From the NCBI GenBank assembly GCA_039024915.1, contig JBCCPK010000006.1:248001-312000 (forward strand): 64,000 nt of DNA. The letters are read 5' to 3'. Both the position numbers and the translations under genes were made by a program. The DNA is from Pseudomonadota bacterium (GTDB lineage: Bacteria; Pseudomonadota; Alphaproteobacteria; Rhizobiales; MH13). Positions within the stretch are counted from its first letter, which is position 1, and every line of letters begins with the position of its first letter. The notes beneath the pieces are model-generated. The model was not told where the DNA came from. It searched no databases and saw only the letters and a list, made by a program, of their open reading frames with translations. This document shows positions 1 to 64,000 of the stretch, in pieces.

Positions 1-141
1 GTGACCGGTGACAGCACGATTGCAGCTCCATGACGGTTCCGTGACCGCTGGCCGCGCGGGCGTGCTTTGCCTTTGCACCTGCTTGCGTGGCATCTTGGTT
101 GCCGATTCGCCCTGCACTTCGCCAAGGATGCGTAGCCCGTC

Positions 142-2238
142 ATGACCGCTGATTTGTTTGGAAACACCGCGCCCAATATCGGTGATGGCGATGGGAAGCC
201 GAAGCCCTCAAAGAAGGACGAGATGGCAGCTGCAAAGGACAAGCTCGCATCCATCGCTGCGAAGATGGAGGCCGGTGGCGCTTCGAAAGGCAAGTCTCCG
301 ACGCCCGCAAGCGATGATGGCTATGACGCATCAGCCATTGAGGTGTTGGAGGGCTTGGACCCGGTTCGGCGTCGCCCGGGGATGTATATTGGCGGGACCG
401 ACGAACGCGCCCTGCACCATCTGTTTGCCGAGGTGATTGACAATGCGATGGACGAAGCTGTCGCTGGCCATGCCAGCCGCATTGATGTGGAGCTGCACGC
501 CGACGGCTCATTGTCGGTGGCCGACAACGGTCGCGGCATTCCTGTCGACCCCCACCCAAAGATGCCGGATAAATCTGCGCTCGAAGTGATCATGACGACG
601 CTTCATGCAGGCGGAAAATTCGACAGCAAGGTCTACGAGACATCCGGTGGGCTTCACGGCGTTGGCGTCTCGGTGGTGAATGCGCTGTCGGACGGCCTTG
701 AAGTTGAGGTTGCCCGCGACCGGAAGCTTTACCGGCAGCAGTTCTCGCGCGGCAAACCGCTCGGCCCCCTTGAGGTTATCGGTGAAACGATGAACCGCCG
801 CGGAACGACCGTTCGTTTCCATCCAGACCATCAGATCTTCGGCAAGGGCGCGGCGTTCAAACCCGCGCGGCTTCTCAAAATGGCGCGCTCCAAGGCCTAT
901 CTGTTTGCCGGAGTTCAGATTCGATGGACGTGTGCGCCTGAACTTGCGGAAGCCGCAAAAGATGTGCCCGCGCAAGCCGTTTTCTCGTTCCCCGGCGGGC
1001 TGCAGGACTACCTTACAGAACAGCTCGGCACCGAACGTCGGGTGACCGAACAGGTCTTCGCTGGTCGGACACCCAATGCCGGCAAGCATGGCGGCGTCGA
1101 GTGGGCAGTCTGCTGGCACGTGGGGGATGCTTCAATCGCATCCTACTGCAACACGGTCCCCACCCCCGATGGTGGCACGCACGAGCAAGGCCTACGCATG
1201 GCGCTCCTGCGCGGCTTGCGCGCCTATGCCGAACTGACCGGCGTGAAGAAGGGCAGCCAGATAACCGCCGACGACGTCATGACCTCGGCGGGCGCGATGC
1301 TCTCGGTGTTTGTGCGCGAACCTGAGTTTGTGGGGCAGACCAAGGATAAGCTCGCGACGCAGGAGGCGGCTCGGATCGTCGAGACAGCCGTGCGCGATGC
1401 CTTCGATCACTGGCTGACCGGCTCGCCCAACCAGGCGAACAAGCTGCTCGAATGGGTGGTTGAGCGTGCCGATGAGCGCCTGCGCCGGCGCGCGGAAAAG
1501 GACATCGCCCGCAAGAGCGCCACACGCAAACTGAGGCTTCCAGGCAAGCTCGCCGATTGCTCGAAGGCCGGTGCCGCAGGTTCGGAGATTTTCATCGTCG
1601 AGGGCGACTCGGCGGGTGGCTCAGCCAAACAGGGCCGGCGGCGGGACACCCAGGCCGTGCTACCCTTGCGGGGCAAGATCCTCAACGTCGCCAACGCTGG
1701 CCGCGAGAAGATCAGTGCCAACCAGCAACTGTCTGACTTGCTTCAAGCGCTGGGTGTCGGCACAGGTTCGGCCTATCGCGACGACGATCTTCGCTATGAG
1801 CGCGTTATCATCATGACGGATGCCGACGTCGATGGTGCGCATATCGCGTCATTGCTGATCACGTTCTTCTACCGCGAAATGCCAGAGCTTATCGACAATG
1901 AGCACCTGTTCATCGCCGTCCCGCCGCTGTACCGGCTGTCAGCAGGCGGCGTGGTCGAGTACGCGCGCGACGATGAGCACCGCGACGAGTTGCTAACGAC
2001 TGTTTTCAAGGGCAAGCGCAACGTCGAGATTGGACGCTTCAAAGGGCTTGGGGAGATGCTGCCAGCCCAACTGAAGGAAACCACGATGGACCCGGCCAAA
2101 CGAACCCTGCTGCGGGTGAAGGTAGCCGACAAGCAGGCAACCGGTGACACCATCACGGCCTTGATGGGAAACAAGCCGGAGATGCGATTTCAGTTCATCC
2201 AGGAAAACGCGCAGTTCACCGAGGAACTCGATATCTGA
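142..2238 (+). CDS. parE: DNA topoisomerase IV subunit B
   Basis: ATPase subunit of topoisomerase IV, which with ParC decatenates daughter chromosomes. The 698-residue protein has a variable charged N-terminal extension of about 60 residues. The GHKL ATPase domain follows: EVIDNAMDE at 97-105 carries the catalytic Glu97 and Mg-binding Asn101, then come DNGRGIPV and GGLHGVGVSVVNALS. The C-terminal half holds the TOPRIM signatures IVEGDSAGGSAKQGR and TDADVDGAHIASLL. The ALHHLFAEV wording around the ATPase Glu and the short C-terminus (no GyrB-type insertion) point to ParE rather than GyrB. The ATG at 142 is the first in frame. The 141 bases before it hold nothing I recognise. ParC is not in the window. 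Confidence 0.93.
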   Translation: MTADLFGNTAPNIGDGDGKPKPSKKDEMAAAKDKLASIAAKMEAGGASKGKSPTPASDDGYDASAIEVLEGLDPVRRRPGMYIGGTDERALHHLFAEVIDNAMDEAVAGHASRIDVELHADGSLSVADNGRGIPVDPHPKMPDKSALEVIMTTLHAGGKFDSKVYETSGGLHGVGVSVVNALSDGLEVEVARDRKLYRQQFSRGKPLGPLEVIGETMNRRGTTVRFHPDHQIFGKGAAFKPARLLKMARSKAYLFAGVQIRWTCAPELAEAAKDVPAQAVFSFPGGLQDYLTEQLGTERRVTEQVFAGRTPNAGKHGGVEWAVCWHVGDASIASYCNTVPTPDGGTHEQGLRMALLRGLRAYAELTGVKKGSQITADDVMTSAGAMLSVFVREPEFVGQTKDKLATQEAARIVETAVRDAFDHWLTGSPNQANKLLEWVVERADERLRRRAEKDIARKSATRKLRLPGKLADCSKAGAAGSEIFIVEGDSAGGSAKQGRRRDTQAVLPLRGKILNVANAGREKISANQQLSDLLQALGVGTGSAYRDDDLRYERVIIMTDADVDGAHIASLLITFFYREMPELIDNEHLFIAVPPLYRLSAGGVVEYARDDEHRDELLTTVFKGKRNVEIGRFKGLGEMLPAQLKETTMDPAKRTLLRVKVADKQATGDTITALMGNKPEMRFQFIQENAQFTEELDI

Positions 2239-2257
2239 TCCGCGCTGTGCTGCCATG

Positions 2258-2288
2258 AAAAAAGGGGCCGAGCGACGCTCGACCCCTT
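2258..2288 (-). terminator. Intrinsic terminator of the fasciclin gene
   Basis: On the minus strand a stem of AAGGGG plus an inner CGAG pairs with CTCG and CCCCTT, and a run of six T follows. It begins about 23 bases after the fasciclin stop codon. On the plus strand the stem is not followed by a T run, so it serves the fasciclin gene more than parE. Confidence 0.75.
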
Positions 2289-2310
2289 CATTAGGCAGTA
2301 TGCTGCAGCC

Positions 2311-2808
2311 TTACATGTCTTCAGGCGGCAGGATCACGGCGTCGATCACGTGGATGACACCATTGCTTGCCTCAATGTCGGCGGTGACAACATTGGCGCC
2401 ATTGATGGTAACACCGCTGGTGGCATCAATGGTCACTTCCGAGCCCTCGACCGTGCCGACCATCATCTCGCCCGACAGATCGCTGGACATCACCTTACCG
2501 GGGACGACGTGATAGGTCAGAATGGCGATAAGCTGGTCACGGTTTTCTTCCATCAGCAGGCTCTCAACCGTGCCCTCGGGAAGTGCAGCGAAAGCGTCGT
2601 CGGTCGGCGCAAACACTGTGAACGGCCCTTCGCCCTTCAGCGTCTCGACAAGGCCTGCAGCCTGAACGGCAGCGACGAGCGTTTCAAAGCTACCAGCGGC
2701 AACGGCGGTATCGACGATATCGGCATCCATCGCTTTCGACGGCGTGCTGAGCGACAGCGCCATAGCGGCGGCCAGAGCGATCGAACCAATCCAATTCATC
2801 ATTCGCAT
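2311..2808 (-). CDS. Secreted fasciclin (FAS1) domain protein
   Basis: 165-residue exported protein with one FAS1 domain. A signal peptide (hydrophobic [12 protein letters not shown], likely cleavage after SKA near residue 26) precedes the domain. The family H1 motif is seen as [17 protein letters not shown], and the H2-like end as [20 protein letters not shown] lies between. FAS1 domains act in adhesion and matrix or cell-surface contacts; the bacterial single-domain forms mostly lack a defined role. The start at 2808 is supported by AGGAG six bases upstream. It is monocistronic and convergent with parE. It could contribute to surface attachment, but that is inference. Confidence 0.88.
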
Positions 2809-3232
2809 GGAATTCTCCTGTTTTCGCGAAACTGCGTGCGGGGTTTTTTCCCACAGCCGCTTAGGGAACGTTCAAGACCTCTGTTTGGTTCACCTTCGAT
2901 ACGACGAAAGTCGACGACCACCTCAACCCTTGACGCACATTTTCGCCACCATTGGTCTTTTCGGGCAGGTCATTGACCGTAAATGCGCATGCACGCCCCC
3001 GTTTTCTTGACTTTCGCGCAGCGACAGGGCACATGCGCGCAACCATGCGGGCTTAAAATACGGCCCGCGATTGTTTGGCTTGCAGCGAACTATGATCTTG
3101 ATGATCGCTCGCTTCGGTCACCGCTATGCTTACTTGCATGACCTTACCGCGAGCCAATTCTAATTCGCCCGTTCAAAGCAAACCGACGTCGCAAACGGCG
3201 GCGCATCCTGTAGAAAGCAGACCTTCTCCCCC
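2809..3232. other. Intergenic region between divergent fasciclin and helicase genes
   Basis: 424 bases without a credible coding sequence on either strand. They should contain the promoters of both divergent genes and a long leader for the helicase gene, as is common for cold-responsive DEAD-box helicases. I see no convincing -10/-35 pair or riboswitch, and no hairpin strong enough to call. Confidence 0.5.
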
Positions 3233-4696
3233 ATGAATTTTTCAAACCTTGGCCTTTCCGAAAAAGTTGTCTCCGCCGTCGACAAGGCTGGCTACAGCGA
3301 ACCGACACCAATTCAGGCCCAGGCGATACCATCAGTTCTTGAGCGCAAGGATGTGCTCGGACTGGCTCAGACGGGCACGGGTAAAACGGCTGCTTTTTCA
3401 CTTCCGATTTTAACGCTACTGGAACGCGGCAGGGCACGGGCTCGCATGCCTCGCTCCCTGGTCATTGCACCAACTCGAGAGTTGGCTGCACAAGTGGCCG
3501 AAAGTTTTGAAACCTTCGGTGTCAACCACAAGTACACGATGGCGCTGCTGATTGGCGGCGTTTCGTTCGATGAGCAAGAAAAGAAGCTCATGCGCGGCGC
3601 CGATATTCTCATAGCCACGCCGGGCCGCCTGCTCGATCATTTCGAGCGCGGCAAGCTTCTGCTCACCGGCGTCGAATATATGGTCGTCGATGAAGCGGAC
3701 CGGATGCTTGATATGGGCTTCATGCCTGATCTCGAACGGATCTTTAAGCTTGTACCGTTCACGCGCCAAACCCTGTTTTTCTCCGCAACAATGCCGCCGG
3801 AGATCGAACGTTTCGTCAACACGTTCCTGCACGCACCTGTCCGGGTCGAGGTCTCAAAGGCATCGTCAACCAGCGATACCATCGCGCAGAGCCTTGTATC
3901 GGCGCCTAACGTTCCCGCTGGCAAGCGGGCAGTTTTGCGCGACCAAATTAATGGTGCCTCAGAGCTGACCAACGGGATCATCTTCTGCAACCGCAAACGC
4001 GATGTTGCCGTTGTTGAACGCTCGCTCAAACGCCACGGTTTCAATGCTGGCTGCCTCCACGGCGATATGGATCAACGCTCGCGGATGCAGACACTTGATG
4101 CGTTCCGCAACAATGAACTGACCCTGCTTGTCGCGTCCGATGTCGCGGCCCGCGGTTTGGATATCCCAGCGGTTAGCCACGTCTTCAATTTCGACGTCCC
4201 GACACATGCTGAAGACTATGTGCACAGAATTGGTCGTACCGGTCGCGCTGGACGGACGGGAACCGCCATCACGCTGGCAACGTCAGCCGACGGCAAATAT
4301 GTCAAAGCGATCGAGGCGATGATTGGCCAGCCCATCCCGCAGGTGGAAGCTGACAATGCGAGCGGCGAAGCTGCGGGCACCATCGAGCAAGACGCGCCTG
4401 CGCAGGAAGAAGCAATTGATACCAGCGGCAAAGAGAGCAAAAGCCGTCGGTCTCGTGGTAGCCGCGGTGGTCGCGGGCGCCGTAAGCAGACAGAGGAAGC
4501 CGCTGTTGATGTCGCCGCCATGGAGCAGACAGCGGATTTGCCGACCTCAGACAAGGCACCTTCACGTTCAAAGTCGAAGCGTGGCCGGGGTGGCAGAGAT
4601 CGCGGCGACTCGCTGCCTGATGATCGGCGGCCATTTGGCGAGACCGACTTTGTACCCGCCTTTCTGCTTCGACCAATTCGCCGCGCGGTTGCATAA
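3233..4696 (+). CDS. DEAD-box ATP-dependent RNA helicase, RhlE-like
   Basis: Unwinds short RNA duplexes during ribosome assembly or RNA decay. Its 487 residues show the full motif set: Q motif around PTPIQ (residues 24-28), Walker A AQTGTGKT (45-52), PTREL, DEAD (153-156), SAT (184-186), ARGLD, and motif VI HRIGRTGR (331-338). The helicase core ends near residue 370. A low-complexity tail rich in Arg, Gly and Ser follows (SRGSRGGRGRRK and a second basic patch near 455-470), typical of RNA-binding extensions in RhlE-type proteins. RhlE and CsdA-like paralogues are hard to separate from sequence alone, so no symbol is given. Confidence 0.9.
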   Translation: MNFSNLGLSEKVVSAVDKAGYSEPTPIQAQAIPSVLERKDVLGLAQTGTGKTAAFSLPILTLLERGRARARMPRSLVIAPTRELAAQVAESFETFGVNHKYTMALLIGGVSFDEQEKKLMRGADILIATPGRLLDHFERGKLLLTGVEYMVVDEADRMLDMGFMPDLERIFKLVPFTRQTLFFSATMPPEIERFVNTFLHAPVRVEVSKASSTSDTIAQSLVSAPNVPAGKRAVLRDQINGASELTNGIIFCNRKRDVAVVERSLKRHGFNAGCLHGDMDQRSRMQTLDAFRNNELTLLVASDVAARGLDIPAVSHVFNFDVPTHAEDYVHRIGRTGRAGRTGTAITLATSADGKYVKAIEAMIGQPIPQVEADNASGEAAGTIEQDAPAQEEAIDTSGKESKSRRSRGSRGGRGRRKQTEEAAVDVAAMEQTADLPTSDKAPSRSKSKRGRGGRDRGDSLPDDRRPFGETDFVPAFLLRPIRRAVA

Positions 4697-4779
4697 GAAT
4701 TCACTTAAAATATGCCCTCGGCGATAATTGTTCTCCGGCTCATTAACCGGTTCGCAAGGGTTCCCATCACATTTTAGCC

Positions 4780-5868
4780 ATGAAGTATTCTGCCAAAGGA
4801 TTTCATGGCATGGCGTTGCCTGACGATATTGCGCGCACGCATTCAATTGCCGATCACGCTCTGGCGAAGATCAAGGCGAATGAATTAGCGGCCTTCCCCC
4901 CCAATTTCGAAATCTGGTTTGCGTATGCTGCCGGCTTTAATCCGGCTCTGAACAAGCGCATCAACGCGATTCTACGCGAAGGGCGGCACCTTACCCAAGA
5001 CGAGCTTGAAGCCATTCGCGACGAATTCTTTGGATCGGGTTCGTTTGAAGAGCGCGTGGATGAGGTTGGCGGCAAGCTTTCGGGCAAGGTCACCGAGCTG
5101 ATGGGCATGATCAACGATGCGGCCGGGCAGACCAGTGGCTACAGCGAAGAGCTGCGTGGCGCGTCAAAGAGCCTTGCAAAAAGCTCGGACACCGATGCCG
5201 TTCGTTCGATCGTGACGGGCTTGATCGAGAAGACCGATGAAGCGGAAAAGTTAAACCGCTCGATGTCGAATAAACTTCTCGAAAGCGAGCAAGAGATCGC
5301 CACTCTGAAAGAAGCGCTCGAATCTGTTCGCTACGAGGCTATGACCGACCAGCTGACGGGCATTGGCAATCGCAAACGCTTTGATCGGGCGATTGAAGAA
5401 GCCATCACGAACTTCGCGGCGACCGGCGAAGCGTTTGGTCTGATGGTCGCCGATATCGATCATTTCAAGAAATTCAACGATACGCATGGCCACCAGACTG
5501 GCGATCAGGTTCTGCGCCTGGTTGCAAGCACGCTGAAGGCGCTCGTTGAAACCCGTGGTATCGCCTGCCGCTATGGTGGGGAAGAATTCACCGTCATCTT
5601 ACCGGGTGCCTCGCTTGCCGAAACCAGCGCATTGGCTGAAGAGATTCGCAAAGCGGTCATGGGCAAGGAGCTGGTTAAGCGCTCAACCGGCGAAACTTTG
5701 GGGCGTGTGACCATTTCCATCGGCGTTGCCGAAAGCCGCGCAAACGATACGATACCGGCAATCATTGAGCGCGCCGACGAGTGCCTCTACGCCGCCAAAA
5801 ATGCTGGGCGCAATCGCGTCATCACAGAGTCCCAGATGCCAGCGGGTACAGACGCGGACGCAGCCTAA
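4780..5868 (+). CDS. GGDEF-domain diguanylate cyclase
   Basis: Predicted to make cyclic di-GMP from two GTP. The 362-residue protein has no membrane segment. An N-terminal helical region of about 180 residues, ending in a coiled-coil-like stretch (residues 150-185), leads into the GGDEF domain. The active-site loop is RYGGEEF (264-270), and Asp225 in VADIDHFKKFND is the metal ligand. The RxxD inhibitory site normally found before this loop is absent: the aligned residues read ETRG. Product inhibition at the I-site is therefore not expected. ATG 4780 is the first start; ATG 4810 is an alternative. The gene lies 83 bases after the helicase and converges on the suf operon. Confidence 0.9.
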   Translation: MKYSAKGFHGMALPDDIARTHSIADHALAKIKANELAAFPPNFEIWFAYAAGFNPALNKRINAILREGRHLTQDELEAIRDEFFGSGSFEERVDEVGGKLSGKVTELMGMINDAAGQTSGYSEELRGASKSLAKSSDTDAVRSIVTGLIEKTDEAEKLNRSMSNKLLESEQEIATLKEALESVRYEAMTDQLTGIGNRKRFDRAIEEAITNFAATGEAFGLMVADIDHFKKFNDTHGHQTGDQVLRLVASTLKALVETRGIACRYGGEEFTVILPGASLAETSALAEEIRKAVMGKELVKRSTGETLGRVTISIGVAESRANDTIPAIIERADECLYAAKNAGRNRVITESQMPAGTDADAA

Positions 5869-5963
5869 ACGCACCGCTCTGGTTCACGTGACATGGGGAA
5901 GGCGCAATGGCGCCTATGGTGTGACGAATTTTACCCGCGGACGTGGTCTCGACTGTTGTCGGG

Positions 5964-6314
5964 CTACACCGCTTGTGCAGGCTTCAATTCGACCGACTCG
6001 CCGCACCCGCAAGCAGAAACCTCGTTGGGGTTTTTGAAGACGAACCCAGATCGCATCTTGGTAACTTCATAATCGATGTGTGTGCCCAAAAGGTACAGCA
6101 TCGCAGACGGCTCGATAAACACCCGCGCCGGTCCATCTTCGAGCGCATCATCTCCCTGAGGTTTGGTCTCGGCGATGTCGAGCTTGTACTCCATCCCAGC
6201 GCAGCCGCCTTTTTTCAGGCTCAGCCGCAGGCCTGCCTCAGCACCCTGATCGGCGAGCAGGGCGCCAATGTGCTCTTTGGCCGTGTCTGAAAGGGTCAAA
6301 AGGGCGAAACCCAT
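5964..6314 (-). CDS. sufA: SufA/HesB-type iron-sulfur cluster carrier
   Basis: A-type carrier that accepts Fe-S clusters from the SufBCD scaffold and passes them to apoproteins. Its 116 residues keep the three ligand cysteines: Cys38 in GGCAG, and Cys102 and Cys104 in ACGCGES near the C-terminus. It is the last gene of the minus-strand suf operon, 27 bases after sufT. Naming as SufA rather than ErpA or IscA rests on operon position. Confidence 0.88.
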   Translation of the reverse strand: MGFALLTLSDTAKEHIGALLADQGAEAGLRLSLKKGGCAGMEYKLDIAETKPQGDDALEDGPARVFIEPSAMLYLLGTHIDYEVTKMRSGFVFKNPNEVSACGCGESVELKPAQAV

Positions 6315-6341
6315 CGGTTACCTCGCCATGCTAATCACGCG

Positions 6342-6737
6342 TTAAAACCAGCCGATTGCAACCTGAGCTTCCTCGGACATGCGCTCAGGTGACCAGGGGG
6401 GATCAAAGACCATTTCGACTTGCACATCTGATACACCTGCAACGGTGCAGACCGCGTTTTCCACCCAACCGGGCATTTCGCCGGCGACGGGGCAACCCGG
6501 TGCCGTGAGGGTCATGTGGATCAGAACCTTGCGGTCATCATCAATGTCGACCTTGTAGATCAGCCCAAGCTCATAGATATCAACCGGGATTTCCGGATCG
6601 TACACCGTCTTGAGCGCCGCGATGATATCGTCGGTGATCTTCTCAAGTTCCTGCTGAGGGATAGCCGTGCCAGCGCCCGGCATTTGCGGGGAGTTCGGCG
6701 TTTCAGTTTCGCTAGGTGATGCAGTCGCTTCAGTCAT
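6342..6737 (-). CDS. sufT: SufT / DUF59 (MIP18-family) Fe-S maturation factor
   Basis: Accessory protein of the SUF pathway that helps maturation of Fe-S proteins under high demand. The 131-residue protein has a Pro/Ser/Thr-rich leader of about 28 residues, then the MIP18 fold. The family motif DPEIPVDIYELGLIY is at about residues 47-61 and TAPGCP near 78-83. The C-terminus ends IGWF. It lies between sufS and sufA in the operon. The 94-base gap to sufS is the largest inside the cluster. Confidence 0.9.
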   Translation of the reverse strand: MTEATASPSETETPNSPQMPGAGTAIPQQELEKITDDIIAALKTVYDPEIPVDIYELGLIYKVDIDDDRKVLIHMTLTAPGCPVAGEMPGWVENAVCTVAGVSDVQVEMVFDPPWSPERMSEEAQVAIGWF

Positions 6738-6831
6738 AGCTTTGTCTTACAAGATAACGGGCTTGAGTTCCACTGGTTGTCGGAAGCGGCGCTGGACCAA
6801 ACGCTGTCTTCGAAACGCGCCAGAAGGCTTG

Positions 6832-8079
6832 CTACCCAAAAAAGGCCTGAGCTTTGCCCAGCGCGCCAACGAGGCGGTCAACATCGTCAAAGCTGTTATA
6901 CATCCCAAAGGACGCACGACAGGAACTGCTGACGCCATAGCGCTTCAGCAGCGGCTGCGCGCAGTGCGTCCCGGCCCGCACCGCAACGCCGTAACGGTCC
7001 AACAGCGTCGACACATCATGGGCGTGCGCACCCTCCACCTCGAAGGACACAATCGCACCTTTTCCCGGCGCTTCACCCATGATCCGCACCGAGTTCATGG
7101 CCCCGATCTGTTCCATCGCATAGGTCAACAACTCGGTCTCATGGCGTGCAATGGCTTCGCGGCCGACCTGCTCGATATAGTCGAGAGCCAGACCCAGCCC
7201 TACCGCTTGTGCAATCGGCGGCGTCCCTGCTTCAAAGCGCCCTGGCGGCTCCGCAAAAGTTACCCCATCTTCGCGTACCTCGTCGATCATTTCGCCACCA
7301 CCCATGTAGGGCGGTAGGTCCGCGAGTTTGGACGCCTTGCCCCAAAGCGCGCCGATCCCTGAGGGGCCGTACAGCTTATGGCCGGTCACGGCATAAAAAT
7401 CACAGCCCAGAGCCTGCACATTCACCGGCAGGTGCACGGCTCCCTGGGCACCATCAACAACGAACGTTACATCGGGCCTGTCTGCCAACCGGTCTGCAAC
7501 AGCCCGGACAGGGGTCAACGAACCCAGAACGTTTGACATGTGGGTCAGCGAAACGATGCGTGTGCGATCACTGAGCAAGCCGTCGAATGCGTCGAGATCG
7601 AAGCTGCCGTCTTCTAAGGTTGGCACCCATTTGATGACCGCGCCTTTGCCTGTGCGGAGGAAGTCCCACGGCACAATGTTGGAGTGGTGCTCCATGATCG
7701 ACAGGATGATCTCGTCGCCTGGCTGGATATCCTGACCAAGCCCGTGCGCGACCAGATTAAGCGCCTCGGTCACCGAACGAGTGAACACGATCTCATCGGC
7801 GCTTGAAGCACCCAGAAAAGCGGCAACCTTGCCACGCGCTGCCTCGTAGGCGTCCGTCGCCGCGTTGGACAGATAATGAAGCCCGCGGTGCACGTTCGCA
7901 TAGGACGTCCGGTAGAATTCTGCCGTTCCCTCGATCACATGGTCAGGCTTTTGTGCCGAGGCGGCATTATCGAGATAAACGAGCGAGTGCCCGTTTACGA
8001 CGGTCCGCAAGGCTGGAAAATCCTCACGGATCGCATCCACATCAAAGCCGTGTGGCGCGGTACTCTCAGCAACGCTCAT
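6832..8079 (-). CDS. sufS: SufS cysteine desulfurase
   Basis: Pyridoxal-phosphate enzyme that takes sulfur from cysteine and supplies persulfide to SufBCD. In 415 residues it shows the PLP-binding lysine in VTGHKLYGPSG (Lys235), PLP contacts in EHHSN and DGAQG, and the catalytic cysteine in RAGTHCAQPL (Cys373). The RAGxHCA context marks it as a group II (SufS) desulfurase, unlike the group I enzyme at 12297-13442. The gene starts 26 bases after sufD ends. No SufE gene is visible in the window. Confidence 0.94.
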   Translation of the reverse strand: MSVAESTAPHGFDVDAIREDFPALRTVVNGHSLVYLDNAASAQKPDHVIEGTAEFYRTSYANVHRGLHYLSNAATDAYEAARGKVAAFLGASSADEIVFTRSVTEALNLVAHGLGQDIQPGDEIILSIMEHHSNIVPWDFLRTGKGAVIKWVPTLEDGSFDLDAFDGLLSDRTRIVSLTHMSNVLGSLTPVRAVADRLADRPDVTFVVDGAQGAVHLPVNVQALGCDFYAVTGHKLYGPSGIGALWGKASKLADLPPYMGGGEMIDEVREDGVTFAEPPGRFEAGTPPIAQAVGLGLALDYIEQVGREAIARHETELLTYAMEQIGAMNSVRIMGEAPGKGAIVSFEVEGAHAHDVSTLLDRYGVAVRAGTHCAQPLLKRYGVSSSCRASFGMYNSFDDVDRLVGALGKAQAFFG

Positions 8080-8105
8080 ATCGTCCCCGCAAACGCTCGC
8101 CGCCC

Positions 8106-9395
8106 CTACCGGCCGGCATGCTCCTCAAGCCACCGCTCGACAGCCGTTATCGCTATCTGTTCGAACGGATGATCCTCAAACAGTTCCGCCCCTTCGGACA
8201 AAAAAACCTGCAAGAGCAGTTTTCGCGCCTGAGGCGGCGCAATACCGCGTGCGGAGAGGTAGAACATGAGGTCCTCGTCAATCTCGCCACACGTCGCGCC
8301 GTGCGCACAGCTGACATCATCGGCGAAGATCTCCAGCTCAGGCTTGGCGATCATGTCCGCCGTCTCAGACAGCAAAAGCGCGTCGGAAGCCATTTGCGCA
8401 TCTGTCTTCTGGGCGTCCTGCGCCACGACGATCTTACCCTGAAACACCGCCTTCGCAGCGTCATCGATCACCGTTTTGAACGTTTCGGTGCTCTCGCAAT
8501 GCGGCACCAAATGGTCGACATACAATGTCTGATCAAGGTGCTGGCGGTCGGACGCCATGGTCAGGCCGGCCACGTCAAACCGTGCGCCCTCACCCATGAA
8601 GCTCGCCCGGGTCTCTACCCGCGCCAGTTTGGCCCCTGCATTGATGTGCAAGACACGAACGCGCGCGTCGCCGGCAATGTCAAAACTGCTTTCACCGAGA
8701 TGAACCGCCTCCCCGCCTTCGTCCTGCAAGCGCAAAACATCCAGCACGGCACCGTCGCCGATGGCATATTTGGCAACGCAGCTACACTGAGCGCTCGCCC
8801 CTTCCGGGGTCGTATGCCGCTCAACCATCGTCAAGGACGCGCCCTCACCGACAACAATGTGCGCACGGCTATGACGCATCGCGGTTTGATCGGAGCCGAC
8901 AAAGACCAGTTCAATCGGCGTTTCGATTTTCGCGCCTGCGTCGACCGCCAGAATAATCCCATCGCGCACAAACGCTGCGTTTAGGGCGTCGATTGCCCGG
9001 TCCGGCGTATCGGCACCATCAAGCGCCGCCTCGCCATCGGCTAAGGCGTCGCCGAGAGAGCGCACGGCGATACCGGCAGGAAGGTCATCCATCTTCTGGA
9101 CGAAGCCATCCGCAATCACAATCTGCAGCGCCCCATCAAGCAACGGCAATGGCGTCTCGACATCGCCAGCCACTTCGGCTAGCGGAGCCCAGGTCCGCAT
9201 GAGCGAGCGCAGGTCAGTATACTTCCACTGCTCGATGCGGCGATGTGGAAGCCCAACGCGCTCAAACAGCGCCATGCGCGACCGACGTGCCGCGTGGGTT
9301 TCCGCCCGACCGGGAAGATCATCTTCGATCCCTGAAAACGCGTTCAGGACCGCGGTCTCGGCGTCGGTGCGGATTCGTTTCAAATAAGCGTTCAT
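8106..9395 (-). CDS. sufD: SufD, Fe-S scaffold subunit
   Basis: Forms the SufBC2D scaffold with SufB and SufC and is linked to iron acquisition. I placed the start at ATG 9395 (MNAYLKRIRTDAE), which sits 10 bases after the sufC stop. The frame stays open for 46 more codons, but these run into sufC and look non-coding. The protein is 429 residues. The C-terminal SufBD beta-helix region contains CAHGATCGEIDEDLMFYL, the SufD signature, near residues 370-390, and ends with a region of leucine-rich helices. Confidence 0.93.
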   Translation of the reverse strand: MNAYLKRIRTDAETAVLNAFSGIEDDLPGRAETHAARRSRMALFERVGLPHRRIEQWKYTDLRSLMRTWAPLAEVAGDVETPLPLLDGALQIVIADGFVQKMDDLPAGIAVRSLGDALADGEAALDGADTPDRAIDALNAAFVRDGIILAVDAGAKIETPIELVFVGSDQTAMRHSRAHIVVGEGASLTMVERHTTPEGASAQCSCVAKYAIGDGAVLDVLRLQDEGGEAVHLGESSFDIAGDARVRVLHINAGAKLARVETRASFMGEGARFDVAGLTMASDRQHLDQTLYVDHLVPHCESTETFKTVIDDAAKAVFQGKIVVAQDAQKTDAQMASDALLLSETADMIAKPELEIFADDVSCAHGATCGEIDEDLMFYLSARGIAPPQARKLLLQVFLSEGAELFEDHPFEQIAITAVERWLEEHAGR

Positions 9396-9405
9396 CGTCA
9401 GATCC

Positions 9406-10161
9406 TCACGCGGCGTTGGCGATGATATCAGCGTAGCCTTTGGCTTCGAGCTCAAGCGCCAAGTCCTTGTCGCCGGTCTTGACGATCCGGCCCGCAGACA
9501 GAACGTGCACGACGTCGGGCACGATGTGGTCAAGAAGGCGCTGATAGTGGGTGATCACCAGGAAGGATCGACCCGGACCGCGCAGCGCGTTGACGCCATC
9601 GGCCACGACCTTCAACGCATCGATGTCGAGACCCGAATCCGTCTCATCAAGGACACCCATCTTGGGTTCTAGAAGCGCCATCTGCATGATCTCGTTGCGC
9701 TTCTTCTCGCCGCCGGAAAAGCCAACATTGAGCGGACGCTTGAGCATGTCGGTGGTAATGTTCAGCTCGCCCGCCTTCTCCTTAACCACTTTCATGAACT
9801 CAGGCGTGGTCAGCTCGGCCATGCCAGACGCTTTCCGCTTGGCGTTAAGCGCCGTCCGCAAGAACGTCATGGTTGCCACACCGGGGATCTCGATCGGATA
9901 TTGGAAAGCCAGGAAGAGACCTGCATTCGAACGCTCATGCGGATCCATCTCGAGGATGTTTTCGCCATCCAGCAACACCTCCCCTTCGGTGACTTCATAG
10001 TCTTCCTTGCCAGCCAGCACATACGACAGCGTCGACTTGCCTGAGCCGTTGGGCCCCATGATCGCGTGTACCTCGCCGTCGGGGATCGTCAGGTCGATAC
10101 CCTTGAGGATCTCGGTGCCGTCATCGGCGATCCGAGCGTGGAGGTTTTTGATCTCAAGCAT
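9406..10161 (-). CDS. sufC: SufC, ABC-type ATPase of the SUF scaffold
   Basis: Cytosolic ABC ATPase that drives conformational change in SufBC2D; it is not a transporter. Its 251 residues carry Walker [10 protein letters not shown] (residues 36-44), the signature FSGGEKKR, and Walker B with the SufC-typical [10 protein letters not shown]. The switch histidine follows in VITHYQRLL. It begins 2 bases after the small upstream membrane-protein gene and ends 10 bases before sufD, so translation is probably coupled. Confidence 0.95.
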
Positions 10162-10163
10162 GC

Positions 10164-10388
10164 CTATGCTCCCTCAAACATATGCGCGGCGGCGGCAGGA
10201 TCGCTCGCCATCATCGCATTCAAACCCAAAAACAGCAGCGCCCAACCCAGGATCACTGCAAAAACAACTGTTTGGTTCCAGCCACGCTTGCGACCCAAAA
10301 GCACCACCACGATGATCGGCCCGGCCAACAACCCGATAAAAGCCACCTGGCGGCCGATGAGCGTTGCCAACTCCACGCGAAGCCTCAA
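10164..10388 (-). CDS. Small two-segment membrane protein inside the suf operon
   Basis: Unrecognised 74-residue protein with two hydrophobic segments (about residues 16-31 and 42-60) separated by a basic loop (GRKRGWNQ). The proposed start is TTG, overlapping the TGA stop of the preceding small gene as TTGA; a GTG at 10376 is an alternative. It ends 2 bases before sufC. Tight packing between sufB and sufC on both sides argues that the frame is translated. Function unknown; an envelope-linked role in iron or redox biology would be a guess. Confidence 0.6.
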
Positions 10389-10552
10389 ACACCGATCGTG
10401 CCACGGATCGACGGAAAGACCGTGGCGGCGAGAACACCGACCGCCGCTCCCAGAACGATCCGCCTGATGTGGGTGCGCAAACTGGGGGCAAGCGCCGAAA
10501 GCGCGCCGCAGATCACAGCGTAGTAGGCAATCGTCGTGGGGTCGAAAGCCAT
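10385..10552 (-). CDS. Very small membrane protein inside the suf operon
   Basis: Unrecognised 55-residue protein starting MAFDPTTIAYYAV at ATG 10552, only 4 bases after the sufB stop. An in-frame upstream extension would overlap sufB and is not needed. Two hydrophobic stretches (about residues 8-22 and 31-45) flank a basic turn (SLRTHIRR), so it should be a membrane hairpin. Its stop overlaps the next small gene by four bases. The overlapping arrangement with its neighbours is the main evidence that it is real. Confidence 0.55.
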   Translation of the reverse strand: MAFDPTTIAYYAVICGALSALAPSLRTHIRRIVLGAAVGVLAATVFPSIRGTIGV

Positions 10553-10556
10553 AGAC

Positions 10557-12071
10557 CTAGCCGACCGAGCCTTCGAGTGAGATGCCGATGAGTTTCTGCG
10601 TCTCAACCATGAATTCCATCGGCAGCTTTTGCAGCACGTCTTTGACGAAGCCGTTTACGATCAACGCCACGGCCTCTTCCTCGTTCAGCCCACGCTGCAG
10701 GCAGTAAAACATCTGATCATCGGAGATTTTTGATGTCGTCGCCTCATGCTCAAGGACGGCTTTGGAATTTTTCGCCTCGATGTAGGGGATGGTGTGCGCG
10801 CCGCAGGTGTCACCGATCAGGAGCGAATCACACTGGGTAAAGTTGCGCGCATTTTTCGCGTTCCGCGCGATCGACACCAAGCCGCGATAGGTGTTGTCCG
10901 ACTTCCCTGCGGCGATGCCCTTGGCGATGATCTTTGACGACGTGTTTTTGCCGATGTGGATCATCTTGGTTCCCGAATCGACCTGCTGGCGACCGTTGGA
11001 AATGGCAATTGAGTAAAACTCGCCAACCGAGTTGTCGCCACGAAGGACGCACGAGGGATATTTCCACGTGATCGCCGAGCCGGTCTCAACCTGCGTCCAG
11101 GAAATCTTGGAGTTATCGCCGCGGCAATCACCACGCTTGGTGACGAAGTTGTAGATGCCGCCTTTGCCGTCCGCGTCGCCCGGATACCAATTCTGGACGG
11201 TGGAATATTTGATTTCGGCGTCGTCGAGCGCAACAAGCTCAACAACAGCGGCATGCAGCTGGTTTTCATCGCGCATGGGCGCCGTGCAACCCTCGAGGTA
11301 ACTCACATACGCGCCTTCGTCAGCGATGATGAGCGTGCGCTCGAACTGGCCAGTGTTCTCAGCGTTGATCCGGAAGTAGGTCGACAGCTCCATCGGGCAG
11401 CGCACGCCCTTGGGGATGTAGACAAACGAGCCATCGGAGAAGACCGCCGAATTCAGCGTGGCATAGTAGTTGTCGGTGACCGGAACCACTGAACCGAGAT
11501 ACTTCTTCACCAGTTCCGGGTGGGTATGGACCGCCTCGGAAATGGAGCAGAAGACGATCCCGTGCTTTGCCAGCTCTTTCTTGAAGGTCGTGACAACGGA
11601 GACGGAATCGAACACCGCATCGACGGCGACCTTACCTTCGAGCGAACCGCTTTCCTCGTCGAGGTGTGACGGCTCATCCATCTTGCGCACGCCAGCGAGA
11701 ATTTCCTGCTCCTTGAGCGGAATACCCAGCTTTTCGTAGGTGCGCAGCAGCTCCGGATCGACCTCATCGAGGCTCTTGGGGCCGTCGGTCGACTTCGGCG
11801 CGGCATAAAAATGCAGCTCCTGCAAATCGATCTCTGGATAATCAACGCGCGCCCACTCCGGTCGGCTCATAGTCTGGAATCGCTGATAGGCATCCAGTCG
11901 CCACTCGGTAAGCCATTCGGGCTCGCCCTTCTTGCCCGAGATAAACCGAACGATATCCTCGTTCAGACCCTTTGGTGCGAACTCCATATCGATGTCGGTC
12001 TCAAAGCCATATTTGTACTTGTCGACATCGATCTCACGGACCTGCTCAATGGTTTCCTGAACCGCTGGCAT
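10557..12071 (-). CDS. sufB: SufB, Fe-S scaffold subunit
   Basis: Core scaffold on which clusters are built from SufS sulfur. 504 residues, the usual SufB length. Recognisable blocks are [25 protein letters not shown], the [17 protein letters not shown] region, and the C-terminal [21 protein letters not shown] segment shared by SufB proteins, whose conserved cysteine and glutamate residues contribute to cluster assembly. It is the first gene after the 225-base gap that holds a candidate Irr site, so the main suf promoter probably lies there. Confidence 0.96.
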
Positions 12072-12157
12072 TCACGGCGCTCCTTTAAGCACTGGCCGAA
12101 ACTGTCGGCCTCATGGGGCATTCACTGGGCGATAGATGAGGGGCTATCCTGATCTAC

Positions 12158-12174
12158 CTTAAAATCATTCCAAT
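12158..12174 (-). promoter_or_regulatory. Candidate iron control element (Irr box) and promoter for sufB
   Basis: On the minus strand the 17-mer ATTGGAATGATTTTAAG matches the iron control element TTTAGAA-NNN-TTCTAAA at 10 of the 12 central half-site bases (TTGGAA/TTTTAA against TTAGAA/TTCTAA). It lies about 87 bases upstream of the sufB start. Just upstream, TTGGGC and TATGTA 17 bases apart could be -35 and -10 elements, so a protein on the box would sit at the transcription start. Irr repression of suf genes is known in Rhizobiales. The match is mine by eye. Confidence 0.5.
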
Positions 12175-12219
12175 CTACATAATGCGGATTAGCGAGAAGC
12201 CCAACCCCCAAAAACGGAA

Positions 12220-12242
12220 AAGCTGCATTTTTTTCGCAGCTT
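12220..12242 (-). terminator. Weak hairpin after the iscS-like gene
   Basis: A 7-bp stem AAGCTGC/GCAGCTT closes an A/T-rich 9-base loop, and four T follow on the minus strand. It lies about 55 bases after the stop of the cysteine desulfurase gene at 12297. It could be a leaky terminator separating that gene from the sufB promoter. The stem is short. Confidence 0.35.
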
Positions 12243-12296
12243 ATTTATTGCTAATCGAAGATACGTCGAAGAAACCGGTTTGGATCGCTGCAGTCG

Positions 12297-13442
12297 TCAA
12301 CGCCGCAGGGCTTCGATGACACGCCTTATGTCGCTTTCGGTCGTGCCGTAGCCAAGGCTGAGGCGCAGCGCGCAGTTGGCCAGCAGGTCGTCTGCGCCCA
12401 TCGCAGCCAGTACATGGCTCGCCTTGACCTTTCCCGATGAACAGGCGCTGCCGGAGGAAAGCGCGATCCCCTCTAGGTCAAGCCGCATGAGGGTTGTTGA
12501 GGCTTGCCTGCCCTCAAGGGCGAAGCAGCTTGTGTTGGGCAGGCGATGCGCGCCATCCCCAAACACAATAGCCGACGGAAAAGCCTCCTTGAGAGCCAAT
12601 TCGAACGAATCGCGTAGCCCCGCAACCCGGTTTGCCTCTGCCTCCTGCTCGCCGAGCGCCTCGGCGACCGCGGCCGCGAATCCCGCAATGCCAACGCGGT
12701 TCTCGGTCCCCGCGCGGGCACCCATTTCCTGGCCGCCACCACGGATCAGCGCCGGTCCAAACTCGACGGTTGCGGGGTTGTACACCAGAGCACCGACCCC
12801 CGCCGGTCCACCAAGTTTGTGCGCGGAGATGATCATCACGTCAGGCAGCGGGTCGGGGATAGGTTCGCGGCCAATCCACTGGACGAGGTCGCTGACAAAC
12901 AGCGCCCCCGCCTCTCGGCACCGGCGAGCAATATCCGCGATTGGCTGAACAACGCCCGTCTCATTGTTCGCGCCGTGAACACAAACTAGCGCGTCATCAT
13001 CGCTCGCCCTATCGAGGTGCGCATCGAGAGCGGCAAGATCAACGACACCGGATTGATCGACTGCCAACTTGGTTGGCGACTCGAAGCCGTGTCCGTCTAG
13101 CGCTGCGACATGCTCGGTTGTCGCGACAAACAGGCGCGAATTCCGGCCATATGGCAGGGCCATGTCTGCCTTGTCGTGCGCCCTTTTCGTGGTCGGGCGC
13201 AGAACCATCGCCAGCGCTTCGGTCGCACCTGAGGTGAACACCAACCGATAGTCTTCAGCACCGAGCCCCATAAGAATTGTCTTACGGGCGTCTTCAATCG
13301 TACGGCGGGCCGAACGACCGTTGGCATGGATCGACGAGGGGTTGCCGTCGACCGCCATCGCGCCAAGCATGGCCTGCCGCGCGCTGTCACGCAGCGGAGC
13401 TGTCGCGTTGTAGTCGCAGTAGACGCTTGTGCGCGCATCCAT
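12297..13442 (-). CDS. IscS/NifS-type cysteine desulfurase
   Basis: Group I cysteine desulfurase placed upstream of sufB, as in many alphaproteobacteria. With the start at ATG 13442 (MDARTSVYCDYNATAPL) it has 381 residues. The PLP lysine is Lys209 in ISAHKLGGPAG. The mobile-loop cysteine is Cys334 in SSGSACSSGK, the group I pattern. The frame continues 28 codons upstream to two ATGs at 13526, but that extension lacks a ribosome site and does not look like family sequence; AAGGAAGCAAGGG lies before 13442. No IscU, IscR or HscAB gene is nearby. It may supply sulfur for tRNA thiolation or the SUF scaffold. Confidence 0.85.
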   Translation of the reverse strand: MDARTSVYCDYNATAPLRDSARQAMLGAMAVDGNPSSIHANGRSARRTIEDARKTILMGLGAEDYRLVFTSGATEALAMVLRPTTKRAHDKADMALPYGRNSRLFVATTEHVAALDGHGFESPTKLAVDQSGVVDLAALDAHLDRASDDDALVCVHGANNETGVVQPIADIARRCREAGALFVSDLVQWIGREPIPDPLPDVMIISAHKLGGPAGVGALVYNPATVEFGPALIRGGGQEMGARAGTENRVGIAGFAAAVAEALGEQEAEANRVAGLRDSFELALKEAFPSAIVFGDGAHRLPNTSCFALEGRQASTTLMRLDLEGIALSSGSACSSGKVKASHVLAAMGADDLLANCALRLSLGYGTTESDIRRVIEALRR

Positions 13443-13625
13443 CGTTGCCAGCCCTTGCTTCCTTGGCGCCAAGTCCAGGCGATCTCGCTCACCGTTGCGA
13501 AAAACCTTGTTTTCCGAAGGCATCATCGTGTTTAAGTGCGCGCCAAGCCCGCGAGGTAGGGATGATCACGGTTCGCCGTCAAGCGCCCGGCATGCGGCAA
13601 AAGACCAACAAAAGGCTCCCCATAC

Positions 13626-14279
13626 ATGCCCGAACAGATCTACCAAGGCCCCTCCGGCAGGCTTGAAGGGCGTCTGCATCCCGCGCCCGAGCGCGGCGCG
13701 CCGACCGCCATTCTTCTGCACCCCCACCCGCAGTTTGGCGGAACCATGAACAACCCTATCGTCTATCAGATGTACTACATGTTTGTGGAACGCGGCTTTT
13801 CGGTTCTGCGATTCAACTCGCGCGGTGTCGGGCGGAGCCAGGGCTACTTCGATCATGGTGTAGGCGAGTTGGCCGATGCTGCCGGCTCCCTTGATTGGCT
13901 GCAAAGCCTCAATCCTGACAGCCGGTTCACTTGGATTGCCGGATTCTCATTCGGCGCTTGGATCGGCATGCAGTTGCTGATGCGCCGGCCCGAGGTCGCC
14001 GGCTTCATCTCGGTCGCGCCACCGGCAAACCTTCACGATTTCTCATTCCTTGCCCCCTGCCCTTCATCGGGACTGATTATCCACGGCGATCAGGATAAAG
14101 TCGTCCCCATGAAAGATGTGCAAGCGCTCGTCGATAAGCTGAAGACACAAAAAGGGATCACCATCGACCACCAGACGGTTCAGGGCGCGAACCATTTCTT
14201 CGAAGACAAGCTTGAGGAGCTTGACCAGCGTTGCCAGGACTATCTCGACTACCGGCTGGCAAATCCCGGCATGCGCTAA
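13626..14279 (+). CDS. Alpha/beta hydrolase (COG2945-like)
   Basis: 217-residue soluble alpha/beta hydrolase of unknown substrate. It shows the oxyanion-region HPHPQFGGTMNN near residues 32-43, the nucleophile elbow GFSFGAW (serine near residue 108), the acid in HGDQDKV and the histidine in GANHFF. The family is often found next to suf genes in Rhizobiales; here it is divergent from the iscS-like gene. Its end overlaps the anmK stop by 4 bases in convergent orientation. Confidence 0.82.
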   Translation: MPEQIYQGPSGRLEGRLHPAPERGAPTAILLHPHPQFGGTMNNPIVYQMYYMFVERGFSVLRFNSRGVGRSQGYFDHGVGELADAAGSLDWLQSLNPDSRFTWIAGFSFGAWIGMQLLMRRPEVAGFISVAPPANLHDFSFLAPCPSSGLIIHGDQDKVVPMKDVQALVDKLKTQKGITIDHQTVQGANHFFEDKLEELDQRCQDYLDYRLANPGMR

Positions 14280-15421
14280 ATGGCCCTCGCGAGACGTCCG
14301 CCAAGCTGTGGCTGCGCCACGCCGGTCGTTGAAGGGTAGCTGATCGGCAGATCCCGCAGGTGGCGAACAGCGAGATAGGCAAAGGCTTCCGCTTCAAGCA
14401 TCGCCGCGCTGGCACCCAAAGCATCAAGGCTTCGTACCGGGAATGAAAACTGATCCGTGATCCGCTGCATCAGATAGCCATTGCGGGCACCGCCGCCGGC
14501 GACGAACAACGCCTTTGGGACAGCCGGGAGGAGCTCGATCGCGCGCCTGATAGATCCAACGGTCAGTTCAAGCAACGTTGCCATCGCGTCGGGGGTCGAT
14601 AAGCCCGAGAGGTCCGGCGGCGGAAAGCTGTAGCGATCAAGGGACTTTGGGCCATCAAGGTCAAAGAACGGCCTATCAAAGAAGCGTGCCACGATCGCGT
14701 GATCCGCTAACCCGCTTGCCGCCACTTGCCCGCCCTCGTCAAAGACCGCGCCCGTCCGCTGGCGCATCAAATCGTCCATGAAAACGTTTGCCGGGCCGAT
14801 GTCGGCAGCGTGCAGGCTTTGCGGATCGCTATCGGGGATGAAGGTGATGTTGGCGATTCCGCCAAGATTTAAAATTGCCGCCGGCAACCCGGTTCGCCTG
14901 CCGATAAGAGCCTGATGGTAAAGCGGTGCAAGAGGCGCCCCCTCACCGCCCGCTTCCACGTCCGCACGGCGAAAATCATGGACGACCGGTACGGCGAGTG
15001 CCTGGCAAAGTGCATCCGCATCGCCAAGCTGCACGGTAAAAGCGCGGGAGGGATCATTGGGGTTCGGTCGGTGAAGAACGGTTTGACCATGAAAACCGAT
15101 GACGTCGGGCCGGCGATCCGCGCGCTGCATGCAGGCAGCTATGGCCTTGATGTGCATATCGGTCGCCAACCGTTCCGCACTGAGGATCAGCGGGTCGTCT
15201 CGCAGCGCCGGACTGTCGATTTCGAGAGCCCGCTCCACCGCGTCGAACAAAAGGCCGCGCTGCGACGCTGAGTAAGCAAGGCTCTCCGTCACATGAGGCA
15301 ACGTTTCGACACGATCCACGCCGTCCGTCAGGACCGCAGCAACATCGACACGATCCATGGACGTGCCACTCATCGTGCCCAGGGCGAGTGTCAGCGCATA
15401 CTCAGCTTGCTTGTTCGCCAT
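14276..15421 (-). CDS. anmK: Anhydro-N-acetylmuramic acid kinase
   Basis: Recycles cell-wall sugar: it hydrolyses and phosphorylates 1,6-anhydro-MurNAc to MurNAc-6-phosphate. Start at ATG 15421 (MANKQAEYALTLALGTMSGTSMD) gives 381 residues; the open frame upstream looks non-coding. Signatures are GTMSGTSMDRVDVA, the catalytic-site region HGQTVLHRPN, VHDFRRADVEAGGEGAPL, LNLGGIANITF and VAGGGARNGYLM. It is divergent from tyrS, a pairing common in alphaproteobacteria. Confidence 0.94.
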   Translation of the reverse strand: MANKQAEYALTLALGTMSGTSMDRVDVAAVLTDGVDRVETLPHVTESLAYSASQRGLLFDAVERALEIDSPALRDDPLILSAERLATDMHIKAIAACMQRADRRPDVIGFHGQTVLHRPNPNDPSRAFTVQLGDADALCQALAVPVVHDFRRADVEAGGEGAPLAPLYHQALIGRRTGLPAAILNLGGIANITFIPDSDPQSLHAADIGPANVFMDDLMRQRTGAVFDEGGQVAASGLADHAIVARFFDRPFFDLDGPKSLDRYSFPPPDLSGLSTPDAMATLLELTVGSIRRAIELLPAVPKALFVAGGGARNGYLMQRITDQFSFPVRSLDALGASAAMLEAEAFAYLAVRHLRDLPISYPSTTGVAQPQLGGRLARAI

Positions 15422-15567
15422 CGCGCTAACCGCTGACACTTCTGCTCGACCCGCGACGGCGCGTTGCAAAGCGCAGCAACGCGTGGCAAGAGCCGCCAAA
15501 CCCTTTGCTCAGCGCATGACCGCTCGAGTGACAACTTCCAAATTTTGCTTCTCGAAGGCCAGACGCC

Positions 15568-16821
15568 ATGGCTGCGCGTTTCCAATCCGACTTTCTCAAC
15601 ACGCTCGATGAACGTGGCTTTATCCACCAACTATCGGACGCAGACGCGCTCGACGCGGCGCTGAAACAGGGTCCGCTAACCGCTTATATCGGATTCGATT
15701 GCACAGCGCCTTCCCTGCATGTCGGCTCACTGGTGCAGATCATGATGCTGCACTGGTTCCAGATGACTGGCAACCAACCGGTCGTTTTGATGGGCGGCGG
15801 GACAACGCGGGTTGGCGATCCTTCGGGCAAAGACGAAAGCCGAAAGCTTCTGACCGCTGAAGTCATTGATGCCAACAAGGCCAGCATCAAGACGAACTTC
15901 GACCCCTTCTTGCGCTTCGGTGAAGGGACCAGCGATGCGCTGATGATGGACAACGCGGATTGGCTACTCGGCCTGCACTATGTTGACCTGTTGCGAGACG
16001 TGGGACGCCATTTCTCGGTCAATCAAATGCTGCAACGGGATTCCGTTCGGCTTCGGCTCGAACGCGAGCAGCATCTCTCGCTGCTGGAATTCAACTACAT
16101 GGTTTTGCAGGCCTACGACTTTGTGGAACTGAACCGGCGAACTGGCTGCCGCCTGCAGATGGGTGGCTCGGATCAGTGGGGCAACATTCTTTCAGGCGTC
16201 GATCTCGGTCGCCGCATGAACGATGCCTCCCTGTTCGCGCTAACCACACCGCTGCTTGCAACGGCCTCAGGCGCAAAGATGGGCAAGACTGCTGACGGTG
16301 CCGTCTGGCTGAACGCCGAGCAGTGCTCGCCCTATGACTATTGGCAGTACTGGCGCAACACTGAGGACGCCGACGTTGGCCGCTTCCTCAAACTGTTCAC
16401 CACCCTGCCGTTGGATGAGGTCAATCGGCTCGCAAAGCTGGCTGGTGCCGAGATCAACGAAGCCAAGAAAGTCCTGGCCAACGAGGCGACCGGGCTGTTG
16501 CATGGTGAGGATGCTGCGCAGGTTGCACAACAAACAGCGCAAAAGACTTTCGAAGAAGGCACCGTGTCTGCAGATCTGCCGACGCTGGAAGTTCCCGCCT
16601 CAGAGTTGCAGGAAGGCATCGGCCTTCTGGGCGCTTATGTGCGGGCCGGGCTCGCTCAGTCCAACGGTGAGGTGCGGCGCCACGTCAAAGGCGGCTCAGT
16701 ACGCATCAACGATGAACCGAACACTGACGAGCGGCGTGTTCTGAGCGGAGCGGACGTGCGTGAGGGGGTCATCAAGCTGTCGCTGGGTAAGAAACGGCAT
16801 GTCCTTGTCAAACCAGTTTAG
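15568..16821 (+). CDS. tyrS: Tyrosyl-tRNA synthetase
   Basis: Class I aminoacyl-tRNA synthetase of 417 residues. The HIGH-like signature is HVGS (51-54) and the KMSKS-like loop is KMGKT (237-241). Tyrosine-binding residues lie in [12 protein letters not shown] and in [10 protein letters not shown]. The C-terminal S4 RNA-binding domain covers about residues 350-415 ([13 protein letters not shown]). GAAGG lies upstream of ATG 15568. It ends 9 bases before the convergent AsmA-like gene, with no clear terminator between them. Confidence 0.96.
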
Positions 16822-16830
16822 ATTTTGGCT

Positions 16831-19800
16831 TTAACCGCCTTGTTCTGACTGAAAAATATTGCGAAATACTCCTGGTGCAAGCAGCGAGATTGGATTGACC
16901 CGCAATTCCGGCTGATCCACCGAGCCAACAAGCTCGAAGGTGATCCCCAACAGCCCTTCACTTTGACGATTTCCCAGCGCCGTGCCGAGAATCGGGATCC
17001 GGCTGAAAAAGTTGTTGATCGAAAAAAATGGGACGTAGGTACCAGCGAGGTTGACCTCGTTACCGGCGTAGTCGATCACACCTCGCAAATTGCCACCCAG
17101 TGACGGGCCCCAGCCTTCGGCCTCACGGATCACGAGCCTCTCTGGCGTGCGGTCGAAGGAGACATTGGTCACATCAATCTGAACCCGATCGGATGTCTCA
17201 ACTGCTCCAGGCAGAACGATTTCGCTGCTCGAACCCTGCGAGCGCGCATCATTGAATATGCGGGCCATGGCCGGCTCGTCTGCAATGACATAGTCGTTGA
17301 GTAAGAGCTGCCCCGCTATGCGGCCTCCCACCGACTCGGGATCGAGTACGAGTGTTGCGCGCCCACCAAAAGCCTTCTCGTACAGCCCAAGAAATCGTAG
17401 AAACGTACCCGCGTTCCCCGATGAGATCACGAGGCCCCTGCCCCCATCTTGCTGGGCAAGTGTTCCGACCAGTTCGGAACCGTCACTGTGGCTGGCACGC
17501 AGATCAAACGCCATGATCCGGTCCGCGTTCTGGACATACCGCATCCTGACACCGCTCAGTGTTTCGCCCTGTTTGGTTCGCACTTCTTGAAGGTCAATTT
17601 CCACCGAGAGGTCGCCAGCTGCCTCCGGGTTCCCTCGCAAAACATCCGGCAGAAGCGTAAACCGGTCCCCGGTGATGCGCGCAGCGGTCTGGTTGTCGTT
17701 GCGGGTCAGCGCCAGCGCAAAACTCCCAACGCCTTCAAGCGCAATGGAATCGAACTGTGCGTTGCGCAGCTGACCGTTGGACAGGTCGAGGCTGCCGCGC
17801 AGAACAAGGCCTGTTGCGGCAACGACGAGGTTTGTTACGCGGATGGTCGAGCCGTCTTCGACCATATCGAACTGTGCCTGCGCCGGCGTACCGGCTGGCT
17901 TCGACCAACCAAGTTCGGCAATCGTCAGACCAGCGTCCGTCAGATCGACGTCAACGGGCCGGCTTCCACCGGGCGCTTCGCTACCAAGGCGAACCTCGAT
18001 GGTGCCGTTAAGGTAGGATCCGAAGTCCAGCCCAATCCGTTCTCGCGCCTGCGCGTCCAGGCGCATACTGAGTTGCAGATCATCTCCCTGCGCCGTTGAG
18101 AAAGACAGATCAGTTGGCACGCCATCGATAAGCGCACGCCCTTCTATCGATACGCCCTGGCGATCGCCTGTAAGGCGAAAGTCCCCGCCGCTGAGCTGTC
18201 GCCCATCAATCGGTTGAGATGACGCCAGGTCCGACACAGTGGCCTCGAAAGAGGTTTGAACGGCTTCGCGGTCAAGCGTATCGGCCAAACGCGCTTGTAG
18301 CTCGGTTGTCATTTGCATTCGTCCTGAAACACTATCCGCATCAAGCGGCAGCGTCCGTGGATCGAGGGAGATCGGGTCGAGGCTTGCCATTTGAAGGAAG
18401 CCGGAAACCGGACCTTCCAAATCCAACTGAAGGCTCGCATCAGGATTGCGCAGGGCGTGGTCCGGAATATGGAAGTTCAGGCTGTCGACCGACATGGTCT
18501 CACCGCCCGTCATCCGTCCTGCGCCGTTTTCTCCAGTCAATGTCAACGTCCTGCCCGTCACCAAGAGATCACCGTCCAAGCCGAATATAGGGGGCAAATC
18601 GCCGACCGTACGCATCACCAGGTTCGCGTAAGGCAACGCAAACCTCATCATGTCATCACGCATGAAGCTACGACCGTCGCGGATCTCGATATCCTCCAGG
18701 GCGGCGGCAAAGGTGAAGCGTCCTGCGGCGATCGATCCTTCAGAGATGGTGTTTCCGAACCAGTTGCGCGCGCCCGGCGCCAACGGCAAAGGCCAGACAG
18801 CTGCCAATTGTTCGGCGCTCATGGGACTGGATTGGCCGGCCAGAGAAACGACGGGGCGTTCGGCCATGTTCTCCAGAAAGCCCGATAAGACGACCGAGGC
18901 GCTCTCCTGTTGGAGCTCGAAGAGCCGAACATGCAAATCGTCGGCATCATCGGGTAAAAATGCGCTCAGCCAAACGGTCGCATCAAGAGGTCGCGCATCG
19001 CGTTGAAGCACCTCCGAAGCGGGCACCACCAGCTGGTAATCGGGTGAGGCCAGCATGATATCGAGGCCCGATACGCCATCCTGCTCAGCGGGCACGATGG
19101 CGCCTTGAAACGCTCCACCGGTTTGGGGGAAACGTAATTGGGCGCCGAGGATCCGAAAACCGCCGGCAAAATCGTCAGTTGGCGCGTCAGCGCTTTGTAC
19201 GGAGGTGTCCTGTGCCTCTGCGCGCGAATAGAGCATGGGTAGCGAAACAAGCTCGAAACGCGTCGATTGCCCGTCGCTCGCAGTAAGCGTTGCACCCTCG
19301 GATTCCAGTGTCAGCGACAGCTGATCAACCCGGCCATCTGCAGGGTCTCGGGTCACAACCATTTCCGCGCCGATACGACCATCAACCGTAACGGGACCAG
19401 CGCCCGAAAGAGCCGTCGTTAAATCCGACAAAGGAACATCGAGCACGATGGCGTGGGTGAAGGCGGTCTCATCAAACCCGCGGCTGCGTTTGATATCGGC
19501 CAACGCCACCGGTCCCTGTGGGGGATCGGAGTGGGCATGCCGGAGCAGGACCTGCGTTGGTACCGCCCGATCGAGCGTTGAAGCGGTCAGGCGCACTTCG
19601 TCTGCACTGTGCCGTTCAATTGAGAGCTCAAGGTCTGGCGGGTCGCGTGCGATTGGCAGAGTTGATTGTGCGCGGTCCATCACCGAAATTCGGGCAATCT
19701 GCATCTGCTCGAGGCTGGCCCAGCTGGGATGAGTGGTCACGTGCGCAAGCGCGGCGTCAACGTCGCCCAATCCTGCCAACAGCCTCTCCAGGCGGGCACT

Positions 19801-20292
19801 GGTCGAGATGTGGTCTGCTTCCTGAACACCGGTGAATGCGAACTCCAAAGCTTGCGGATCGAGATCGACGTCCATCGAGCCAATGGTGACAGCCTTGGGG
19901 ACGAGCGCCCGGCGCAACACGTCCCTGAACAGCACTTTGACATGCGTGTCGCGGGCGCTAACCAGAATGCCGGGGCCTGAGACGGTCAGACCGCTGAGGC
20001 GAACATCAAATGCCGATGGTCCGATGTTCGTGGTCAGGCCATCGACGTTGAGCTCATAGGGTTCTGGTATCGCTGCCTTGATGCGGGCCAGCAGAGGCTC
20101 TTCAATCAAATTGGCCGTCACACGTTGACCAGGTTCCGTCGTCAGCGCAAAGACCGGTAGCGCGAGCGCGACCAACAGCAGGGCCAAAAGCGACCAGACG
20201 ATCCACCGATTGCGCCGAGTGGGTCGAACACGCTGACCGCCACCGGAAGGCGGTGACGGCCTGTCTGCATGGCGCGCATCGCTGTGTGTCAC
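16831..20292 (-). CDS. AsmA/YhdP-like (DUF3971) envelope protein
   Basis: About 1,153 residues, anchored by one membrane helix (WIVWSLLALLLVALALPVFAL, near residues 27-47), with the rest predicted periplasmic. The long beta-rich body, DUF3971-like middle and AsmA-like C-terminal region (LGGNLRGVIDYAGNEVNLAGTYVP; FFSINNFFSRIPILGTALGN) fit the YhdP/TamB-related bridge proteins, which move phospholipids to the outer membrane in other bacteria. The start is uncertain: GTG 20292 leaves a normal short cytoplasmic tail, and ATG 20364 is also in frame. The ending PILGTALGNRQSEGLLGITF is typical of the family. Confidence 0.8.
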   Translation of the reverse strand: MTHSDARHADRPSPPSGGGQRVRPTRRNRWIVWSLLALLLVALALPVFALTTEPGQRVTANLIEEPLLARIKAAIPEPYELNVDGLTTNIGPSAFDVRLSGLTVSGPGILVSARDTHVKVLFRDVLRRALVPKAVTIGSMDVDLDPQALEFAFTGVQEADHISTSARLERLLAGLGDVDAALAHVTTHPSWASLEQMQIARISVMDRAQSTLPIARDPPDLELSIERHSADEVRLTASTLDRAVPTQVLLRHAHSDPPQGPVALADIKRSRGFDETAFTHAIVLDVPLSDLTTALSGAGPVTVDGRIGAEMVVTRDPADGRVDQLSLTLESEGATLTASDGQSTRFELVSLPMLYSRAEAQDTSVQSADAPTDDFAGGFRILGAQLRFPQTGGAFQGAIVPAEQDGVSGLDIMLASPDYQLVVPASEVLQRDARPLDATVWLSAFLPDDADDLHVRLFELQQESASVVLSGFLENMAERPVVSLAGQSSPMSAEQLAAVWPLPLAPGARNWFGNTISEGSIAAGRFTFAAALEDIEIRDGRSFMRDDMMRFALPYANLVMRTVGDLPPIFGLDGDLLVTGRTLTLTGENGAGRMTGGETMSVDSLNFHIPDHALRNPDASLQLDLEGPVSGFLQMASLDPISLDPRTLPLDADSVSGRMQMTTELQARLADTLDREAVQTSFEATVSDLASSQPIDGRQLSGGDFRLTGDRQGVSIEGRALIDGVPTDLSFSTAQGDDLQLSMRLDAQARERIGLDFGSYLNGTIEVRLGSEAPGGSRPVDVDLTDAGLTIAELGWSKPAGTPAQAQFDMVEDGSTIRVTNLVVAATGLVLRGSLDLSNGQLRNAQFDSIALEGVGSFALALTRNDNQTAARITGDRFTLLPDVLRGNPEAAGDLSVEIDLQEVRTKQGETLSGVRMRYVQNADRIMAFDLRASHSDGSELVGTLAQQDGGRGLVISSGNAGTFLRFLGLYEKAFGGRATLVLDPESVGGRIAGQLLLNDYVIADEPAMARIFNDARSQGSSSEIVLPGAVETSDRVQIDVTNVSFDRTPERLVIREAEGWGPSLGGNLRGVIDYAGNEVNLAGTYVPFFSINNFFSRIPILGTALGNRQSEGLLGITFELVGSVDQPELRVNPISLLAPGVFRNIFQSEQGG

Positions 20293-20514
20293 GGTTATCC
20301 CATGTTTATCGAGGTCCGAGCACGACAAGCAAACACAGCGTCGGCCAGCGGGGAATCCTCGCATTCGTTGCACTGTGCCTCACTGCGGGCACGCAGGGCA
20401 AGCACACCTCAAGCGATGCATCGGCAAAACTCACCTTGTCTTTCCCTGCCACGGCGATACATCGGCTCGATCAGACCACAGTCCCCCCAGCCCATACCCT
20501 GTTTTGGAGTTCCC

Positions 20515-20991
20515 ATGACCGACACGACGCGCGTTCAAGAAGGCGATCAAGCGCCAGATTTCTCCCTGCCGACCGACGGAGGTGGATCGGTGACACTCTC
20601 TGCACTTGCAGGCAAACCGGTGGTGGTCTTTTTCTATCCAAAAGACGACACATCCGGCTGCACAAAGGAGGCGATCGGCTTCACGGAACACAAGGGCGAC
20701 TTCGACGCGGCGGGCGCGACTTTGCTCGGCGTTTCACCGGACTCCGTGAAAAGCCACGACAAGTTCAAAGCCAAGCACAATCTCGACGTTCACCTGGCCG
20801 CCGACGAAGAAAAGGTGGCCGCGGAGGCCTATGGGGTGTGGGTCGAAAAATCGATGTATGGCAAAAAGTACATGGGCATTGAGCGGTCCACCTTCCTTAT
20901 CGGCAGCGACGGAAAAATCGCCAAGGCATGGCGCAAGGTGAAGGTCCCCGGCCACGTCGAGGATGTTCTGGCGACCGTCAAAGCGCTGTAG
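20515..20991 (+). CDS. bcp: Bcp-type peroxiredoxin, 1-Cys form
   Basis: Thiol peroxidase of the Bcp/PrxQ family, 158 residues from ATG 20515 (MTDTTRVQEGDQAPDF). The peroxidatic cysteine is Cys49 in PKDDTSGCTKEA. Many Bcp proteins carry a resolving cysteine five residues later, but here that position is Ile and no second cysteine exists, so it should depend on an external thiol. The frame is open upstream to 20269, overlapping the divergent AsmA-like gene, but that part is non-family sequence. GGAG lies 5 bases before the start. The next gene begins 12 bases after its stop. Confidence 0.92.
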   Translation: MTDTTRVQEGDQAPDFSLPTDGGGSVTLSALAGKPVVVFFYPKDDTSGCTKEAIGFTEHKGDFDAAGATLLGVSPDSVKSHDKFKAKHNLDVHLAADEEKVAAEAYGVWVEKSMYGKKYMGIERSTFLIGSDGKIAKAWRKVKVPGHVEDVLATVKAL

Positions 20992-21003
20992 CAATCACGC
21001 CCG

Positions 21004-21810
21004 GTGCAGTCCCTCGCCGAAGAAGCGGTTCGCGTCGTCTCAGAACCGGATCTCGCGAACAAGTCCCGGCACGCCTACGCGGTGGCGAAAGCTTGGTTCG
21101 GCGGATCGATACGGACGGGACACGTGCGAGGCGCGTTTCCCGACGATCCGGGGCGTCCCCCCAAGCCAGACCTGCTGCCGCCCAGCCGCATGCCCCGCCG
21201 CTCGAAGGGCGGCCTGAAAGGTCGGATAGCCCTGCTGCATGCGTTGGCGCACATCGAACTCAATGCTGTCGACCTGACGTGGGACATGATCGCCCGATCG
21301 GCGGGAGAGCGCTTGCCACTGTCATACTTCAACAATTGGGTCCAGGTCGGCCTTGAGGAGGCGAAGCACTTCAAGATGCTGGCCGACCGGCTGGAGGAGC
21401 TTGGCAGCCACTATGGAGCTTTGCCAGCCCATGCTGGGCTGTGGGAGGCAGCGCAATCCACCGGCGATGATCTGACGGCAAGGCTTGCGATTATCCCACT
21501 CGTTCTCGAAGCACGGGGGCTTGATGTCACGCCCAGCACCATCGACCAGCTGGTTGCATCCGGCGACGAGCAGAGCGCAGCCATTTTGCACATCATCTAT
21601 CGCGATGAGAAAAAGCACGTGGCGTTCGGAGCAAAATGGTTCCGATTTTTGTGCGATCGGGATGGCAAAGCTCCCGAACCGACCTTCCACCACCTCGTCC
21701 GCCGCCACTTCCGTGGTGCCATCAAGCCGCCCACGAACGATCGCGCGCGATCCGAAGCTGGCCTCACCCCCGGTTTCTACAAGCCTCTGATGCCAGTGGT
21801 TGGGACGTAA
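21004..21810 (+). CDS. DUF455 ferritin-like protein
   Basis: 268-residue protein of the DUF455 family, which has a ferritin-like four-helix fold distantly related to MiaE. Likely metal ligands sit in HALAHIELNAVDL, GLEEAKHFKML and YRDEKKHVAFG. The function is not established. The start is GTG at 21004, and the close spacing to bcp suggests co-transcription, so a link to peroxide or iron handling is possible but inferred. Confidence 0.85.
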   Translation: MQSLAEEAVRVVSEPDLANKSRHAYAVAKAWFGGSIRTGHVRGAFPDDPGRPPKPDLLPPSRMPRRSKGGLKGRIALLHALAHIELNAVDLTWDMIARSAGERLPLSYFNNWVQVGLEEAKHFKMLADRLEELGSHYGALPAHAGLWEAAQSTGDDLTARLAIIPLVLEARGLDVTPSTIDQLVASGDEQSAAILHIIYRDEKKHVAFGAKWFRFLCDRDGKAPEPTFHHLVRRHFRGAIKPPTNDRARSEAGLTPGFYKPLMPVVGT

Positions 21811-21904
21811 GAACGCAGTGGAACCGCAGCGTTCGGTGACGAGCGCAACCCTCCATTAACCATCATAGGGTCACATGGAATAAGCGTGTGTAGTGGTGGG
21901 CTCA

Positions 21905-23236
21905 ATGGCGTCTCAAGCTTCGAACTCGAACGGTTCAACCAACTTTCAACAGTCGGTCCATGCCAAGCAGTTGCGGCGAGCCCGTAATGAGCGTCGCATT
22001 ATTTTTGCGCATGGTCAGCATGTGCAGGTTCTTCGCGTACCGCCCATTGTCGGCTTGCTGATCGTTCTGGTCATTCTAGCAGGAGCTACCGCGATCATTG
22101 GGTCGGCGAGCTATCTGTTTTTTCGCGATGAGCTTTTCACCGCCAGTATCAAACGACAGCACCAGATACAGGTGGCCTATGAGGACCGAATTTCCGAATT
22201 GCGGCGGGAGATTGACCGGATCACCAGCCGACAGCTCCTGAACCAGCAGGCCTATGAGGCGCGCGTCGAACGCCTTCTGGGCGAGCACCACGCATTGAGC
22301 GCACAAAGCGCGCGCCTAGACACCCTGCTTGATCAGGCCGGCGCACTGGGACTTATGCCGCGGGAAGCACCGCCCTCTCCCATCGTTCCGCCGAACAATC
22401 CTGCGCGATTTGGCTCGTCGTTTGCGCCCTTGAGCGATGACAATCTGATCACCGGTAGCGTGCCGCGCCTTCCAGTTGATGGGTACGGCGTCTCAACGGC
22501 GTCGGCAGGCTCCGATCCTGGCAGCGTGCTGACGAGCATCGAAGAAACGCTTGAAGTTCAGGCGCACAATCAGCTGGTCGCGATACAGGGGCTTGCGGCG
22601 ACCAGCCAGTCTCGGGTCGATCAGATCGTATCCAATCTTTCAGCGGTTGGAATCCGGCCGTCATTACCGAGCGCCCAAGCGACGACATCGACCTCATATC
22701 TGTTTGATGGAATTGGTGGACCGCTTCTCCCCGCGACGGGCAATCCAGGCGCACTGGCTGACGCTGTGGGCGATGCGATGAGGGCTTTGGCCGATCTCGA
22801 AGCCGTTCGTGAGGTTGTCGATGATGTACCAGTCGCCGCTCCAACACATGGCGCACGGTTATCATCGCGTTTCGGCAATCGGCGTGACCCCTTTACGCGG
22901 CGCACGGCTTTTCATTCCGGCATCGACTACGCTGCGCCGACTGGCCATCCGATCTACGCTGCGGCCGATGGCGTGGTTACCCGCGCACGACGTGCTGGTG
23001 GCTACGGGCTCATGATTGAGATCGACCATCCCAATGGTCTAAGCACCCGTTACGCGCATTTGAGCAGGATGCTGGTTTCGACTGGGACCCGGGTCGAAGC
23101 TGGAGAGTTGATCGGGCGCATGGGCTCAACAGGCCGTAGCACAGGTCCTCATCTCCATTACGAGGTTCGGCGCGGCAACCGCGCAATTGATCCCATGCCG
23201 TTTGTGCAAGCCGGGCGTTCGCTCCAAGGGCTCTGA
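21905..23236 (+). CDS. M23 (LytM-type) peptidase with coiled coil
   Basis: Membrane-anchored murein endopeptidase or amidase activator, 443 residues from ATG 21905 (MASQASNSNG). GGTGGG lies just upstream, so this ATG is preferred over GTG 21893. A transmembrane helix (about residues 46-70, IVGLLIVLVILAGATAIIGSASYLF) is followed by a coiled coil (about 80-145). A variable linker leads to the M23 domain with FHSGIDYA (His337, Asp341) and HLHYE (His416, His418). All zinc and catalytic positions look intact, so it may be an active enzyme. A TTAACCAT motif lies 46 bases upstream. Confidence 0.88.
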   Translation: MASQASNSNGSTNFQQSVHAKQLRRARNERRIIFAHGQHVQVLRVPPIVGLLIVLVILAGATAIIGSASYLFFRDELFTASIKRQHQIQVAYEDRISELRREIDRITSRQLLNQQAYEARVERLLGEHHALSAQSARLDTLLDQAGALGLMPREAPPSPIVPPNNPARFGSSFAPLSDDNLITGSVPRLPVDGYGVSTASAGSDPGSVLTSIEETLEVQAHNQLVAIQGLAATSQSRVDQIVSNLSAVGIRPSLPSAQATTSTSYLFDGIGGPLLPATGNPGALADAVGDAMRALADLEAVREVVDDVPVAAPTHGARLSSRFGNRRDPFTRRTAFHSGIDYAAPTGHPIYAAADGVVTRARRAGGYGLMIEIDHPNGLSTRYAHLSRMLVSTGTRVEAGELIGRMGSTGRSTGPHLHYEVRRGNRAIDPMPFVQAGRSLQGL

Positions 23237-23284
23237 CAGGTCGGTTGCATCACCTAACCGGCGTTTGCGCCCTGCTTCCCAAAG

Positions 23285-24413
23285 TTAGTCGATATCTTCG
23301 ACTTCGGCACCGCCGCCGTACGCCCGTTGCGCGAGCGTCGCTTCCATAAAAGCGTCAAGCTTCCCGTCGAGCACGTCCGACGGCGAGGTGCTTTCATGGC
23401 CGGTGCGCAGGTCCTTCACGAGTTGATAAGGCTGCAGGACATAGGAGCGAATCTGGTGTCCCCAGCCTATATCAGTCTTGGCGGCGGCTTCGGCGTTGGC
23501 AGCTTCCTCGCGCTTTTGCAGTTCAAGTTCGTAAAGCCGAGCACGAAGCATGTTCCATGCGGTCGCCCGATTCTTGTGCTGTGATCGCTCAGACTGGCAC
23601 TGGACCACAATACCGGTGGGATTGTGCGTGATCCGAACGGCAGAATCGGTGGTGTTAACGTGCTGCCCGCCAGCACCGGAAGCCCGGTAGGTATCAATCC
23701 GGCAGTCGCTTTCGTTGATCTCGATCTGGATGGTGTCGTCAACGACCGGATAAATCCAAACGCTGGCAAAAGACGTGTGACGCCGTGCATTCGAATCGAA
23801 CGGAGAAATGCGCACCAGCCGGTGCACGCCCGCTTCGGTCTTCAGCCAACCGTAGGCGTCGTCGCCCTTCACGAGCAGCGTTGCCGATTTGATGCCTACT
23901 TCTTCACCGGACTGCTCTTCGAGAAGCTCCACCTTGCGCCCGGAACCTTCCGCCCAGCGGGTATACATGCGCAGTAGCATCGACGCCCAATCCTGGCTTT
24001 CCGTACCGCCTGCGCCCGAATGCACTTCCACATAGGTGTCGTTTCCGTCGGCCTCGCCGGACAACAGCGCTTCGATCTGCAGGCGGCGCGCCTTGGTCGC
24101 CATGGTCTTGAGAGCCGAAACCCCTTCCTCAGCCATCTCATCATCGCCATCGACCTCCCCAAGCTCGATAAGCTCAGCGGTATCGGTGAGGTCTGCGGTC
24201 ATGGTGGAGATGCCCGAAATGGCGTTCTCAAGCTTCTGACGCTCGCGCATGGCCTCCTGAGCTTTCTGCGGGTCATCCCATAGACGTGGGTCTTCGGCGA
24301 GCGCGTTTAGCTCATCAAGGCGTTTGTTGGCTGCATCCCAGTCAAAGATGCCTCCTTAGCAGGGTGAGCGCCTGCTCGATGTCGTCTACGAGACGCTGGG
24401 CTTCAGCGCGCAT
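23285..24413 (-). CDS. prfB: Peptide chain release factor 2 (programmed +1 frameshift)
   Basis: Releases finished peptides at UGA and UAA. The gene is split over two frames. Zero frame starts at ATG 24413 and runs 23 codons to an in-frame TGA at 24344-24342; a +1 shift at CTT-T continues into the long frame that ends at 23285. The main frame shows the SPF tripeptide ([16 protein letters not shown]), which reads the stop codon, and the GGQ loop ([18 protein letters not shown]). Read alone, the long frame would appear to lack its N-terminus. It follows the PBP1A gene by 35 bases and converges with the M23 peptidase gene. Confidence 0.95.
24342..24356 (-). promoter_or_regulatory. prfB programmed frameshift site
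   Basis: Minus-strand AGGAGGCATCTTTGAC: an internal Shine-Dalgarno-like AGGAGG, three bases, the slippery CTT codon and the in-frame TGA followed by C. This is the known autoregulatory arrangement. When RF2 is scarce the TGA is read slowly and ribosomes shift +1 to complete RF2. Spacing matches the classic site. Confidence 0.95.
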
Positions 24414-24448
24414 GGTTCATTCCACAAATGTGTGAGTTGGGTGAGCCC

Positions 24449-26878
24449 CTAATAGAGCCCGCCGGTCCCCGATACAACCGCGCGATCTGCTTGCGGATCA
24501 ACGGTCAGCTCGCGACCCATATTGTCGGTGAAGCCGATGATCGAATAGGTGCTCGGCGGTGATGTGCCTGGGCGGAAAGCTTCCAGGATGGAGCCTTCCG
24601 TCCCGGCAGCGACCTGCAACCCGGTGCGTCGATCGATGGGTATCAAATCCAGACCACGCGGGATCTGGAACTCCGTACGGGGCTGGCCTTCCAGGGCTTC
24701 TTCCATGAAATCGGCGAAGATCGGTGCGGCGAGGCCGCCGCCCGTCGCCGGACGCCCCATGTTCCGCGGGGTGTCGTATCCAACGTAGATACCGACCACC
24801 AGATCAGTGCTGTAGCCCACGAACCAGGCATCGCGGTTGTCGTTGGTCGTGCCAGTTTTGCCTGCAATCGCCCAGTTTTCGAGACGGCCGGAAATACCCC
24901 GCGCGGTACCGCGGCGAACGACGCCCTCAAGCATCGATGTGACCTGGTAGGCCGTCATGGGATCAAGCACCTGAGCGCGCTCATCGATGATGGCTGGCTC
25001 TTCCTGATTCTGCCAAGCCTCAGCCTGGCAGCCTTCGCACACGCGCGCATCATGCCGGAAAATTGTTTGGCCGTAACGATCCTGCACCCGGTCGATCAAG
25101 GTCGGCTCAATGAACCGGCCACCGTTGGCGATGACCGCGTACGCAGCTGCCATGCGCATCACGGTGGTCTCGCCTGAACCAAGGGACATGGCAAGGACTG
25201 GGCTCAGATCGTCATAGACACCAAAGCGCCGTGAATATTCGGAGACCAAAGGCATCCCCATATCGCGGGCGAGCCGAACCGTCATAACGTTACGCGATTG
25301 TTCAATACCGACGCGGAGCGTCTGCGGGCCATAGAAGCGATCCGAATAGTTCTGGGGACGCCAAACGCCCAAACTCCCGCCTTGGTCGATCTCGATCGGA
25401 GCATCCATCACGACGCTGGATGGTGTGTAGCCATTGTCGAGGGCAGCCGCGTAGACAACCGTCTTGAACGCCGATCCGGGCTGCCGTTGAGCCTGTGTGG
25501 CCCGGTTGAACTGGCTTTGATCGAAGGAGAAGCCGCCGACCATAGCCAGGACGCGCCCGGTGAACGGGTCCATCACGACCATTCCGCCGGACACTTCGGG
25601 TATTTGCTGGAGTGCAAATGTAACGCTGCCGCTTTCAGCGGTTTGCGGTTCAACGTAAACCACGTCGCCGACGTTGAGAGGGTCGTCACCCGCCCAGCTC
25701 AGACCGGACGACGGGATCATCCCGGTCAGTCGTTCTTCAAGAAGCTGTCCAGATGCCGACCGTCGGGGCTGAAGACCAATCTGCACGCCATCGGCGCCTT
25801 TGGCGAGAACAACTGCGAGCATCCATTCATCAAGGTCGGACAATCGTTCGACTTCGCTCAGGGTAACCCCCCAGTCGCCGGTAGGATCGATCTGCGTGAT
25901 GGGGCCGCGCCAACCTGCATTGCGGTCGTAGCCAATCAGGCCATCATGCATCGCCCGCCGCGCATAAGACTGAAGCACAGGATCGAGGGTTGTGCGGACG
26001 GAAAGACCACCTGTGTACAGACCGTCATCACCATAGCGCTGGGCGATCTGGCGGCGCACCTCCTCGGCAAAGTAATCTGACGCTGCGAGAAACGTACCAG
26101 TTGAACGCGGCAGGACATTCAAGGCCTCCGCTTGGGCAGCGTCCGCCTGGTCAACGGTGATGTAGCCGTTTTCAAGCATTCGATCGAGGACCCAGTCGCG
26201 CCGCTCAATCGCCCGTTCGGTCTGGCGGAAGGGGTGATAATTGTTTGGCGCCTTCGGCAGCGCGGCAAGGTAAGCCGCTTCTGCCAGTGTCAACTCGTGG
26301 ACCGATTTATCGAAATACACCAGAGAGGCCGCGGCAATGCCATACGCGCCAAGGCCAAGGTAAATCTCGTTGAGATACAGTTCGAGGATTTCGTCTTTGG
26401 AGAACGCTGTCTCCATCCGCAGCGCCAGTATCGCCTCTCGGATCTTACGTTCGATGGCAACATCACTGGTGAGGAGAAAGTTTTTGGCGACCTGTTGGGT
26501 GATGGTTGACGCGCCCACCGGACGCCGATCGGACCCCAGGTTCTCGATGTTGACGACTACCGCACGCGCGATGCCGGTGAAATCCAGTCCGCCATGATTG
26601 TAGAAATTCTTGTCCTCGGCGGACAAGAACGCCGCTTTGAGAACGTCAGGAACGGACTGTATCGGCAGGAAAAGCCGACGCTCGCGCGCATACTCGGCGA
26701 TCAATTCGCCGTCTGACGCATGGACGCGGGTCATGACCGGCGGCGCGTAATCACTGAGCACGGTATAGTCCGGCAAGTCCTGCGAATAGTAATGGATCCC
26801 GTATGCCACGACCCCGGCAACGATCAGTGCACCCACTGCACCAATTCCGAAGAGATAGCCGATCAACCGTGCAAACAT
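24449..26878 (-). CDS. mrcA: Penicillin-binding protein 1A
   Basis: Bifunctional peptidoglycan synthase, 809 residues from ATG 26878 (MFARLIGYLFG); the frame is open to a TTG at 26914. One N-terminal membrane helix (about 6-28). The glycosyltransferase domain has EDKNFYNH (Glu88) and GASTITQQ. The transpeptidase domain has SAFK (Ser469, Lys472), SRN (528-530) and KTGT (Lys674 onward). A region of about 100 residues between the two domains (near 310-420) fits the OB-like insertion of class A PBPs. Cys-containing CEGCQ near residue 615 lies in the transpeptidase domain. It lies between a cell-wall amidase and prfB on the same strand. Confidence 0.95.
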   Translation of the reverse strand: MFARLIGYLFGIGAVGALIVAGVVAYGIHYYSQDLPDYTVLSDYAPPVMTRVHASDGELIAEYARERRLFLPIQSVPDVLKAAFLSAEDKNFYNHGGLDFTGIARAVVVNIENLGSDRRPVGASTITQQVAKNFLLTSDVAIERKIREAILALRMETAFSKDEILELYLNEIYLGLGAYGIAAASLVYFDKSVHELTLAEAAYLAALPKAPNNYHPFRQTERAIERRDWVLDRMLENGYITVDQADAAQAEALNVLPRSTGTFLAASDYFAEEVRRQIAQRYGDDGLYTGGLSVRTTLDPVLQSYARRAMHDGLIGYDRNAGWRGPITQIDPTGDWGVTLSEVERLSDLDEWMLAVVLAKGADGVQIGLQPRRSASGQLLEERLTGMIPSSGLSWAGDDPLNVGDVVYVEPQTAESGSVTFALQQIPEVSGGMVVMDPFTGRVLAMVGGFSFDQSQFNRATQAQRQPGSAFKTVVYAAALDNGYTPSSVVMDAPIEIDQGGSLGVWRPQNYSDRFYGPQTLRVGIEQSRNVMTVRLARDMGMPLVSEYSRRFGVYDDLSPVLAMSLGSGETTVMRMAAAYAVIANGGRFIEPTLIDRVQDRYGQTIFRHDARVCEGCQAEAWQNQEEPAIIDERAQVLDPMTAYQVTSMLEGVVRRGTARGISGRLENWAIAGKTGTTNDNRDAWFVGYSTDLVVGIYVGYDTPRNMGRPATGGGLAAPIFADFMEEALEGQPRTEFQIPRGLDLIPIDRRTGLQVAAGTEGSILEAFRPGTSPPSTYSIIGFTDNMGRELTVDPQADRAVVSGTGGLY

Positions 26879-27278
26879 GCAGTTATCCCATTCCCAAACA
26901 TCGACACCTGACAAGGGTGATGTAAACGCTTCCGCCGCACCCCGAACAGTTTAGCGTCCCAATTCATCGCCGAAACTCTTTCACTCCTGTCTGAACCACA
27001 ACAAGCCGTTTGTGGTTAACACAAGGTAAGGATTGGCGTCCGAGGAGCAACCTCACCCTGAAAGCTTTGCTGCTGCGGCGAAATTACGGCACAAAAAGCG
27101 ATTTCGACAGCCTAACAGCATGCGACCGTTTGGCCAGCGGCGATCAGGGTCGTGGTTGAGCCTGACACGATGCCAACTGTTGCCACGGGTCGAACCGTGC
27201 GCAAACGCAGCAGTAAGGCTACCTGATCAAGACTACTTGGAACGGGTAAGATTGTCGGCTTGTACGGACAGCATCCAG
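26879..27278. other. Intergenic region between amidase and PBP1A genes
   Basis: 400 bases with no credible gene. It contains a perfect 8-bp inverted repeat AACCACAA/TTGTGGTT at 26994-27017 with an 8-base loop, about 115 bases upstream of the PBP1A start. There is no T run after it on either strand, so it is not an ordinary terminator; it could be an operator or a leader hairpin. The PBP1A promoter should lie here. Confidence 0.45.
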
Positions 27279-28598
27279 CTATTCAGCTTGCGCGACGCGA
27301 CGTTCAAAATATCTATCGACCGCTGTCTTTAGGGCCGCGACCGTTCTCGAACGCCAACTCGCATCGACCAACAGGCGCTCGTCTTCCGCGTTCGACAGAA
27401 AACCCAACTCCAACAGAACAGAGGGAATTTCAGGCGCCTTCAAGACCCTAAAACCAGCGGAACGGTGGGGATTTGTCACCATGCGGGTCGCCGTTGACAA
27501 CTCATCGACAAGCTCTTCGGCAAAGCCCAACGAATACCGAACGGTTTCTCGCCGCGTGAGATCAACCAGAATGTCCGCAACACCCTCATCTGCGGTCTCG
27601 GTGACGTCCATACCTGCAAGCATTTCCGACCGCGCTTCGTTCTCCACCAATTGACGCGCAATCGCGTCCGATGCCCGGTCCGAGAGCGTGTACACCGTCG
27701 CTCCGCGCAATTCGCGGTGACGCACCAAAGAATCAGCGTGGATCGAGATCAAAAGGTCTGCGCGCCTCGACTGAGCGTAGCGAACGCGTCCCGCAAGTGG
27801 GATAAACGTGTCGTCGTCTCTGGTGAGATAGACGTCGTAAAGCCCGGTTTCCCTCAAAAGGTCCGCCAGTTCACGGGCGTAGGCGAGCACGACGGTTTTT
27901 TCCAGCACGCCGGAACGGCTTACAGCGCCCGAGTCGATGCCGCCATGACCTGGATCGATCACGATCGTCGGGCGCCCCGTTTCTGTTGGTGCGAAATCGA
28001 GGCGATCGCCCTTCGGCGCTTCGACGCTGGCGAGGAAAACAGATCGTGTGCGCTCCACCTCGGCCGCGAAACCAGCAGGCTCGGCTGCGACGAGATCCAG
28101 AACGAATCGAGCCGGTTGGTCATCCAAAGCGGGCAGAATAATCGTCTCATCCAGCGCAACTGACGATGCGAGATCAACGACAATTCGCCCGCGACCGGGC
28201 GCAAATGGCCCAAAGCGGAAGCCTGAAATCAGTCCGCGCGCTTCAATATCGGCGCCTTCCATGGCCACAAAATCGGTACCAGGAAGATCGATGATCATGC
28301 GCCGAGGTTCAGCAAGAAAGAAAATCTGCGGATCGAGCTCGCCGTCGAAATCGACAACCAACCGCGTCCGCTCCGCATCACCAGCAATCCGAGCACCCGA
28401 GGCCTGGGACACGGGCGACTGCTCGAATTCGCGCTCCACGTCGGCGTCTTGCGCTCGAACGCCCGAACCTGCCGCAACTGAGAGAAGAAGCGCAAACATG
28501 ACAACAAGGAGCGAGGACGGCAGACGCAAGAAATACGAAGTTGTTGGTGCGCATAGCCCGGAAACAGTCGAACTTTCCGCACGCAAGTTGTCGCGCAT
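27279..28598 (-). CDS. amiC: N-acetylmuramoyl-L-alanine amidase (AmiC-like)
   Basis: Zinc amidase that cuts the peptide from peptidoglycan glycan strands, usually at division. From ATG 28598 it has 439 residues. The N-terminus carries a hydrophobic signal (SSLLVVMFALLLSVAAGSG, cleavage near VRAQ). An AMIN domain follows (about 65-170), which targets amidases to peptidoglycan or the septum. The C-terminal Amidase_3 domain has IDPGHGGIDSGAV with the zinc His, SIHADSL with a second His, and ending LELGFLSNAEDE with the catalytic Glu. Start choice is uncertain: an upstream TTG is in frame, and no clear ribosome site precedes ATG 28598. Confidence 0.92.
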   Translation of the reverse strand: MRDNLRAESSTVSGLCAPTTSYFLRLPSSLLVVMFALLLSVAAGSGVRAQDADVEREFEQSPVSQASGARIAGDAERTRLVVDFDGELDPQIFFLAEPRRMIIDLPGTDFVAMEGADIEARGLISGFRFGPFAPGRGRIVVDLASSVALDETIILPALDDQPARFVLDLVAAEPAGFAAEVERTRSVFLASVEAPKGDRLDFAPTETGRPTIVIDPGHGGIDSGAVSRSGVLEKTVVLAYARELADLLRETGLYDVYLTRDDDTFIPLAGRVRYAQSRRADLLISIHADSLVRHRELRGATVYTLSDRASDAIARQLVENEARSEMLAGMDVTETADEGVADILVDLTRRETVRYSLGFAEELVDELSTATRMVTNPHRSAGFRVLKAPEIPSVLLELGFLSNAEDERLLVDASWRSRTVAALKTAVDRYFERRVAQAE

Positions 28599-29426
28599 AA
28601 TCCGCGACAAACGGGCAAAGGGTTCGCAAGAACGCACGGTTTCTCTCAAGCTCTCTTCAGAAATTGGGGCGGCAGCAGGCAACGCTGAGCAAAGTCATAT
28701 CCTGTCCGCCGGAACTTAACCAAAGGGAAACAGACAACCAGCTTGTGCGCGATTTCGAGTTCCAGCCCGCTGAGGCAATTGGGTCACGCTTCCTTCCGTA
28801 TGGTCGAAGCCTTGCATTGGCGTTTTCGCAGGCGTACATGTGAAGTTGGCGGAGTGAAAACTTTGCCGTTTAAGGGTGTGGCCCTTTCCGCTACGAATCG
28901 GCGCAGATACTGCCCGACGCTCAAACGGCTAAGCAGCGACCTTGCGCAATCGGCAACAGTGTCGCCAATAGCCCAGCTCAACCATCCACGTGGACGCTTG
29001 AGCATAGGTTTTGTGTAGCGTCGGTGTTTGCAGGTCTCTGCGAACCATTGGTAGGCGGATGCAACACACGAAAACGGGCTCGCGCCCAAACGATTTGCGG
29101 CAAGGTTTAATAGGGAACCTTTGCCGCCTGAATAACCGGACTTTGAATGGCGGATTTCCGCGCGACAGCCGGCCAAAATGTGAATGGCCCATATCGGCGA
29201 GAGGGTAGCGCGCAGCCGCATGCCGTCTCCGGCATCGTGCGGTACACGTTGCGTAGCAGCCACGACTTCACCGGCAATCTCACTTGTGCCCAGTTCGCTT
29301 GGGGAATGCGACAGCATCGCGCCCAGGCGACCACGGCACTTTTCCACATGTCACCCATCAAGCGTCCCGGCGGAAGCGGCTTCAAAGACGCCGCACCGCC
29401 CCGGCGGCGCAAGGATTATCCATCTC
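28599..29426. other. Divergent amiC-rne region with long rne leader
   Basis: About 830 bases between divergent genes with no credible coding sequence; frames crossing it lack family features. It should hold the amiC promoter and a long 5' untranslated leader of rne. A long, structured rne leader fits the known autoregulation of RNase E through its own mRNA. The clearest structural element is the hairpin at 29097-29127. Confidence 0.5.
29097..29127 (+). repeat. Strong hairpin in the rne leader
   Basis: GCGGCAAGGTT pairs with AACCTTTGCCGC, leaving one bulged T and an 8-base loop. It lies 300 bases before the rne start codon. There is no T run after it, so it is more likely a leader structure than a terminator. 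Confidence 0.6.
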
Positions 29427-32042
29427 ATGTCATCGAAAATGCTTATCGATGCCACCCACCGGGAAGAAACCCGTGTGGTGGTCAAACGCGCCAATCGTGT
29501 TGAGGAATTTGATTTTGAAACCCAGGCGAAGAAACAGCTTCGCGGGAACATTTATCTAGCCAAAGTCACGCGGGTCGAACCGTCGCTGCAAGCGGCGTTT
29601 GTCGACTATGGCGGCAATCGGCACGGCTTCCTCGCTTTCTCCGAAATTCATCCCGACTACTACCAAATACCCCAGGCCGACCGCGACGCGTTGCTCGAGT
29701 ATGAGCGCCAGCAGCAAGCCGAGGACGAGGATGCGTCAACAGCTTTTTCAGAGATAGAAGAGCCTGAGATCGATGCTTCGCCCGCAGACGAAGGCGGCGC
29801 AGACGAACCCGCCGATGACAACGATCACGACGATACAGAAGATCTGGCCGAGGCTGCCGCAGACGAGCAAGACGCAGCGGAGGAAGGCGCAGCAGAGGAA
29901 AACGCGACTGAGACAGGTACAGATGAACCCGCTGACGACACCGTCATCGAACTGAAAGCCGATGGGATCGACGATATTGAGTTGACCTCCTCGGACGACA
30001 TCGCGGATCAAGCCGCCGAGAGCGTCGACGATGCGGGTTCCGATGATGTGCTTGAAGAAGTGCGTCCGCGTCGCCGTAACACGCGCCGCAACTATAAAAT
30101 TCAGGAAGTGATCAAGCGGCGGCAGATCATCTTGGTCCAGGTCGTCAAAGAAGAACGCGGCAACAAAGGCGCTGCGCTAACGACCTATCTTTCGCTTGCA
30201 GGACGCTATGCGGTCCTGATGCCCAACACGCCGCGGGGCGGCGGCATCTCGCGCAAGATTACGTCTGCATCGGATCGCAAGCGCCTGAAAGAGGTCGTCA
30301 GCGATCTCGACGTGCCGGACGGGATGGGCGTCATTCTGAGAACGGCAGGAGCGAACCGCACCAAGACCGAGATCAAACGCGACTTTGAGTACATGATGCG
30401 GCTTTGGGAAACCGTACGCGACCTGACTTTGAAGTCAGCAGCCCCGATGCTGGTGTACGAGGAAGGCAGCCTCATCAAGCGGTCAATCCGCGATCTGTAT
30501 TCGCGCGATATCGATAGCGTGCTGGTCGCTGGCGAAGACGGCTACCGCGAAGCCAAAGACTTCATGCGCATGCTGATGCCCAGCCACGCCAAGAACGTAC
30601 AAGCTTATCGTGAACCCACGCCGTTGTTCACCGCCCATGGTGTTGAGGAAGCGCTCGATACGATGTTCGAGCCGACCGTTCGGCTAAAATCAGGCGGTTA
30701 CTTGGTCATCAATCAGACCGAAGCGCTGGTCGCGATCGACGTCAATTCGGGCAAGTCCACGCGCGAGCACAATATTGAAGACACCGCCGTCCAAACCAAT
30801 CTCGAAGCTGCCGACGAAATCGCGCGGCAATTAAGGCTGCGCGACCTCGCCGGCCTCATCGTTTGCGACTTCATCGATATGGAGGAGAAGCGCAACAACA
30901 GAGCGGTCGAAAAGCGCATGAAAGATGCGCTCAAGGCAGACCGGGCGCGCATCCAGGTTGGCCGCATCTCGCATTTCGGCCTGCTTGAGATGTCTCGGCA
31001 ACGCATTCGCACATCGCTGCTTGAAAGCACCATGGAGCCCTGCCCTGATTGCGGCGGCACGGGTTTCATCCGCACGCCGTCCTTTGTTGCTTTGCAGGTC
31101 TTGCGTCAGGCTGAGTCCCAACTTCTGAAGCATACTGCGCACCATGCGCAGGTAAGCCTGCGCTCGGAAATTGCCGTGTATGTTCTCAATGAAAAGAGAG
31201 ACATGCTGGCGGATCTTGAAGCGCGCTATGGCCGGCGGGTCCATTTCTCGATTGACCCCAGCCTCGCAGCTGATGCGTTCACCGTCTCGCGCGGCGAAGC
31301 AGCCGACCCGCGCGACATCAAGGCGATCCCAACCGCGGCCGTCCAGCCAATGAGTGTGGACTATGATGATCAGGAAGCTGACGCCGCCGCAGAAGCTGCT
31401 GAAGCCGCACAACTGGCAGAGGAAGTGGAAGGAAGCGACGACGCAAATACCGGCGAAAACGGAGATGGCCGCCGCAAACGCAGGCGTCGCAGACGTCGTC
31501 GCAATGAGGATACCGAAGCCGAAACGACGGAAGTCGCCGACGCAGCAGGGGACCCGGAAGGCGCGACCGAAAGCGTGGACGCAGAAAGCGCTGACACCGA
31601 CGAAGAGGCGGAACCCAAACGTAAGCGCCGTTCGCGCCGTGGTGGTCGCCGCCGTCGCGGGGGTCGTGGTGCCCAAAGTGCAAATGGTGAGACCGCTGGC
31701 GAAGCCGATGACGACGTCCAGGCTAGTGAGGAACTGGTCGGGGACGCTGCCTCAGCCGCACAGGTTGAAGACAGCTTGGCAGACGCAGAGCCGAGCGAAG
31801 GCGATGCGGTCGAGATCACACTAGCTGACAAGACAGACAGTGCGGCTGAGGAAGTCGCCGCCGAGGACGCTGGTAACGCGCAGACAAACGGATCGGCCGT
31901 GGCGGAAACGCAACCAGCCGAAAAAGAACCAGAGCCAGAGCCAGCTCCCGAACGGCAGCCTGAGCCTGTGCTTGAAAGCTCGCAACCAGAGGATGAGGGA
32001 CCGAAGCGCAAAGGATGGTGGCAGCGCCGATCCTTCTTCTGA
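29427..32042 (+). CDS. rne: Ribonuclease E
   Basis: Endonuclease that starts mRNA decay and processes rRNA and tRNA. The start is ATG 29427 (MSSKMLIDATHREETRVVV); 871 residues. The S1 RNA-binding region begins near residue 35 but is interrupted by an acidic, low-complexity insertion (about residues 95-215), as in other alphaproteobacterial RNase E. Catalytic Asp438 (AIDVNSGKS) and Asp481 (CDFIDME) are 43 residues apart, as in E. coli. The zinc-link is CPDCGGTG (539-546). The tail (630-871) alternates basic RRKRRRRRRRRN and GRRRRGGRGA patches with acidic stretches and is probably the degradosome scaffold. The last residues are GWWQRRSFF. Confidence 0.96.
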   Translation: MSSKMLIDATHREETRVVVKRANRVEEFDFETQAKKQLRGNIYLAKVTRVEPSLQAAFVDYGGNRHGFLAFSEIHPDYYQIPQADRDALLEYERQQQAEDEDASTAFSEIEEPEIDASPADEGGADEPADDNDHDDTEDLAEAAADEQDAAEEGAAEENATETGTDEPADDTVIELKADGIDDIELTSSDDIADQAAESVDDAGSDDVLEEVRPRRRNTRRNYKIQEVIKRRQIILVQVVKEERGNKGAALTTYLSLAGRYAVLMPNTPRGGGISRKITSASDRKRLKEVVSDLDVPDGMGVILRTAGANRTKTEIKRDFEYMMRLWETVRDLTLKSAAPMLVYEEGSLIKRSIRDLYSRDIDSVLVAGEDGYREAKDFMRMLMPSHAKNVQAYREPTPLFTAHGVEEALDTMFEPTVRLKSGGYLVINQTEALVAIDVNSGKSTREHNIEDTAVQTNLEAADEIARQLRLRDLAGLIVCDFIDMEEKRNNRAVEKRMKDALKADRARIQVGRISHFGLLEMSRQRIRTSLLESTMEPCPDCGGTGFIRTPSFVALQVLRQAESQLLKHTAHHAQVSLRSEIAVYVLNEKRDMLADLEARYGRRVHFSIDPSLAADAFTVSRGEAADPRDIKAIPTAAVQPMSVDYDDQEADAAAEAAEAAQLAEEVEGSDDANTGENGDGRRKRRRRRRRRNEDTEAETTEVADAAGDPEGATESVDAESADTDEEAEPKRKRRSRRGGRRRRGGRGAQSANGETAGEADDDVQASEELVGDAASAAQVEDSLADAEPSEGDAVEITLADKTDSAAEEVAAEDAGNAQTNGSAVAETQPAEKEPEPEPAPERQPEPVLESSQPEDEGPKRKGWWQRRSFF

Positions 32043-32094
32043 TAGGCTCGACCTTCGCGTTCGTGTTTGACGTAACCGTTCCACTTGTTTCACC

Positions 32095-32556
32095 GTGAAC
32101 GCGCTACCCGCCAATACTGGCCCGAGAGTCGCAGTGCGCGCCCTTATCGTCCAAGACGGTCGGCTGCTGCTCGTGAACGCGTACCGCGAAGGCGATTCTG
32201 ACCTTTGGTGTGCGCCCGGCGGCGGCGTTGAGCTTCACGGATCACTGCACGACAATCTGATGCGAGAGGTCCATGAAGAAACGGGGCTGACGGTTCACGT
32301 TGGCGATCTGGCAGGGGTGAACGAGTTTCACGATCCTGCCGGCTCATTCCATCAGGTTGAGATCTTCTTCCATGCGCGCATTGCGGCGGGCGCACTGGAT
32401 CCTGCGTGGCGTGATCTTGACCAAATCGTCTCCAAACGCCACTTTTTCTCGCCAGAGGAGATGCGCGCCGTTCGATACAAGCCGGACGCACTTGCGCGCA
32501 TGGCATTCGATGTCGGTACCGCGCGCTACGATCCGCTTGAACGGATTGTCCGCTAG
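32095..32556 (+). CDS. NUDIX hydrolase
   Basis: 153-residue NUDIX hydrolase of unknown substrate. The NUDIX box reads GGGVELHG then REVHEETGL; the catalytic REVHEE is intact. The first glutamate of the consensus GX5E is replaced by Gly. The start is GTG 32095, 52 bases after rne, so it may be co-transcribed with it. Its end overlaps the convergent aminotransferase stop by 4 bases. Substrates could be nucleoside diphosphate derivatives, but the sequence does not tell. Confidence 0.85.
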   Translation: MNALPANTGPRVAVRALIVQDGRLLLVNAYREGDSDLWCAPGGGVELHGSLHDNLMREVHEETGLTVHVGDLAGVNEFHDPAGSFHQVEIFFHARIAAGALDPAWRDLDQIVSKRHFFSPEEMRAVRYKPDALARMAFDVGTARYDPLERIVR

Positions 32557-33728
32557 AGCCGCGCTTCCAACCAGTCCGCAAGCATCAAGGCCGCCGGTTC
32601 GATTTGCTCGTGCGGCCCCGCATAGGAAAGGCGGACAGCGGACGCCCCAAAACGCGGGTCGAAATCAACTCCGGGCGTAATCGCGATACCGGTCTCGCTG
32701 AGAAGCGCATGGCATAGCTCGATTGACGTTTCACCGGAGCGTAGGAAGCGCTCGATCGGCCAATACAGGTAGAAAGCCCCATCGGCTGGAGGATTACCGC
32801 GGATGTGCAGGCGTTCCTGAACCTTCATGAGGGTTGCACGATTGCGCGCATAACCGGCCTTTATGCGCTCATAGTCAGCCGTCATCTCAAACGCGACTTC
32901 CGCAGCATGTTGAGCGAGCGTTGGCGGGCAGATGAACAGGTTCTGGGCAAGGGCTTCAGCTGGACGAACCAGCCGTTCGGGCAACACCATCCATCCGATC
33001 CGCCAGCCGGTCATGCAGAAGTATTTGCTGAATGAGTTGATGACGATCGCATCGGGATCGAACTCGAGGGCGCAGTGCTCCTCACCTTCGAAAACAAGCC
33101 CGTGATAGATTTCGTCAGAAAGGAACCAGATACCAGCATCTCGACAGGTTTGCGCAAGTGCTCGCAGCGCATTGGCGGGCATTACGGTTCCGGTCGGGTT
33201 GTTCGGTGAGGCAATCAGAATCGCTTTGATCGGTGTTTTTTCATGCTGCGCCGTCAGTGCCTCAGGGGTGACCACCCAGCCGGTTTCGGCCGACAAATCA
33301 ATTTCGACAGGCTCTAAGCCTAAGGCTTGAACAATGTTGCGGTAGGCGGGGTAGCCTGGACGCGGCAAGGCAATCCGATCACCTGGCTCGCAGAGCAGAA
33401 GAAACGCCAGTGAAAAGCCGGCCGATGAGCCCGTGGTGACCATGACCCGCTGCGGATCAAGATCCATGGAGAACCGCTCACGATAGAAACGCGCGATGCG
33501 CGCACGCAGGTCGGCGCGGCCCGACGCTTCAGTGTACCCCAGAGGTGCCCTTTGCAGCCTTTCAACTGCTGCCTGCTGCACGGCCTCCGGCGGAGCAACG
33601 CCCGGTTGGCCAAGTTCGAGGTGGAACGTCGGCAAGCCCTTGGCTTCGCGTGCGTTTGCAGCTGCTAGAATATCCATCGCCAAGAACGGCTCCACCCGAC
33701 GCGAGCGAGCGACGGCGCGGACACTCAT
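32553..33728 (-). CDS. Class I/II PLP-dependent aminotransferase
   Basis: Fold-type I aminotransferase of 391 residues from ATG 33728 (MSVRAVARSRRVEPF). The PLP lysine is in NSFSKYFCMTGWRIGW. PLP-binding motifs ASPNNPTG and SDEIYHGLVF and an arginine near the C-terminus (VRLSYAG) are present. The pattern fits aspartate or aromatic aminotransferase-like enzymes of subgroup I-gamma; the exact amino donor cannot be read from sequence. The upstream frame extends to 33806 but looks non-coding. Confidence 0.88.
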   Translation of the reverse strand: MSVRAVARSRRVEPFLAMDILAAANAREAKGLPTFHLELGQPGVAPPEAVQQAAVERLQRAPLGYTEASGRADLRARIARFYRERFSMDLDPQRVMVTTGSSAGFSLAFLLLCEPGDRIALPRPGYPAYRNIVQALGLEPVEIDLSAETGWVVTPEALTAQHEKTPIKAILIASPNNPTGTVMPANALRALAQTCRDAGIWFLSDEIYHGLVFEGEEHCALEFDPDAIVINSFSKYFCMTGWRIGWMVLPERLVRPAEALAQNLFICPPTLAQHAAEVAFEMTADYERIKAGYARNRATLMKVQERLHIRGNPPADGAFYLYWPIERFLRSGETSIELCHALLSETGIAITPGVDFDPRFGASAVRLSYAGPHEQIEPAALMLADWLEARL

Positions 33729-34005
33729 ATGCCGGTGTTGGCGGTGCGGGTTGGGATGGGTACGAGACAAGGTGACATCCTGGTGACGTGCGCAAGTGAT
33801 TGGCACAGGCGGGCTCCGGAAGATGGGTTTGAATGGCTGACCTATACAGGCTTTGCAACCGGTATGACGAAGCGGGCGACGTGCGTTCGCAGAGCGGCGC
33901 GAGATTGACGCGGTCGAGGTGGATGTTAGCTTTGGACGATCATTGGGAGGAACAATGCCGCTTTGTGCCTAATTACGGCCACTCGGCGGTCACAAAACGC
34001 TACGC

Positions 34006-35463
34006 ATGACACAGACTTATCGCGCATCCTGCCATTCCCCTGCATCGGCTCTACGGTCAACGACCGGCCCCAGCCCACGGGTTTCAATCGCGCATCGCTT
34101 GGGCGCGGCTTGCGCGAGGGCGGTGATCTTCTCACTCGTCATGGCGCTATCGTTGACCTCGGTCTGGGTCAGCCGCGCCGATGCGCAGGTTCGGATCTCT
34201 GTGCTCCGCGACGCTGAAGTGGAAGCCCTGATCAACAGCTATATGAGGCCAATTCTCAGGGCAGCGAACCTGGGCGGAGGATCGACCCAAGTTGTCATTG
34301 TCAACGATCGTGACTTCAATGCGTTTGTGGCTGATAGCCGCCGTATCTTTATCAATGTCGGCGCTATCATGCAGGCCGATACGCCGAACGAGATCATCGG
34401 CGTGCTGGCGCACGAAACCGGCCACTTGGCCGGCGCGCACCTCTCACGGCTACGCCAACAGGTGGCGAGAGCACAACTGATTTCCGCGGCGTCTATGATC
34501 GCTGGCGCGATAGCGGCCGGCGCGGCAGTTGCATCTGGCGACGGCCAAGCCGCGCGTGCAGCTCAAGGCGCAGCCTTGGGTGGCAGTGAGCTCGCCAACC
34601 GAACGCTTCTGGCCTATCAGCGTGAGGAAGAATTGGCGGCGGACCGGGCAGCGATCTCTTACCTGAATGCGACCGGGCAGTCTGGCGAAGGTATGCTCCG
34701 GGTGTTTGAGCGCTTCGCCGACCAAACCATGTTCACTGGACGCTTCGTCGATCCGTATATCCGCTCGCATCCGATGGCGCGGGATCGGATCTCTCAAATC
34801 GAGCGATTGGTGCAGCGCAGCCCGCACTTCGGTCGGCGAGACGCCCCCGAATTACAGCAACGCCACGATCTCGCCGTTGCTCGGCTGACGGCAATGATCG
34901 ATGGTCCGCGTACAGTCGCACGACGCTATCCGAACTCCGATCGGTCCTTGGCGGCACGGTACGCGCGCGCCATCGTTACCGGGCAGACAAGGCCAGCCAA
35001 CGAGGCGGTCCGGGAGTTTGACCAGCTGATCCGCGAACAACCCAGCAACCCATTTTTCTGGGAGCAACGCGGCACCGTTCAATTTGAATCGGGCAATCCC
35101 AGAGAAGCGGCCCAAAGCTGGGCGCGGGCTTTGGAGCTTGCGCCTGACAATCCGATCTTACGGGTCTATTACGGTGCCGCGCTAGCCGAGACGGGCGACA
35201 GCGGTCTGCTTGGCAACGCGATTGCGCAGCTCGAAAGAGGCCTGGGTGCTGATCCAGGCCTTGCCTTCGGCTTCCGCTTCCTCGGCCAGGCTTATGCGCG
35301 CCAAGGCAACACAGCGATGGCCCAACTGGCATCGGGATTGGAGGCCTTTGCTCGCGGTGACATCGAGGGCGCAAAGGGGTTCGCACGTCGAGCCCAGCAG
35401 GGGCTGAGCCGCGGCTCGTCGGGCTGGTTACGGGCGCAGGATATCATAGCCTATGATCCATAA
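34006..35463 (+). CDS. M48 metalloprotease with TPR repeats (BepA/YfgC-like)
   Basis: Periplasmic protease-chaperone family involved in outer-membrane protein and LPS-transport quality control. 485 residues. A hydrophobic export signal (about 38-60, FSLVMALSL to VSRADAQ) follows a long N-terminus; GTG 34123 would give a shorter one. The zinc site is HETGH (His136, His140) with Glu209 in EEELAADR. The C-terminal half (about 300-480) contains TPR-like helical repeats (NPFFWEQRGTVQFESGNPREAAQSWARAL). The DsbA-like gene follows by 34 bases, consistent with a periplasmic quality-control pair. Confidence 0.9.
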   Translation: MTQTYRASCHSPASALRSTTGPSPRVSIAHRLGAACARAVIFSLVMALSLTSVWVSRADAQVRISVLRDAEVEALINSYMRPILRAANLGGGSTQVVIVNDRDFNAFVADSRRIFINVGAIMQADTPNEIIGVLAHETGHLAGAHLSRLRQQVARAQLISAASMIAGAIAAGAAVASGDGQAARAAQGAALGGSELANRTLLAYQREEELAADRAAISYLNATGQSGEGMLRVFERFADQTMFTGRFVDPYIRSHPMARDRISQIERLVQRSPHFGRRDAPELQQRHDLAVARLTAMIDGPRTVARRYPNSDRSLAARYARAIVTGQTRPANEAVREFDQLIREQPSNPFFWEQRGTVQFESGNPREAAQSWARALELAPDNPILRVYYGAALAETGDSGLLGNAIAQLERGLGADPGLAFGFRFLGQAYARQGNTAMAQLASGLEAFARGDIEGAKGFARRAQQGLSRGSSGWLRAQDIIAYDP

Positions 35464-35497
35464 TGATGACGTTTGACCAGCCGGCCAAGGAGTGCGT

Positions 35498-36385
35498 ATG
35501 CGAGCTGTGATCGCTATTTGCGCCGTGGCTGCGGTCGTTGTGCCCGTCGCCGTTGCGACCGGTATACTTATTACCGCATCTGATCCACGCGAACCCAGCG
35601 CGCCGGTGGCGGATGCTCCTTCCAACCAGACCAGCGAGCCGCCAATCGCTTTGCTGGACGAGCCCAGCGCATTGGCGTCGCTGGCGGCGGCTGATCCCCA
35701 GGCCGCGATGGCGCTGGTCCGCAACGCCCTTCTAGCAGACCCTTCCATTCTTGAGGAAGCGATCAACGCCCTTGAGGCGTTTCGTTTCGCTGAGGCCGAA
35801 GCCCGCAGTTCAGAGCTGATAGCGGAAAGCGCTGAAGCGCTTCTGTCGACACAGCATGCGAGTGTTCTGGGCAATCCAGACGGTACCGTCACGCTGGTCG
35901 AGTTTCTCGATTACAATTGCGGCTTCTGCAAAAGGGCGCATGCAGACGTCCTGGCCCTGATCGAAAGCGAACCCAACCTGCGGGTCCTTGTGAAGGACTT
36001 TCCTGTGTTGGGACCAGGCTCGCTTGAAGCAGCGCGCGTCGCAATCGCCTTCCGCCAGAGTGGCGGCGATATGCTTGCTTTCATCGACACGATGATGGCG
36101 CAGACAGATCGCCGAGCCGACGCAACCCTTGCAACCGAGGTCGCCCTTTCACTGGGTGCCGATCAGGGGGAGCTGGAAACGCTCGCCACAGATGACGCCA
36201 TATTGGAGGGCATCAGCGCATCCTATGGGCTTGCGGAGCTTCTTGGTATCACTGGCACGCCTGCGTTTGTTGTGGGCAACGAACTGATCATGGGAGCCGT
36301 CGGTTTCGAGCGGCTGGCAATGGCGATCCAAACAGCGCAAGCTTCGCTGGGTACAGAACCGCTTATCGAAGACGGTTCAAATTGA
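35498..36385 (+). CDS. DsbA-family thiol-disulfide oxidoreductase
   Basis: Periplasmic protein of 295 residues. AAGGAG sits 5 bases before ATG 35498, so this start is preferred over GTG 35492. It has an N-terminal signal or anchor (AVIAICAVAAVVVPVAVATGILI), an alpha-helical Ala-rich region (about 50-120), then a thioredoxin fold with active-site CGFC (Cys141, Cys144) and the cis-proline loop GITGTPAFVVG. The N-terminal helical extension resembles Com1/ScsC-type proteins rather than classical DsbA. It could oxidise or isomerise disulfides; which one cannot be read. Confidence 0.9.
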   Translation: MRAVIAICAVAAVVVPVAVATGILITASDPREPSAPVADAPSNQTSEPPIALLDEPSALASLAAADPQAAMALVRNALLADPSILEEAINALEAFRFAEAEARSSELIAESAEALLSTQHASVLGNPDGTVTLVEFLDYNCGFCKRAHADVLALIESEPNLRVLVKDFPVLGPGSLEAARVAIAFRQSGGDMLAFIDTMMAQTDRRADATLATEVALSLGADQGELETLATDDAILEGISASYGLAELLGITGTPAFVVGNELIMGAVGFERLAMAIQTAQASLGTEPLIEDGSN

Positions 36386-36442
36386 TCGGTAACGGGCTGA
36401 GGCTCGCCAACGCCTGACCCGATCGACGAATTAGGGTCAGCC

Positions 36443-36880
36443 ATGGCAACCATCACCATACTCAACGGTCCAAACCTCAACCTGCTTGGACAGCGTGAAC
36501 CGGACGTTTACGGCCATCAATCGCTGGACGACATCGAAGCCATGTGCCGCGATCACGCAGCGGCGCTCGATATGGAGGTCGATTTTCGCCAATCCAACCA
36601 TGAAGGTGTCCTGATTGACTGGGTCCATGAGGCGCGGCGCGTTGCCGATGGCTTGATCTGCAATTTTGGCGGACTGAGCCACACCTCTATATCGCTTCAT
36701 GACGCACTAAGGGCACTCGAAATTCCGATCATCGAGGTTCATCTGAGCAATATTCACGCACGCGAAGCGTTTCGTGAGCACAGTCTGACTGCCCAAGCGT
36801 CGACCGGAGCAATCCTGGGACTGGGCGCGGAAGGCTATCGCTTGGCACTTACAGCAATGGCTGAGTTGGTGGACGGCTAG
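36443..36880 (+). CDS. aroQ: Type II 3-dehydroquinate dehydratase
   Basis: Third step of the shikimate pathway (3-dehydroquinate to 3-dehydroshikimate). 145 residues, usual length. The signature GPNLNLLGQREPDVYG holds the catalytic Tyr23, and NFGGLSHTSISLHDAL and EVHLSNIHAREAFREHS complete the active site. In alphaproteobacteria the gene commonly precedes accBC, as here. Confidence 0.96.
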   Translation: MATITILNGPNLNLLGQREPDVYGHQSLDDIEAMCRDHAAALDMEVDFRQSNHEGVLIDWVHEARRVADGLICNFGGLSHTSISLHDALRALEIPIIEVHLSNIHAREAFREHSLTAQASTGAILGLGAEGYRLALTAMAELVDG

Positions 36881-36972
36881 CGAGCAAGTCGCTATACCCC
36901 GCCAGCTGTCAGCTTCACCGCACTGGTGGGTGGCCTTCGTTCTGATTTTCAACAAGCAGTTTGTTCGTTCCC

Positions 36973-37458
36973 ATGTCGAAATCCAAAGCCACGCTCGATC
37001 CCGATTTTATCCGTCAGCTCGCATTACTTCTCAATGAGACGGATTTGACGGAAATTGAGGTTGAGCAGGATTCGATGCGGGTGCGTATCGCCCGCACGCC
37101 GGCTCCTATCGCGCAGACCACCCATGTGGCTGCACCGATTGCACCACCGGCAGCTCCGTCTGCGCCAGCGCCCGCAGCCGGAACCAGCGCCAACGATCAA
37201 CCAGCGGCAGGGCAGAGCGCTGATGGCGAAGCGGTGCGGTCACCGATGGTTGGCACCGCCTACTTGTCTCCAGAGCCGGGGGCTGACGCCTACATCAAAG
37301 TTGGCGATGAGGTCCGCGAGGGGCAGACCTTGCTCATCGTCGAAGCAATGAAAACCATGAATCAGATAGAGGCGCCGCGCGCGGGCGTCATTGAGGACAT
37401 TCTGGTCAACGACAAGCAGCCCGTCGAATTCGGCGAGCCTCTCGTCGTGATCCGGTGA
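36973..37458 (+). CDS. accB: Biotin carboxyl carrier protein of acetyl-CoA carboxylase
   Basis: Carries biotin between the carboxylase and carboxyltransferase in fatty-acid synthesis. 161 residues from ATG 36973 ([12 protein letters not shown]); the frame extends back to TTG 36961. An N-terminal helical part is joined by an Ala/Pro-rich linker (about 43-85) to the biotinyl domain, with Lys127 in VEAMKTMNQ as the biotin site. accC starts 10 bases downstream. Confidence 0.96.
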
Positions 37459-37468
37459 GGCTACGGCC

Positions 37469-38827
37469 ATGTTCAAAAAAGTTCTGATTGCAAACCGCGG
37501 CGAGATCGCGCTTCGTGTGCTGCGCGCCTGCAAGGAAATGGGAATCGGTACTGTGGCGGTTCACTCCACAGCCGACGCCAACGCCATGCACGTTCGTTTG
37601 GCCGACGAAAGCGTTTGTATCGGGCCACCGGCGGCCGCCGAGAGCTACCTGAATATCCCGCAGATTTTGGCGGCGTGTGAAATCACCGAAGCAGACGCAG
37701 TGCATCCGGGCTACGGCTTTCTTTCGGAAAACGCGCGCTTCTCGGAGATCCTGGCCGCGCACAATGTCACTTTCATTGGGCCGACGGCTGAGCACATTGA
37801 CACCATGGGCGATAAGATTGCGGCGAAAGAGACCGCAAAACGCCTTGGAATACCGGTGGTTCCTGGCTCCGAAGGGGCCATTCATTCGGTTGCTGACGCA
37901 AAGAAGCTCGCCGATGACATGGGCTACCCCGTGCTCGTCAAGGCGGCAGCTGGCGGTGGTGGTCGCGGCATGAAGGTTGCGCGCACGGCTGACGACCTTG
38001 CGAACGCGGTTGAAACAGCGCGAGCGGAGGCACGCGCCGCCTTCGGTGACGATGCGCTTTATCTAGAGAAGTACCTCGGCAATCCTCGACATATTGAGGT
38101 GCAGGTTTTTGGCGATGGAAAGGGTGCGGGTATCCATCTGGGCGAGCGCGATTGTTCGCTGCAGCGCAGGCACCAAAAGGTCTGGGAAGAAGCGCTTTCA
38201 CCGGCGATCACTGCCGAGCAACGCGCGGAAATTGGCGGCATCGCGGCCGATGCCATCGCAGCGCTCGGCTATTCTGGTGCGGGAACCATCGAGTTTCTTT
38301 ACGAGGACGGACAGTTCTACTTCATCGAAATGAACACGCGTCTGCAGGTTGAACACCCGATAACAGAGGCCATCACGGGGCTGGATCTGGTCGCCGAACA
38401 GTTGCGGGTTGCCGCCGGGCATGGGCTATCGATCAGCCAGGATGAGGTGTCCTTCTCCGGCCACGCCATCGAATGCCGGATCAACGCCGAGCACCCCGAA
38501 ACCTTTCGACCCTCACCTGGACTTATTGAGGCGTTCCATCCTTCCGGCGGGTTGGGCGTCCGTGTGGATTCAGCGGTCTATGCTGGCTACAAAATCCCGC
38601 CCCACTACGACAGTCTGATTGGGAAACTCATTGTTCATGGTGACACCCGGGAATTGGCGCTCAATCGGCTGTCTCGGGCCTTGGATGAGTTCGTCATATC
38701 CGGAATTGAGTCGACCATCCCTCTGTTCCGACAACTCGTCCACGAAGACGATATTCGGAACGGGAACTATTCCATCCACTGGTTGGAGCGTTGGCTTGCG
38801 GAGAACGCGGAATCATCGCAGGGCTGA
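37469..38827 (+). CDS. accC: Acetyl-CoA carboxylase, biotin carboxylase subunit
   Basis: ATP-dependent carboxylation of biotin on AccB. 452 residues. The N-terminal biotin carboxylase domain begins KKVLIANRGEIALRVLRAC. The ATP-grasp domain has the glycine-rich loop KAAAGGGGRGM and the catalytic FIEMNTRLQVEHPITE. The C-terminal domain includes GHAIECRINAE. Co-transcribed with accB. Confidence 0.97.
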   Translation: MFKKVLIANRGEIALRVLRACKEMGIGTVAVHSTADANAMHVRLADESVCIGPPAAAESYLNIPQILAACEITEADAVHPGYGFLSENARFSEILAAHNVTFIGPTAEHIDTMGDKIAAKETAKRLGIPVVPGSEGAIHSVADAKKLADDMGYPVLVKAAAGGGGRGMKVARTADDLANAVETARAEARAAFGDDALYLEKYLGNPRHIEVQVFGDGKGAGIHLGERDCSLQRRHQKVWEEALSPAITAEQRAEIGGIAADAIAALGYSGAGTIEFLYEDGQFYFIEMNTRLQVEHPITEAITGLDLVAEQLRVAAGHGLSISQDEVSFSGHAIECRINAEHPETFRPSPGLIEAFHPSGGLGVRVDSAVYAGYKIPPHYDSLIGKLIVHGDTRELALNRLSRALDEFVISGIESTIPLFRQLVHEDDIRNGNYSIHWLERWLAENAESSQG

Positions 38828-38854
38828 ATTAGCGCCTTTCATCAAGCACCAACG

Positions 38855-39511
38855 ATGCCTAACCCGATAACGGCAGACTTGCTTCTGGAAGCTTACGAGG
38901 TTGGCTTCTTTCCAATGTCGGAAGATGCGGACGACCCAAACCTGTTTTGGGTTAACCCGCCGATGCGCGGTATTCTTCCGCTCGATAGCTTTCATGTTCC
39001 GCGTCGGCTCGCCCGCACGGTCAGAAGTGATCTGTTTGAAGTGCGGGTGGATCATGATTTTGACGGCGTCATTTCTGGCTGTGGCGATGCTGCGCCGGGA
39101 CGTTCCTCCACGTGGATCAATGCAGATATCCGCCGTCTCTATCGCGAACTGTTTGATCGCGGCCTCTGCCATACGGTTGAATGCCGCTATGACGGCGTTC
39201 TGGTTGGCGGGCTCTACGGGGTCGCGATCGGCGCTGCTTTCTTCGGCGAGAGCATGTTTTCCAAACGCCGAGACGCCTCAAAAGTGGCGCTGGTTCACCT
39301 TGTAGGACGTTTGATTGCAGGCGGTTTCACGTTACTCGACACGCAATTTATCACCGATCATCTGAAGCAATTCGGGGCGACTGAAATCCCAGCAATGGAG
39401 TATCGAGGACTGCTCGCGCGAGCGACGGCGCAAACTGCAGATTTCTTGCACTGGCCCTCTCAAGGGGTTGCAGGCGCAGAATCACTGCAGCCAATCAACC
39501 AGACATCGTAG
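38855..39511 (+). CDS. aat: Leucyl/phenylalanyl-tRNA-protein transferase
   Basis: N-end rule enzyme that adds Leu or Phe to proteins with basic N-termini to mark them for ClpSAP degradation. 218 residues with the family blocks [47 protein letters not shown] and [15 protein letters not shown], then [13 protein letters not shown]. It follows accC by 27 bases. Its 3' end overlaps the convergent DUF2155 gene by 52 bases. Confidence 0.95.
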
Positions 39512-39876
39512 ACCGGGTGATCGATCGCGTTCAGTCCGGGGCTTTCCGCAAGCATCCAACCCGTGAAAATCCGCCTGATCCGGCGGTCGAGGGTCAGCTC
39601 ATCCACCTCAAGAAACACGGTGGTTTTTTCTTGCTCCGATGGCGGCCGATCATAGCAGACCCGCGGCGTCAGCTGTAGGGCGCCAAATTGCACAGTCTCA
39701 TCCACCAGCACATAAAACGAGTGAAGTTCACCGGTGATTTTGTCGAGGCCGGAAAACAGCGCAACTGGGCGTTCGTTGCGTAACACTGGCGCAGCGGTTT
39801 GCGCCCTCGAACCGATTGCGCCAACGGCAATTACGAGCAACGCGCTGGCGAGGCCAGCGCTGATCCATCGAAGCAT
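39460..39876 (-). CDS. DUF2155 exported protein
   Basis: 138-residue exported protein of a family restricted largely to alphaproteobacteria. From ATG 39876 ([26 protein letters not shown]) it has a signal peptide with cleavage after SRAQ. The mature part carries the family motif [43 protein letters not shown] and ends with [27 protein letters not shown], given here in parts: FTGWM and DVWLIGC are the clearest. Function unknown. The upstream frame to 40050 is not family sequence. Confidence 0.85.
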
Positions 39877-40031
39877 GGTATGCGTGTTCCTCCACTTACG
39901 CGGCAAAGCCAGACTACCGCGCGTTTTCCAACGCCATCTTTGTGTTGATTCGGCGGTAGCTGAACAGCTCTGCTGGCTGTGTTGGGGCCGAAAAGCGCCA
40001 GATTCGCCATGCTGGCCGGTGGCCCGGTGTT

Positions 40032-40427
40032 TTAGTCGCCTGGGGACCAAGCTTCATAATCGCCTGTAGCCGCCGGGCGCTTAGCTGGCGTGAGTATGGA
40101 GCCATCTGGCCGGTACGCTCCGGGCGTTCCGGTCAAGTTTGGTTGATGCGGCCTCTCCCAGTCTTTCGGCGAATAGCCATCCTCGGTTGGTGGCGTGTCT
40201 GTCTTCTTGTGCATCCAACCGTGCCAGCCGGGAGAGATTTTTGATGCGTCTGCTTCACCCTTGTAGATTACCCAACGGCGCTCACCGTGCGGTGGGACAT
40301 CAGCTCTGTAATAGACATTACCAAGCTCATCCTCGCCTACGCGCTGCCCTTTGCGAGCGGTAAACCACATGGTCCCGAACGTTTGATCCTGCCACCAGGT
40401 AAAGAAGCGGAGCAAAAACTGTTTCAT
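40032..40427 (-). CDS. NADH:ubiquinone oxidoreductase NDUFA12-family subunit
   Basis: 131 residues from ATG 40427 (MKQFLLRFFTWWQDQTFGTMWFTARKG, of which the WWQDQTFGTMWFT part is diagnostic). This accessory complex I subunit is shared by alphaproteobacteria and mitochondria. Family blocks VGEDELGNVYY, RRWVIYKGEADAS and PGWHGWMHKKTDTPP are present. AAGG lies before the start. It precedes the DUF2155 gene on the same strand, a conserved pairing. Confidence 0.92.
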   Translation of the reverse strand: MKQFLLRFFTWWQDQTFGTMWFTARKGQRVGEDELGNVYYRADVPPHGERRWVIYKGEADASKISPGWHGWMHKKTDTPPTEDGYSPKDWERPHQPNLTGTPGAYRPDGSILTPAKRPAATGDYEAWSPGD

Positions 40428-40560
40428 GATTGTGCCTTGTATGGAGCGGTGCACGAAGCACACAAACTTGTGCGAAATTTGCGACAGACTGTCCAGCTTC
40501 GTCAGGGTTCTCACCCCTTCGTAGTTTCACGAATATCTACGTAAAACACCGAATGACGTT

Positions 40561-40655
40561 GCGGCTGCTTGGGGTTGCTTCGCCGGTTCAGTACTCAGCC
40601 GCGCTCCGACGCACTATCCACACTGATAGCGGGGAAAACCCCCCGCTCTTTTTTT
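40561..40655 (+). ncRNA. Candidate small RNA ending in an intrinsic terminator
   Basis: Plus-strand segment with a GCGGCTG/CAGCCGC stem (40561-40567 with 40596-40602) followed by a strong terminator at 40628-40655. No plus-strand protein gene lies upstream: the neighbour NDUFA12 is on the minus strand, and the only long plus frame reads through the terminator. The 5' end is unknown and I find no consensus promoter, so the limits shown are those of the visible structure. A short untranslated transcript is the simplest reason for a terminator here. Confidence 0.35.
40628..40655 (+). terminator. Strong rho-independent terminator before nrdJ
   Basis: Perfect 7-bp stem AGCGGGG/CCCCGCT with a 6-base loop, then C and seven T. 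It works only in the plus direction. It lies 165 bases upstream of the first NrdR box, so it ends a transcript that starts further upstream and insulates nrdJ from it. Confidence 0.8.
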
Positions 40656-40820
40656 ACCGCCGTACGGTGGTTGACGGACGCATGCGAGTCGGGCCTCTTA
40701 CACGCCGTTACGGTTTCGCCCGCCCGTCGTGGGCGAGTTTCAAGTCATGCGCTGTCAGGGTATCGCAGAAAAATGTCCGCACTGGGCCTTTTTGTGCGCA
40801 GGGTATTTTGCGCGTGAGTT

Positions 40821-40867
40821 TCACAAGATATGGTGTTAATTATTCGTTTACACACTACATCTAGCGT
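40821..40867 (+). promoter_or_regulatory. Two tandem NrdR boxes upstream of nrdJ
   Basis: TCACAAGATATGGTGT (40821-40836) and ACACTACATCTAGCGT (40852-40867) each match about 13 of 16 positions of the NrdR box ACACWATATWTWGTGT. Their start-to-start distance is 31 bases, three helical turns, which is the normal spacing of paired NrdR sites. The first box overlaps a possible -10 (TATGGT, 40829-40834). NrdR represses ribonucleotide reductase genes when dATP is high. The nrdR gene is not in the window. Confidence 0.75.
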
Positions 40868-41055
40868 GCTTGAAGGTCAGGCCGACCTGCGTGGTGGCAC
40901 GCTCCGACTCGATGTTTCGAAGTGGAGCCAGATTGCTCAACGTTTTCCGGCCACTTTGCCAGCGAAAGCTTTCGCTACGGAACTTTGTGACTGGTTTTAG
41001 AGAAGAATAATCGGCGCATACGCGCCACTTTTGGGGCTGAAGGAGCTTTTCGACG
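40864..41055 (+). other. Structured leader of nrdJ
   Basis: About 190 bases between the NrdR boxes and the start codon. It contains a hairpin GCGTGC/GCACGC (40864-40902) enclosing AGGTC/GACCT, a perfect 16-bp palindrome AGCGAAAGCTTTCGCT (40961-40976), and a GGCGC-ATAC-GCGCC hairpin (41013-41026) about 12 bases before the ribosome site GAAGGAG. No coding sequence seen. A regulatory leader is plausible but unproven. Confidence 0.45.
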
Positions 41056-44000
41056 ATGCGTGTTGCGCGGCATTTCACCAAACCTGATCAGACAGCTTAT
41101 GCAGACCTTACGTTCCGCTCTGCGAACAGTGAGATTCGCAATCCCGACGGGTCAATTGTCTTTCAGCTGACTGATATTCAGGTTCCTGAGCAGTGGAGCC
41201 AGGTGGCGTGCGACATCATCGCCCAAAAGTACTTCCGAAAAGCCGGGGTGCCGGCGCGCCTGAAGAAGGTGGAAGAGAATTCTGTGCCGTCATGGCTTTG
41301 GCGTTCGGTTGCCGATGAGAAAGCGCTCGCCGAGCTTCCTGAAGATGAGCGCTACGGTCCGGAGAAAGATGCGAGGCAGGTTTTTGACCGGCTTGCAGGC
41401 ACCTGGACCTATTGGGGCTGGAAGGGCGGCTACTTTGATGGCGAAGATGATGCCCTCGCCTTCCGCGACGAGCTGGCGTTCATGTTGGCGACGCAGCGCG
41501 TGGCGCCGAACTCTCCACAGTGGTTCAACACCGGATTGCATTGGGCCTATGGCATCGATGGCCCGGGTCAGGGACATTATTACGTAGACCCCGAAACCGG
41601 CGAGCTGACCAAGTCGCAATCCGCTTACGAACATCCGCAGCCGCACGCTTGCTTTATCCAGGGCGTCGGCGACGATTTGGTGAACGAGGGCGGCATCATG
41701 GACCTGTGGGTTCGCGAGGCACGGCTGTTCAAATATGGCTCGGGAACCGGATCAAACTTTTCCATGCTGCGCGGCGAAGGTGAGCGGCTCTCGGGCGGCG
41801 GCAAGTCGTCTGGCCTTATGAGCTTCCTGCGCATTGGCGACCGTGCGGCCGGCGCAATCAAATCCGGCGGCACAACCCGGCGCGCCGCCAAGATGGTTGT
41901 GGTGGATGTCGATCACCCCGACATCGAGACCTACATCGATTGGAAAGTGAAGGAAGAGCAGAAAGTCGCCGCTCTCGTCACCGGCTCAAAGATCGTCAAA
42001 AAGCACCTGACGGCCATCATGAAGGCTTGCGTTAACTGCGAAGGCGAAGGCGGTGACTGCTTCGAGGTCACCAAAAACCCGGCGCTAAAGCGTGAGGTTC
42101 GCGCCGCCAAGAAGGCACTGGTGCCCGAAAACTACATTCACCGTGTCATCCAATTCGCACGCCAAGGCTACACTGAGCTGGCGTTTGAAACTTACGATAC
42201 CGACTGGGATTCAGAAGCTTACGGTACCGTCTCGGGCCAGAACTCCAACAACTCTGTTTCCATCACCGACGACTTCCTGCGGTCTGTAGAGAACGATGGC
42301 GATTGGGATCTGGTCGAGCGCACAACGGGCAAAGTCTCAAAGACGGTGAAGTCCCGCGATCTATGGGAAAAAATCGGCCACGCCGCCTGGGCGTCGGCTG
42401 ATCCGGGTCTGCACTTCAACACGACCATGAATGACTGGCACACCTCGCCGGCGGCGGGTCGTATCCGCGCGTCCAATCCGTGTTCGGAATACATGTTTCT
42501 CGACGATACAGCCTGTAATCTGGCGTCGCTAAACCTGCTGCAGTTCAATGGTACCGGCCCCGAAGGCGAGAAAAACGTTTTCGATATCGAAGCGTATGAG
42601 CATGCCGTCCGCCTCTGGACGATGGTTCTCGAAATCTCGGTGGCGATGGCGCAGTTTCCATCGAAGCGAATCGCCGAGCTATCCTACGAATACCGGACGC
42701 TGGGCCTCGGCTATGCCAATATTGGCGGGCTGCTGATGACGTCTGGTATCGCCTATGACAGCGACGAAGCGCGAGCCATCTGCGGGTCGCTGACGGCAAT
42801 CATGACCGGCGTGGCTTACGCGACCAGTGCGGAGATGGCGCGCGAGCTCGGACCGTTTCCGGGCTATGCTGCCAATGGACCGAATATGCTTCGCGTGATG
42901 CGCAACCATCGCAACGCGGCACTGGGCCTGAGCAGCGGCTATGAGGGGTTGAGCGTCGACCCTGTTCCGCTCGATCATGAAAACTGTCCCGACCAGCGGC
43001 TCATTGCCCATGCCATCCAGGCATGGGATCAAGCGGTAAACCTGGGCGAACAATATGGCTACAGAAACGCGCAAGCGACCGTGATCGCTCCCACAGGCAC
43101 AATCGGCCTCGTGATGGATTGTGACACCACCGGCATCGAGCCCGATTTCGCATTGGTGAAGTTCAAGAAGCTAGCTGGGGGCGGCTACTTTAAGATCATC
43201 AACCGCGCGGTTCCTGAAGCGCTGCGCGCGCTTGGCTATTCCGAAGCAGAAATCGGGGAGATTGAAGCCTATGCGGTCGGCCACGCTTCACTGGCCCAGG
43301 CACCTGGGGTTAATCATGGCTCTTTGAAAGCGCGCGGCTTTTCCGACGATGCGATCAAGAAGGTTGAAGGCGCCCTCGCCTCAGCGTTTGATATTAAATT
43401 CGTCTTCAATCGCTGGACGCTTGGAGATGATATCGCCATTGATGAGTTGGGTTTCACGGACGAGCAGCTGAACGATCCGTCGTTCGAAATGCTCGCGGCG
43501 CTCGGCTTCGATGCTGACGAAATCGCAATGGCCAACGAGCACGTTTGCGGAACAATGACACTTGAAGGCGCACCGCACCTCAAGGAAGAGGACTATGCTG
43601 TCTTTGATTGCGCCAATCCATGCGGAAAGAAGGGCGAACGCTATCTGTCCGTCGAGAGCCACATCCATATGATGGCGGCGGCTCAGCCCTTTATTTCCGG
43701 CGCGATTTCCAAGACGATCAATATGCCGAATTCGGCGAGCGTCGAGGACTGCAAGAACGCTTACATGATGTCATGGAAGCTGGCGCTCAAGGCGAACGCT
43801 CTGTATCGCGATGGGTCAAAGCTGTCCCAGCCGCTCAACGCGCAGCTTCTTGCCGACAATGACGATGATGAAGATGCCGACGATGTCGCTGAGGCAATCA
43901 TTGCGGCACCACAGGCTATGCGCGCGCAAGCGGTGGCGGAAAAGATCGTTGAGCGGATCATCGAAAAAGAGGTTCGCGTTCGCGAAAAGATGCCCGATCG

Positions 44001-44748
44001 GCGCAAAGGCTATACGCAGAAAGCACGCGTTGGTGGCCACAAGGTTTATCTGACCACGGGAGAATATGAAGACGGGCGTATCGGCGAGATTTTCATCGAC
44101 ATGCACAAGGAAGGGGCCGCCTTCCGGGCGATGATGAACAACTTCGCCATCGCCATTTCCCTTGGCCTGCAATATGGCGTGCCGCTTGAAGAGTATGTCG
44201 ATGCGTTCACCTTCACGCGCTTTGAACCAGCGGGCATGGTGCAAGGTAATGAGACGATCAAAAATGCGACGTCCATTCTCGACTATATTTTCCGTGAGTT
44301 GGCCGTGTCCTACCTTGGCCGCTACGATCTTGCGCATGTTACGCCAGACGATCACGGTGCGACGACGCTTGGTAAGGGCGAAGATGCTGAAAAACCGTCC
44401 GCGAATTCAATCGTTTCGGCAGGACTGGTCCGCGGTAAGGTCGCAGAGCGTTTGCAGGTCGTTGGTGGCTCGACCGTCGCGGAAGCTCCAACGAGTGGCG
44501 GGGTGACGGCCTCGCTTTCGTCTGCGGCAGTGGCATCGAATGTCGCGATGCATTTAGGCGCAGAACCGGCGGTCGTCGCGTCTGCACCCGCCATTCGCCA
44601 TGAACCGTCGGTAGCTGAACAACGCTCGATCGCTCGCATGAAGGGCTATGAGGGTGAAAGCTGCTCAGAGTGCGGCAACTTCACAATGGTTCGCAATGGT
44701 ACGTGCCTGAAGTGCGATACCTGCGGCTCCACAAGCGGCTGTTCGTAG
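41056..44748 (+). CDS. nrdJ: Vitamin B12-dependent (class II) ribonucleotide reductase
   Basis: Makes deoxyribonucleotides with adenosylcobalamin as radical source, so it works with or without oxygen. 1,230 residues, the long alphaproteobacterial form. The redox cysteine Cys199 lies in [10 protein letters not shown], and the thiyl-radical site is NPCSE (Asn474, Cys476, Glu478). [14 protein letters not shown] and [13 protein letters not shown] are substrate and effector regions. A helical insertion precedes [21 protein letters not shown]. The C-terminal zinc ribbon [18 protein letters not shown] (from about 1203) with CDTCGS and CS at the end acts in disulfide exchange. The strongest ribosome site is GAAGGAG, 11 bases before ATG. 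Confidence 0.96.
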
Positions 44749-44792
44749 TTGGCTGCTCTGTGAGTGCGGCGTCGTCGCAACGATGAACATGT

Positions 44793-44825
44793 AAGGCCCG
44801 GCCGGTTATCAGGTCGGGCCTTTTT
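44793..44825 (+). terminator. Intrinsic terminator after nrdJ
   Basis: AAGGCCCG pairs with CGGGCCTT and three further T and a C follow, 45 bases after the nrdJ stop. It separates nrdJ from the P450 gene. Confidence 0.8.
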
Positions 44826-44855
44826 CTACGCACACGGCGAGCCTACTTACTCAAT

Positions 44856-46112
44856 ATGCGCGCGCACTCCCAGCCCATCGATGAAACGGCTAGCTTCAGG
44901 CAAAATCCGCGCGAGCGTGCGTTCTTCGATGATCCTTACGGGACTTACGCCAAATTGCATGCTGAAGCGTCCGACGAAGGCCCCATTTTATTTTGGCAGG
45001 ACTATGGCCACTGGGTTTTCGGCGGCCTTGAAACCGTAAACGCCCTGTTCCGTGACAAGCGGCTGGGACGACAAATTCTCCATCGCATCCCAAGAGAAGA
45101 GCTTGGTTGGCCACCGCGGCCTCCACATCTGGCGGCATTTGACGCGGCCGAAGCACACTCGCTCCTTGAGCTCGAGCCACCCGATCACACCCGCCTGCGC
45201 GGCCTCATCAACCGCGCCTTTGTCTCGCGGCAGATCGAACAGCTGATCCCATCAATCGAAGAACGGGCTCAGAGCCTGCTGCGCTCCTTCGCACCTGATC
45301 ACCCCGTCGATCTCATTTCACAGTTCGCCGAACCTCTCGCCGTTTCAACGATTGCGGACATGCTTGGGATCGACCAAAAACACGGACCACGCTTGCTCGC
45401 CTGGTCCCACGCGATGGTGAAGATGTATATGCCGGGACGAACCTCGTTTGACGAAACGGCTGCCAACACGGCTGCAAATGCGTTCTCCCAATGGGTCCGA
45501 GCGATTGTCCGAACGCGCCGGAAGGCGCCCGGAACCGACCTGCTGAGCCAACTTGTCCATATTGAAGACTCAACGGACCGTTTGTCGGAGGACGAGGTGG
45601 TGTCCACCGTGATCCTACTTCTGAACGCCGGGCATGAAGCCACGGTCCACGCAATGGGAAACGGGCTGCGCATTCTTCTGGATACCGGACGGGAGCGGCG
45701 CGCGGCCTGGCTGCAAGATGCCGACGCACTTGTTGAGGAGGTCCTGCGTTACGCGCCGCCACTACACATGTTCACGCGGTACGTGCTTGAAGACTGCGAG
45801 CTGTTCGGCCACCCCTTCAAAGCCGGAGACGTTGTTGGGCTCCATTTGGGCATGGCCAACCATGACCCACGCGCGATGGCAAACCCGCAACAGTTCGATC
45901 CTAGCCGGGTACCCGTCAAACAAGTCGCGTTTGGAGCCGGTATCCATTTTTGTATCGGCCACGCGTTGGCAAGATTGGAACTGGCTCGTGTCCTGCCGCT
46001 CATTTTTGACTTTGCTCCGGCTATCGAGGTGTGTGGTCGTCTGATCACCAAGGACGCCTACCATTTCCATGGCCTCGAAGCCTTGCCGGTCCGGCTCGAA
46101 CCTGTCGCATGA
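44856..46112 (+). CDS. Cytochrome P450
   Basis: Soluble bacterial P450 of 418 residues. The heme-binding loop is FGAGIHFCIG with the thiolate Cys366. The K-helix ExxR is EEVLRYAPP. The I-helix reads LLLNAGHEATVHAMGNG: the first conserved Thr of AGxET is Ala and the next is Thr. The B-C region LLELEPPDHTRLRGLINRAF is typical of class I P450s. No ferredoxin or ferredoxin reductase is beside it, so electrons must come from elsewhere. Its stop overlaps the dipeptidase start (ATGA), so the two are translationally coupled. Substrate unknown. Confidence 0.92.
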   Translation: MRAHSQPIDETASFRQNPRERAFFDDPYGTYAKLHAEASDEGPILFWQDYGHWVFGGLETVNALFRDKRLGRQILHRIPREELGWPPRPPHLAAFDAAEAHSLLELEPPDHTRLRGLINRAFVSRQIEQLIPSIEERAQSLLRSFAPDHPVDLISQFAEPLAVSTIADMLGIDQKHGPRLLAWSHAMVKMYMPGRTSFDETAANTAANAFSQWVRAIVRTRRKAPGTDLLSQLVHIEDSTDRLSEDEVVSTVILLLNAGHEATVHAMGNGLRILLDTGRERRAAWLQDADALVEEVLRYAPPLHMFTRYVLEDCELFGHPFKAGDVVGLHLGMANHDPRAMANPQQFDPSRVPVKQVAFGAGIHFCIGHALARLELARVLPLIFDFAPAIEVCGRLITKDAYHFHGLEALPVRLEPVA

Positions 46113-47167
46113 CGCCGATCCCGGTCTTTGATGGGCACAACGATTTGCTCGCGCGCCTGCATATTGCGGGCGGAGTGGAAGTGGCAGGAAGTTTCTCAAC
46201 CGGTCGGGCGCGCGGCCATATCGATGCTCAGAAGATGCAATCCGGCACTATGGTGGGCGGACTATTTGCCCTTTGGGTGCCCGGTTCCGCAGGCCCTAGC
46301 GATCGTGCAGAGCGCGCGATGCGGCAAGCGGGATACGACGTTCCGCTTCCACCACCGGTGGACCGGATGACCGCAGCGCACGTCGTGAAGGACCAATTGG
46401 CGATTTTGCGCGCCATCGAGACTGGCGGTGGTTGCACTGTATGTGTGACCGTCGATCAAATCGAAAAGGCCATACAGGAGGGAATTCCTGCGGCGGTCAT
46501 TCATCTGGAAGGGGCGGAAGCCATTGGCCCCGAATTCGATCAATTGGATGATCTGGTTGCGTCCGGTTTGCGGTCACTCGGCCCGGTCTGGAGCCGGCCA
46601 ACGATCTTTGGCCACGGCGTTCCATTCCGGTTTCCGGCAACGCCGGATATCGGCCCGGGACTGACCGATGACGGCAAGCGGCTCGTAAAGCGCTGCACGG
46701 AACTGAAGATACTGGTTGATGTCGCCCATCTGAACGAAGCCGGTTTCTGGGACGTGGCCGCGCTGATCCAACAGCCAATTGTTGCAACCCATTCTAACGT
46801 TCATGCGCTGTGCCCGCACGCCCGCAACCTGACCGACTGCCAACTCGACGCCATTACAGAGAGCGACGGGCTCGTCGGTCTCAATTTCGCGACAGCCTTC
46901 CTGCGCGAGGATGGCCGGATGCGGTCAGACACCCCAATCGACATCATGGTCGATCATCTGGCCTATCTGGTTGACCGGATGGGAGAGACGCGCGTCGCAT
47001 TAGGCTCTGATTTTGACGGGGCGGTCGTGCCCCGAGAAATCGGTTCAGCGGCCGGATTACAGAAACTCGTTGAAGCGATGCGCCATCGCGGCTTCGACGA
47101 GCCGCTCATTGAGAACATTTGCTGGAAAAACTGGTTAAGAGTTCTGCGCGCGATCTGGGGCGCTTAG
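46109..47167 (+). CDS. M19 (membrane dipeptidase-type) metallopeptidase
   Basis: Renal-dipeptidase family enzyme, 352 residues from ATG 46109, overlapping the P450 stop by 4 bases. The binuclear zinc site is seen as DGHND (His10, Asp12), Glu134 in IHLEGAE, His207 in VDVAHLNEAGFWD and His228 in VATHSNV; GSDFDGAV is the last conserved block. No signal peptide is visible, so it should be cytosolic. Members hydrolyse dipeptides, including D-residue ones, and some beta-lactams. The tie to a P450 suggests a shared substrate pathway; this is inference. Confidence 0.9.
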   Translation: MTPIPVFDGHNDLLARLHIAGGVEVAGSFSTGRARGHIDAQKMQSGTMVGGLFALWVPGSAGPSDRAERAMRQAGYDVPLPPPVDRMTAAHVVKDQLAILRAIETGGGCTVCVTVDQIEKAIQEGIPAAVIHLEGAEAIGPEFDQLDDLVASGLRSLGPVWSRPTIFGHGVPFRFPATPDIGPGLTDDGKRLVKRCTELKILVDVAHLNEAGFWDVAALIQQPIVATHSNVHALCPHARNLTDCQLDAITESDGLVGLNFATAFLREDGRMRSDTPIDIMVDHLAYLVDRMGETRVALGSDFDGAVVPREIGSAAGLQKLVEAMRHRGFDEPLIENICWKNWLRVLRAIWGA

Positions 47168-47175
47168 CGTCACCA

Positions 47176-48138
47176 CTAGTTGAGGCCCATCGCCTCCCTC
47201 ATCTGATCACAGCGATCTGCTTCCGACACATCCGACTGGCCTGCGATGACAACAACATCGAAACGGCCTTCCAAGCCAAGACCTGTAAGACCCTGGCCCC
47301 CGGTCAACGTGGACCATTCGTCTGCTGTGTACGCTGCAATGCGCAGCATGGTAGGCGGTCGGTCGGTGCGCTCAAGTAGGTAAGGAATGGCCGCGTCCGC
47401 GCGCACATGCGCGCGAGCACCGATGTACAGAGTGGAGGAACCGCGCCCACGCCCCGCGATAAGCCGTCCCGCCATGATTCGCTCACGTTCCATCTGGTCC
47501 AGGGCAATCCGCCGCGCCATTTGCTCATCCACCGTTTCGCAGCGCGCATTGATGATATCGGGAACCAGAAGGGGAATGATGTCCTCGGTCTGCAGCCCAT
47601 AGGTCGGAGCAACTTCGAGAAGCGCATCCGCTGACAAACTACCTATTGCACCAAATGCCGGGCGGTCCGTCCCCACTATGTGCGCTCGTACCGCGCCAGC
47701 CGTCTCGATCAGTGGCCGGTAAACCGCAAAATCTGCCCAGCCTAGATCACCCCATCCCACACGCTCTGCAAAGCTGTCGGGGTCCGACAGGCTCGTGCGC
47801 CGCCACTCATCGAGGTTTGACTGAAAATTTGCCGGAACGTGCTCCATAGCAAGCACCGGTGGGCGTCCCTGCCCTTTCTGCTCGAGGATGCAGCGCGCAA
47901 GTTCAACATGCTCAGCGGTACCATGGCGCTCGCCGACAAAAACCAATTGCGTCTGCCGCGCTTCGCCCAGCAACCGCTGGATCGTGGAGGGCGTACCAGT
48001 GCGCAGGTCGATAACGCGTTCGAAGCGACAGCTCTGGTCAGTTCCGCCTTCGGTCGACTGCGCAACGCTTTCGCCGTGCGGGCTTGCCACAAAAGCGGCG
48101 ATGGCCAGGCAGAAAACAGGAGCAGACAACAAACGCAT
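47176..48138 (-). CDS. ChaN-family (DUF399) exported protein
   Basis: 320-residue exported protein of the ChaN heme-binding/Tiki-like superfamily. From ATG 48138 (MRLLSAPVFCLAIAAF) with AAGGAT just upstream; a signal peptide ends near ESVAQ. The family block VFVGERHGTAEHVELARCILEQ is clear, as are VLAMEHVPANFQSNLDEWR and GWGDLGWADFAVYRPLIE. There is no lipobox cysteine, unlike classic ChaN. Roles proposed for the family include heme or iron handling; not settled. It is divergent from ispH and converges with the dipeptidase gene. Confidence 0.85.
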   Translation of the reverse strand: MRLLSAPVFCLAIAAFVASPHGESVAQSTEGGTDQSCRFERVIDLRTGTPSTIQRLLGEARQTQLVFVGERHGTAEHVELARCILEQKGQGRPPVLAMEHVPANFQSNLDEWRRTSLSDPDSFAERVGWGDLGWADFAVYRPLIETAGAVRAHIVGTDRPAFGAIGSLSADALLEVAPTYGLQTEDIIPLLVPDIINARCETVDEQMARRIALDQMERERIMAGRLIAGRGRGSSTLYIGARAHVRADAAIPYLLERTDRPPTMLRIAAYTADEWSTLTGGQGLTGLGLEGRFDVVVIAGQSDVSEADRCDQMREAMGLN

Positions 48139-48252
48139 GGCGTATCCTTCTTTTCGAACTTGAATGGTGCAGTTTCGCGCAACAGATATGTAGTGCAGCT
48201 TGGCGTCAACGCTATGGTTGAAAGCTCTCAACCCTTCGCCTAGGAAGCGGAC

Positions 48253-49257
48253 ATGGACGTGGTGAGCGATCTCAAACCGAAACTCACGCTTAAGGTGTGT
48301 GGACCACGGGGCTTCTGTGCCGGGGTTGATCGCGCCATTCAGATGGTCGTGATGGCACTAAAAGCCTACGGCGCACCTGTCTATGTTCGGCACGAGATCG
48401 TCCATAACCGGTACGTGGTTGATGGCCTGCGTGATAAGGGCGCAGTCTTTGTCAAAGAGCTCAACGAGATTCCGACGGGGACCCAAGCGCCAGTGATCTT
48501 TTCAGCCCATGGCGTTCCCAAATCCGTGCCCGAGAACGCCCAGGCGTTGAACCTTATGTACTTCGACGCAACCTGCCCGCTCGTCTCCAAGGTACATAAA
48601 CAGGCTGCACGGCATATGCGGCTAGGCAGACAGGTGGTCTTGATCGGCCACGAAGGGCATCCAGAAGTCATCGGTACAATGGGGCAATTACCATCGGGCG
48701 CGGTCGATTTGATTGAGACGCCCGAAGATGTCGCCCGCTACGAGCCACCAGACCCAGCTCAACTTGGCTATGTCACACAAACCACCTTGTCCGTAGACGA
48801 CACCATGGAAGTCATAGTGGCGCTGAAAAAGAAGTTCCCCGAGATCGAGGACCCAGCGGGTGAATCGATCTGTTACGCGACCACAAACCGCCAAGAGGCC
48901 GTCAAGGCGGCAGCGCCGGGGACCGATCTGTTCCTGATTGTGGGTGCGCCCAACTCGTCCAACTCCAAGCGGCTTGTTGAGGTGGCCGAACGAGCTGGCG
49001 CCACGAAAGGGCTTCTCATAGCTGGGGCCGACGATATCCCGCTTGACGGGCTGAAACACGGCGCGGTCGTTTCACTCTCGGCAGGGGCTTCCGCGCCGGA
49101 GATCCTCGTTAACGCCGTCATTGATCGCTTAAAGCAAGACTTTGACACATCAGTTGATCTTGTTGTCACAGCTGAGGAAAATGAGCTTTTCCCGGTCGCA
49201 AAAAACCTGCGTGATGTTGTCTTGACCGCCGATGATATGCGTTTCGTGAACGGCTGA
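48253..49257 (+). CDS. ispH: 4-Hydroxy-3-methylbut-2-enyl diphosphate reductase
   Basis: Last step of the MEP pathway, giving IPP and DMAPP; a [4Fe-4S] enzyme. 334 residues. The three cluster cysteines are Cys22 ([13 protein letters not shown]), Cys108 ([11 protein letters not shown]) and Cys207 ([11 protein letters not shown]). His near residue 52 (EIVHNRYVV) and the SNSKRL block complete the active site. It leads a gene string ispH-thrB-rnhA that is conserved in many alphaproteobacteria. Confidence 0.96.
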
Positions 49258-49278
49258 CGGACGCATTCTGGACTTCTG

Positions 49279-50247
49279 ATGGCCGTTTACACCGATGTCA
49301 GCGATGCCGACCTTGAAGCGTTTCTGAACGATTACGACCTCGGTGTCGTCCTCGCGTTTAAGGGCATTGCGGAAGGCGTCGAGAATTCCAACTTCCTTCT
49401 GCGCACCGAGGCCGGCAGCTTTATTCTCACCTTGTTTGAGAAACGAGTTAACGCCGCCGATCTGCCATTCTTCCTCGGTGTCATGGACCATCTGTCAGCG
49501 CGCGATATCACCTGCCCGAGCCCGATTGCGCGGCGCGATGGCGCTGTCCTTGGCGAGTTGTGCGGCCGGCCTGCTACCATCATCTCGTTTCTTGATGGCG
49601 TGGCCGTACGGCGACCAAAAGCTGACCACTGCCGGAAACTCGGTGAAACGTTGGCGCAGATGCACGCGGCGACCGCTGATTTCGCAATGAGACGCGAAAA
49701 CACGCTTTCACTGGATGGTTGGATGCAACTCTACGACTTGATCCCAAAGCGTGCCGATGAGGCCTTTCCGGGGTTTCGAACCCGAATGGGGCGTGAACTG
49801 GAGCGCATGCAAACACGCTGGCCAAACGACCTACCGTCAGGCGTCATTCATGCGGATCTGTTCACCGACAACGTCTTCTTTCTTGGGAATGAGCTATCCG
49901 GCATCATCGATTTCTACTTCGCCTGCAACGATGCCTTCGCCTACGATCTTGTGATCTGCCTGAACGCGTGGTGCTTTGAGCCAGACCTCGCCTTTAACGT
50001 CACGAAGGCTCGAGCGCTGGTTGCCGGTTATCAGAGCGTGCGACGCCTTGAGCGGAATGAAGTGGAAGCCTTACCCCTGCTCGCCCGCGGTGCGTCCATA
50101 CGTTTTCTTGTGACGCGCCTTTATGACTGGCTGACGGTACCCGAGGGCGCGCTTGTTGTGCCCAAAGATCCGCGGGAGTACGCGACCAAGCTCGCCTTTC
50201 ATCAGGGCGTGGGTGATGCCCGCTTCTACGGGCTGGACTTTGACTGA
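49279..50247 (+). CDS. thrB: Homoserine kinase, type II
   Basis: Phosphorylates homoserine for threonine synthesis. The 322-residue protein belongs to the aminoglycoside-phosphotransferase-like (APH) fold, not the GHMP ThrB of enterics. The catalytic loop is [13 protein letters not shown] and the metal-binding Asp lies in [11 protein letters not shown]. It begins 21 bases after ispH. Its stop is one base before the rnhA start codon. Confidence 0.92.
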
Positions 50248-50248
50248 G

Positions 50249-50716
50249 ATGACGCAAACGCCAGTGGAGATTTGGACCGATGGCGCCTGCTCGGGCAATC
50301 CGGGGCCAGGCGGTTGGGGCGCTATTCTGACGTTCAAGGGTCATGAAAAGGAGTTGAAGGGCGGCGCTGAAGAGACAACCAACAACCGCATGGAGCTAAA
50401 GGCAGCTATTGAGGCACTGAACGCGCTGTCCCGACCGTCAACGGTGGAGCTGCATACAGACTCTGTCTACGTGAAAGACGGCATCACCCAATGGCTTCCC
50501 GGCTGGAAGGCGCGCGGCTGGAAAACCGCCGCCAAGAAGCCCGTCAAGAACCGCGATCTGTGGGAAGCGCTCGATGCTGCGCTTCAAAGGCACTCGGTAT
50601 CGTGGCACTGGGTGAAAGGCCATGCCGGCAACCCCATGAACGAGCGCGCCGACGAGCTGGCCCGTGCAGGTATGCAGCCCTTCAAACCCTCGCCACCCAA
50701 GGGTTCAGGGGAATAG
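50249..50716 (+). CDS. rnhA: Ribonuclease HI
   Basis: Degrades RNA of RNA-DNA hybrids. 155 residues from ATG 50249 ([23 protein letters not shown]). Catalytic residues Asp11 (TDGACSGNP), Glu49 (NNRMELKAA), Asp71 (HTDSVYV) and a late Asp in NERADELAR are present, with the handle region [21 protein letters not shown]. The start follows the thrB stop at once, so coupled translation is likely. Its end overlaps argC by 12 bases on the opposite strand. Confidence 0.96.
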
Positions 50717-51757
50717 CGCGACCTGCTCCAGCGCCAGAGTCTCGTCCAATCCGAACGCCAGATTGAGGTTCTGCAACGCCTGGCCCGCAGACCCCTTCAC
50801 CAGATTGTCGAGAGCAGCAACGATAATCACACGGCCGGGCAAACGGTCGGCGAAGACCCCAAGGTGGACCATGTTTGAGCCGCGTACATTCTGCGTTTTC
50901 GGAATACCGCCTTCCGGGAGCACATGCACAAACGGCTCCTCAGCGTACCGGCGCATCAGCGTGGTGCGGACATCTTGCGCAGACTTACCGGGCGCGAGGC
51001 GCACATGACAGGTAAGCAGTTCGCCACGCACCATAGGCACCAAATGCGGCGTGAAACCTACGGTGATTGGCTCGCCCGCGATCTTGGAGAGTTCCTGTTC
51101 GATCTCGGGCATGTGGCGATGATGACCAACCCCATAAGGTGATGTCCCCTCGCCCGCTTCAGAGAAGAGCATTCCCTGTTTCAACCCCCGCCCCGCACCG
51201 GATATACCGGTTTTGGCATCGATGATGATATCGTCGCCGGAGATGTCACCTTCCCCCAACGGCGGCAGAAGCGCGGTTAGTGCAGCGGTTGGGAAGCAGC
51301 CTGGGCATGCGATGATCTTGGCCGCACGAATGGCATCGCGGTTGTGTTCTGTCAGCCCGTAAGCTGCCTGCGGTTGCAGGTCCGGGGCAGCATGTTCGAG
51401 ACCGTACCAAGTGGCATAGGTCTCCGGGTCACGCAGGCGAAAATCAGCCGACATATCGACCACGACGCATTCGGGGTTTGCGGCACGGATGGCCTGCGTG
51501 GTTGCCTGTGTTGTGCCGTGCGGAAGCGCGCAAATCACGCAGTCGATATCCGTCCAGTTGAGCTGTTCGATGCGCACAAGGTCAGGAAGGCCCATTCCCT
51601 GAAGATGCTCGAAGACAGCGCCGATGGGTTTGCCCGCATGCGCGTTCGCCGTGAGGGCGACCAACTCAATGTTCGGATGGCGAAGCGCCAGACGAATCGC
51701 GTCAGCACCTGTGTAACCTGAGGCCCCCAGAATGGCGGTTTTTATGCGCTTGCTCAT
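50705..51757 (-). CDS. argC: N-acetyl-gamma-glutamyl-phosphate reductase
   Basis: Third step of arginine synthesis, NADPH-dependent. 350 residues from ATG 51757 ([19 protein letters not shown]). The dinucleotide-binding GASGYTG and catalytic cysteine in [12 protein letters not shown] are clear; the His block [13 protein letters not shown] is present. Type 1 ArgC. The upstream frame extends to 51802, which crosses the rpsI terminator and is not family sequence. It lies after rpsI but is separated from it by that terminator. Confidence 0.95.
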
Positions 51758-51781
51758 GGTGCTTACCCAATCACGGACAAC

Positions 51782-51812
51782 AAAAAAGCGGGGTGCCAAC
51801 ACACCCCGCTTT
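51782..51812 (-). terminator. Intrinsic terminator of rplM-rpsI
   Basis: Minus-strand stem AAAGCGGGGTG pairs with CACCCCGCTTT with a 6-base loop, and a T run follows. It starts 24 bases after the rpsI stop and separates it from argC. Some plus-strand activity is possible, but only three T follow there. Confidence 0.85.
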
Positions 51813-51836
51813 CAAATGACTAGATCGCAGACGGTG

Positions 51837-52334
51837 TCAGCGTTTTGAGAACTGGAAGGACCGGCGAGCCTTGGCTCGGCCGTACTTCTTCCGCTCAACG
51901 ACGCGGCTGTCACGGGTGAGGAAGCCACCGGGCTTCAGAACGCCCCGCAGCTCCGGCTCGTAATGGGTCAGGGCCTTGGAGATGCCGTGGCGAACCGCAC
52001 CAGCCTGCCCCGACAAGCCGCCACCCTTAACCGTCGCGACGATGTCGTACTGACCATCGCGTGAGGCGGCAACGATCGGCTGCTGCACGATCATCTGCAG
52101 AACGGGACGTGCGAAGTAGGCGGAAAAATCTTTGTCATTGACGGTGATCTTGCCGCTACCCGGCTTAATCCAGACGCGCGCAATGGCGTCCTTCCGCTTA
52201 CCGGTTGCATAGGCCCGACCATGCTCATCAAGCTTCTGGACATGAACCGGAGCGCTTTCGGTAACAACGCCATCGCTGGGTTCAACACCAAGCGCACCAC
52301 CAAGGTCTTCTAGCGAATTGATCTGTTCACTCAT
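51837..52334 (-). CDS. rpsI: 30S ribosomal protein S9
   Basis: 165 residues. The family core starts near residue 35 ([28 protein letters not shown]), with an N-terminal extension as usual in alphaproteobacteria. The C-terminus [14 protein letters not shown] reaches the ribosomal P site. Its start codon overlaps the rplM stop by one base. Confidence 0.97.
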
Positions 52335-52801
52335 CAGGCGGCACTCCGACTGTTCTTCGTATTGAAGCTCTTGAAATCGACCGACTCAGGCTGCTGGGCC
52401 GCGTGCGGATGATCCGCGCCGGGATATACCCTGAGGTTGGACAGCTGTTGGCGGCCAAGCGGGCCGCGCGGAAGCATGCGCTCTACAGCCTTCAGCACGA
52501 CGCGCTCAGGAAAGCGCCCCTCCAAGGTCGCTTTCGCTGTCCGCTCTTTGATCCCGCCAGGATAGCCCGTGTGCCAGAAGTACTTCTTCTGCTCGCGCTT
52601 GCGGCCCGTGAAAACCACCTTATCGGCATTGATGACAATGACGTTGTCACCACAGTCCACGTGAGGCGTAAAAATGGGTTTATGTTTACCGCGCAGCCGG
52701 GAAGCGACGAACGAAGCCAAGCGTCCGACCACAAGGCCTTCCGCATCGACGACGATCCACTTCTTTTCGACCTCGGCAGGTTTTGCAGAGAAGGTCTTCA
52801 T
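52334..52801 (-). CDS. rplM: 50S ribosomal protein L13
   Basis: 155 residues from ATG 52801 ([22 protein letters not shown]); TTG 52807 is in frame but less likely. Family blocks [44 protein letters not shown] and [20 protein letters not shown] are present, given here in parts. L13 binds 23S rRNA early in assembly. Co-transcribed with rpsI from the promoter at 52900-52928. Confidence 0.97.
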
Positions 52802-52874
52802 GGACAATCCATTTTACAAGTACGACCAGCGCCTCGCGGGCGGTCTCATCATGATAAGTCGGTGTGAAAACGTT

Positions 52875-52890
52875 TGACGCCATGGCGTCA
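52875..52890 (-). repeat. 16-bp palindrome at the 5' end of the rplM leader
   Basis: Perfect palindrome TGACGCCATGGCGTCA that begins about 10 bases after the predicted -10 box, so it lies at the start of the rplM transcript. In RNA it would be a small hairpin; in DNA it could bind a dimeric regulator. Confidence 0.6.
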
Positions 52891-52899
52891 GCCGGACGG

Positions 52900-52928
52900 T
52901 GTATACGCAACGCGCGACAACGCGTCAA
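52900..52928 (-). promoter_or_regulatory. rplM-rpsI promoter
   Basis: Minus strand: -35 TTGACG (52928-52923), 17-base spacer, -10 TATACA (52905-52900). This is near sigma-70 consensus and lies about 100 bases before the rplM start codon. Confidence 0.8.
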
Positions 52929-52976
52929 TCGCAATGCAACCTAAATTTTACTTATATTTCAATGTGATACGATATT

Positions 52977-52990
52977 GGTAATATATTACC
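52977..52990. repeat. 14-bp AT-rich palindrome in the rplM-metY gap
   Basis: Perfect palindrome GGTAATATATTACC in an unusually AT-rich stretch (about 52940-53005) between the divergent rplM and metY promoters. It lies about 50 bases upstream of the rplM -35 and about 30 bases upstream of the metY -35. The rest of the 312-base gap holds only the two promoters and their leaders. Confidence 0.55.
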
Positions 52991-53018
52991 GCAAATTTAT
53001 AGTGGCCATTGCTGACCG

Positions 53019-53045
53019 TTGACGCATTCAGTCGTTCTATATAAA
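53019..53045 (+). promoter_or_regulatory. Probable metY promoter
   Basis: -35 TTGACG (53019-53024) and -10 TATAAA (53040-53045) with a short 15-base spacer. The start codon lies about 70 bases downstream. A GGGC-TTCT-GCCC hairpin is in the leader, and GGAG lies 7 bases before ATG. Confidence 0.5.
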
Positions 53046-53113
53046 GAACGTTTATTCGATTTTCAGAACACTTCCACCATACCAGGGCTTCTGCCCGCTT
53101 TCGGAGCTAAATC

Positions 53114-54391
53114 ATGACCGATCAATCCCACAGGTTCAACACGCTTGCGGTCCATGCGGGGGCTCAGCCGGACCCCACGACCGGAGCGCGTGCGACACCC
53201 ATCTACCAGACCACGAGCTTTGTGTTCGAGGATACCGAACATGCGGCCAATCTGTTCGGTCTGCGCGCTTTCGGGAACATTTACACGCGGATCATGAACC
53301 CGACCCAGGACGTGCTTGAACAGCGCGTGGCTGCACTTGAGGGCGGCACGGCCGCTCTCGCCGTTGCATCCGGTCATTCCGCGCAGATGCTGGTCTTCCA
53401 CACCATGCTGCAGCCGGGCGATGAATTCGTCGCCGCGCGTAAGCTCTACGGTGGGTCGATCAACCAGTTCAACCACTCCTTCAAAAGCTTTGGTTGGAAC
53501 GTCGTCTGGGCAGACCCCGACGACATCAGCTCCTTTGAGGCTGCGATCACGCCAAAGACAAAAGCGATCTTCATCGAATCGATCGCCAATCCCGGCGGCG
53601 TGATCACCGATATCGAAGCGATTGCAGCAGTTGCTCAGAAAGCCGGGATTCCCTTGATCGCCGACAACACGATGGCCTCCCCCTACCTGGTGCAGCCGAT
53701 CAAGCACGGCGCAAACATCGTTATCCATTCATTAACGAAATTCATCGGAGGCCATGGCAATTCCATGGGCGGCATCATTGTCGACGGGGGGAATTTCGAT
53801 TGGTCCGCGTCCGACAAATACCCCAAGCTCTCAGAAGCTCTCGACGAATATCACGGCGTCAAGCTTCACGAGGCCTTGGGTGGTATGGCGTTCGCCATCG
53901 CATGCCGGGTTCTGGGCCTTCGTGATCTCGGCCCAGCCATCTCGCCGTTCAACTCGTTCCTGATCGCGACCGGTCTTGAAACCCTGCCCCTACGGATGCA
54001 GCGCCATTGCGATAACGCCTTGGCGGTTGCGCGCTATCTGCAAGGCCATGACAAGGTGGCATGGGTGTCGTACGCCGCACTTGAGGGTGACAAATACAAA
54101 CCTCTTCAGGAAAAATACTCGCCCAATGGCGGCGGCGCCGTTTTCACCTTCGGGTTGAAGGGCGGACACGAGGCAGGCGTGAAGCTGGTTGAGGGTCTTA
54201 AGCTGTTCTCGCACCTCGCCAATATTGGCGACACGCGTTCGCTGGTCATTCACCCGTCATCCACCACACACTCTCAGCTGTCCGATGAGCAGAAGACCGC
54301 GGCTGGCGCCAGCCCGGACACCGTTCGCATCTCGGTCGGCATCGAGGATGCGGCGGACATCATCGCTGATCTGGAACAGGCGCTGGGTTAA
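53114..54391 (+). CDS. metY: O-acetylhomoserine (thiol)-lyase / sulfhydrylase
   Basis: PLP enzyme of the Cys/Met metabolism family that makes homocysteine from O-acetylhomoserine and sulfide. 425 residues, the usual MetY length (MetZ proteins are about 390-400). The PLP lysine is Lys209 in IHSLTKFIGGHGN. Supporting blocks are PIYQTTSF, YTRIMNPT, ASGHSAQ, IFIESIANPGG and ADNTMASPYL. Acetyl versus succinyl homoserine specificity is inferred from length and motifs. Its stop overlaps that of ctaA by 4 bases, convergent. Confidence 0.88.
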   Translation: MTDQSHRFNTLAVHAGAQPDPTTGARATPIYQTTSFVFEDTEHAANLFGLRAFGNIYTRIMNPTQDVLEQRVAALEGGTAALAVASGHSAQMLVFHTMLQPGDEFVAARKLYGGSINQFNHSFKSFGWNVVWADPDDISSFEAAITPKTKAIFIESIANPGGVITDIEAIAAVAQKAGIPLIADNTMASPYLVQPIKHGANIVIHSLTKFIGGHGNSMGGIIVDGGNFDWSASDKYPKLSEALDEYHGVKLHEALGGMAFAIACRVLGLRDLGPAISPFNSFLIATGLETLPLRMQRHCDNALAVARYLQGHDKVAWVSYAALEGDKYKPLQEKYSPNGGGAVFTFGLKGGHEAGVKLVEGLKLFSHLANIGDTRSLVIHPSSTTHSQLSDEQKTAAGASPDTVRISVGIEDAADIIADLEQALG

Positions 54392-55566
54392 GCAGCGCGT
54401 CCTTCATCAATCATCAAGCCGGCGCCGGACGAACCTGGCGCTGGCTTTTTTGCGTTTGCCGGCACAGGGTCGAGAACAAGACCGACGCCGCGTAGACGAG
54501 CAACGTGAAGAACCGTAACGGTCAAGATCATAAAGGCCCAGAACTGATGCAGTAGCGCCCACTCTACCTCAACCTGGGTCAGAAGTGTCACGATCCCTAT
54601 GACCCCCTGCATCGCGATGATCACGGCGAGCATACGAGCCATCCTGGCGTCACGTGTATCGCTTGCATGCCGTGACATTCGCCACGCATGGAAGAGTGCG
54701 AACGCGAGCAAACCGTATGCGCCCATCCGATGCACCCATTGGACGGTCAGTGGGTTTTCGCCAAAGTTCGCGAACCATGGATCTTGGATCAGCAATTTTG
54801 CGACCGGCGGGATGAAGTTGCCATCCATGAGCGGCCAAGTGGTGTAGGTCAGCCCAGCATCGACGCCAGCGACAAGCGCACCAAGGAAAATTTGCACAAG
54901 CACAAATAACGACAGGATAATGCTCGTGACAGCGCCGAAAGCAGGTGAGGCCCGCCGCTCGGCAAGCGCAGGATCAAGCGGCTTAAGGGACTGCGCCACC
55001 CATGCGATGCTCGCCAGGATTATCGCGGCCATCGTAAGATGCACGCCAAGCCGGTACTGGCTGACGTCGACACGTTCGGTGAGGCCGGATGCCACCATCC
55101 ACCAGCCGATGAAACCTTGCAGACCGCCCAAGGCCAAAAGACCCAAAAGCTTCGGCATCGAGCGCGGCGGAAGAGCCTTGCGGACAGCGAAATAGACCAG
55201 CGGAAGCACAAACGCCAAGCCGATAACGCGTCCCAGGAACCGGTGACCCCACTCCCACCAATAAATGAACTGGAACTCGGCCATCGACATGCCGCGATTG
55301 ATCCGCTGATACTCAGGGATCTGGCGGTACTTTTCCAATTCCGCTTCCCACGCTTTCATGGAAAGTGGCGGGATGGTCCCCGTAATCGGCCGCCATTCCG
55401 TTATGGAAAGCCCTGAATCCGTCAGCCGCGTCGCACCACCAACAGCGACCATGAGCAGCACCAAGGCGGCCACACTCCACAGCCAGCGACGCACCGGTTT
55501 GTAGCGATCTGCCTCTGCGGTCGAACGGTGATCGACGTTGGCATTGGCGTCAGATAACACAGCCAT
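54388..55566 (-). CDS. ctaA: Heme A synthase (Cox15/CtaA)
   Basis: Oxidises heme O to heme A for cytochrome oxidase. 392 residues from ATG 55566 (MAVLSDANANVDHR), with GAGAG upstream. About eight membrane helices and the four conserved histidines are seen: WWEWGHRFLGR, LGVHLTMA, WVHRMGA and LLHQFWAF. The alphaproteobacterial/mitochondrial type. The leader has an imperfect 9-bp inverted repeat (AGTGTCAGG/CCTGGCACT, 55577-55601) just before the ribosome site. Confidence 0.95.
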   Translation of the reverse strand: MAVLSDANANVDHRSTAEADRYKPVRRWLWSVAALVLLMVAVGGATRLTDSGLSITEWRPITGTIPPLSMKAWEAELEKYRQIPEYQRINRGMSMAEFQFIYWWEWGHRFLGRVIGLAFVLPLVYFAVRKALPPRSMPKLLGLLALGGLQGFIGWWMVASGLTERVDVSQYRLGVHLTMAAIILASIAWVAQSLKPLDPALAERRASPAFGAVTSIILSLFVLVQIFLGALVAGVDAGLTYTTWPLMDGNFIPPVAKLLIQDPWFANFGENPLTVQWVHRMGAYGLLAFALFHAWRMSRHASDTRDARMARMLAVIIAMQGVIGIVTLLTQVEVEWALLHQFWAFMILTVTVLHVARLRGVGLVLDPVPANAKKPAPGSSGAGLMIDEGRAA

Positions 55567-55761
55567 TTTTCTCTCAAGTGTCAGGCTAATTTCCTGGCAC
55601 TGTATAGCGCGAAAGCGCAGAAATTTGCATAGTCTGCGCTTTGCGGCCCCGTGCCGCACGACGCTGTACCCAATATAAAGGACTTCGGCGCTTGCACGGT
55701 CTCGGCAGGGCGTTATCTGCTCTAAGTCAGATGACAGGCCGGTAAACCCCAGGAGACCGCT

Positions 55762-55980
55762 ATGGCGCTGAAAATGCGCGCACGAAAGATGGTCGGCACG
55801 ATTGGCTTGGTTGCCTTCATAATCTTTTGGGCATTCGCCGCAATGGCCTTGGGCGTCCGGCTGCTGGAAGACGCATCTCGTTCTTTTGAACTGATCTACT
55901 ACCTTGGCACCGGCTGCTTATGGGCATTTCCCGCGTTCTTGATCATCAAGTGGATGCTCAAGCCGGATCCGGTGGAGTAG
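55762..55980 (+). CDS. DUF2842 small membrane protein
   Basis: 72-residue protein with two membrane helices (about 12-32 and 44-62) and a basic N-terminus (KMRARKMVGT). Matches the DUF2842 family, found next to ctaA in many alphaproteobacteria. GGAGA sits before ATG 55762. A role in cytochrome oxidase or heme biology is suggested by context only. Its stop is 6 bases from the convergent deacetylase stop. Confidence 0.8.
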   Translation: MALKMRARKMVGTIGLVAFIIFWAFAAMALGVRLLEDASRSFELIYYLGTGCLWAFPAFLIIKWMLKPDPVE

Positions 55981-55986
55981 CAACGT

Positions 55987-57063
55987 TCAGGCGACTTTGC
56001 GCAGGCGGTTGGCAAGCAGGAAGGGTGCACCGGAAGCAAACACTTCCAGGTAGCGCCGATCCTGAAAGTTGCCGTTGAGGCTGACCCGAGGCAAACCGAA
56101 CAGGCTGTCTCGATGTTCGCGATAGATCATGCCCTTGCGCGTGGTCACGGCGCTTTCGAAGCCCGCCTGCTGCGCGAGTGCAAAGTCTCGTGGTCCGGCA
56201 GAACCAGAATCACCATAAGGGAAAGCAAAATGCTTTGGTCGTGCACCGAGGGCGCCTTCCAACCAGTCAGCTCCACCGGACATCTCAGCTAGCGCGTCGT
56301 CTGGCGATAAAGCCGCAATAGCCCTGTGGGACATGGTGTGCGCGCCAATGGAGATCAGCGGATGCGCATGCAACTGTTTGAGACCTGGTTCGTCAACAAT
56401 CAGCTGGCGGCACAGGTCGAACATATCGAAGCCCTGATCAGCGCACATTTCGCGCACAAGGCTGCGCTGATGGTCCTGATCCACTGCACGCAGATGCCAG
56501 TACAGCTCAAGATAGAATGACAGCTTTTCCTCGGAGGTACGCGTTTGCTGCGGTCCCTTCTCGGGCACATGCGGGAAGAGCAAGCTCTCGGTCCGCCGAA
56601 TGATCTGTTCAATCGCGACCCACCATAACTCGCCACGACCTTGCGGATAGTCGGACGGCATGTAGATCATCGCGGGAGCGTTGTGGGCTTCAAGGACAGG
56701 GAGCGCGTGCTGCTGATTATCAATATAGCCATCATCGAACGTAATGGCGGCTACCCGGCCCTTCCGAAGGCTGGTCGAGCGAACCGCATCAATCATCTCA
56801 TCGAAGCTGACGATTGAGAGGCCAGATAACTTGAGGGCTTTTAGTGCCTCATCGAGGAACTCCGGTGTTATCTCCAGCAGACCATTGGGGTCGAACTCCG
56901 GATACGCTCCAAGCGCGTCGATCCGCTCCGCAGTAGGCCGCACGCGGTGAAGGGTCACGATCATGCCCAGGCCTTCGGAGAACGGACGCATCACCGTATG
57001 AACCTTAAGCGTGTGCAGGGTTTTCAGACCACCCTGCATCAGCTTGATACGCGCTGAAGTCAT
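55987..57063 (-). CDS. Polysaccharide deacetylase (NodB-like, CE4)
   Basis: 358-residue CE4 family protein predicted to remove N- or O-acetyl groups from a polysaccharide. NodB motifs: TFDDGY (motif 1, metal Asp), HTMSH (motif 2, metal His residues) and FAFPYG (motif 3). A long helical insertion of about 100 residues lies between motifs 1 and 2. No signal peptide is evident. It opens the exopolysaccharide locus and is divergent from the acyltransferase gene, so it may trim the same polymer or its precursor. Confidence 0.88.
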   Translation of the reverse strand: MTSARIKLMQGGLKTLHTLKVHTVMRPFSEGLGMIVTLHRVRPTAERIDALGAYPEFDPNGLLEITPEFLDEALKALKLSGLSIVSFDEMIDAVRSTSLRKGRVAAITFDDGYIDNQQHALPVLEAHNAPAMIYMPSDYPQGRGELWWVAIEQIIRRTESLLFPHVPEKGPQQTRTSEEKLSFYLELYWHLRAVDQDHQRSLVREMCADQGFDMFDLCRQLIVDEPGLKQLHAHPLISIGAHTMSHRAIAALSPDDALAEMSGGADWLEGALGARPKHFAFPYGDSGSAGPRDFALAQQAGFESAVTTRKGMIYREHRDSLFGLPRVSLNGNFQDRRYLEVFASGAPFLLANRLRKVA

Positions 57064-57076
57064 GAAGAAAATCCGC

Positions 57077-57101
57077 AGTTAATATAAGCTGGCAATTAAC
57101 T
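57077..57101. repeat. Inverted repeat between divergent EPS genes
   Basis: Perfect 7-bp inverted repeat AGTTAAT/ATTAACT with an 11-base spacer in the 129-base gap between the divergent deacetylase and acyltransferase genes. It starts 14 bases before the deacetylase start codon. Candidate operator for a dimeric regulator. Confidence 0.45.
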
Positions 57102-57192
57102 AAGCACCGAACCTTTGTTTCGACTTAACCCCTGGCTGAGCAATTCCTGCTAAAGCAAATAAAACGTTCATTCGCTCGAGCCTTAGCCCCCC

Positions 57193-58458
57193 ATGTCGCT
57201 TCTCGCACCCGCCGCTGGCGCATTACAGCGTGCCGAAAGGTCGGCCATTGCGGACAAACCGCTAAGGGAAAACGTTCCAACGGAGCACCGTGCGCAAACC
57301 GCGGCGCGAACCATCGAGGTCTTCACCGATCTAAGTGACGCCAAAGAGGTGTGGCGCTCCTTTGAGGAGCATGCACACGGCTCAATTTATCAATCCTATG
57401 ATTGGTGCAAGACTTGGCTGGACTGCTTCGATGAACCAAACAACTTTCCGGTAATCGTGGTTGCCAAAATCGGTGCGTCCCCTGCGTTGCTTTTACCCCT
57501 TCACGCGCGGCAAACCCTGGCGGGCATCGTGCAAATCGAACCTATCGGTGGGCACCACGCTAACATCCGGATACCGCTAACCCACCGGCACCCCGACCTG
57601 CGAGATTCTATGATCGCCTGGGTGAAGGATGGTTTTGTCGATGATCTGACGAGACATCTGCGCCTTGCTTCAGCGGGCGACTTTCTTTCGCTTGGATGCA
57701 TGGCACAATCCTTCGGGGATACTGAGAATTTGCTGCTCGGCGGCGATGCGAGCCGCTGTAGCGACGCAGTCTTTGGTATCGGCCTGCCTGCAGATTTCGA
57801 CGCCTTTGCGCTCGCGCGGCGCGGCAAACCCTTCATGAAGAAACTGCGCAGCAAAATGCGCGCGCTGGAGACAATCGGTCCAATCCGTTTGGACAAGGCG
57901 GATACCGTCGACGATGTGGACGAGGCGCTTTCAACCTTCTTCGCCCAGAAGAAGCAGCGTTTTGACGCGCTGAAAATGTTCAACCGTTTCGATCATGCAA
58001 AGGACCGCAGTTTCTTGCGGGCACTAGGCGCTCAGAGTGTGAAAACCGGTAGTGGGTCGCTGGACGTTTATCGGCTCTTTGTAGGCGAAGAGGTAGCAGC
58101 CGTCTTCGCGCTCGGGCACTTTCAGGGGCACGCATCCGGCGCGGTCCATTCCATGTCATCGGCGCCGCACATCGCCGGGCGCAGCCCGGGCGACGTCATG
58201 CTGTACAATCTCATGAAGCGCCTTGCGGGAGAAGGTAGCGCGTTTTTTGACCTCGGTTTTGGAGATCACCGGTACAAACAATCATGGACCGATACGATCC
58301 CGCTCTACTCAATTGAACGGCGGATAACGGCACGCGGTTGGATCATTGGCTTCATAAACAGGGCACAATCCATCACTCGCAGCGCGTTGCTAAGCAATCC
58401 CCTCATCGCGCGTTTTGCGCGGCAAGCCCGCTTCATCATTGCGCGGCTGCAGGGCTGA
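57193..58458 (+). CDS. CelD/BcsL-type (GNAT-fold) acyltransferase
   Basis: 421-residue protein of the BioF2-like acetyltransferase family often called CelD or BcsL, found in exopolysaccharide and cellulose loci. The SIYQSYDWCKTWLDCF start of the domain and the C-terminal GDVMLYNLMKRLAGEGSAFFDLGFGDHRYKQSW segment (the FDLGFGDHRYKQSW part is diagnostic) are typical. It may acylate a sugar or a precursor of the polymer. Its last 23 bases overlap the chain-length gene on the other strand. Confidence 0.82.
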   Translation: MSLLAPAAGALQRAERSAIADKPLRENVPTEHRAQTAARTIEVFTDLSDAKEVWRSFEEHAHGSIYQSYDWCKTWLDCFDEPNNFPVIVVAKIGASPALLLPLHARQTLAGIVQIEPIGGHHANIRIPLTHRHPDLRDSMIAWVKDGFVDDLTRHLRLASAGDFLSLGCMAQSFGDTENLLLGGDASRCSDAVFGIGLPADFDAFALARRGKPFMKKLRSKMRALETIGPIRLDKADTVDDVDEALSTFFAQKKQRFDALKMFNRFDHAKDRSFLRALGAQSVKTGSGSLDVYRLFVGEEVAAVFALGHFQGHASGAVHSMSSAPHIAGRSPGDVMLYNLMKRLAGEGSAFFDLGFGDHRYKQSWTDTIPLYSIERRITARGWIIGFINRAQSITRSALLSNPLIARFARQARFIIARLQG

Positions 58459-60817
58459 CCGTAAAAGGTGATGGTGTCGGCTGCGGCATCTGAACCGCGA
58501 TCATACGATCTTCAGGTACGAGCGCTGAGAGTGTCTGAGCAAGCGCTGCGACCCGGTTGGCCCGACCGCCCAGCACCATGCAATCATTGATACGAGCACA
58601 CTCAAGTAACAGCTGTGCATCGCGCCCAGCATTGACGATGACGCTGTCATAGCTCGATGCAAAGGCCGAGAAAACCAGGTCCGCGGCGTCGTCCGCGATC
58701 ATGTCCCGATCAGCGAGCGTGAAGCCGCCCGGCACGATGTGCAGCGAGCTTTTGGGGTCTTTATGCAAGGCTGCATCAAAGGCGACAGAACCCGTAACGA
58801 GCTCCTGGAACCCCGGACCATTCGGACCCATGCCCAACGCGCGCAAGTCGCCGACACAATCGATCATCACTACCGATCGCCCAGCCTGCGCGGTCGCGCG
58901 TGCAAGCCGAAGGGCTATTTCACCTGCGGTGTGACTGGTGTCTGCTGCACCTACAGTGGTGCGAAGACCATCCTCAGCACCCAAACCAATCGTCCGAAGA
59001 TGTGAGAACAAACGCCGACAATCCGATGGGTCCGCAAGTGCATAGGTTGCGGGAACGGAGGCTGGCGGTCCGGGTGGCGTCTGAAGCTCAGATACAAGCG
59101 GACGAGCGATATCGGCTGACGCCGTATCCGGGTCGATCGTCATCGCGCTGGGTACGGCAGGCGCGGCGACGGGTTGAACCGGGCTCGACGGGCGGGTACG
59201 CCTTGCACCGGCGGCTGCGGCTGCGATACGCTGAGCGGTCCGGTCGGCTTCTGCTCGGGGCGCGGGGTCCTCGAGCGAATCTGATAGCTCCAGTTGGTTT
59301 GAAAATTGGAGCTCAGATACGTCGCGTGTTGGCGCCGGGCCTTCAAATTGGTTCGCACGAGGCGCCGGGGATACGGCAGATTCGTAGGGAGGCTGCTGCT
59401 CGTAAGCATCAACAGGGTCTTCGCGGACCGCACCGGACAAAATAGCGTGGCTGGTAACGCCGAGAAGGGCAAAAGCGAAGCTGCCAGCAAATGCGATCAT
59501 GATCATCGGCATCGTGCGCGGGAACACGGCCTCTCGCTCGATTTGAGCGGTCTGAATGACGCGAGCATTTGTTGGCAGAAGCGATGGCTCGTCGCGGGTG
59601 GCAGCCTCACGAAAACGCACGAGATAGCTTTGCAGCAAGTCGCGCTGGGCAGCGGCCTCACGCTCCAGCGCACGCAACTCAACTTCCGCGTCTGCAACGC
59701 GCGCGGCTTCCGCTGATAATTGCGCCAGCTGATCTTCCAGAGCCTGCGCCCGCGCCTCTGCGACTTGCGCTGCATTATCAAAACGCTGGGCGATCCGGCT
59801 AGCTTCGTCCCGGAGCTGAGTCCCCAGGTCTCCCGACTGAGCATTCAGTTCCCGGATCCGCGGATGTCCGGGCAACAGCGTGGCTGAGAGCTCAGCAATG
59901 TTTGAGCGAATTTGTGCCTGCTCCTCCTGCAGCCGCTCGGTCAGCGCGGTTGAGAACTCCTGTGGCAGCGCGATCTGTGTACCTTGCGATGCGATCAGTG
60001 AACGGATTTCCTGCGCGCGCGATCGCGCTTCGGACTGATCGGAACGCGCACGGGTTAGTTCACTGCTCGTCTCAGAAAGCTGCTGGGCAGAAAGGGTTGT
60101 GTTGTTCGGGCCCAGAAACAGTCCCGAACTCGACCGGAAACGCGCCACAGCCGCCTCGGCATCAGCAACCTGCTGGCGCAACTGGTTGATTTCCGTTTCG
60201 AGAAAGTCAGTTGCGGAGCGGGTCGTTGTCACCTGAGCCGCCCGTTGTGTCGCCTGATAGGTATCGATCAGAGTATTGATAATGCGTGCCGACAACTCGG
60301 GATCGGAACTCTCGTAAACGACAACCACAACGCGTGAGTCGGGTATGTTGTAGACGCTTAGCCCGTCATCGAACTCCTGATAGACCCGCTCAGCCTGGGA
60401 CAGACGCAAGGGGTCTTCCGAAAGGCCGAGTAGAACCATGACCGACTTGACCAGAGAGACCCCTTCCAGAACCGGATCGAACTCTTCCAAGTCGGCAAGC
60501 CCGAGCTGATCAATGACCTGCAACGCCACATCGCGCGAGCGCAGGACCTGCACTTCGCTGGCGATATCGCGTTCATCGAGCTGCTGAATATTCAGCGCAT
60601 CTTCGACCTCAGGACGCGTAAACGCGGTTTCCTGAGTTTCGATGAGCAACTGTGCTTCGGCCTCATATTGGGGCTCTGCAATCTGCGTAAACAGGTATGT
60701 AAGGCCGGTGACGATCGCCACGAACAGCAAAACCGCAAACTTGGCGGACCACAAACACGCCAACAGATAAGCGACGTTGATTTCTGCTGGTGGTTGATTG
60801 CTGTGGGGGGACGCCAA
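58436..60817 (-). CDS. Wzz/GumC-like chain-length protein with degenerate BY-kinase domain
   Basis: Inner-membrane co-polymerase controlling exopolysaccharide length and export. GGAG lies 7 bases before TTG 60817, so that start is preferred (793 residues); a TTG at 60838 lacks one. Order: Wzz domain with TM1 (about 26-46), long periplasmic coiled coil (205-400), TM2 (about 438-461), Pro/Ala-rich cytoplasmic linker (465-595), BY-kinase-like domain (600-775). In this last domain the Walker A lysine is lost (ADTSHTAGEIA), the Walker A' reads VVMIDCVGD, Walker B has Asn in place of Asp (SVIVNAG), and no C-terminal tyrosine cluster exists. It looks catalytically dead. Confidence 0.85.
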   Translation of the reverse strand: MASPHSNQPPAEINVAYLLACLWSAKFAVLLFVAIVTGLTYLFTQIAEPQYEAEAQLLIETQETAFTRPEVEDALNIQQLDERDIASEVQVLRSRDVALQVIDQLGLADLEEFDPVLEGVSLVKSVMVLLGLSEDPLRLSQAERVYQEFDDGLSVYNIPDSRVVVVVYESSDPELSARIINTLIDTYQATQRAAQVTTTRSATDFLETEINQLRQQVADAEAAVARFRSSSGLFLGPNNTTLSAQQLSETSSELTRARSDQSEARSRAQEIRSLIASQGTQIALPQEFSTALTERLQEEQAQIRSNIAELSATLLPGHPRIRELNAQSGDLGTQLRDEASRIAQRFDNAAQVAEARAQALEDQLAQLSAEAARVADAEVELRALEREAAAQRDLLQSYLVRFREAATRDEPSLLPTNARVIQTAQIEREAVFPRTMPMIMIAFAGSFAFALLGVTSHAILSGAVREDPVDAYEQQPPYESAVSPAPRANQFEGPAPTRDVSELQFSNQLELSDSLEDPAPRAEADRTAQRIAAAAAGARRTRPSSPVQPVAAPAVPSAMTIDPDTASADIARPLVSELQTPPGPPASVPATYALADPSDCRRLFSHLRTIGLGAEDGLRTTVGAADTSHTAGEIALRLARATAQAGRSVVMIDCVGDLRALGMGPNGPGFQELVTGSVAFDAALHKDPKSSLHIVPGGFTLADRDMIADDAADLVFSAFASSYDSVIVNAGRDAQLLLECARINDCMVLGGRANRVAALAQTLSALVPEDRMIAVQMPQPTPSPFTVSPAAAQ

Positions 60818-61120
60818 CGCTTTACTCCATAGGCTCAAGGGCCACGACTGCTGCCCGAACGGTAAGCAAGCATGGTAAGCAAGCCGTTAATTTGAGCGCC
60901 GCAGCTGCCAATCGCACGAGCCTTTGTCCGCCACAGTGGTGCACAAGACCCGCTCTTTTCGGCAGATCTATGTCGTCAGCCTGCCGTAACGTCCGCCTCC
61001 GCAGAAAACGGTTGATTAACCTTGATCGTTCACAAACGGGCGCAAATGCTCGTTAGGCGCGCCGCGTTGGACCAGACAGGTCAACACGGCTCGCGCGTCA
61101 ATCAGTAGGTTGGGTTCCCG
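60818..61120. other. Divergent region between chain-length and export genes
   Basis: 303 bases with no credible gene. They include the tandem 11-bp repeat at 60861-60884 and should hold the promoters of both divergent transcripts. TTGATTAACC near 61010 is the only other AT-rich motif. I see no terminator or strong hairpin. Confidence 0.45.
60861..60884. repeat. Tandem direct repeat upstream of the chain-length gene
   Basis: Two perfect copies of GGTAAGCAAGC (60861-60871 and 60874-60884) with period 13. They lie 44 bases upstream of the proposed TTG start of the Wzz-like gene. Candidate regulator binding site. Confidence 0.5.
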
Positions 61121-61723
61121 ATGATCCGGTTTGGTATTCGTGGTCTTGAAACGGTCCTTCGGGCGCGGCTGGCCCTCGCAAGGCTTGGTGTGCTTGCAGC
61201 TGCACTGGTCGTTGCCGGTTGCGCCACAGGTCCACGACCGGAAGCGTTCAACGCCTTGCTGGCTCAACCCTACATGCTCGATTCGGGCGACGCCCTGCGC
61301 ATAACGGTGTTCGAACAACCAAGCTTAAGCGAAACGTACACCGTTGATGTTGCCGGCATGATCTCCATGCCGCTGGTCGGCGAAATCCCAGCGCGCGGCC
61401 TGACAACAGATGAACTCGATCAATCAATTACGGCCGCTCTGCGTAACGGTTTCTTACGTGCACCCGACGTCAGTGTTGAAGTCTCAACATATCGCCCGGT
61501 CTTCGTCCTTGGCGAGGTCGGAGATGCCGGTCAGTTTCCTTACGTTGCTGGTATGACGGCGCGCAGTGCGATCGCAATTGCCGGCGGGTTTACACCGCGC
61601 GCATCGCGTAACGGCGTCAAAATCACACGGACAATCAATGGACGCGTGCACACCGGGCGCATTGGCCTTGATGAACCCATCAGACCAGCCGACGTCATCA
61701 CTGTTGGTGAACGTTGGCTGTGA
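61121..61723 (+). CDS. Polysaccharide export outer-membrane lipoprotein (OPX family)
   Basis: 200-residue outer-membrane export protein of the Wza/KpsD family in its short form. A lipobox VVAGC puts the lipidated residue at Cys34. The Poly_export domain starts with YMLDSGDALRITVFEQPSLS, and an SLBB-like part with VFVLGEVGDAGQFPYVAGMTA follows. Works with the Wzz/GumC-like protein to move polymer out. It overlaps the next gene by four bases (GTGA). Confidence 0.92.
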   Translation: MIRFGIRGLETVLRARLALARLGVLAAALVVAGCATGPRPEAFNALLAQPYMLDSGDALRITVFEQPSLSETYTVDVAGMISMPLVGEIPARGLTTDELDQSITAALRNGFLRAPDVSVEVSTYRPVFVLGEVGDAGQFPYVAGMTARSAIAIAGGFTPRASRNGVKITRTINGRVHTGRIGLDEPIRPADVITVGERWL

Positions 61724-62880
61724 GTGATGCATCACCTTCGCCCCCCAATGAAGAGCGCCCGCTGCGCGTACTGCTGATCACGCGGGCGCCCGTCGGTGGG
61801 CTATGGCGTCATATTCTCGACCTGACGGACGGCTTACTTGAACGAGGCTTTGAACTGGGAATCGTGGTCGATTCTCTGCGCGCAACGGACTATGTCCGCG
61901 AGACCCTCGAACGATTTGCGCCGCGGCTCTCGTTGGGCGTTCACCTTCTCGACATACCGCGACTTCCTGGTAGCAGCGACTTCAGCGGTATCCGCGCGTG
62001 CCGGAAGATCGTGCACGAGCTAAAACCCGACATCGTTCATGGTCATAGCGCTAAGGGTGGGCTCTATGCGCGAATGGGTGCCTGGCGACGGCCAGCCAAG
62101 GCGTTTTACACCCCACATGGTGGATCGCTGCACTACACGTGGGATGCCATGCCCGGCGCACTTTATCTGCTGGGAGAAAAGTTCCTGCTGCCACTGTGTG
62201 ACCAGTTTCTGTTTGAAAGCCGTTACAGTGAATTGGGATACGCTACCAAGATCGGCGCCCCGACAGGCCGGTCGCGGGTCATTTTTAACGGCCTTGGGCA
62301 AAAGGAGTTTGCCGGCAAACCGCTCACCCTGACCAACCCACAGTATGACTTCGCGTTCGTCGGGGAGATGCGCGCCATCAAGGGCGTTGATCTTCTTTTA
62401 CAAGCGCTGACGATCGTGCGATCGCCGGACGATCGCCCAGCCCGCGTACTGATGCTCGGTGATGGGCCGATGCTTGATCATTACAGGAGCCTTGCCGAAA
62501 GGCTCGGTGTCGATCACCAGGTAGATTTCGTCGGGCGGCGACCGGTTCGCGAGGCGTTCGAGGCAACCAACACGATTGTAGTTCCCTCACGGGCCGAGTC
62601 GTTGCCGTACATCGTCATGGAGGCCATTGCTGCGGGCAAGCGCGTCGTTGCGACCAATGTTGGCGGCATCGGGGAGATTTTCGGGCCGACCCGGACGGAA
62701 CTGATCGAACCTGAAAGCGCGTACGCTCTGGCCGAAGCGATGCGCGCTGATCTGCTGCCTTTAGACGAAGCAAGGCACAACGCGCTGCAGGCGCGATACG
62801 AGCACGTGGCAACGAACTTCCATGTCGACCGGATGGTCGACCAGATCGCACAAAGTTACCGGGCGTTAACGACCAGTTGA
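61720..62880 (+). CDS. GT4-family glycosyltransferase
   Basis: 386-residue glycosyltransferase with GT-B fold. GTG 61720 overlaps the upstream stop. The N-terminal part has RVLLITRAPVGGLWRHILDL and HGHSAKGGLYARMG; the C-terminal donor-site motif has ESLPYIVMEAIAAGKRVVATNVGGIGEI. GEMRAIKGVDLLLQAL is typical of family 4. Probably adds one sugar to the lipid-linked repeat unit of the exopolysaccharide; donor and linkage unknown. Confidence 0.88.
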   Translation: MSDASPSPPNEERPLRVLLITRAPVGGLWRHILDLTDGLLERGFELGIVVDSLRATDYVRETLERFAPRLSLGVHLLDIPRLPGSSDFSGIRACRKIVHELKPDIVHGHSAKGGLYARMGAWRRPAKAFYTPHGGSLHYTWDAMPGALYLLGEKFLLPLCDQFLFESRYSELGYATKIGAPTGRSRVIFNGLGQKEFAGKPLTLTNPQYDFAFVGEMRAIKGVDLLLQALTIVRSPDDRPARVLMLGDGPMLDHYRSLAERLGVDHQVDFVGRRPVREAFEATNTIVVPSRAESLPYIVMEAIAAGKRVVATNVGGIGEIFGPTRTELIEPESAYALAEAMRADLLPLDEARHNALQARYEHVATNFHVDRMVDQIAQSYRALTTS

Positions 62881-62980
62881 GCGATCGAAAACGGCTCGTT
62901 CACCAGTTCGCTTAAATCCACTGCAAAGATTTGGCTGCTAGGGCTAAACATCTCTCAGGGCCAAAGGGATTGTGGGTGAC

Positions 62981-64000
62981 ATGCTGCTGAGCTCCGGCCA
63001 GATTGTCCGCGAGGAATTGAAAGCTGCCAGTTTGGACGCTGCCGGAAACGGCGCTTCAGCGTCCAAGGCTTCGGCCATGGAAACGCTTTCAGACCGAGCA
63101 CGCGAGCTCGCAGCGACCCTTGAAGGAAAGTCCTTCTCTCCAGTCATCCTGGCCGGCATCGTCCGCATGGTCGAATGGTTTGTCATTCTGCTTGTGGGCT
63201 GTGCGCTTTACCTCGGATATCTGCAGGCCGAACTTGGCTTTTCGGGCGCATACGCTGCGATCATCGCCGGGATCGCGACCGCAAGCATTATCATCTTCCA
63301 GATTCTCGGTTTGTACACGCCCTACGGAATGCGGTCCGTTGGCTACCAGGGCTTGCGGCTTGTCGCAGGTTGGACAGCTCTGTTTGGTGCGATGCTCGCG
63401 GTCGGGTTCTTCTCCAATCTGGGTGATGATGTCAGCCGCTTGTGGGTCGGACTGTTTTTTTCCATCGGCCTGCTCGCCTTGATGGTTTTCCGCAGCGGAT
63501 TGATTGCGCTTGTCAGCCATTGGACCCAACAGGGCCGGTTGATGCGCCACGCCGCCATCGTCGGCAGTGGCGGAGATGCCGAACAGCTGATCCAAGCTCT
63601 TCGCGCTTCCTCGACAAGCGACCTGAACCTGCTGGGCTTCTTTGATGATCGCAGTGCCGATCGCAGTGACGAGACATGTGCGGGCCTGCCAAACCTGGGT
63701 TCAGTGAGCGATCTGGTTGCCTTCGCTCGCATCGCACCACTCGATTTGGTGATCGTGACTTTGCCGGTCACGGCGGAGAGCCGGGTGCTGAACATGGTGC
63801 GGAAACTGTGGGTCTTGCCGATTGACGTCAGGCTGTCCGCGCACACCACAAAGCTGCGCTTTCGGCCGCGCGCCTACAGCTACATCGGCAACGTGCCGTT
63901 TTTTGCCGTCTTCGATCGCCCCCTCGCCGATTGGGACCATGTCCTAAAGGCGCTGCTCGATCGCGTGATCGGCGCTATGATGCTTATCGCCCTAGCGCCC
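62981..64000 (+). CDS. Undecaprenyl-phosphate sugar-1-phosphate transferase (WcaJ/ExoY-like), partial
   Basis: Initiating transferase that puts the first sugar phosphate on undecaprenyl phosphate. The first 340 codons are in the window and the 3' end is cut off. A cytoplasmic N-terminus of about 55 residues precedes four membrane helices (about 62-80, 89-110, 126-146, 157-176), then a CoA-binding-like Rossmann region starting AAIVGSGGDAEQL (191-203). The sequence stops as the bacterial sugar transferase domain begins (LLDRVIGAMMLIALAP, 325-340), so the catalytic part is not seen. Start is uncertain: GTG 62972 is in frame and follows AAAGGGA closely. Confidence 0.85.
   Translation, partial: MLLSSGQIVREELKAASLDAAGNGASASKASAMETLSDRARELAATLEGKSFSPVILAGIVRMVEWFVILLVGCALYLGYLQAELGFSGAYAAIIAGIATASIIIFQILGLYTPYGMRSVGYQGLRLVAGWTALFGAMLAVGFFSNLGDDVSRLWVGLFFSIGLLALMVFRSGLIALVSHWTQQGRLMRHAAIVGSGGDAEQLIQALRASSTSDLNLLGFFDDRSADRSDETCAGLPNLGSVSDLVAFARIAPLDLVIVTLPVTAESRVLNMVRKLWVLPIDVRLSAHTTKLRFRPRAYSYIGNVPFFAVFDRPLADWDHVLKALLDRVIGAMMLIALAP

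Follow-up and report, generated by a model that had tools for sequence, protein, structure and literature searches.

The window, that is, the whole 64,000-nucleotide stretch of DNA analyzed here, contains a set of polysaccharide genes centered on a long co-polymerase gene. The genes, and the features within the co-polymerase gene, are as follows:

55987..57063, minus strand, polysaccharide deacetylase (Pfam Polysacc_deac_1, synteny)
57193..58458, plus strand, GNAT-type acyltransferase (Pfam Acetyltransf_6), convergent with the co-polymerase gene and overlapping it by 23 bases
58436..60838, minus strand, 800-aa polysaccharide co-polymerase of the PCP-2 type, carrying a fused BY pseudokinase and starting at a TTG codon
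58469..59062, minus strand, BY-kinase-fold domain without catalytic motifs, residues 593-790 (fold model and fold searches)
58628..58651, minus strand, Walker B strand, residues 730-737, Asn736 replacing Asp
58847..58876, minus strand, Walker A' strand, residues 655-664, Asp660 kept
58916..58957, minus strand, former Walker A loop, residues 628-641, Ala638 at the Lys position
59069..59416, minus strand, linker, residues 475-590, mostly pLDDT < 50, fast-evolving
59429..60790, minus strand, Wzz domain, residues 17-470 (Pfam Wzz at 19-112, full-length model)
61121..61723, plus strand, outer-membrane polysaccharide export protein (Poly_export, SLBB; Pfam, synteny), divergent
61714..62880, plus strand, family 4 glycosyltransferase (Pfam, synteny)
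62972..64000, plus strand, initiating phosphoglycosyl transferase (HfsE/WcaJ-like; Pfam/NCBIfam, synteny), continuing past the window

The co-polymerase gene was confirmed as a real open reading frame on the minus strand, but the end at 60817 given in the first-pass annotation corresponds to the next in-frame TTG inside it. We favour the start at 60838, because the residues WSKALAS, which lie upstream of the TTG at 60817, recur in a same-genus relative (L044). A sequencing or frame error in a single genome was ruled out, as same-genus relatives agree.

The order deacetylase, GNAT-type acyltransferase and co-polymerase is shared with related loci, usually followed by the divergent export protein, the family 4 glycosyltransferase, the initiating transferase and Wzy; for example, a Wzy-like gene follows the initiating transferase at L039:12537-13868. 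The export gene was absent beside the co-polymerase in 29/34 Bradyrhizobium loci over 11 kb and present in Rhodopseudomonas (1/1). In both B. ottawaense SG09 and B. japonicum USDA 110, uppC lies away from uppABDEF, as described in PMC12727192. Judged by gene content, the window locus, in which a uppC-like export gene and a uppE-like initiating transferase occur together, with uppC displaced in Bradyrhizobium, resembles published upp (unipolar polysaccharide) clusters, and its product is probably a surface adhesin, either UPP or a holdfast-like glue.

In the co-polymerase, Wzz was the sole Pfam family above its cut-off (3.8e-11), and the best NCBIfam match was TIGR01005 (2.2e-81), yet below the cut-off of that model. 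The full-length model predicts membrane helices at residues ~33-53 and ~442-467 with long periplasmic-type coiled coils between them; a Wzz domain flanked by two membrane helices, with an extended coiled-coil part, is the layout of a PCP-2 protein. The linker that follows is probably disordered, according to the model. The distance from the second membrane helix to Walker A' had a median of 137 residues (range 97-601) in orthologs versus 123.5 in paralogs, which is only slightly longer (p 0.03, kinship ignored), and we therefore do not regard the linker as unique. An EX2RX2R oligomer motif was not clear by eye in the alignment (A1).

Searching solved structures by sequence gave no relative (best E 0.45), and a fold search was therefore needed. 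The C-terminal domain was modeled with confidence (pLDDT 89.9), and its closest folds were those of Wzc, Etk, CapB, VpsO and BceF, with 3la6_E as the top Foldseek match (3.4e-9). Among the matches listed, the structural Z scores of 19 BY-kinase entries ranged from 18.9 to 22.6, and the next was MinD at 16.1. The BY-kinase layout claimed in the first-pass annotation is thus upheld by the model, and the domain is fused in one chain to the PCP-2 part with its Wzz domain, two predicted membrane helices and coiled coils.

The catalytic motifs of canonical BY-kinases (Wzc/CapB) were then compared with those of the window protein. Ala638, in TVGAADTSHTAGEIALRL, stands where the P-loop lysine would be, and no lysine was found in residues 621-660, so that the Walker A GK[ST] is missing, as annotated. 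The Walker A' sequence VVMIDCVGD was likewise read correctly; it occupies residues 656-664 and retains Asp660. The Walker B sequence is SYDSVIVNAG, with Asn736 at the Asp position; the claimed loss of this Asp therefore holds for the window protein, but it is not general, as described below. The absence of a tyrosine tail was also correct: past residue 590, tyrosines occur only at 599 and 730, and none beyond 730. With its predicted BY-kinase fold, its catalytic residues and tyrosine cluster missing and the Walker A' Asp alone kept, the domain has the makeup of a BY pseudokinase of the EcpK/HfsB kind.

We examined how general these losses are in two ortholog sets, one comprising the window genome and its relatives and the other comprising named genomes. 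Among the 94 genomes in the matches listed, 74 were placed in the same neighbourhood (one locus, L110, on a single weak neighbour match), and for the remaining 20 the matching loci were unfetched or contained paralogs only. Two co-polymerases (L060 and L062) missed by blastp were recognised by length and added by hand; they are included in the terminal-residue counts and excluded from the tree and the motif table. One wrong ORF (L125) was kept out of both, although it is still inside a 27-paralog count. The paralog numbers given here come from the aligned column (24 with the domain, 2 without), and scanning was done with a nine-row alignment, the broader first alignment being too diverse.

A GK[ST] at the P-loop was found in 0/64 and 0/78 (named) aligned orthologs, compared with 18/24 paralogs. 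Six domain-bearing paralogs also lacked it, and pseudokinases thus occur outside this locus as well. A shifted working P-loop was rejected: GK[ST] occurred past residue 450 in 6/74 and 5/80 (named) orthologs, none of them in the loop, and those closest to it (L060 and four rows from Tardiphaga/Bradyrhizobium) precede the strand leading into the P-loop. Whereas the lysine loss was universal in both sets, the Walker B Asp was kept in 19/64 and 59/78 orthologs, with Asn in the genus of the window, and the Walker A' Asp660 was kept in 55/64 and 76/78. At least three tyrosines in the last 25 residues were found in none of the orthologs (0/64 and 0/78). The 72 orthologs in the tree formed one side of a branch with an SH-aLRT of 100 by a quick method. 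Among 20 loci fetched from the wider bacterial class, 14 co-polymerases had a clear EGK[ST], and only L239 shared the gene order, without EGK[ST]. The ortholog-wide absence of the P-loop in the same neighbourhood therefore does not represent local decay, and is best explained by a loss that preceded the diversification of the order.

Proteins of this kind have been described. According to PMC12004946, EcpK (with EpsV) of Myxococcus xanthus and HfsB (with HfsA) of Caulobacter are BY pseudokinases paired with PCP-2 proteins; like the window protein, they combine a BY-kinase fold lacking the catalytic motifs and tyrosine tail with a PCP-2 and Wzx/Wzy setting, and HfsAB serves a polar adhesin, as proposed for the window locus. 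However, EcpK and HfsB are separate proteins, whereas the window pseudokinase is fused by a long linker, and the likeness is one of description. Fused forms, with a co-polymerase and a dead kinase in one polypeptide as here, are known by citation (Cuthbertson et al. in PMC12004946): S. meliloti SMc01795, Mesorhizobium Mlr8439, Brucella ceti BCETI_6000729 and Vibrio VV1_2305, three of the four being from rhizobial relatives. The fused PCP-2/BY pseudokinase is therefore already described as a kind. As reported in PMC4182512, PssP2 of Rhizobium leguminosarum is also a Wzc-like co-polymerase with a kinase-like fold and no Walker or tyrosine motifs, although it has 586 aa, a shortened periplasmic part and a place in the Pss-II region rather than in a neighbourhood like that of the window gene. 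CapB1 of S. aureus, a BY-kinase-fold protein reported to be inactive and likened to a pseudokinase, differs in that it comes from a Gram-positive bacterium, where it forms a two-protein system with CapB2, which is active (PMC3795738). The canonical PCP-2a protein, Wzc of E. coli, shares its domain order and fold with the window protein (Z up to 22.6) but has a working P-loop and a tyrosine tail.

Relatives across the order share the same loss, and the domain is therefore probably a scaffold. Alongside the direct observations of sequence, fold model, conserved loss, selection and gene neighbourhood, we infer, with a probability of roughly 0.78, that the fused PCP-2/BY pseudokinase serves as a scaffold in an adhesin Wzx/Wzy pathway, independent of tyrosine phosphorylation. 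The gene product would act as co-polymerase in the Wzx/Wzy-type assembly of a surface adhesin, and its Wzz/Wzc-type periplasmic part would, as in its family, govern chain growth and interact with the export protein encoded next to it. The cytoplasmic domain, having a BY-kinase fold and no P-loop, would be incapable of the usual ATP-dependent tyrosine autophosphorylation; instead, the fused scaffold most likely holds or tunes the co-polymerase ring through protein contacts, as a single-polypeptide counterpart of HfsA plus HfsB or EpsV plus EcpK. Between sensing and scaffolding, the two roles offered in the first-pass annotation, the EcpK/HfsB precedent as described in PMC12004946 favours the latter. 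A pure scaffold need not explain the retention of Asp660 and of the Walker B Asp.

The same two retained residues would suit a sensor that binds a nucleotide or other ligand via the Walker A' region, but the P-loop Gly and Lys are missing from every aligned ortholog and the Walker B Asp is replaced by Asn in the genus of the window, making this reading very improbable. The domain was missing in 5/69 tree-set orthologs with complete 3' ends (three changes required on the tree), with no homolog elsewhere in the fetched stretches of these five, and it is therefore not indispensable everywhere. Such absences might suggest a decaying, jobless remnant heading towards the domainless form of a few lineages; nevertheless, the fold is retained with high model confidence, and dN/dS of the domain was 0.04-0.49 (median 0.12) in the 19 of 21 close pairs that could be computed, compared with medians of ~0.085 in the co-polymerase region and 0.33 in the linker, consistent with purifying selection on the domain in these pairs. 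In addition, Asp660, Gly676, Asp694, Ser697 and Tyr730-Asp731 were invariant or nearly so in the alignment (A4), and we consider decay unlikely.

The dependence on another kinase that had been suggested was not supported, because the protein has no tyrosine tail and the sole intact BY-kinase of the genome is not near the locus. TIGR01007 exceeded its cut-off only once in the genome, in a complete PCP-kinase on contig C4 with EGKTT and a tyrosine-rich tail, and had no match at E<=1 on the contig of the window (C6), which leaves no second BY-kinase beside the gene. The C4 kinase could in principle regulate the window protein in trans; however, it is encoded on a different contig and already has a co-polymerase part of its own, and the tyrosine cluster that it would act on is missing from the window protein and from all aligned orthologs, so that we give regulation by a separate active BY-kinase hardly any credence.

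In the textbook view, capsule-type polymer export is switched by tyrosine phosphorylation of Wzc. An ortholog group that, at one conserved locus in 74 genomes sampled from a single order, has kept the fold and lost the switch is a good natural test of the roles of kinase domains beyond phosphorylation.

A new observation concerns the C-termini. Orthologs ended in Ala-Ala in 39/71 and 71/78 (named) cases, compared with a background of 14/378 (kinship ignored), and the Ala-Ala end required 16 changes on the tree, while shuffles averaged 23 with a minimum of 16. These ends appear degron-like in sequence. The window protein ends in SPAAAQ and its close relatives in PA, and thus neither has an Ala-Ala terminus. 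We raise tentatively, and with the odds against it, the idea that a C-terminal Ala-Ala degron (ClpXP/FtsH) replaces control by tyrosine phosphorylation and removes the adhesin co-polymerase on cue, for instance at a stage of the cell cycle or on contact with a surface, the pseudokinase scaffold hiding or showing the degron; the window protein and its PA-ending relatives would then be an exception or a weaker form. If the Ala-Ala ends are degrons, they would suggest that proteolysis is the replacement switch for a polar adhesin. The deacetylases ended in AA in 14/56 and in VA in 10/56 cases in the set of the window genome and relatives, and in 1/36 and 4/36 cases, respectively, in the named-genome set.

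The co-polymerase gene of the window, which encodes a Wzz-type protein (PCP-2) with a fused C-terminal domain of predicted BY-kinase fold (C-domain), is located as follows:

58436-60838, minus strand, co-polymerase ORF (800 aa, TTG start)

The first-pass annotation had placed the boundary at 60817, which is the next in-frame TTG; the ORF on the minus strand starts at 60838. In Pfam, the protein matched Wzz (residues 19-112) but none of the kinase families, and the NCBIfam exopolysaccharide transport family TIGR01005 gave a strong match below its cut-off, best over residues 19-472. A sequence search found no relative among solved structures. The P-loop Lys position (638) is occupied by Ala, the Walker A' position (660) by Asp and the Walker B position (736) by Asn, and the only tyrosines beyond residue 590 are at 599 and 730. 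Therefore, the description of a degenerate BY-kinase domain given in the first-pass annotation holds for this protein, and the observation is confirmed.

We predicted the structure of the C-terminal 208 residues together with 39 relatives (pLDDT 89.9, pTM 0.87). The 50 best PDB rows obtained with Foldseek were BY-kinase domains or whole Wzc-type proteins (top, Wzc, 3la6_E, E 3.4e-9), and VIA-align gave Z values of 18.9-22.6 across the 19 BY-kinase entries listed, followed by MinD and other ParA-type ATPases from Z 16.1 downward. The full-length model (pLDDT 77.4, pTM 0.40) contained membrane helices spanning roughly residues 33-53 and 442-467 with coiled coils in between, and had low confidence over most of residues 475-590, which we read as a predicted disordered linker.

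A separate BY-kinase downstream of the window, for which a search had been proposed, was not found on the window's own contig, C6 (zero matches to the BY-kinase model TIGR01007 at E<=1). The one match above cut-off in the genome is to a reading frame of 826 residues on contig C4, which contains EGKTT and has the end YYYNRYKKYYTS.

We took 100 loci from genomes of the order, 94 of 101 of which gave matches. At 74 loci, one per genome and including the window's own, the co-polymerase lies in a conserved neighbourhood, in the order deacetylase, GNAT, co-polymerase, and then divergent export protein, GT4, initiating transferase and Wzy. Membership was defined by the divergent export gene, or a deacetylase match, or three neighbours; a divergent export gene was missing in 9 of the first 72 loci, some of them at contig ends. 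The 72 aligned orthologs comprised 3 that were cut off, 5 without the C-domain and 64 with it. None of these 64 had GK[ST] at the aligned P-loop place or at least three tyrosines among the last 25 residues, and the Walker B Asp was kept in 19 (aligned columns). Two hand-added orthologs also lacked GK[ST] at the loop, one of them (L060) having it ahead of the preceding strand. Among 24 paralogs with the C-domain, GK[ST] was found in 18, the Walker A' Asp in 24, the Walker B Asp in 23 and a Tyr-rich end in 13. GK[ST] was also missing in six of these paralogs (L112, L121, L126, L127, L128 and L136), all outside the neighbourhood. The orthologs at L054 and L065 are 1219 and 1079 residues long with very long linkers, with KASSK repeats in L054.

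A second set, the best 80 of a longer list of relatives from a genome scan, consisted mainly of Bradyrhizobium, Afipia, Mesorhizobium, Tardiphaga, Nitratireductor and others, with Rhodopseudomonas and Nitrobacter. Among the 78 orthologs complete at the 3' end, none had the P-loop lysine, and 59 had the Walker B Asp. The Asp of Walker A' (window 58847-58876) is retained despite the lost P-loop in 55 of the 64 aligned orthologs and 76 of these 78. In the wider class, 81 of 115 genomes matched, and 20 loci from 17 genomes were compared: a clear EGK[ST] was present in 14 co-polymerases, L246 had GKT out of context, and EGK[ST] was lacking in L239, L240, L251 (without the C-domain), L254 and L256 (cut off). 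Only L239, whose genome is outside the order and whose co-polymerase has no P-loop, shared the gene order of the window. In a tree of the co-polymerase part alone (quick method, midpoint root), a single branch (SH-aLRT 100) separated the 72 orthologs from all other sequences. The simplest reading is a single loss of the P-loop predating the diversification of the order.

We further computed dN/dS from 21 close pairs, which are partly non-independent, one locus being used twice. Values were 0.04-0.49 for the C-domain (median 0.12; 19 of the 21 pairs computable), 0.04-0.24 for the co-polymerase part (median about 0.085; 20 pairs) and 0.08-1.25 for the linker (median 0.33; 17 pairs). Selection keeps the C-domain although its kinase function is gone. 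The domain is missing from five orthologs in the same neighbourhood (L097, L100, L102, L103 and L108), and no homolog of it was found elsewhere in the stretches around them. A frameshift or assembly error is possible behind some of the five, and is least likely for L100 and L102, two sequences in mutual agreement.

BY pseudokinases acting with a PCP-2 are of a kind already known. EcpK is reported to be required for Myxococcus exopolysaccharide and to bind its PCP-2, EpsV, and HfsB, also without catalytic residues or a Tyr tail, matters for HfsA stability (PMC12004946). By analogy, the C-domain probably has the same scaffold role; the earlier reading is borne out in part, the loss of kinase motifs (Ala638, Asn736) being observed and scaffolding suggested by precedent. 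The same paper cites fused forms listed by Cuthbertson et al., S. meliloti SMc01795 among them, and therefore the fused dead kinase of rhizobia is, on that citation, already in print. PssP2 is described as another rhizobial example (PMC4182512), and CapB1 is an inactive BY-kinase likened to pseudokinases by its authors (PMC3795738). New here are the order-wide fixed loss of the P-loop, the selection on the C-domain and an Ala-Ala end.

The locus is probably upp, as judged by gene content. The uppABCDEF cluster of Agrobacterium is described as Wzy-type but incomplete, and its uppE as a homolog of hfsE (PMC4018554), and the window's initiating transferase matches the HfsE model at 2.7e-21, below its cut-off. 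In B. ottawaense SG09, reported as syntenic with B. japonicum USDA 110, uppC (Wza-type export protein) is separate from uppABDEF, UppE being the initiating transferase (PMC12727192). The export gene adjoins the co-polymerase in just 5 of the 34 loci from Bradyrhizobium that exceed 11 kb, in 8/8 of Afipia and in 1/1 of Rhodopseudomonas.

An Ala-Ala terminus was found in 39 of 71 orthologs of the order set and in 71 of 78 of the second set (best 80 relatives, many of them close), and in none of 27 paralogs; background frequencies, from ORFs of at least 220 aa at the same loci without homology to cluster genes, were 14/378 and 8/220, respectively. The 39 orthologs use 20 codon/stop combinations, a diversity that argues for selection at the residue level. 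L100 and L102 retain a KMAA end despite the missing pseudokinase domain; the window protein itself ends SPAAAQ. By analogy, the Ala-Ala end may be degron-like: a review table has DPNEQVNAA as the CtrA entry with ClpX and LAFKAPSAVLA as the LpxC entry with FtsH, and the review cites degradation of an ssrA-tagged inner-membrane protein by FtsH (PMC8138137). Neither this end nor the ortholog group was found in titles or abstract openings among the literature matches listed. At loci L039-L118, the export protein ends in WF, FF or LF in 54 of 66 cases and the initiating transferase in AY in 53 of 59.
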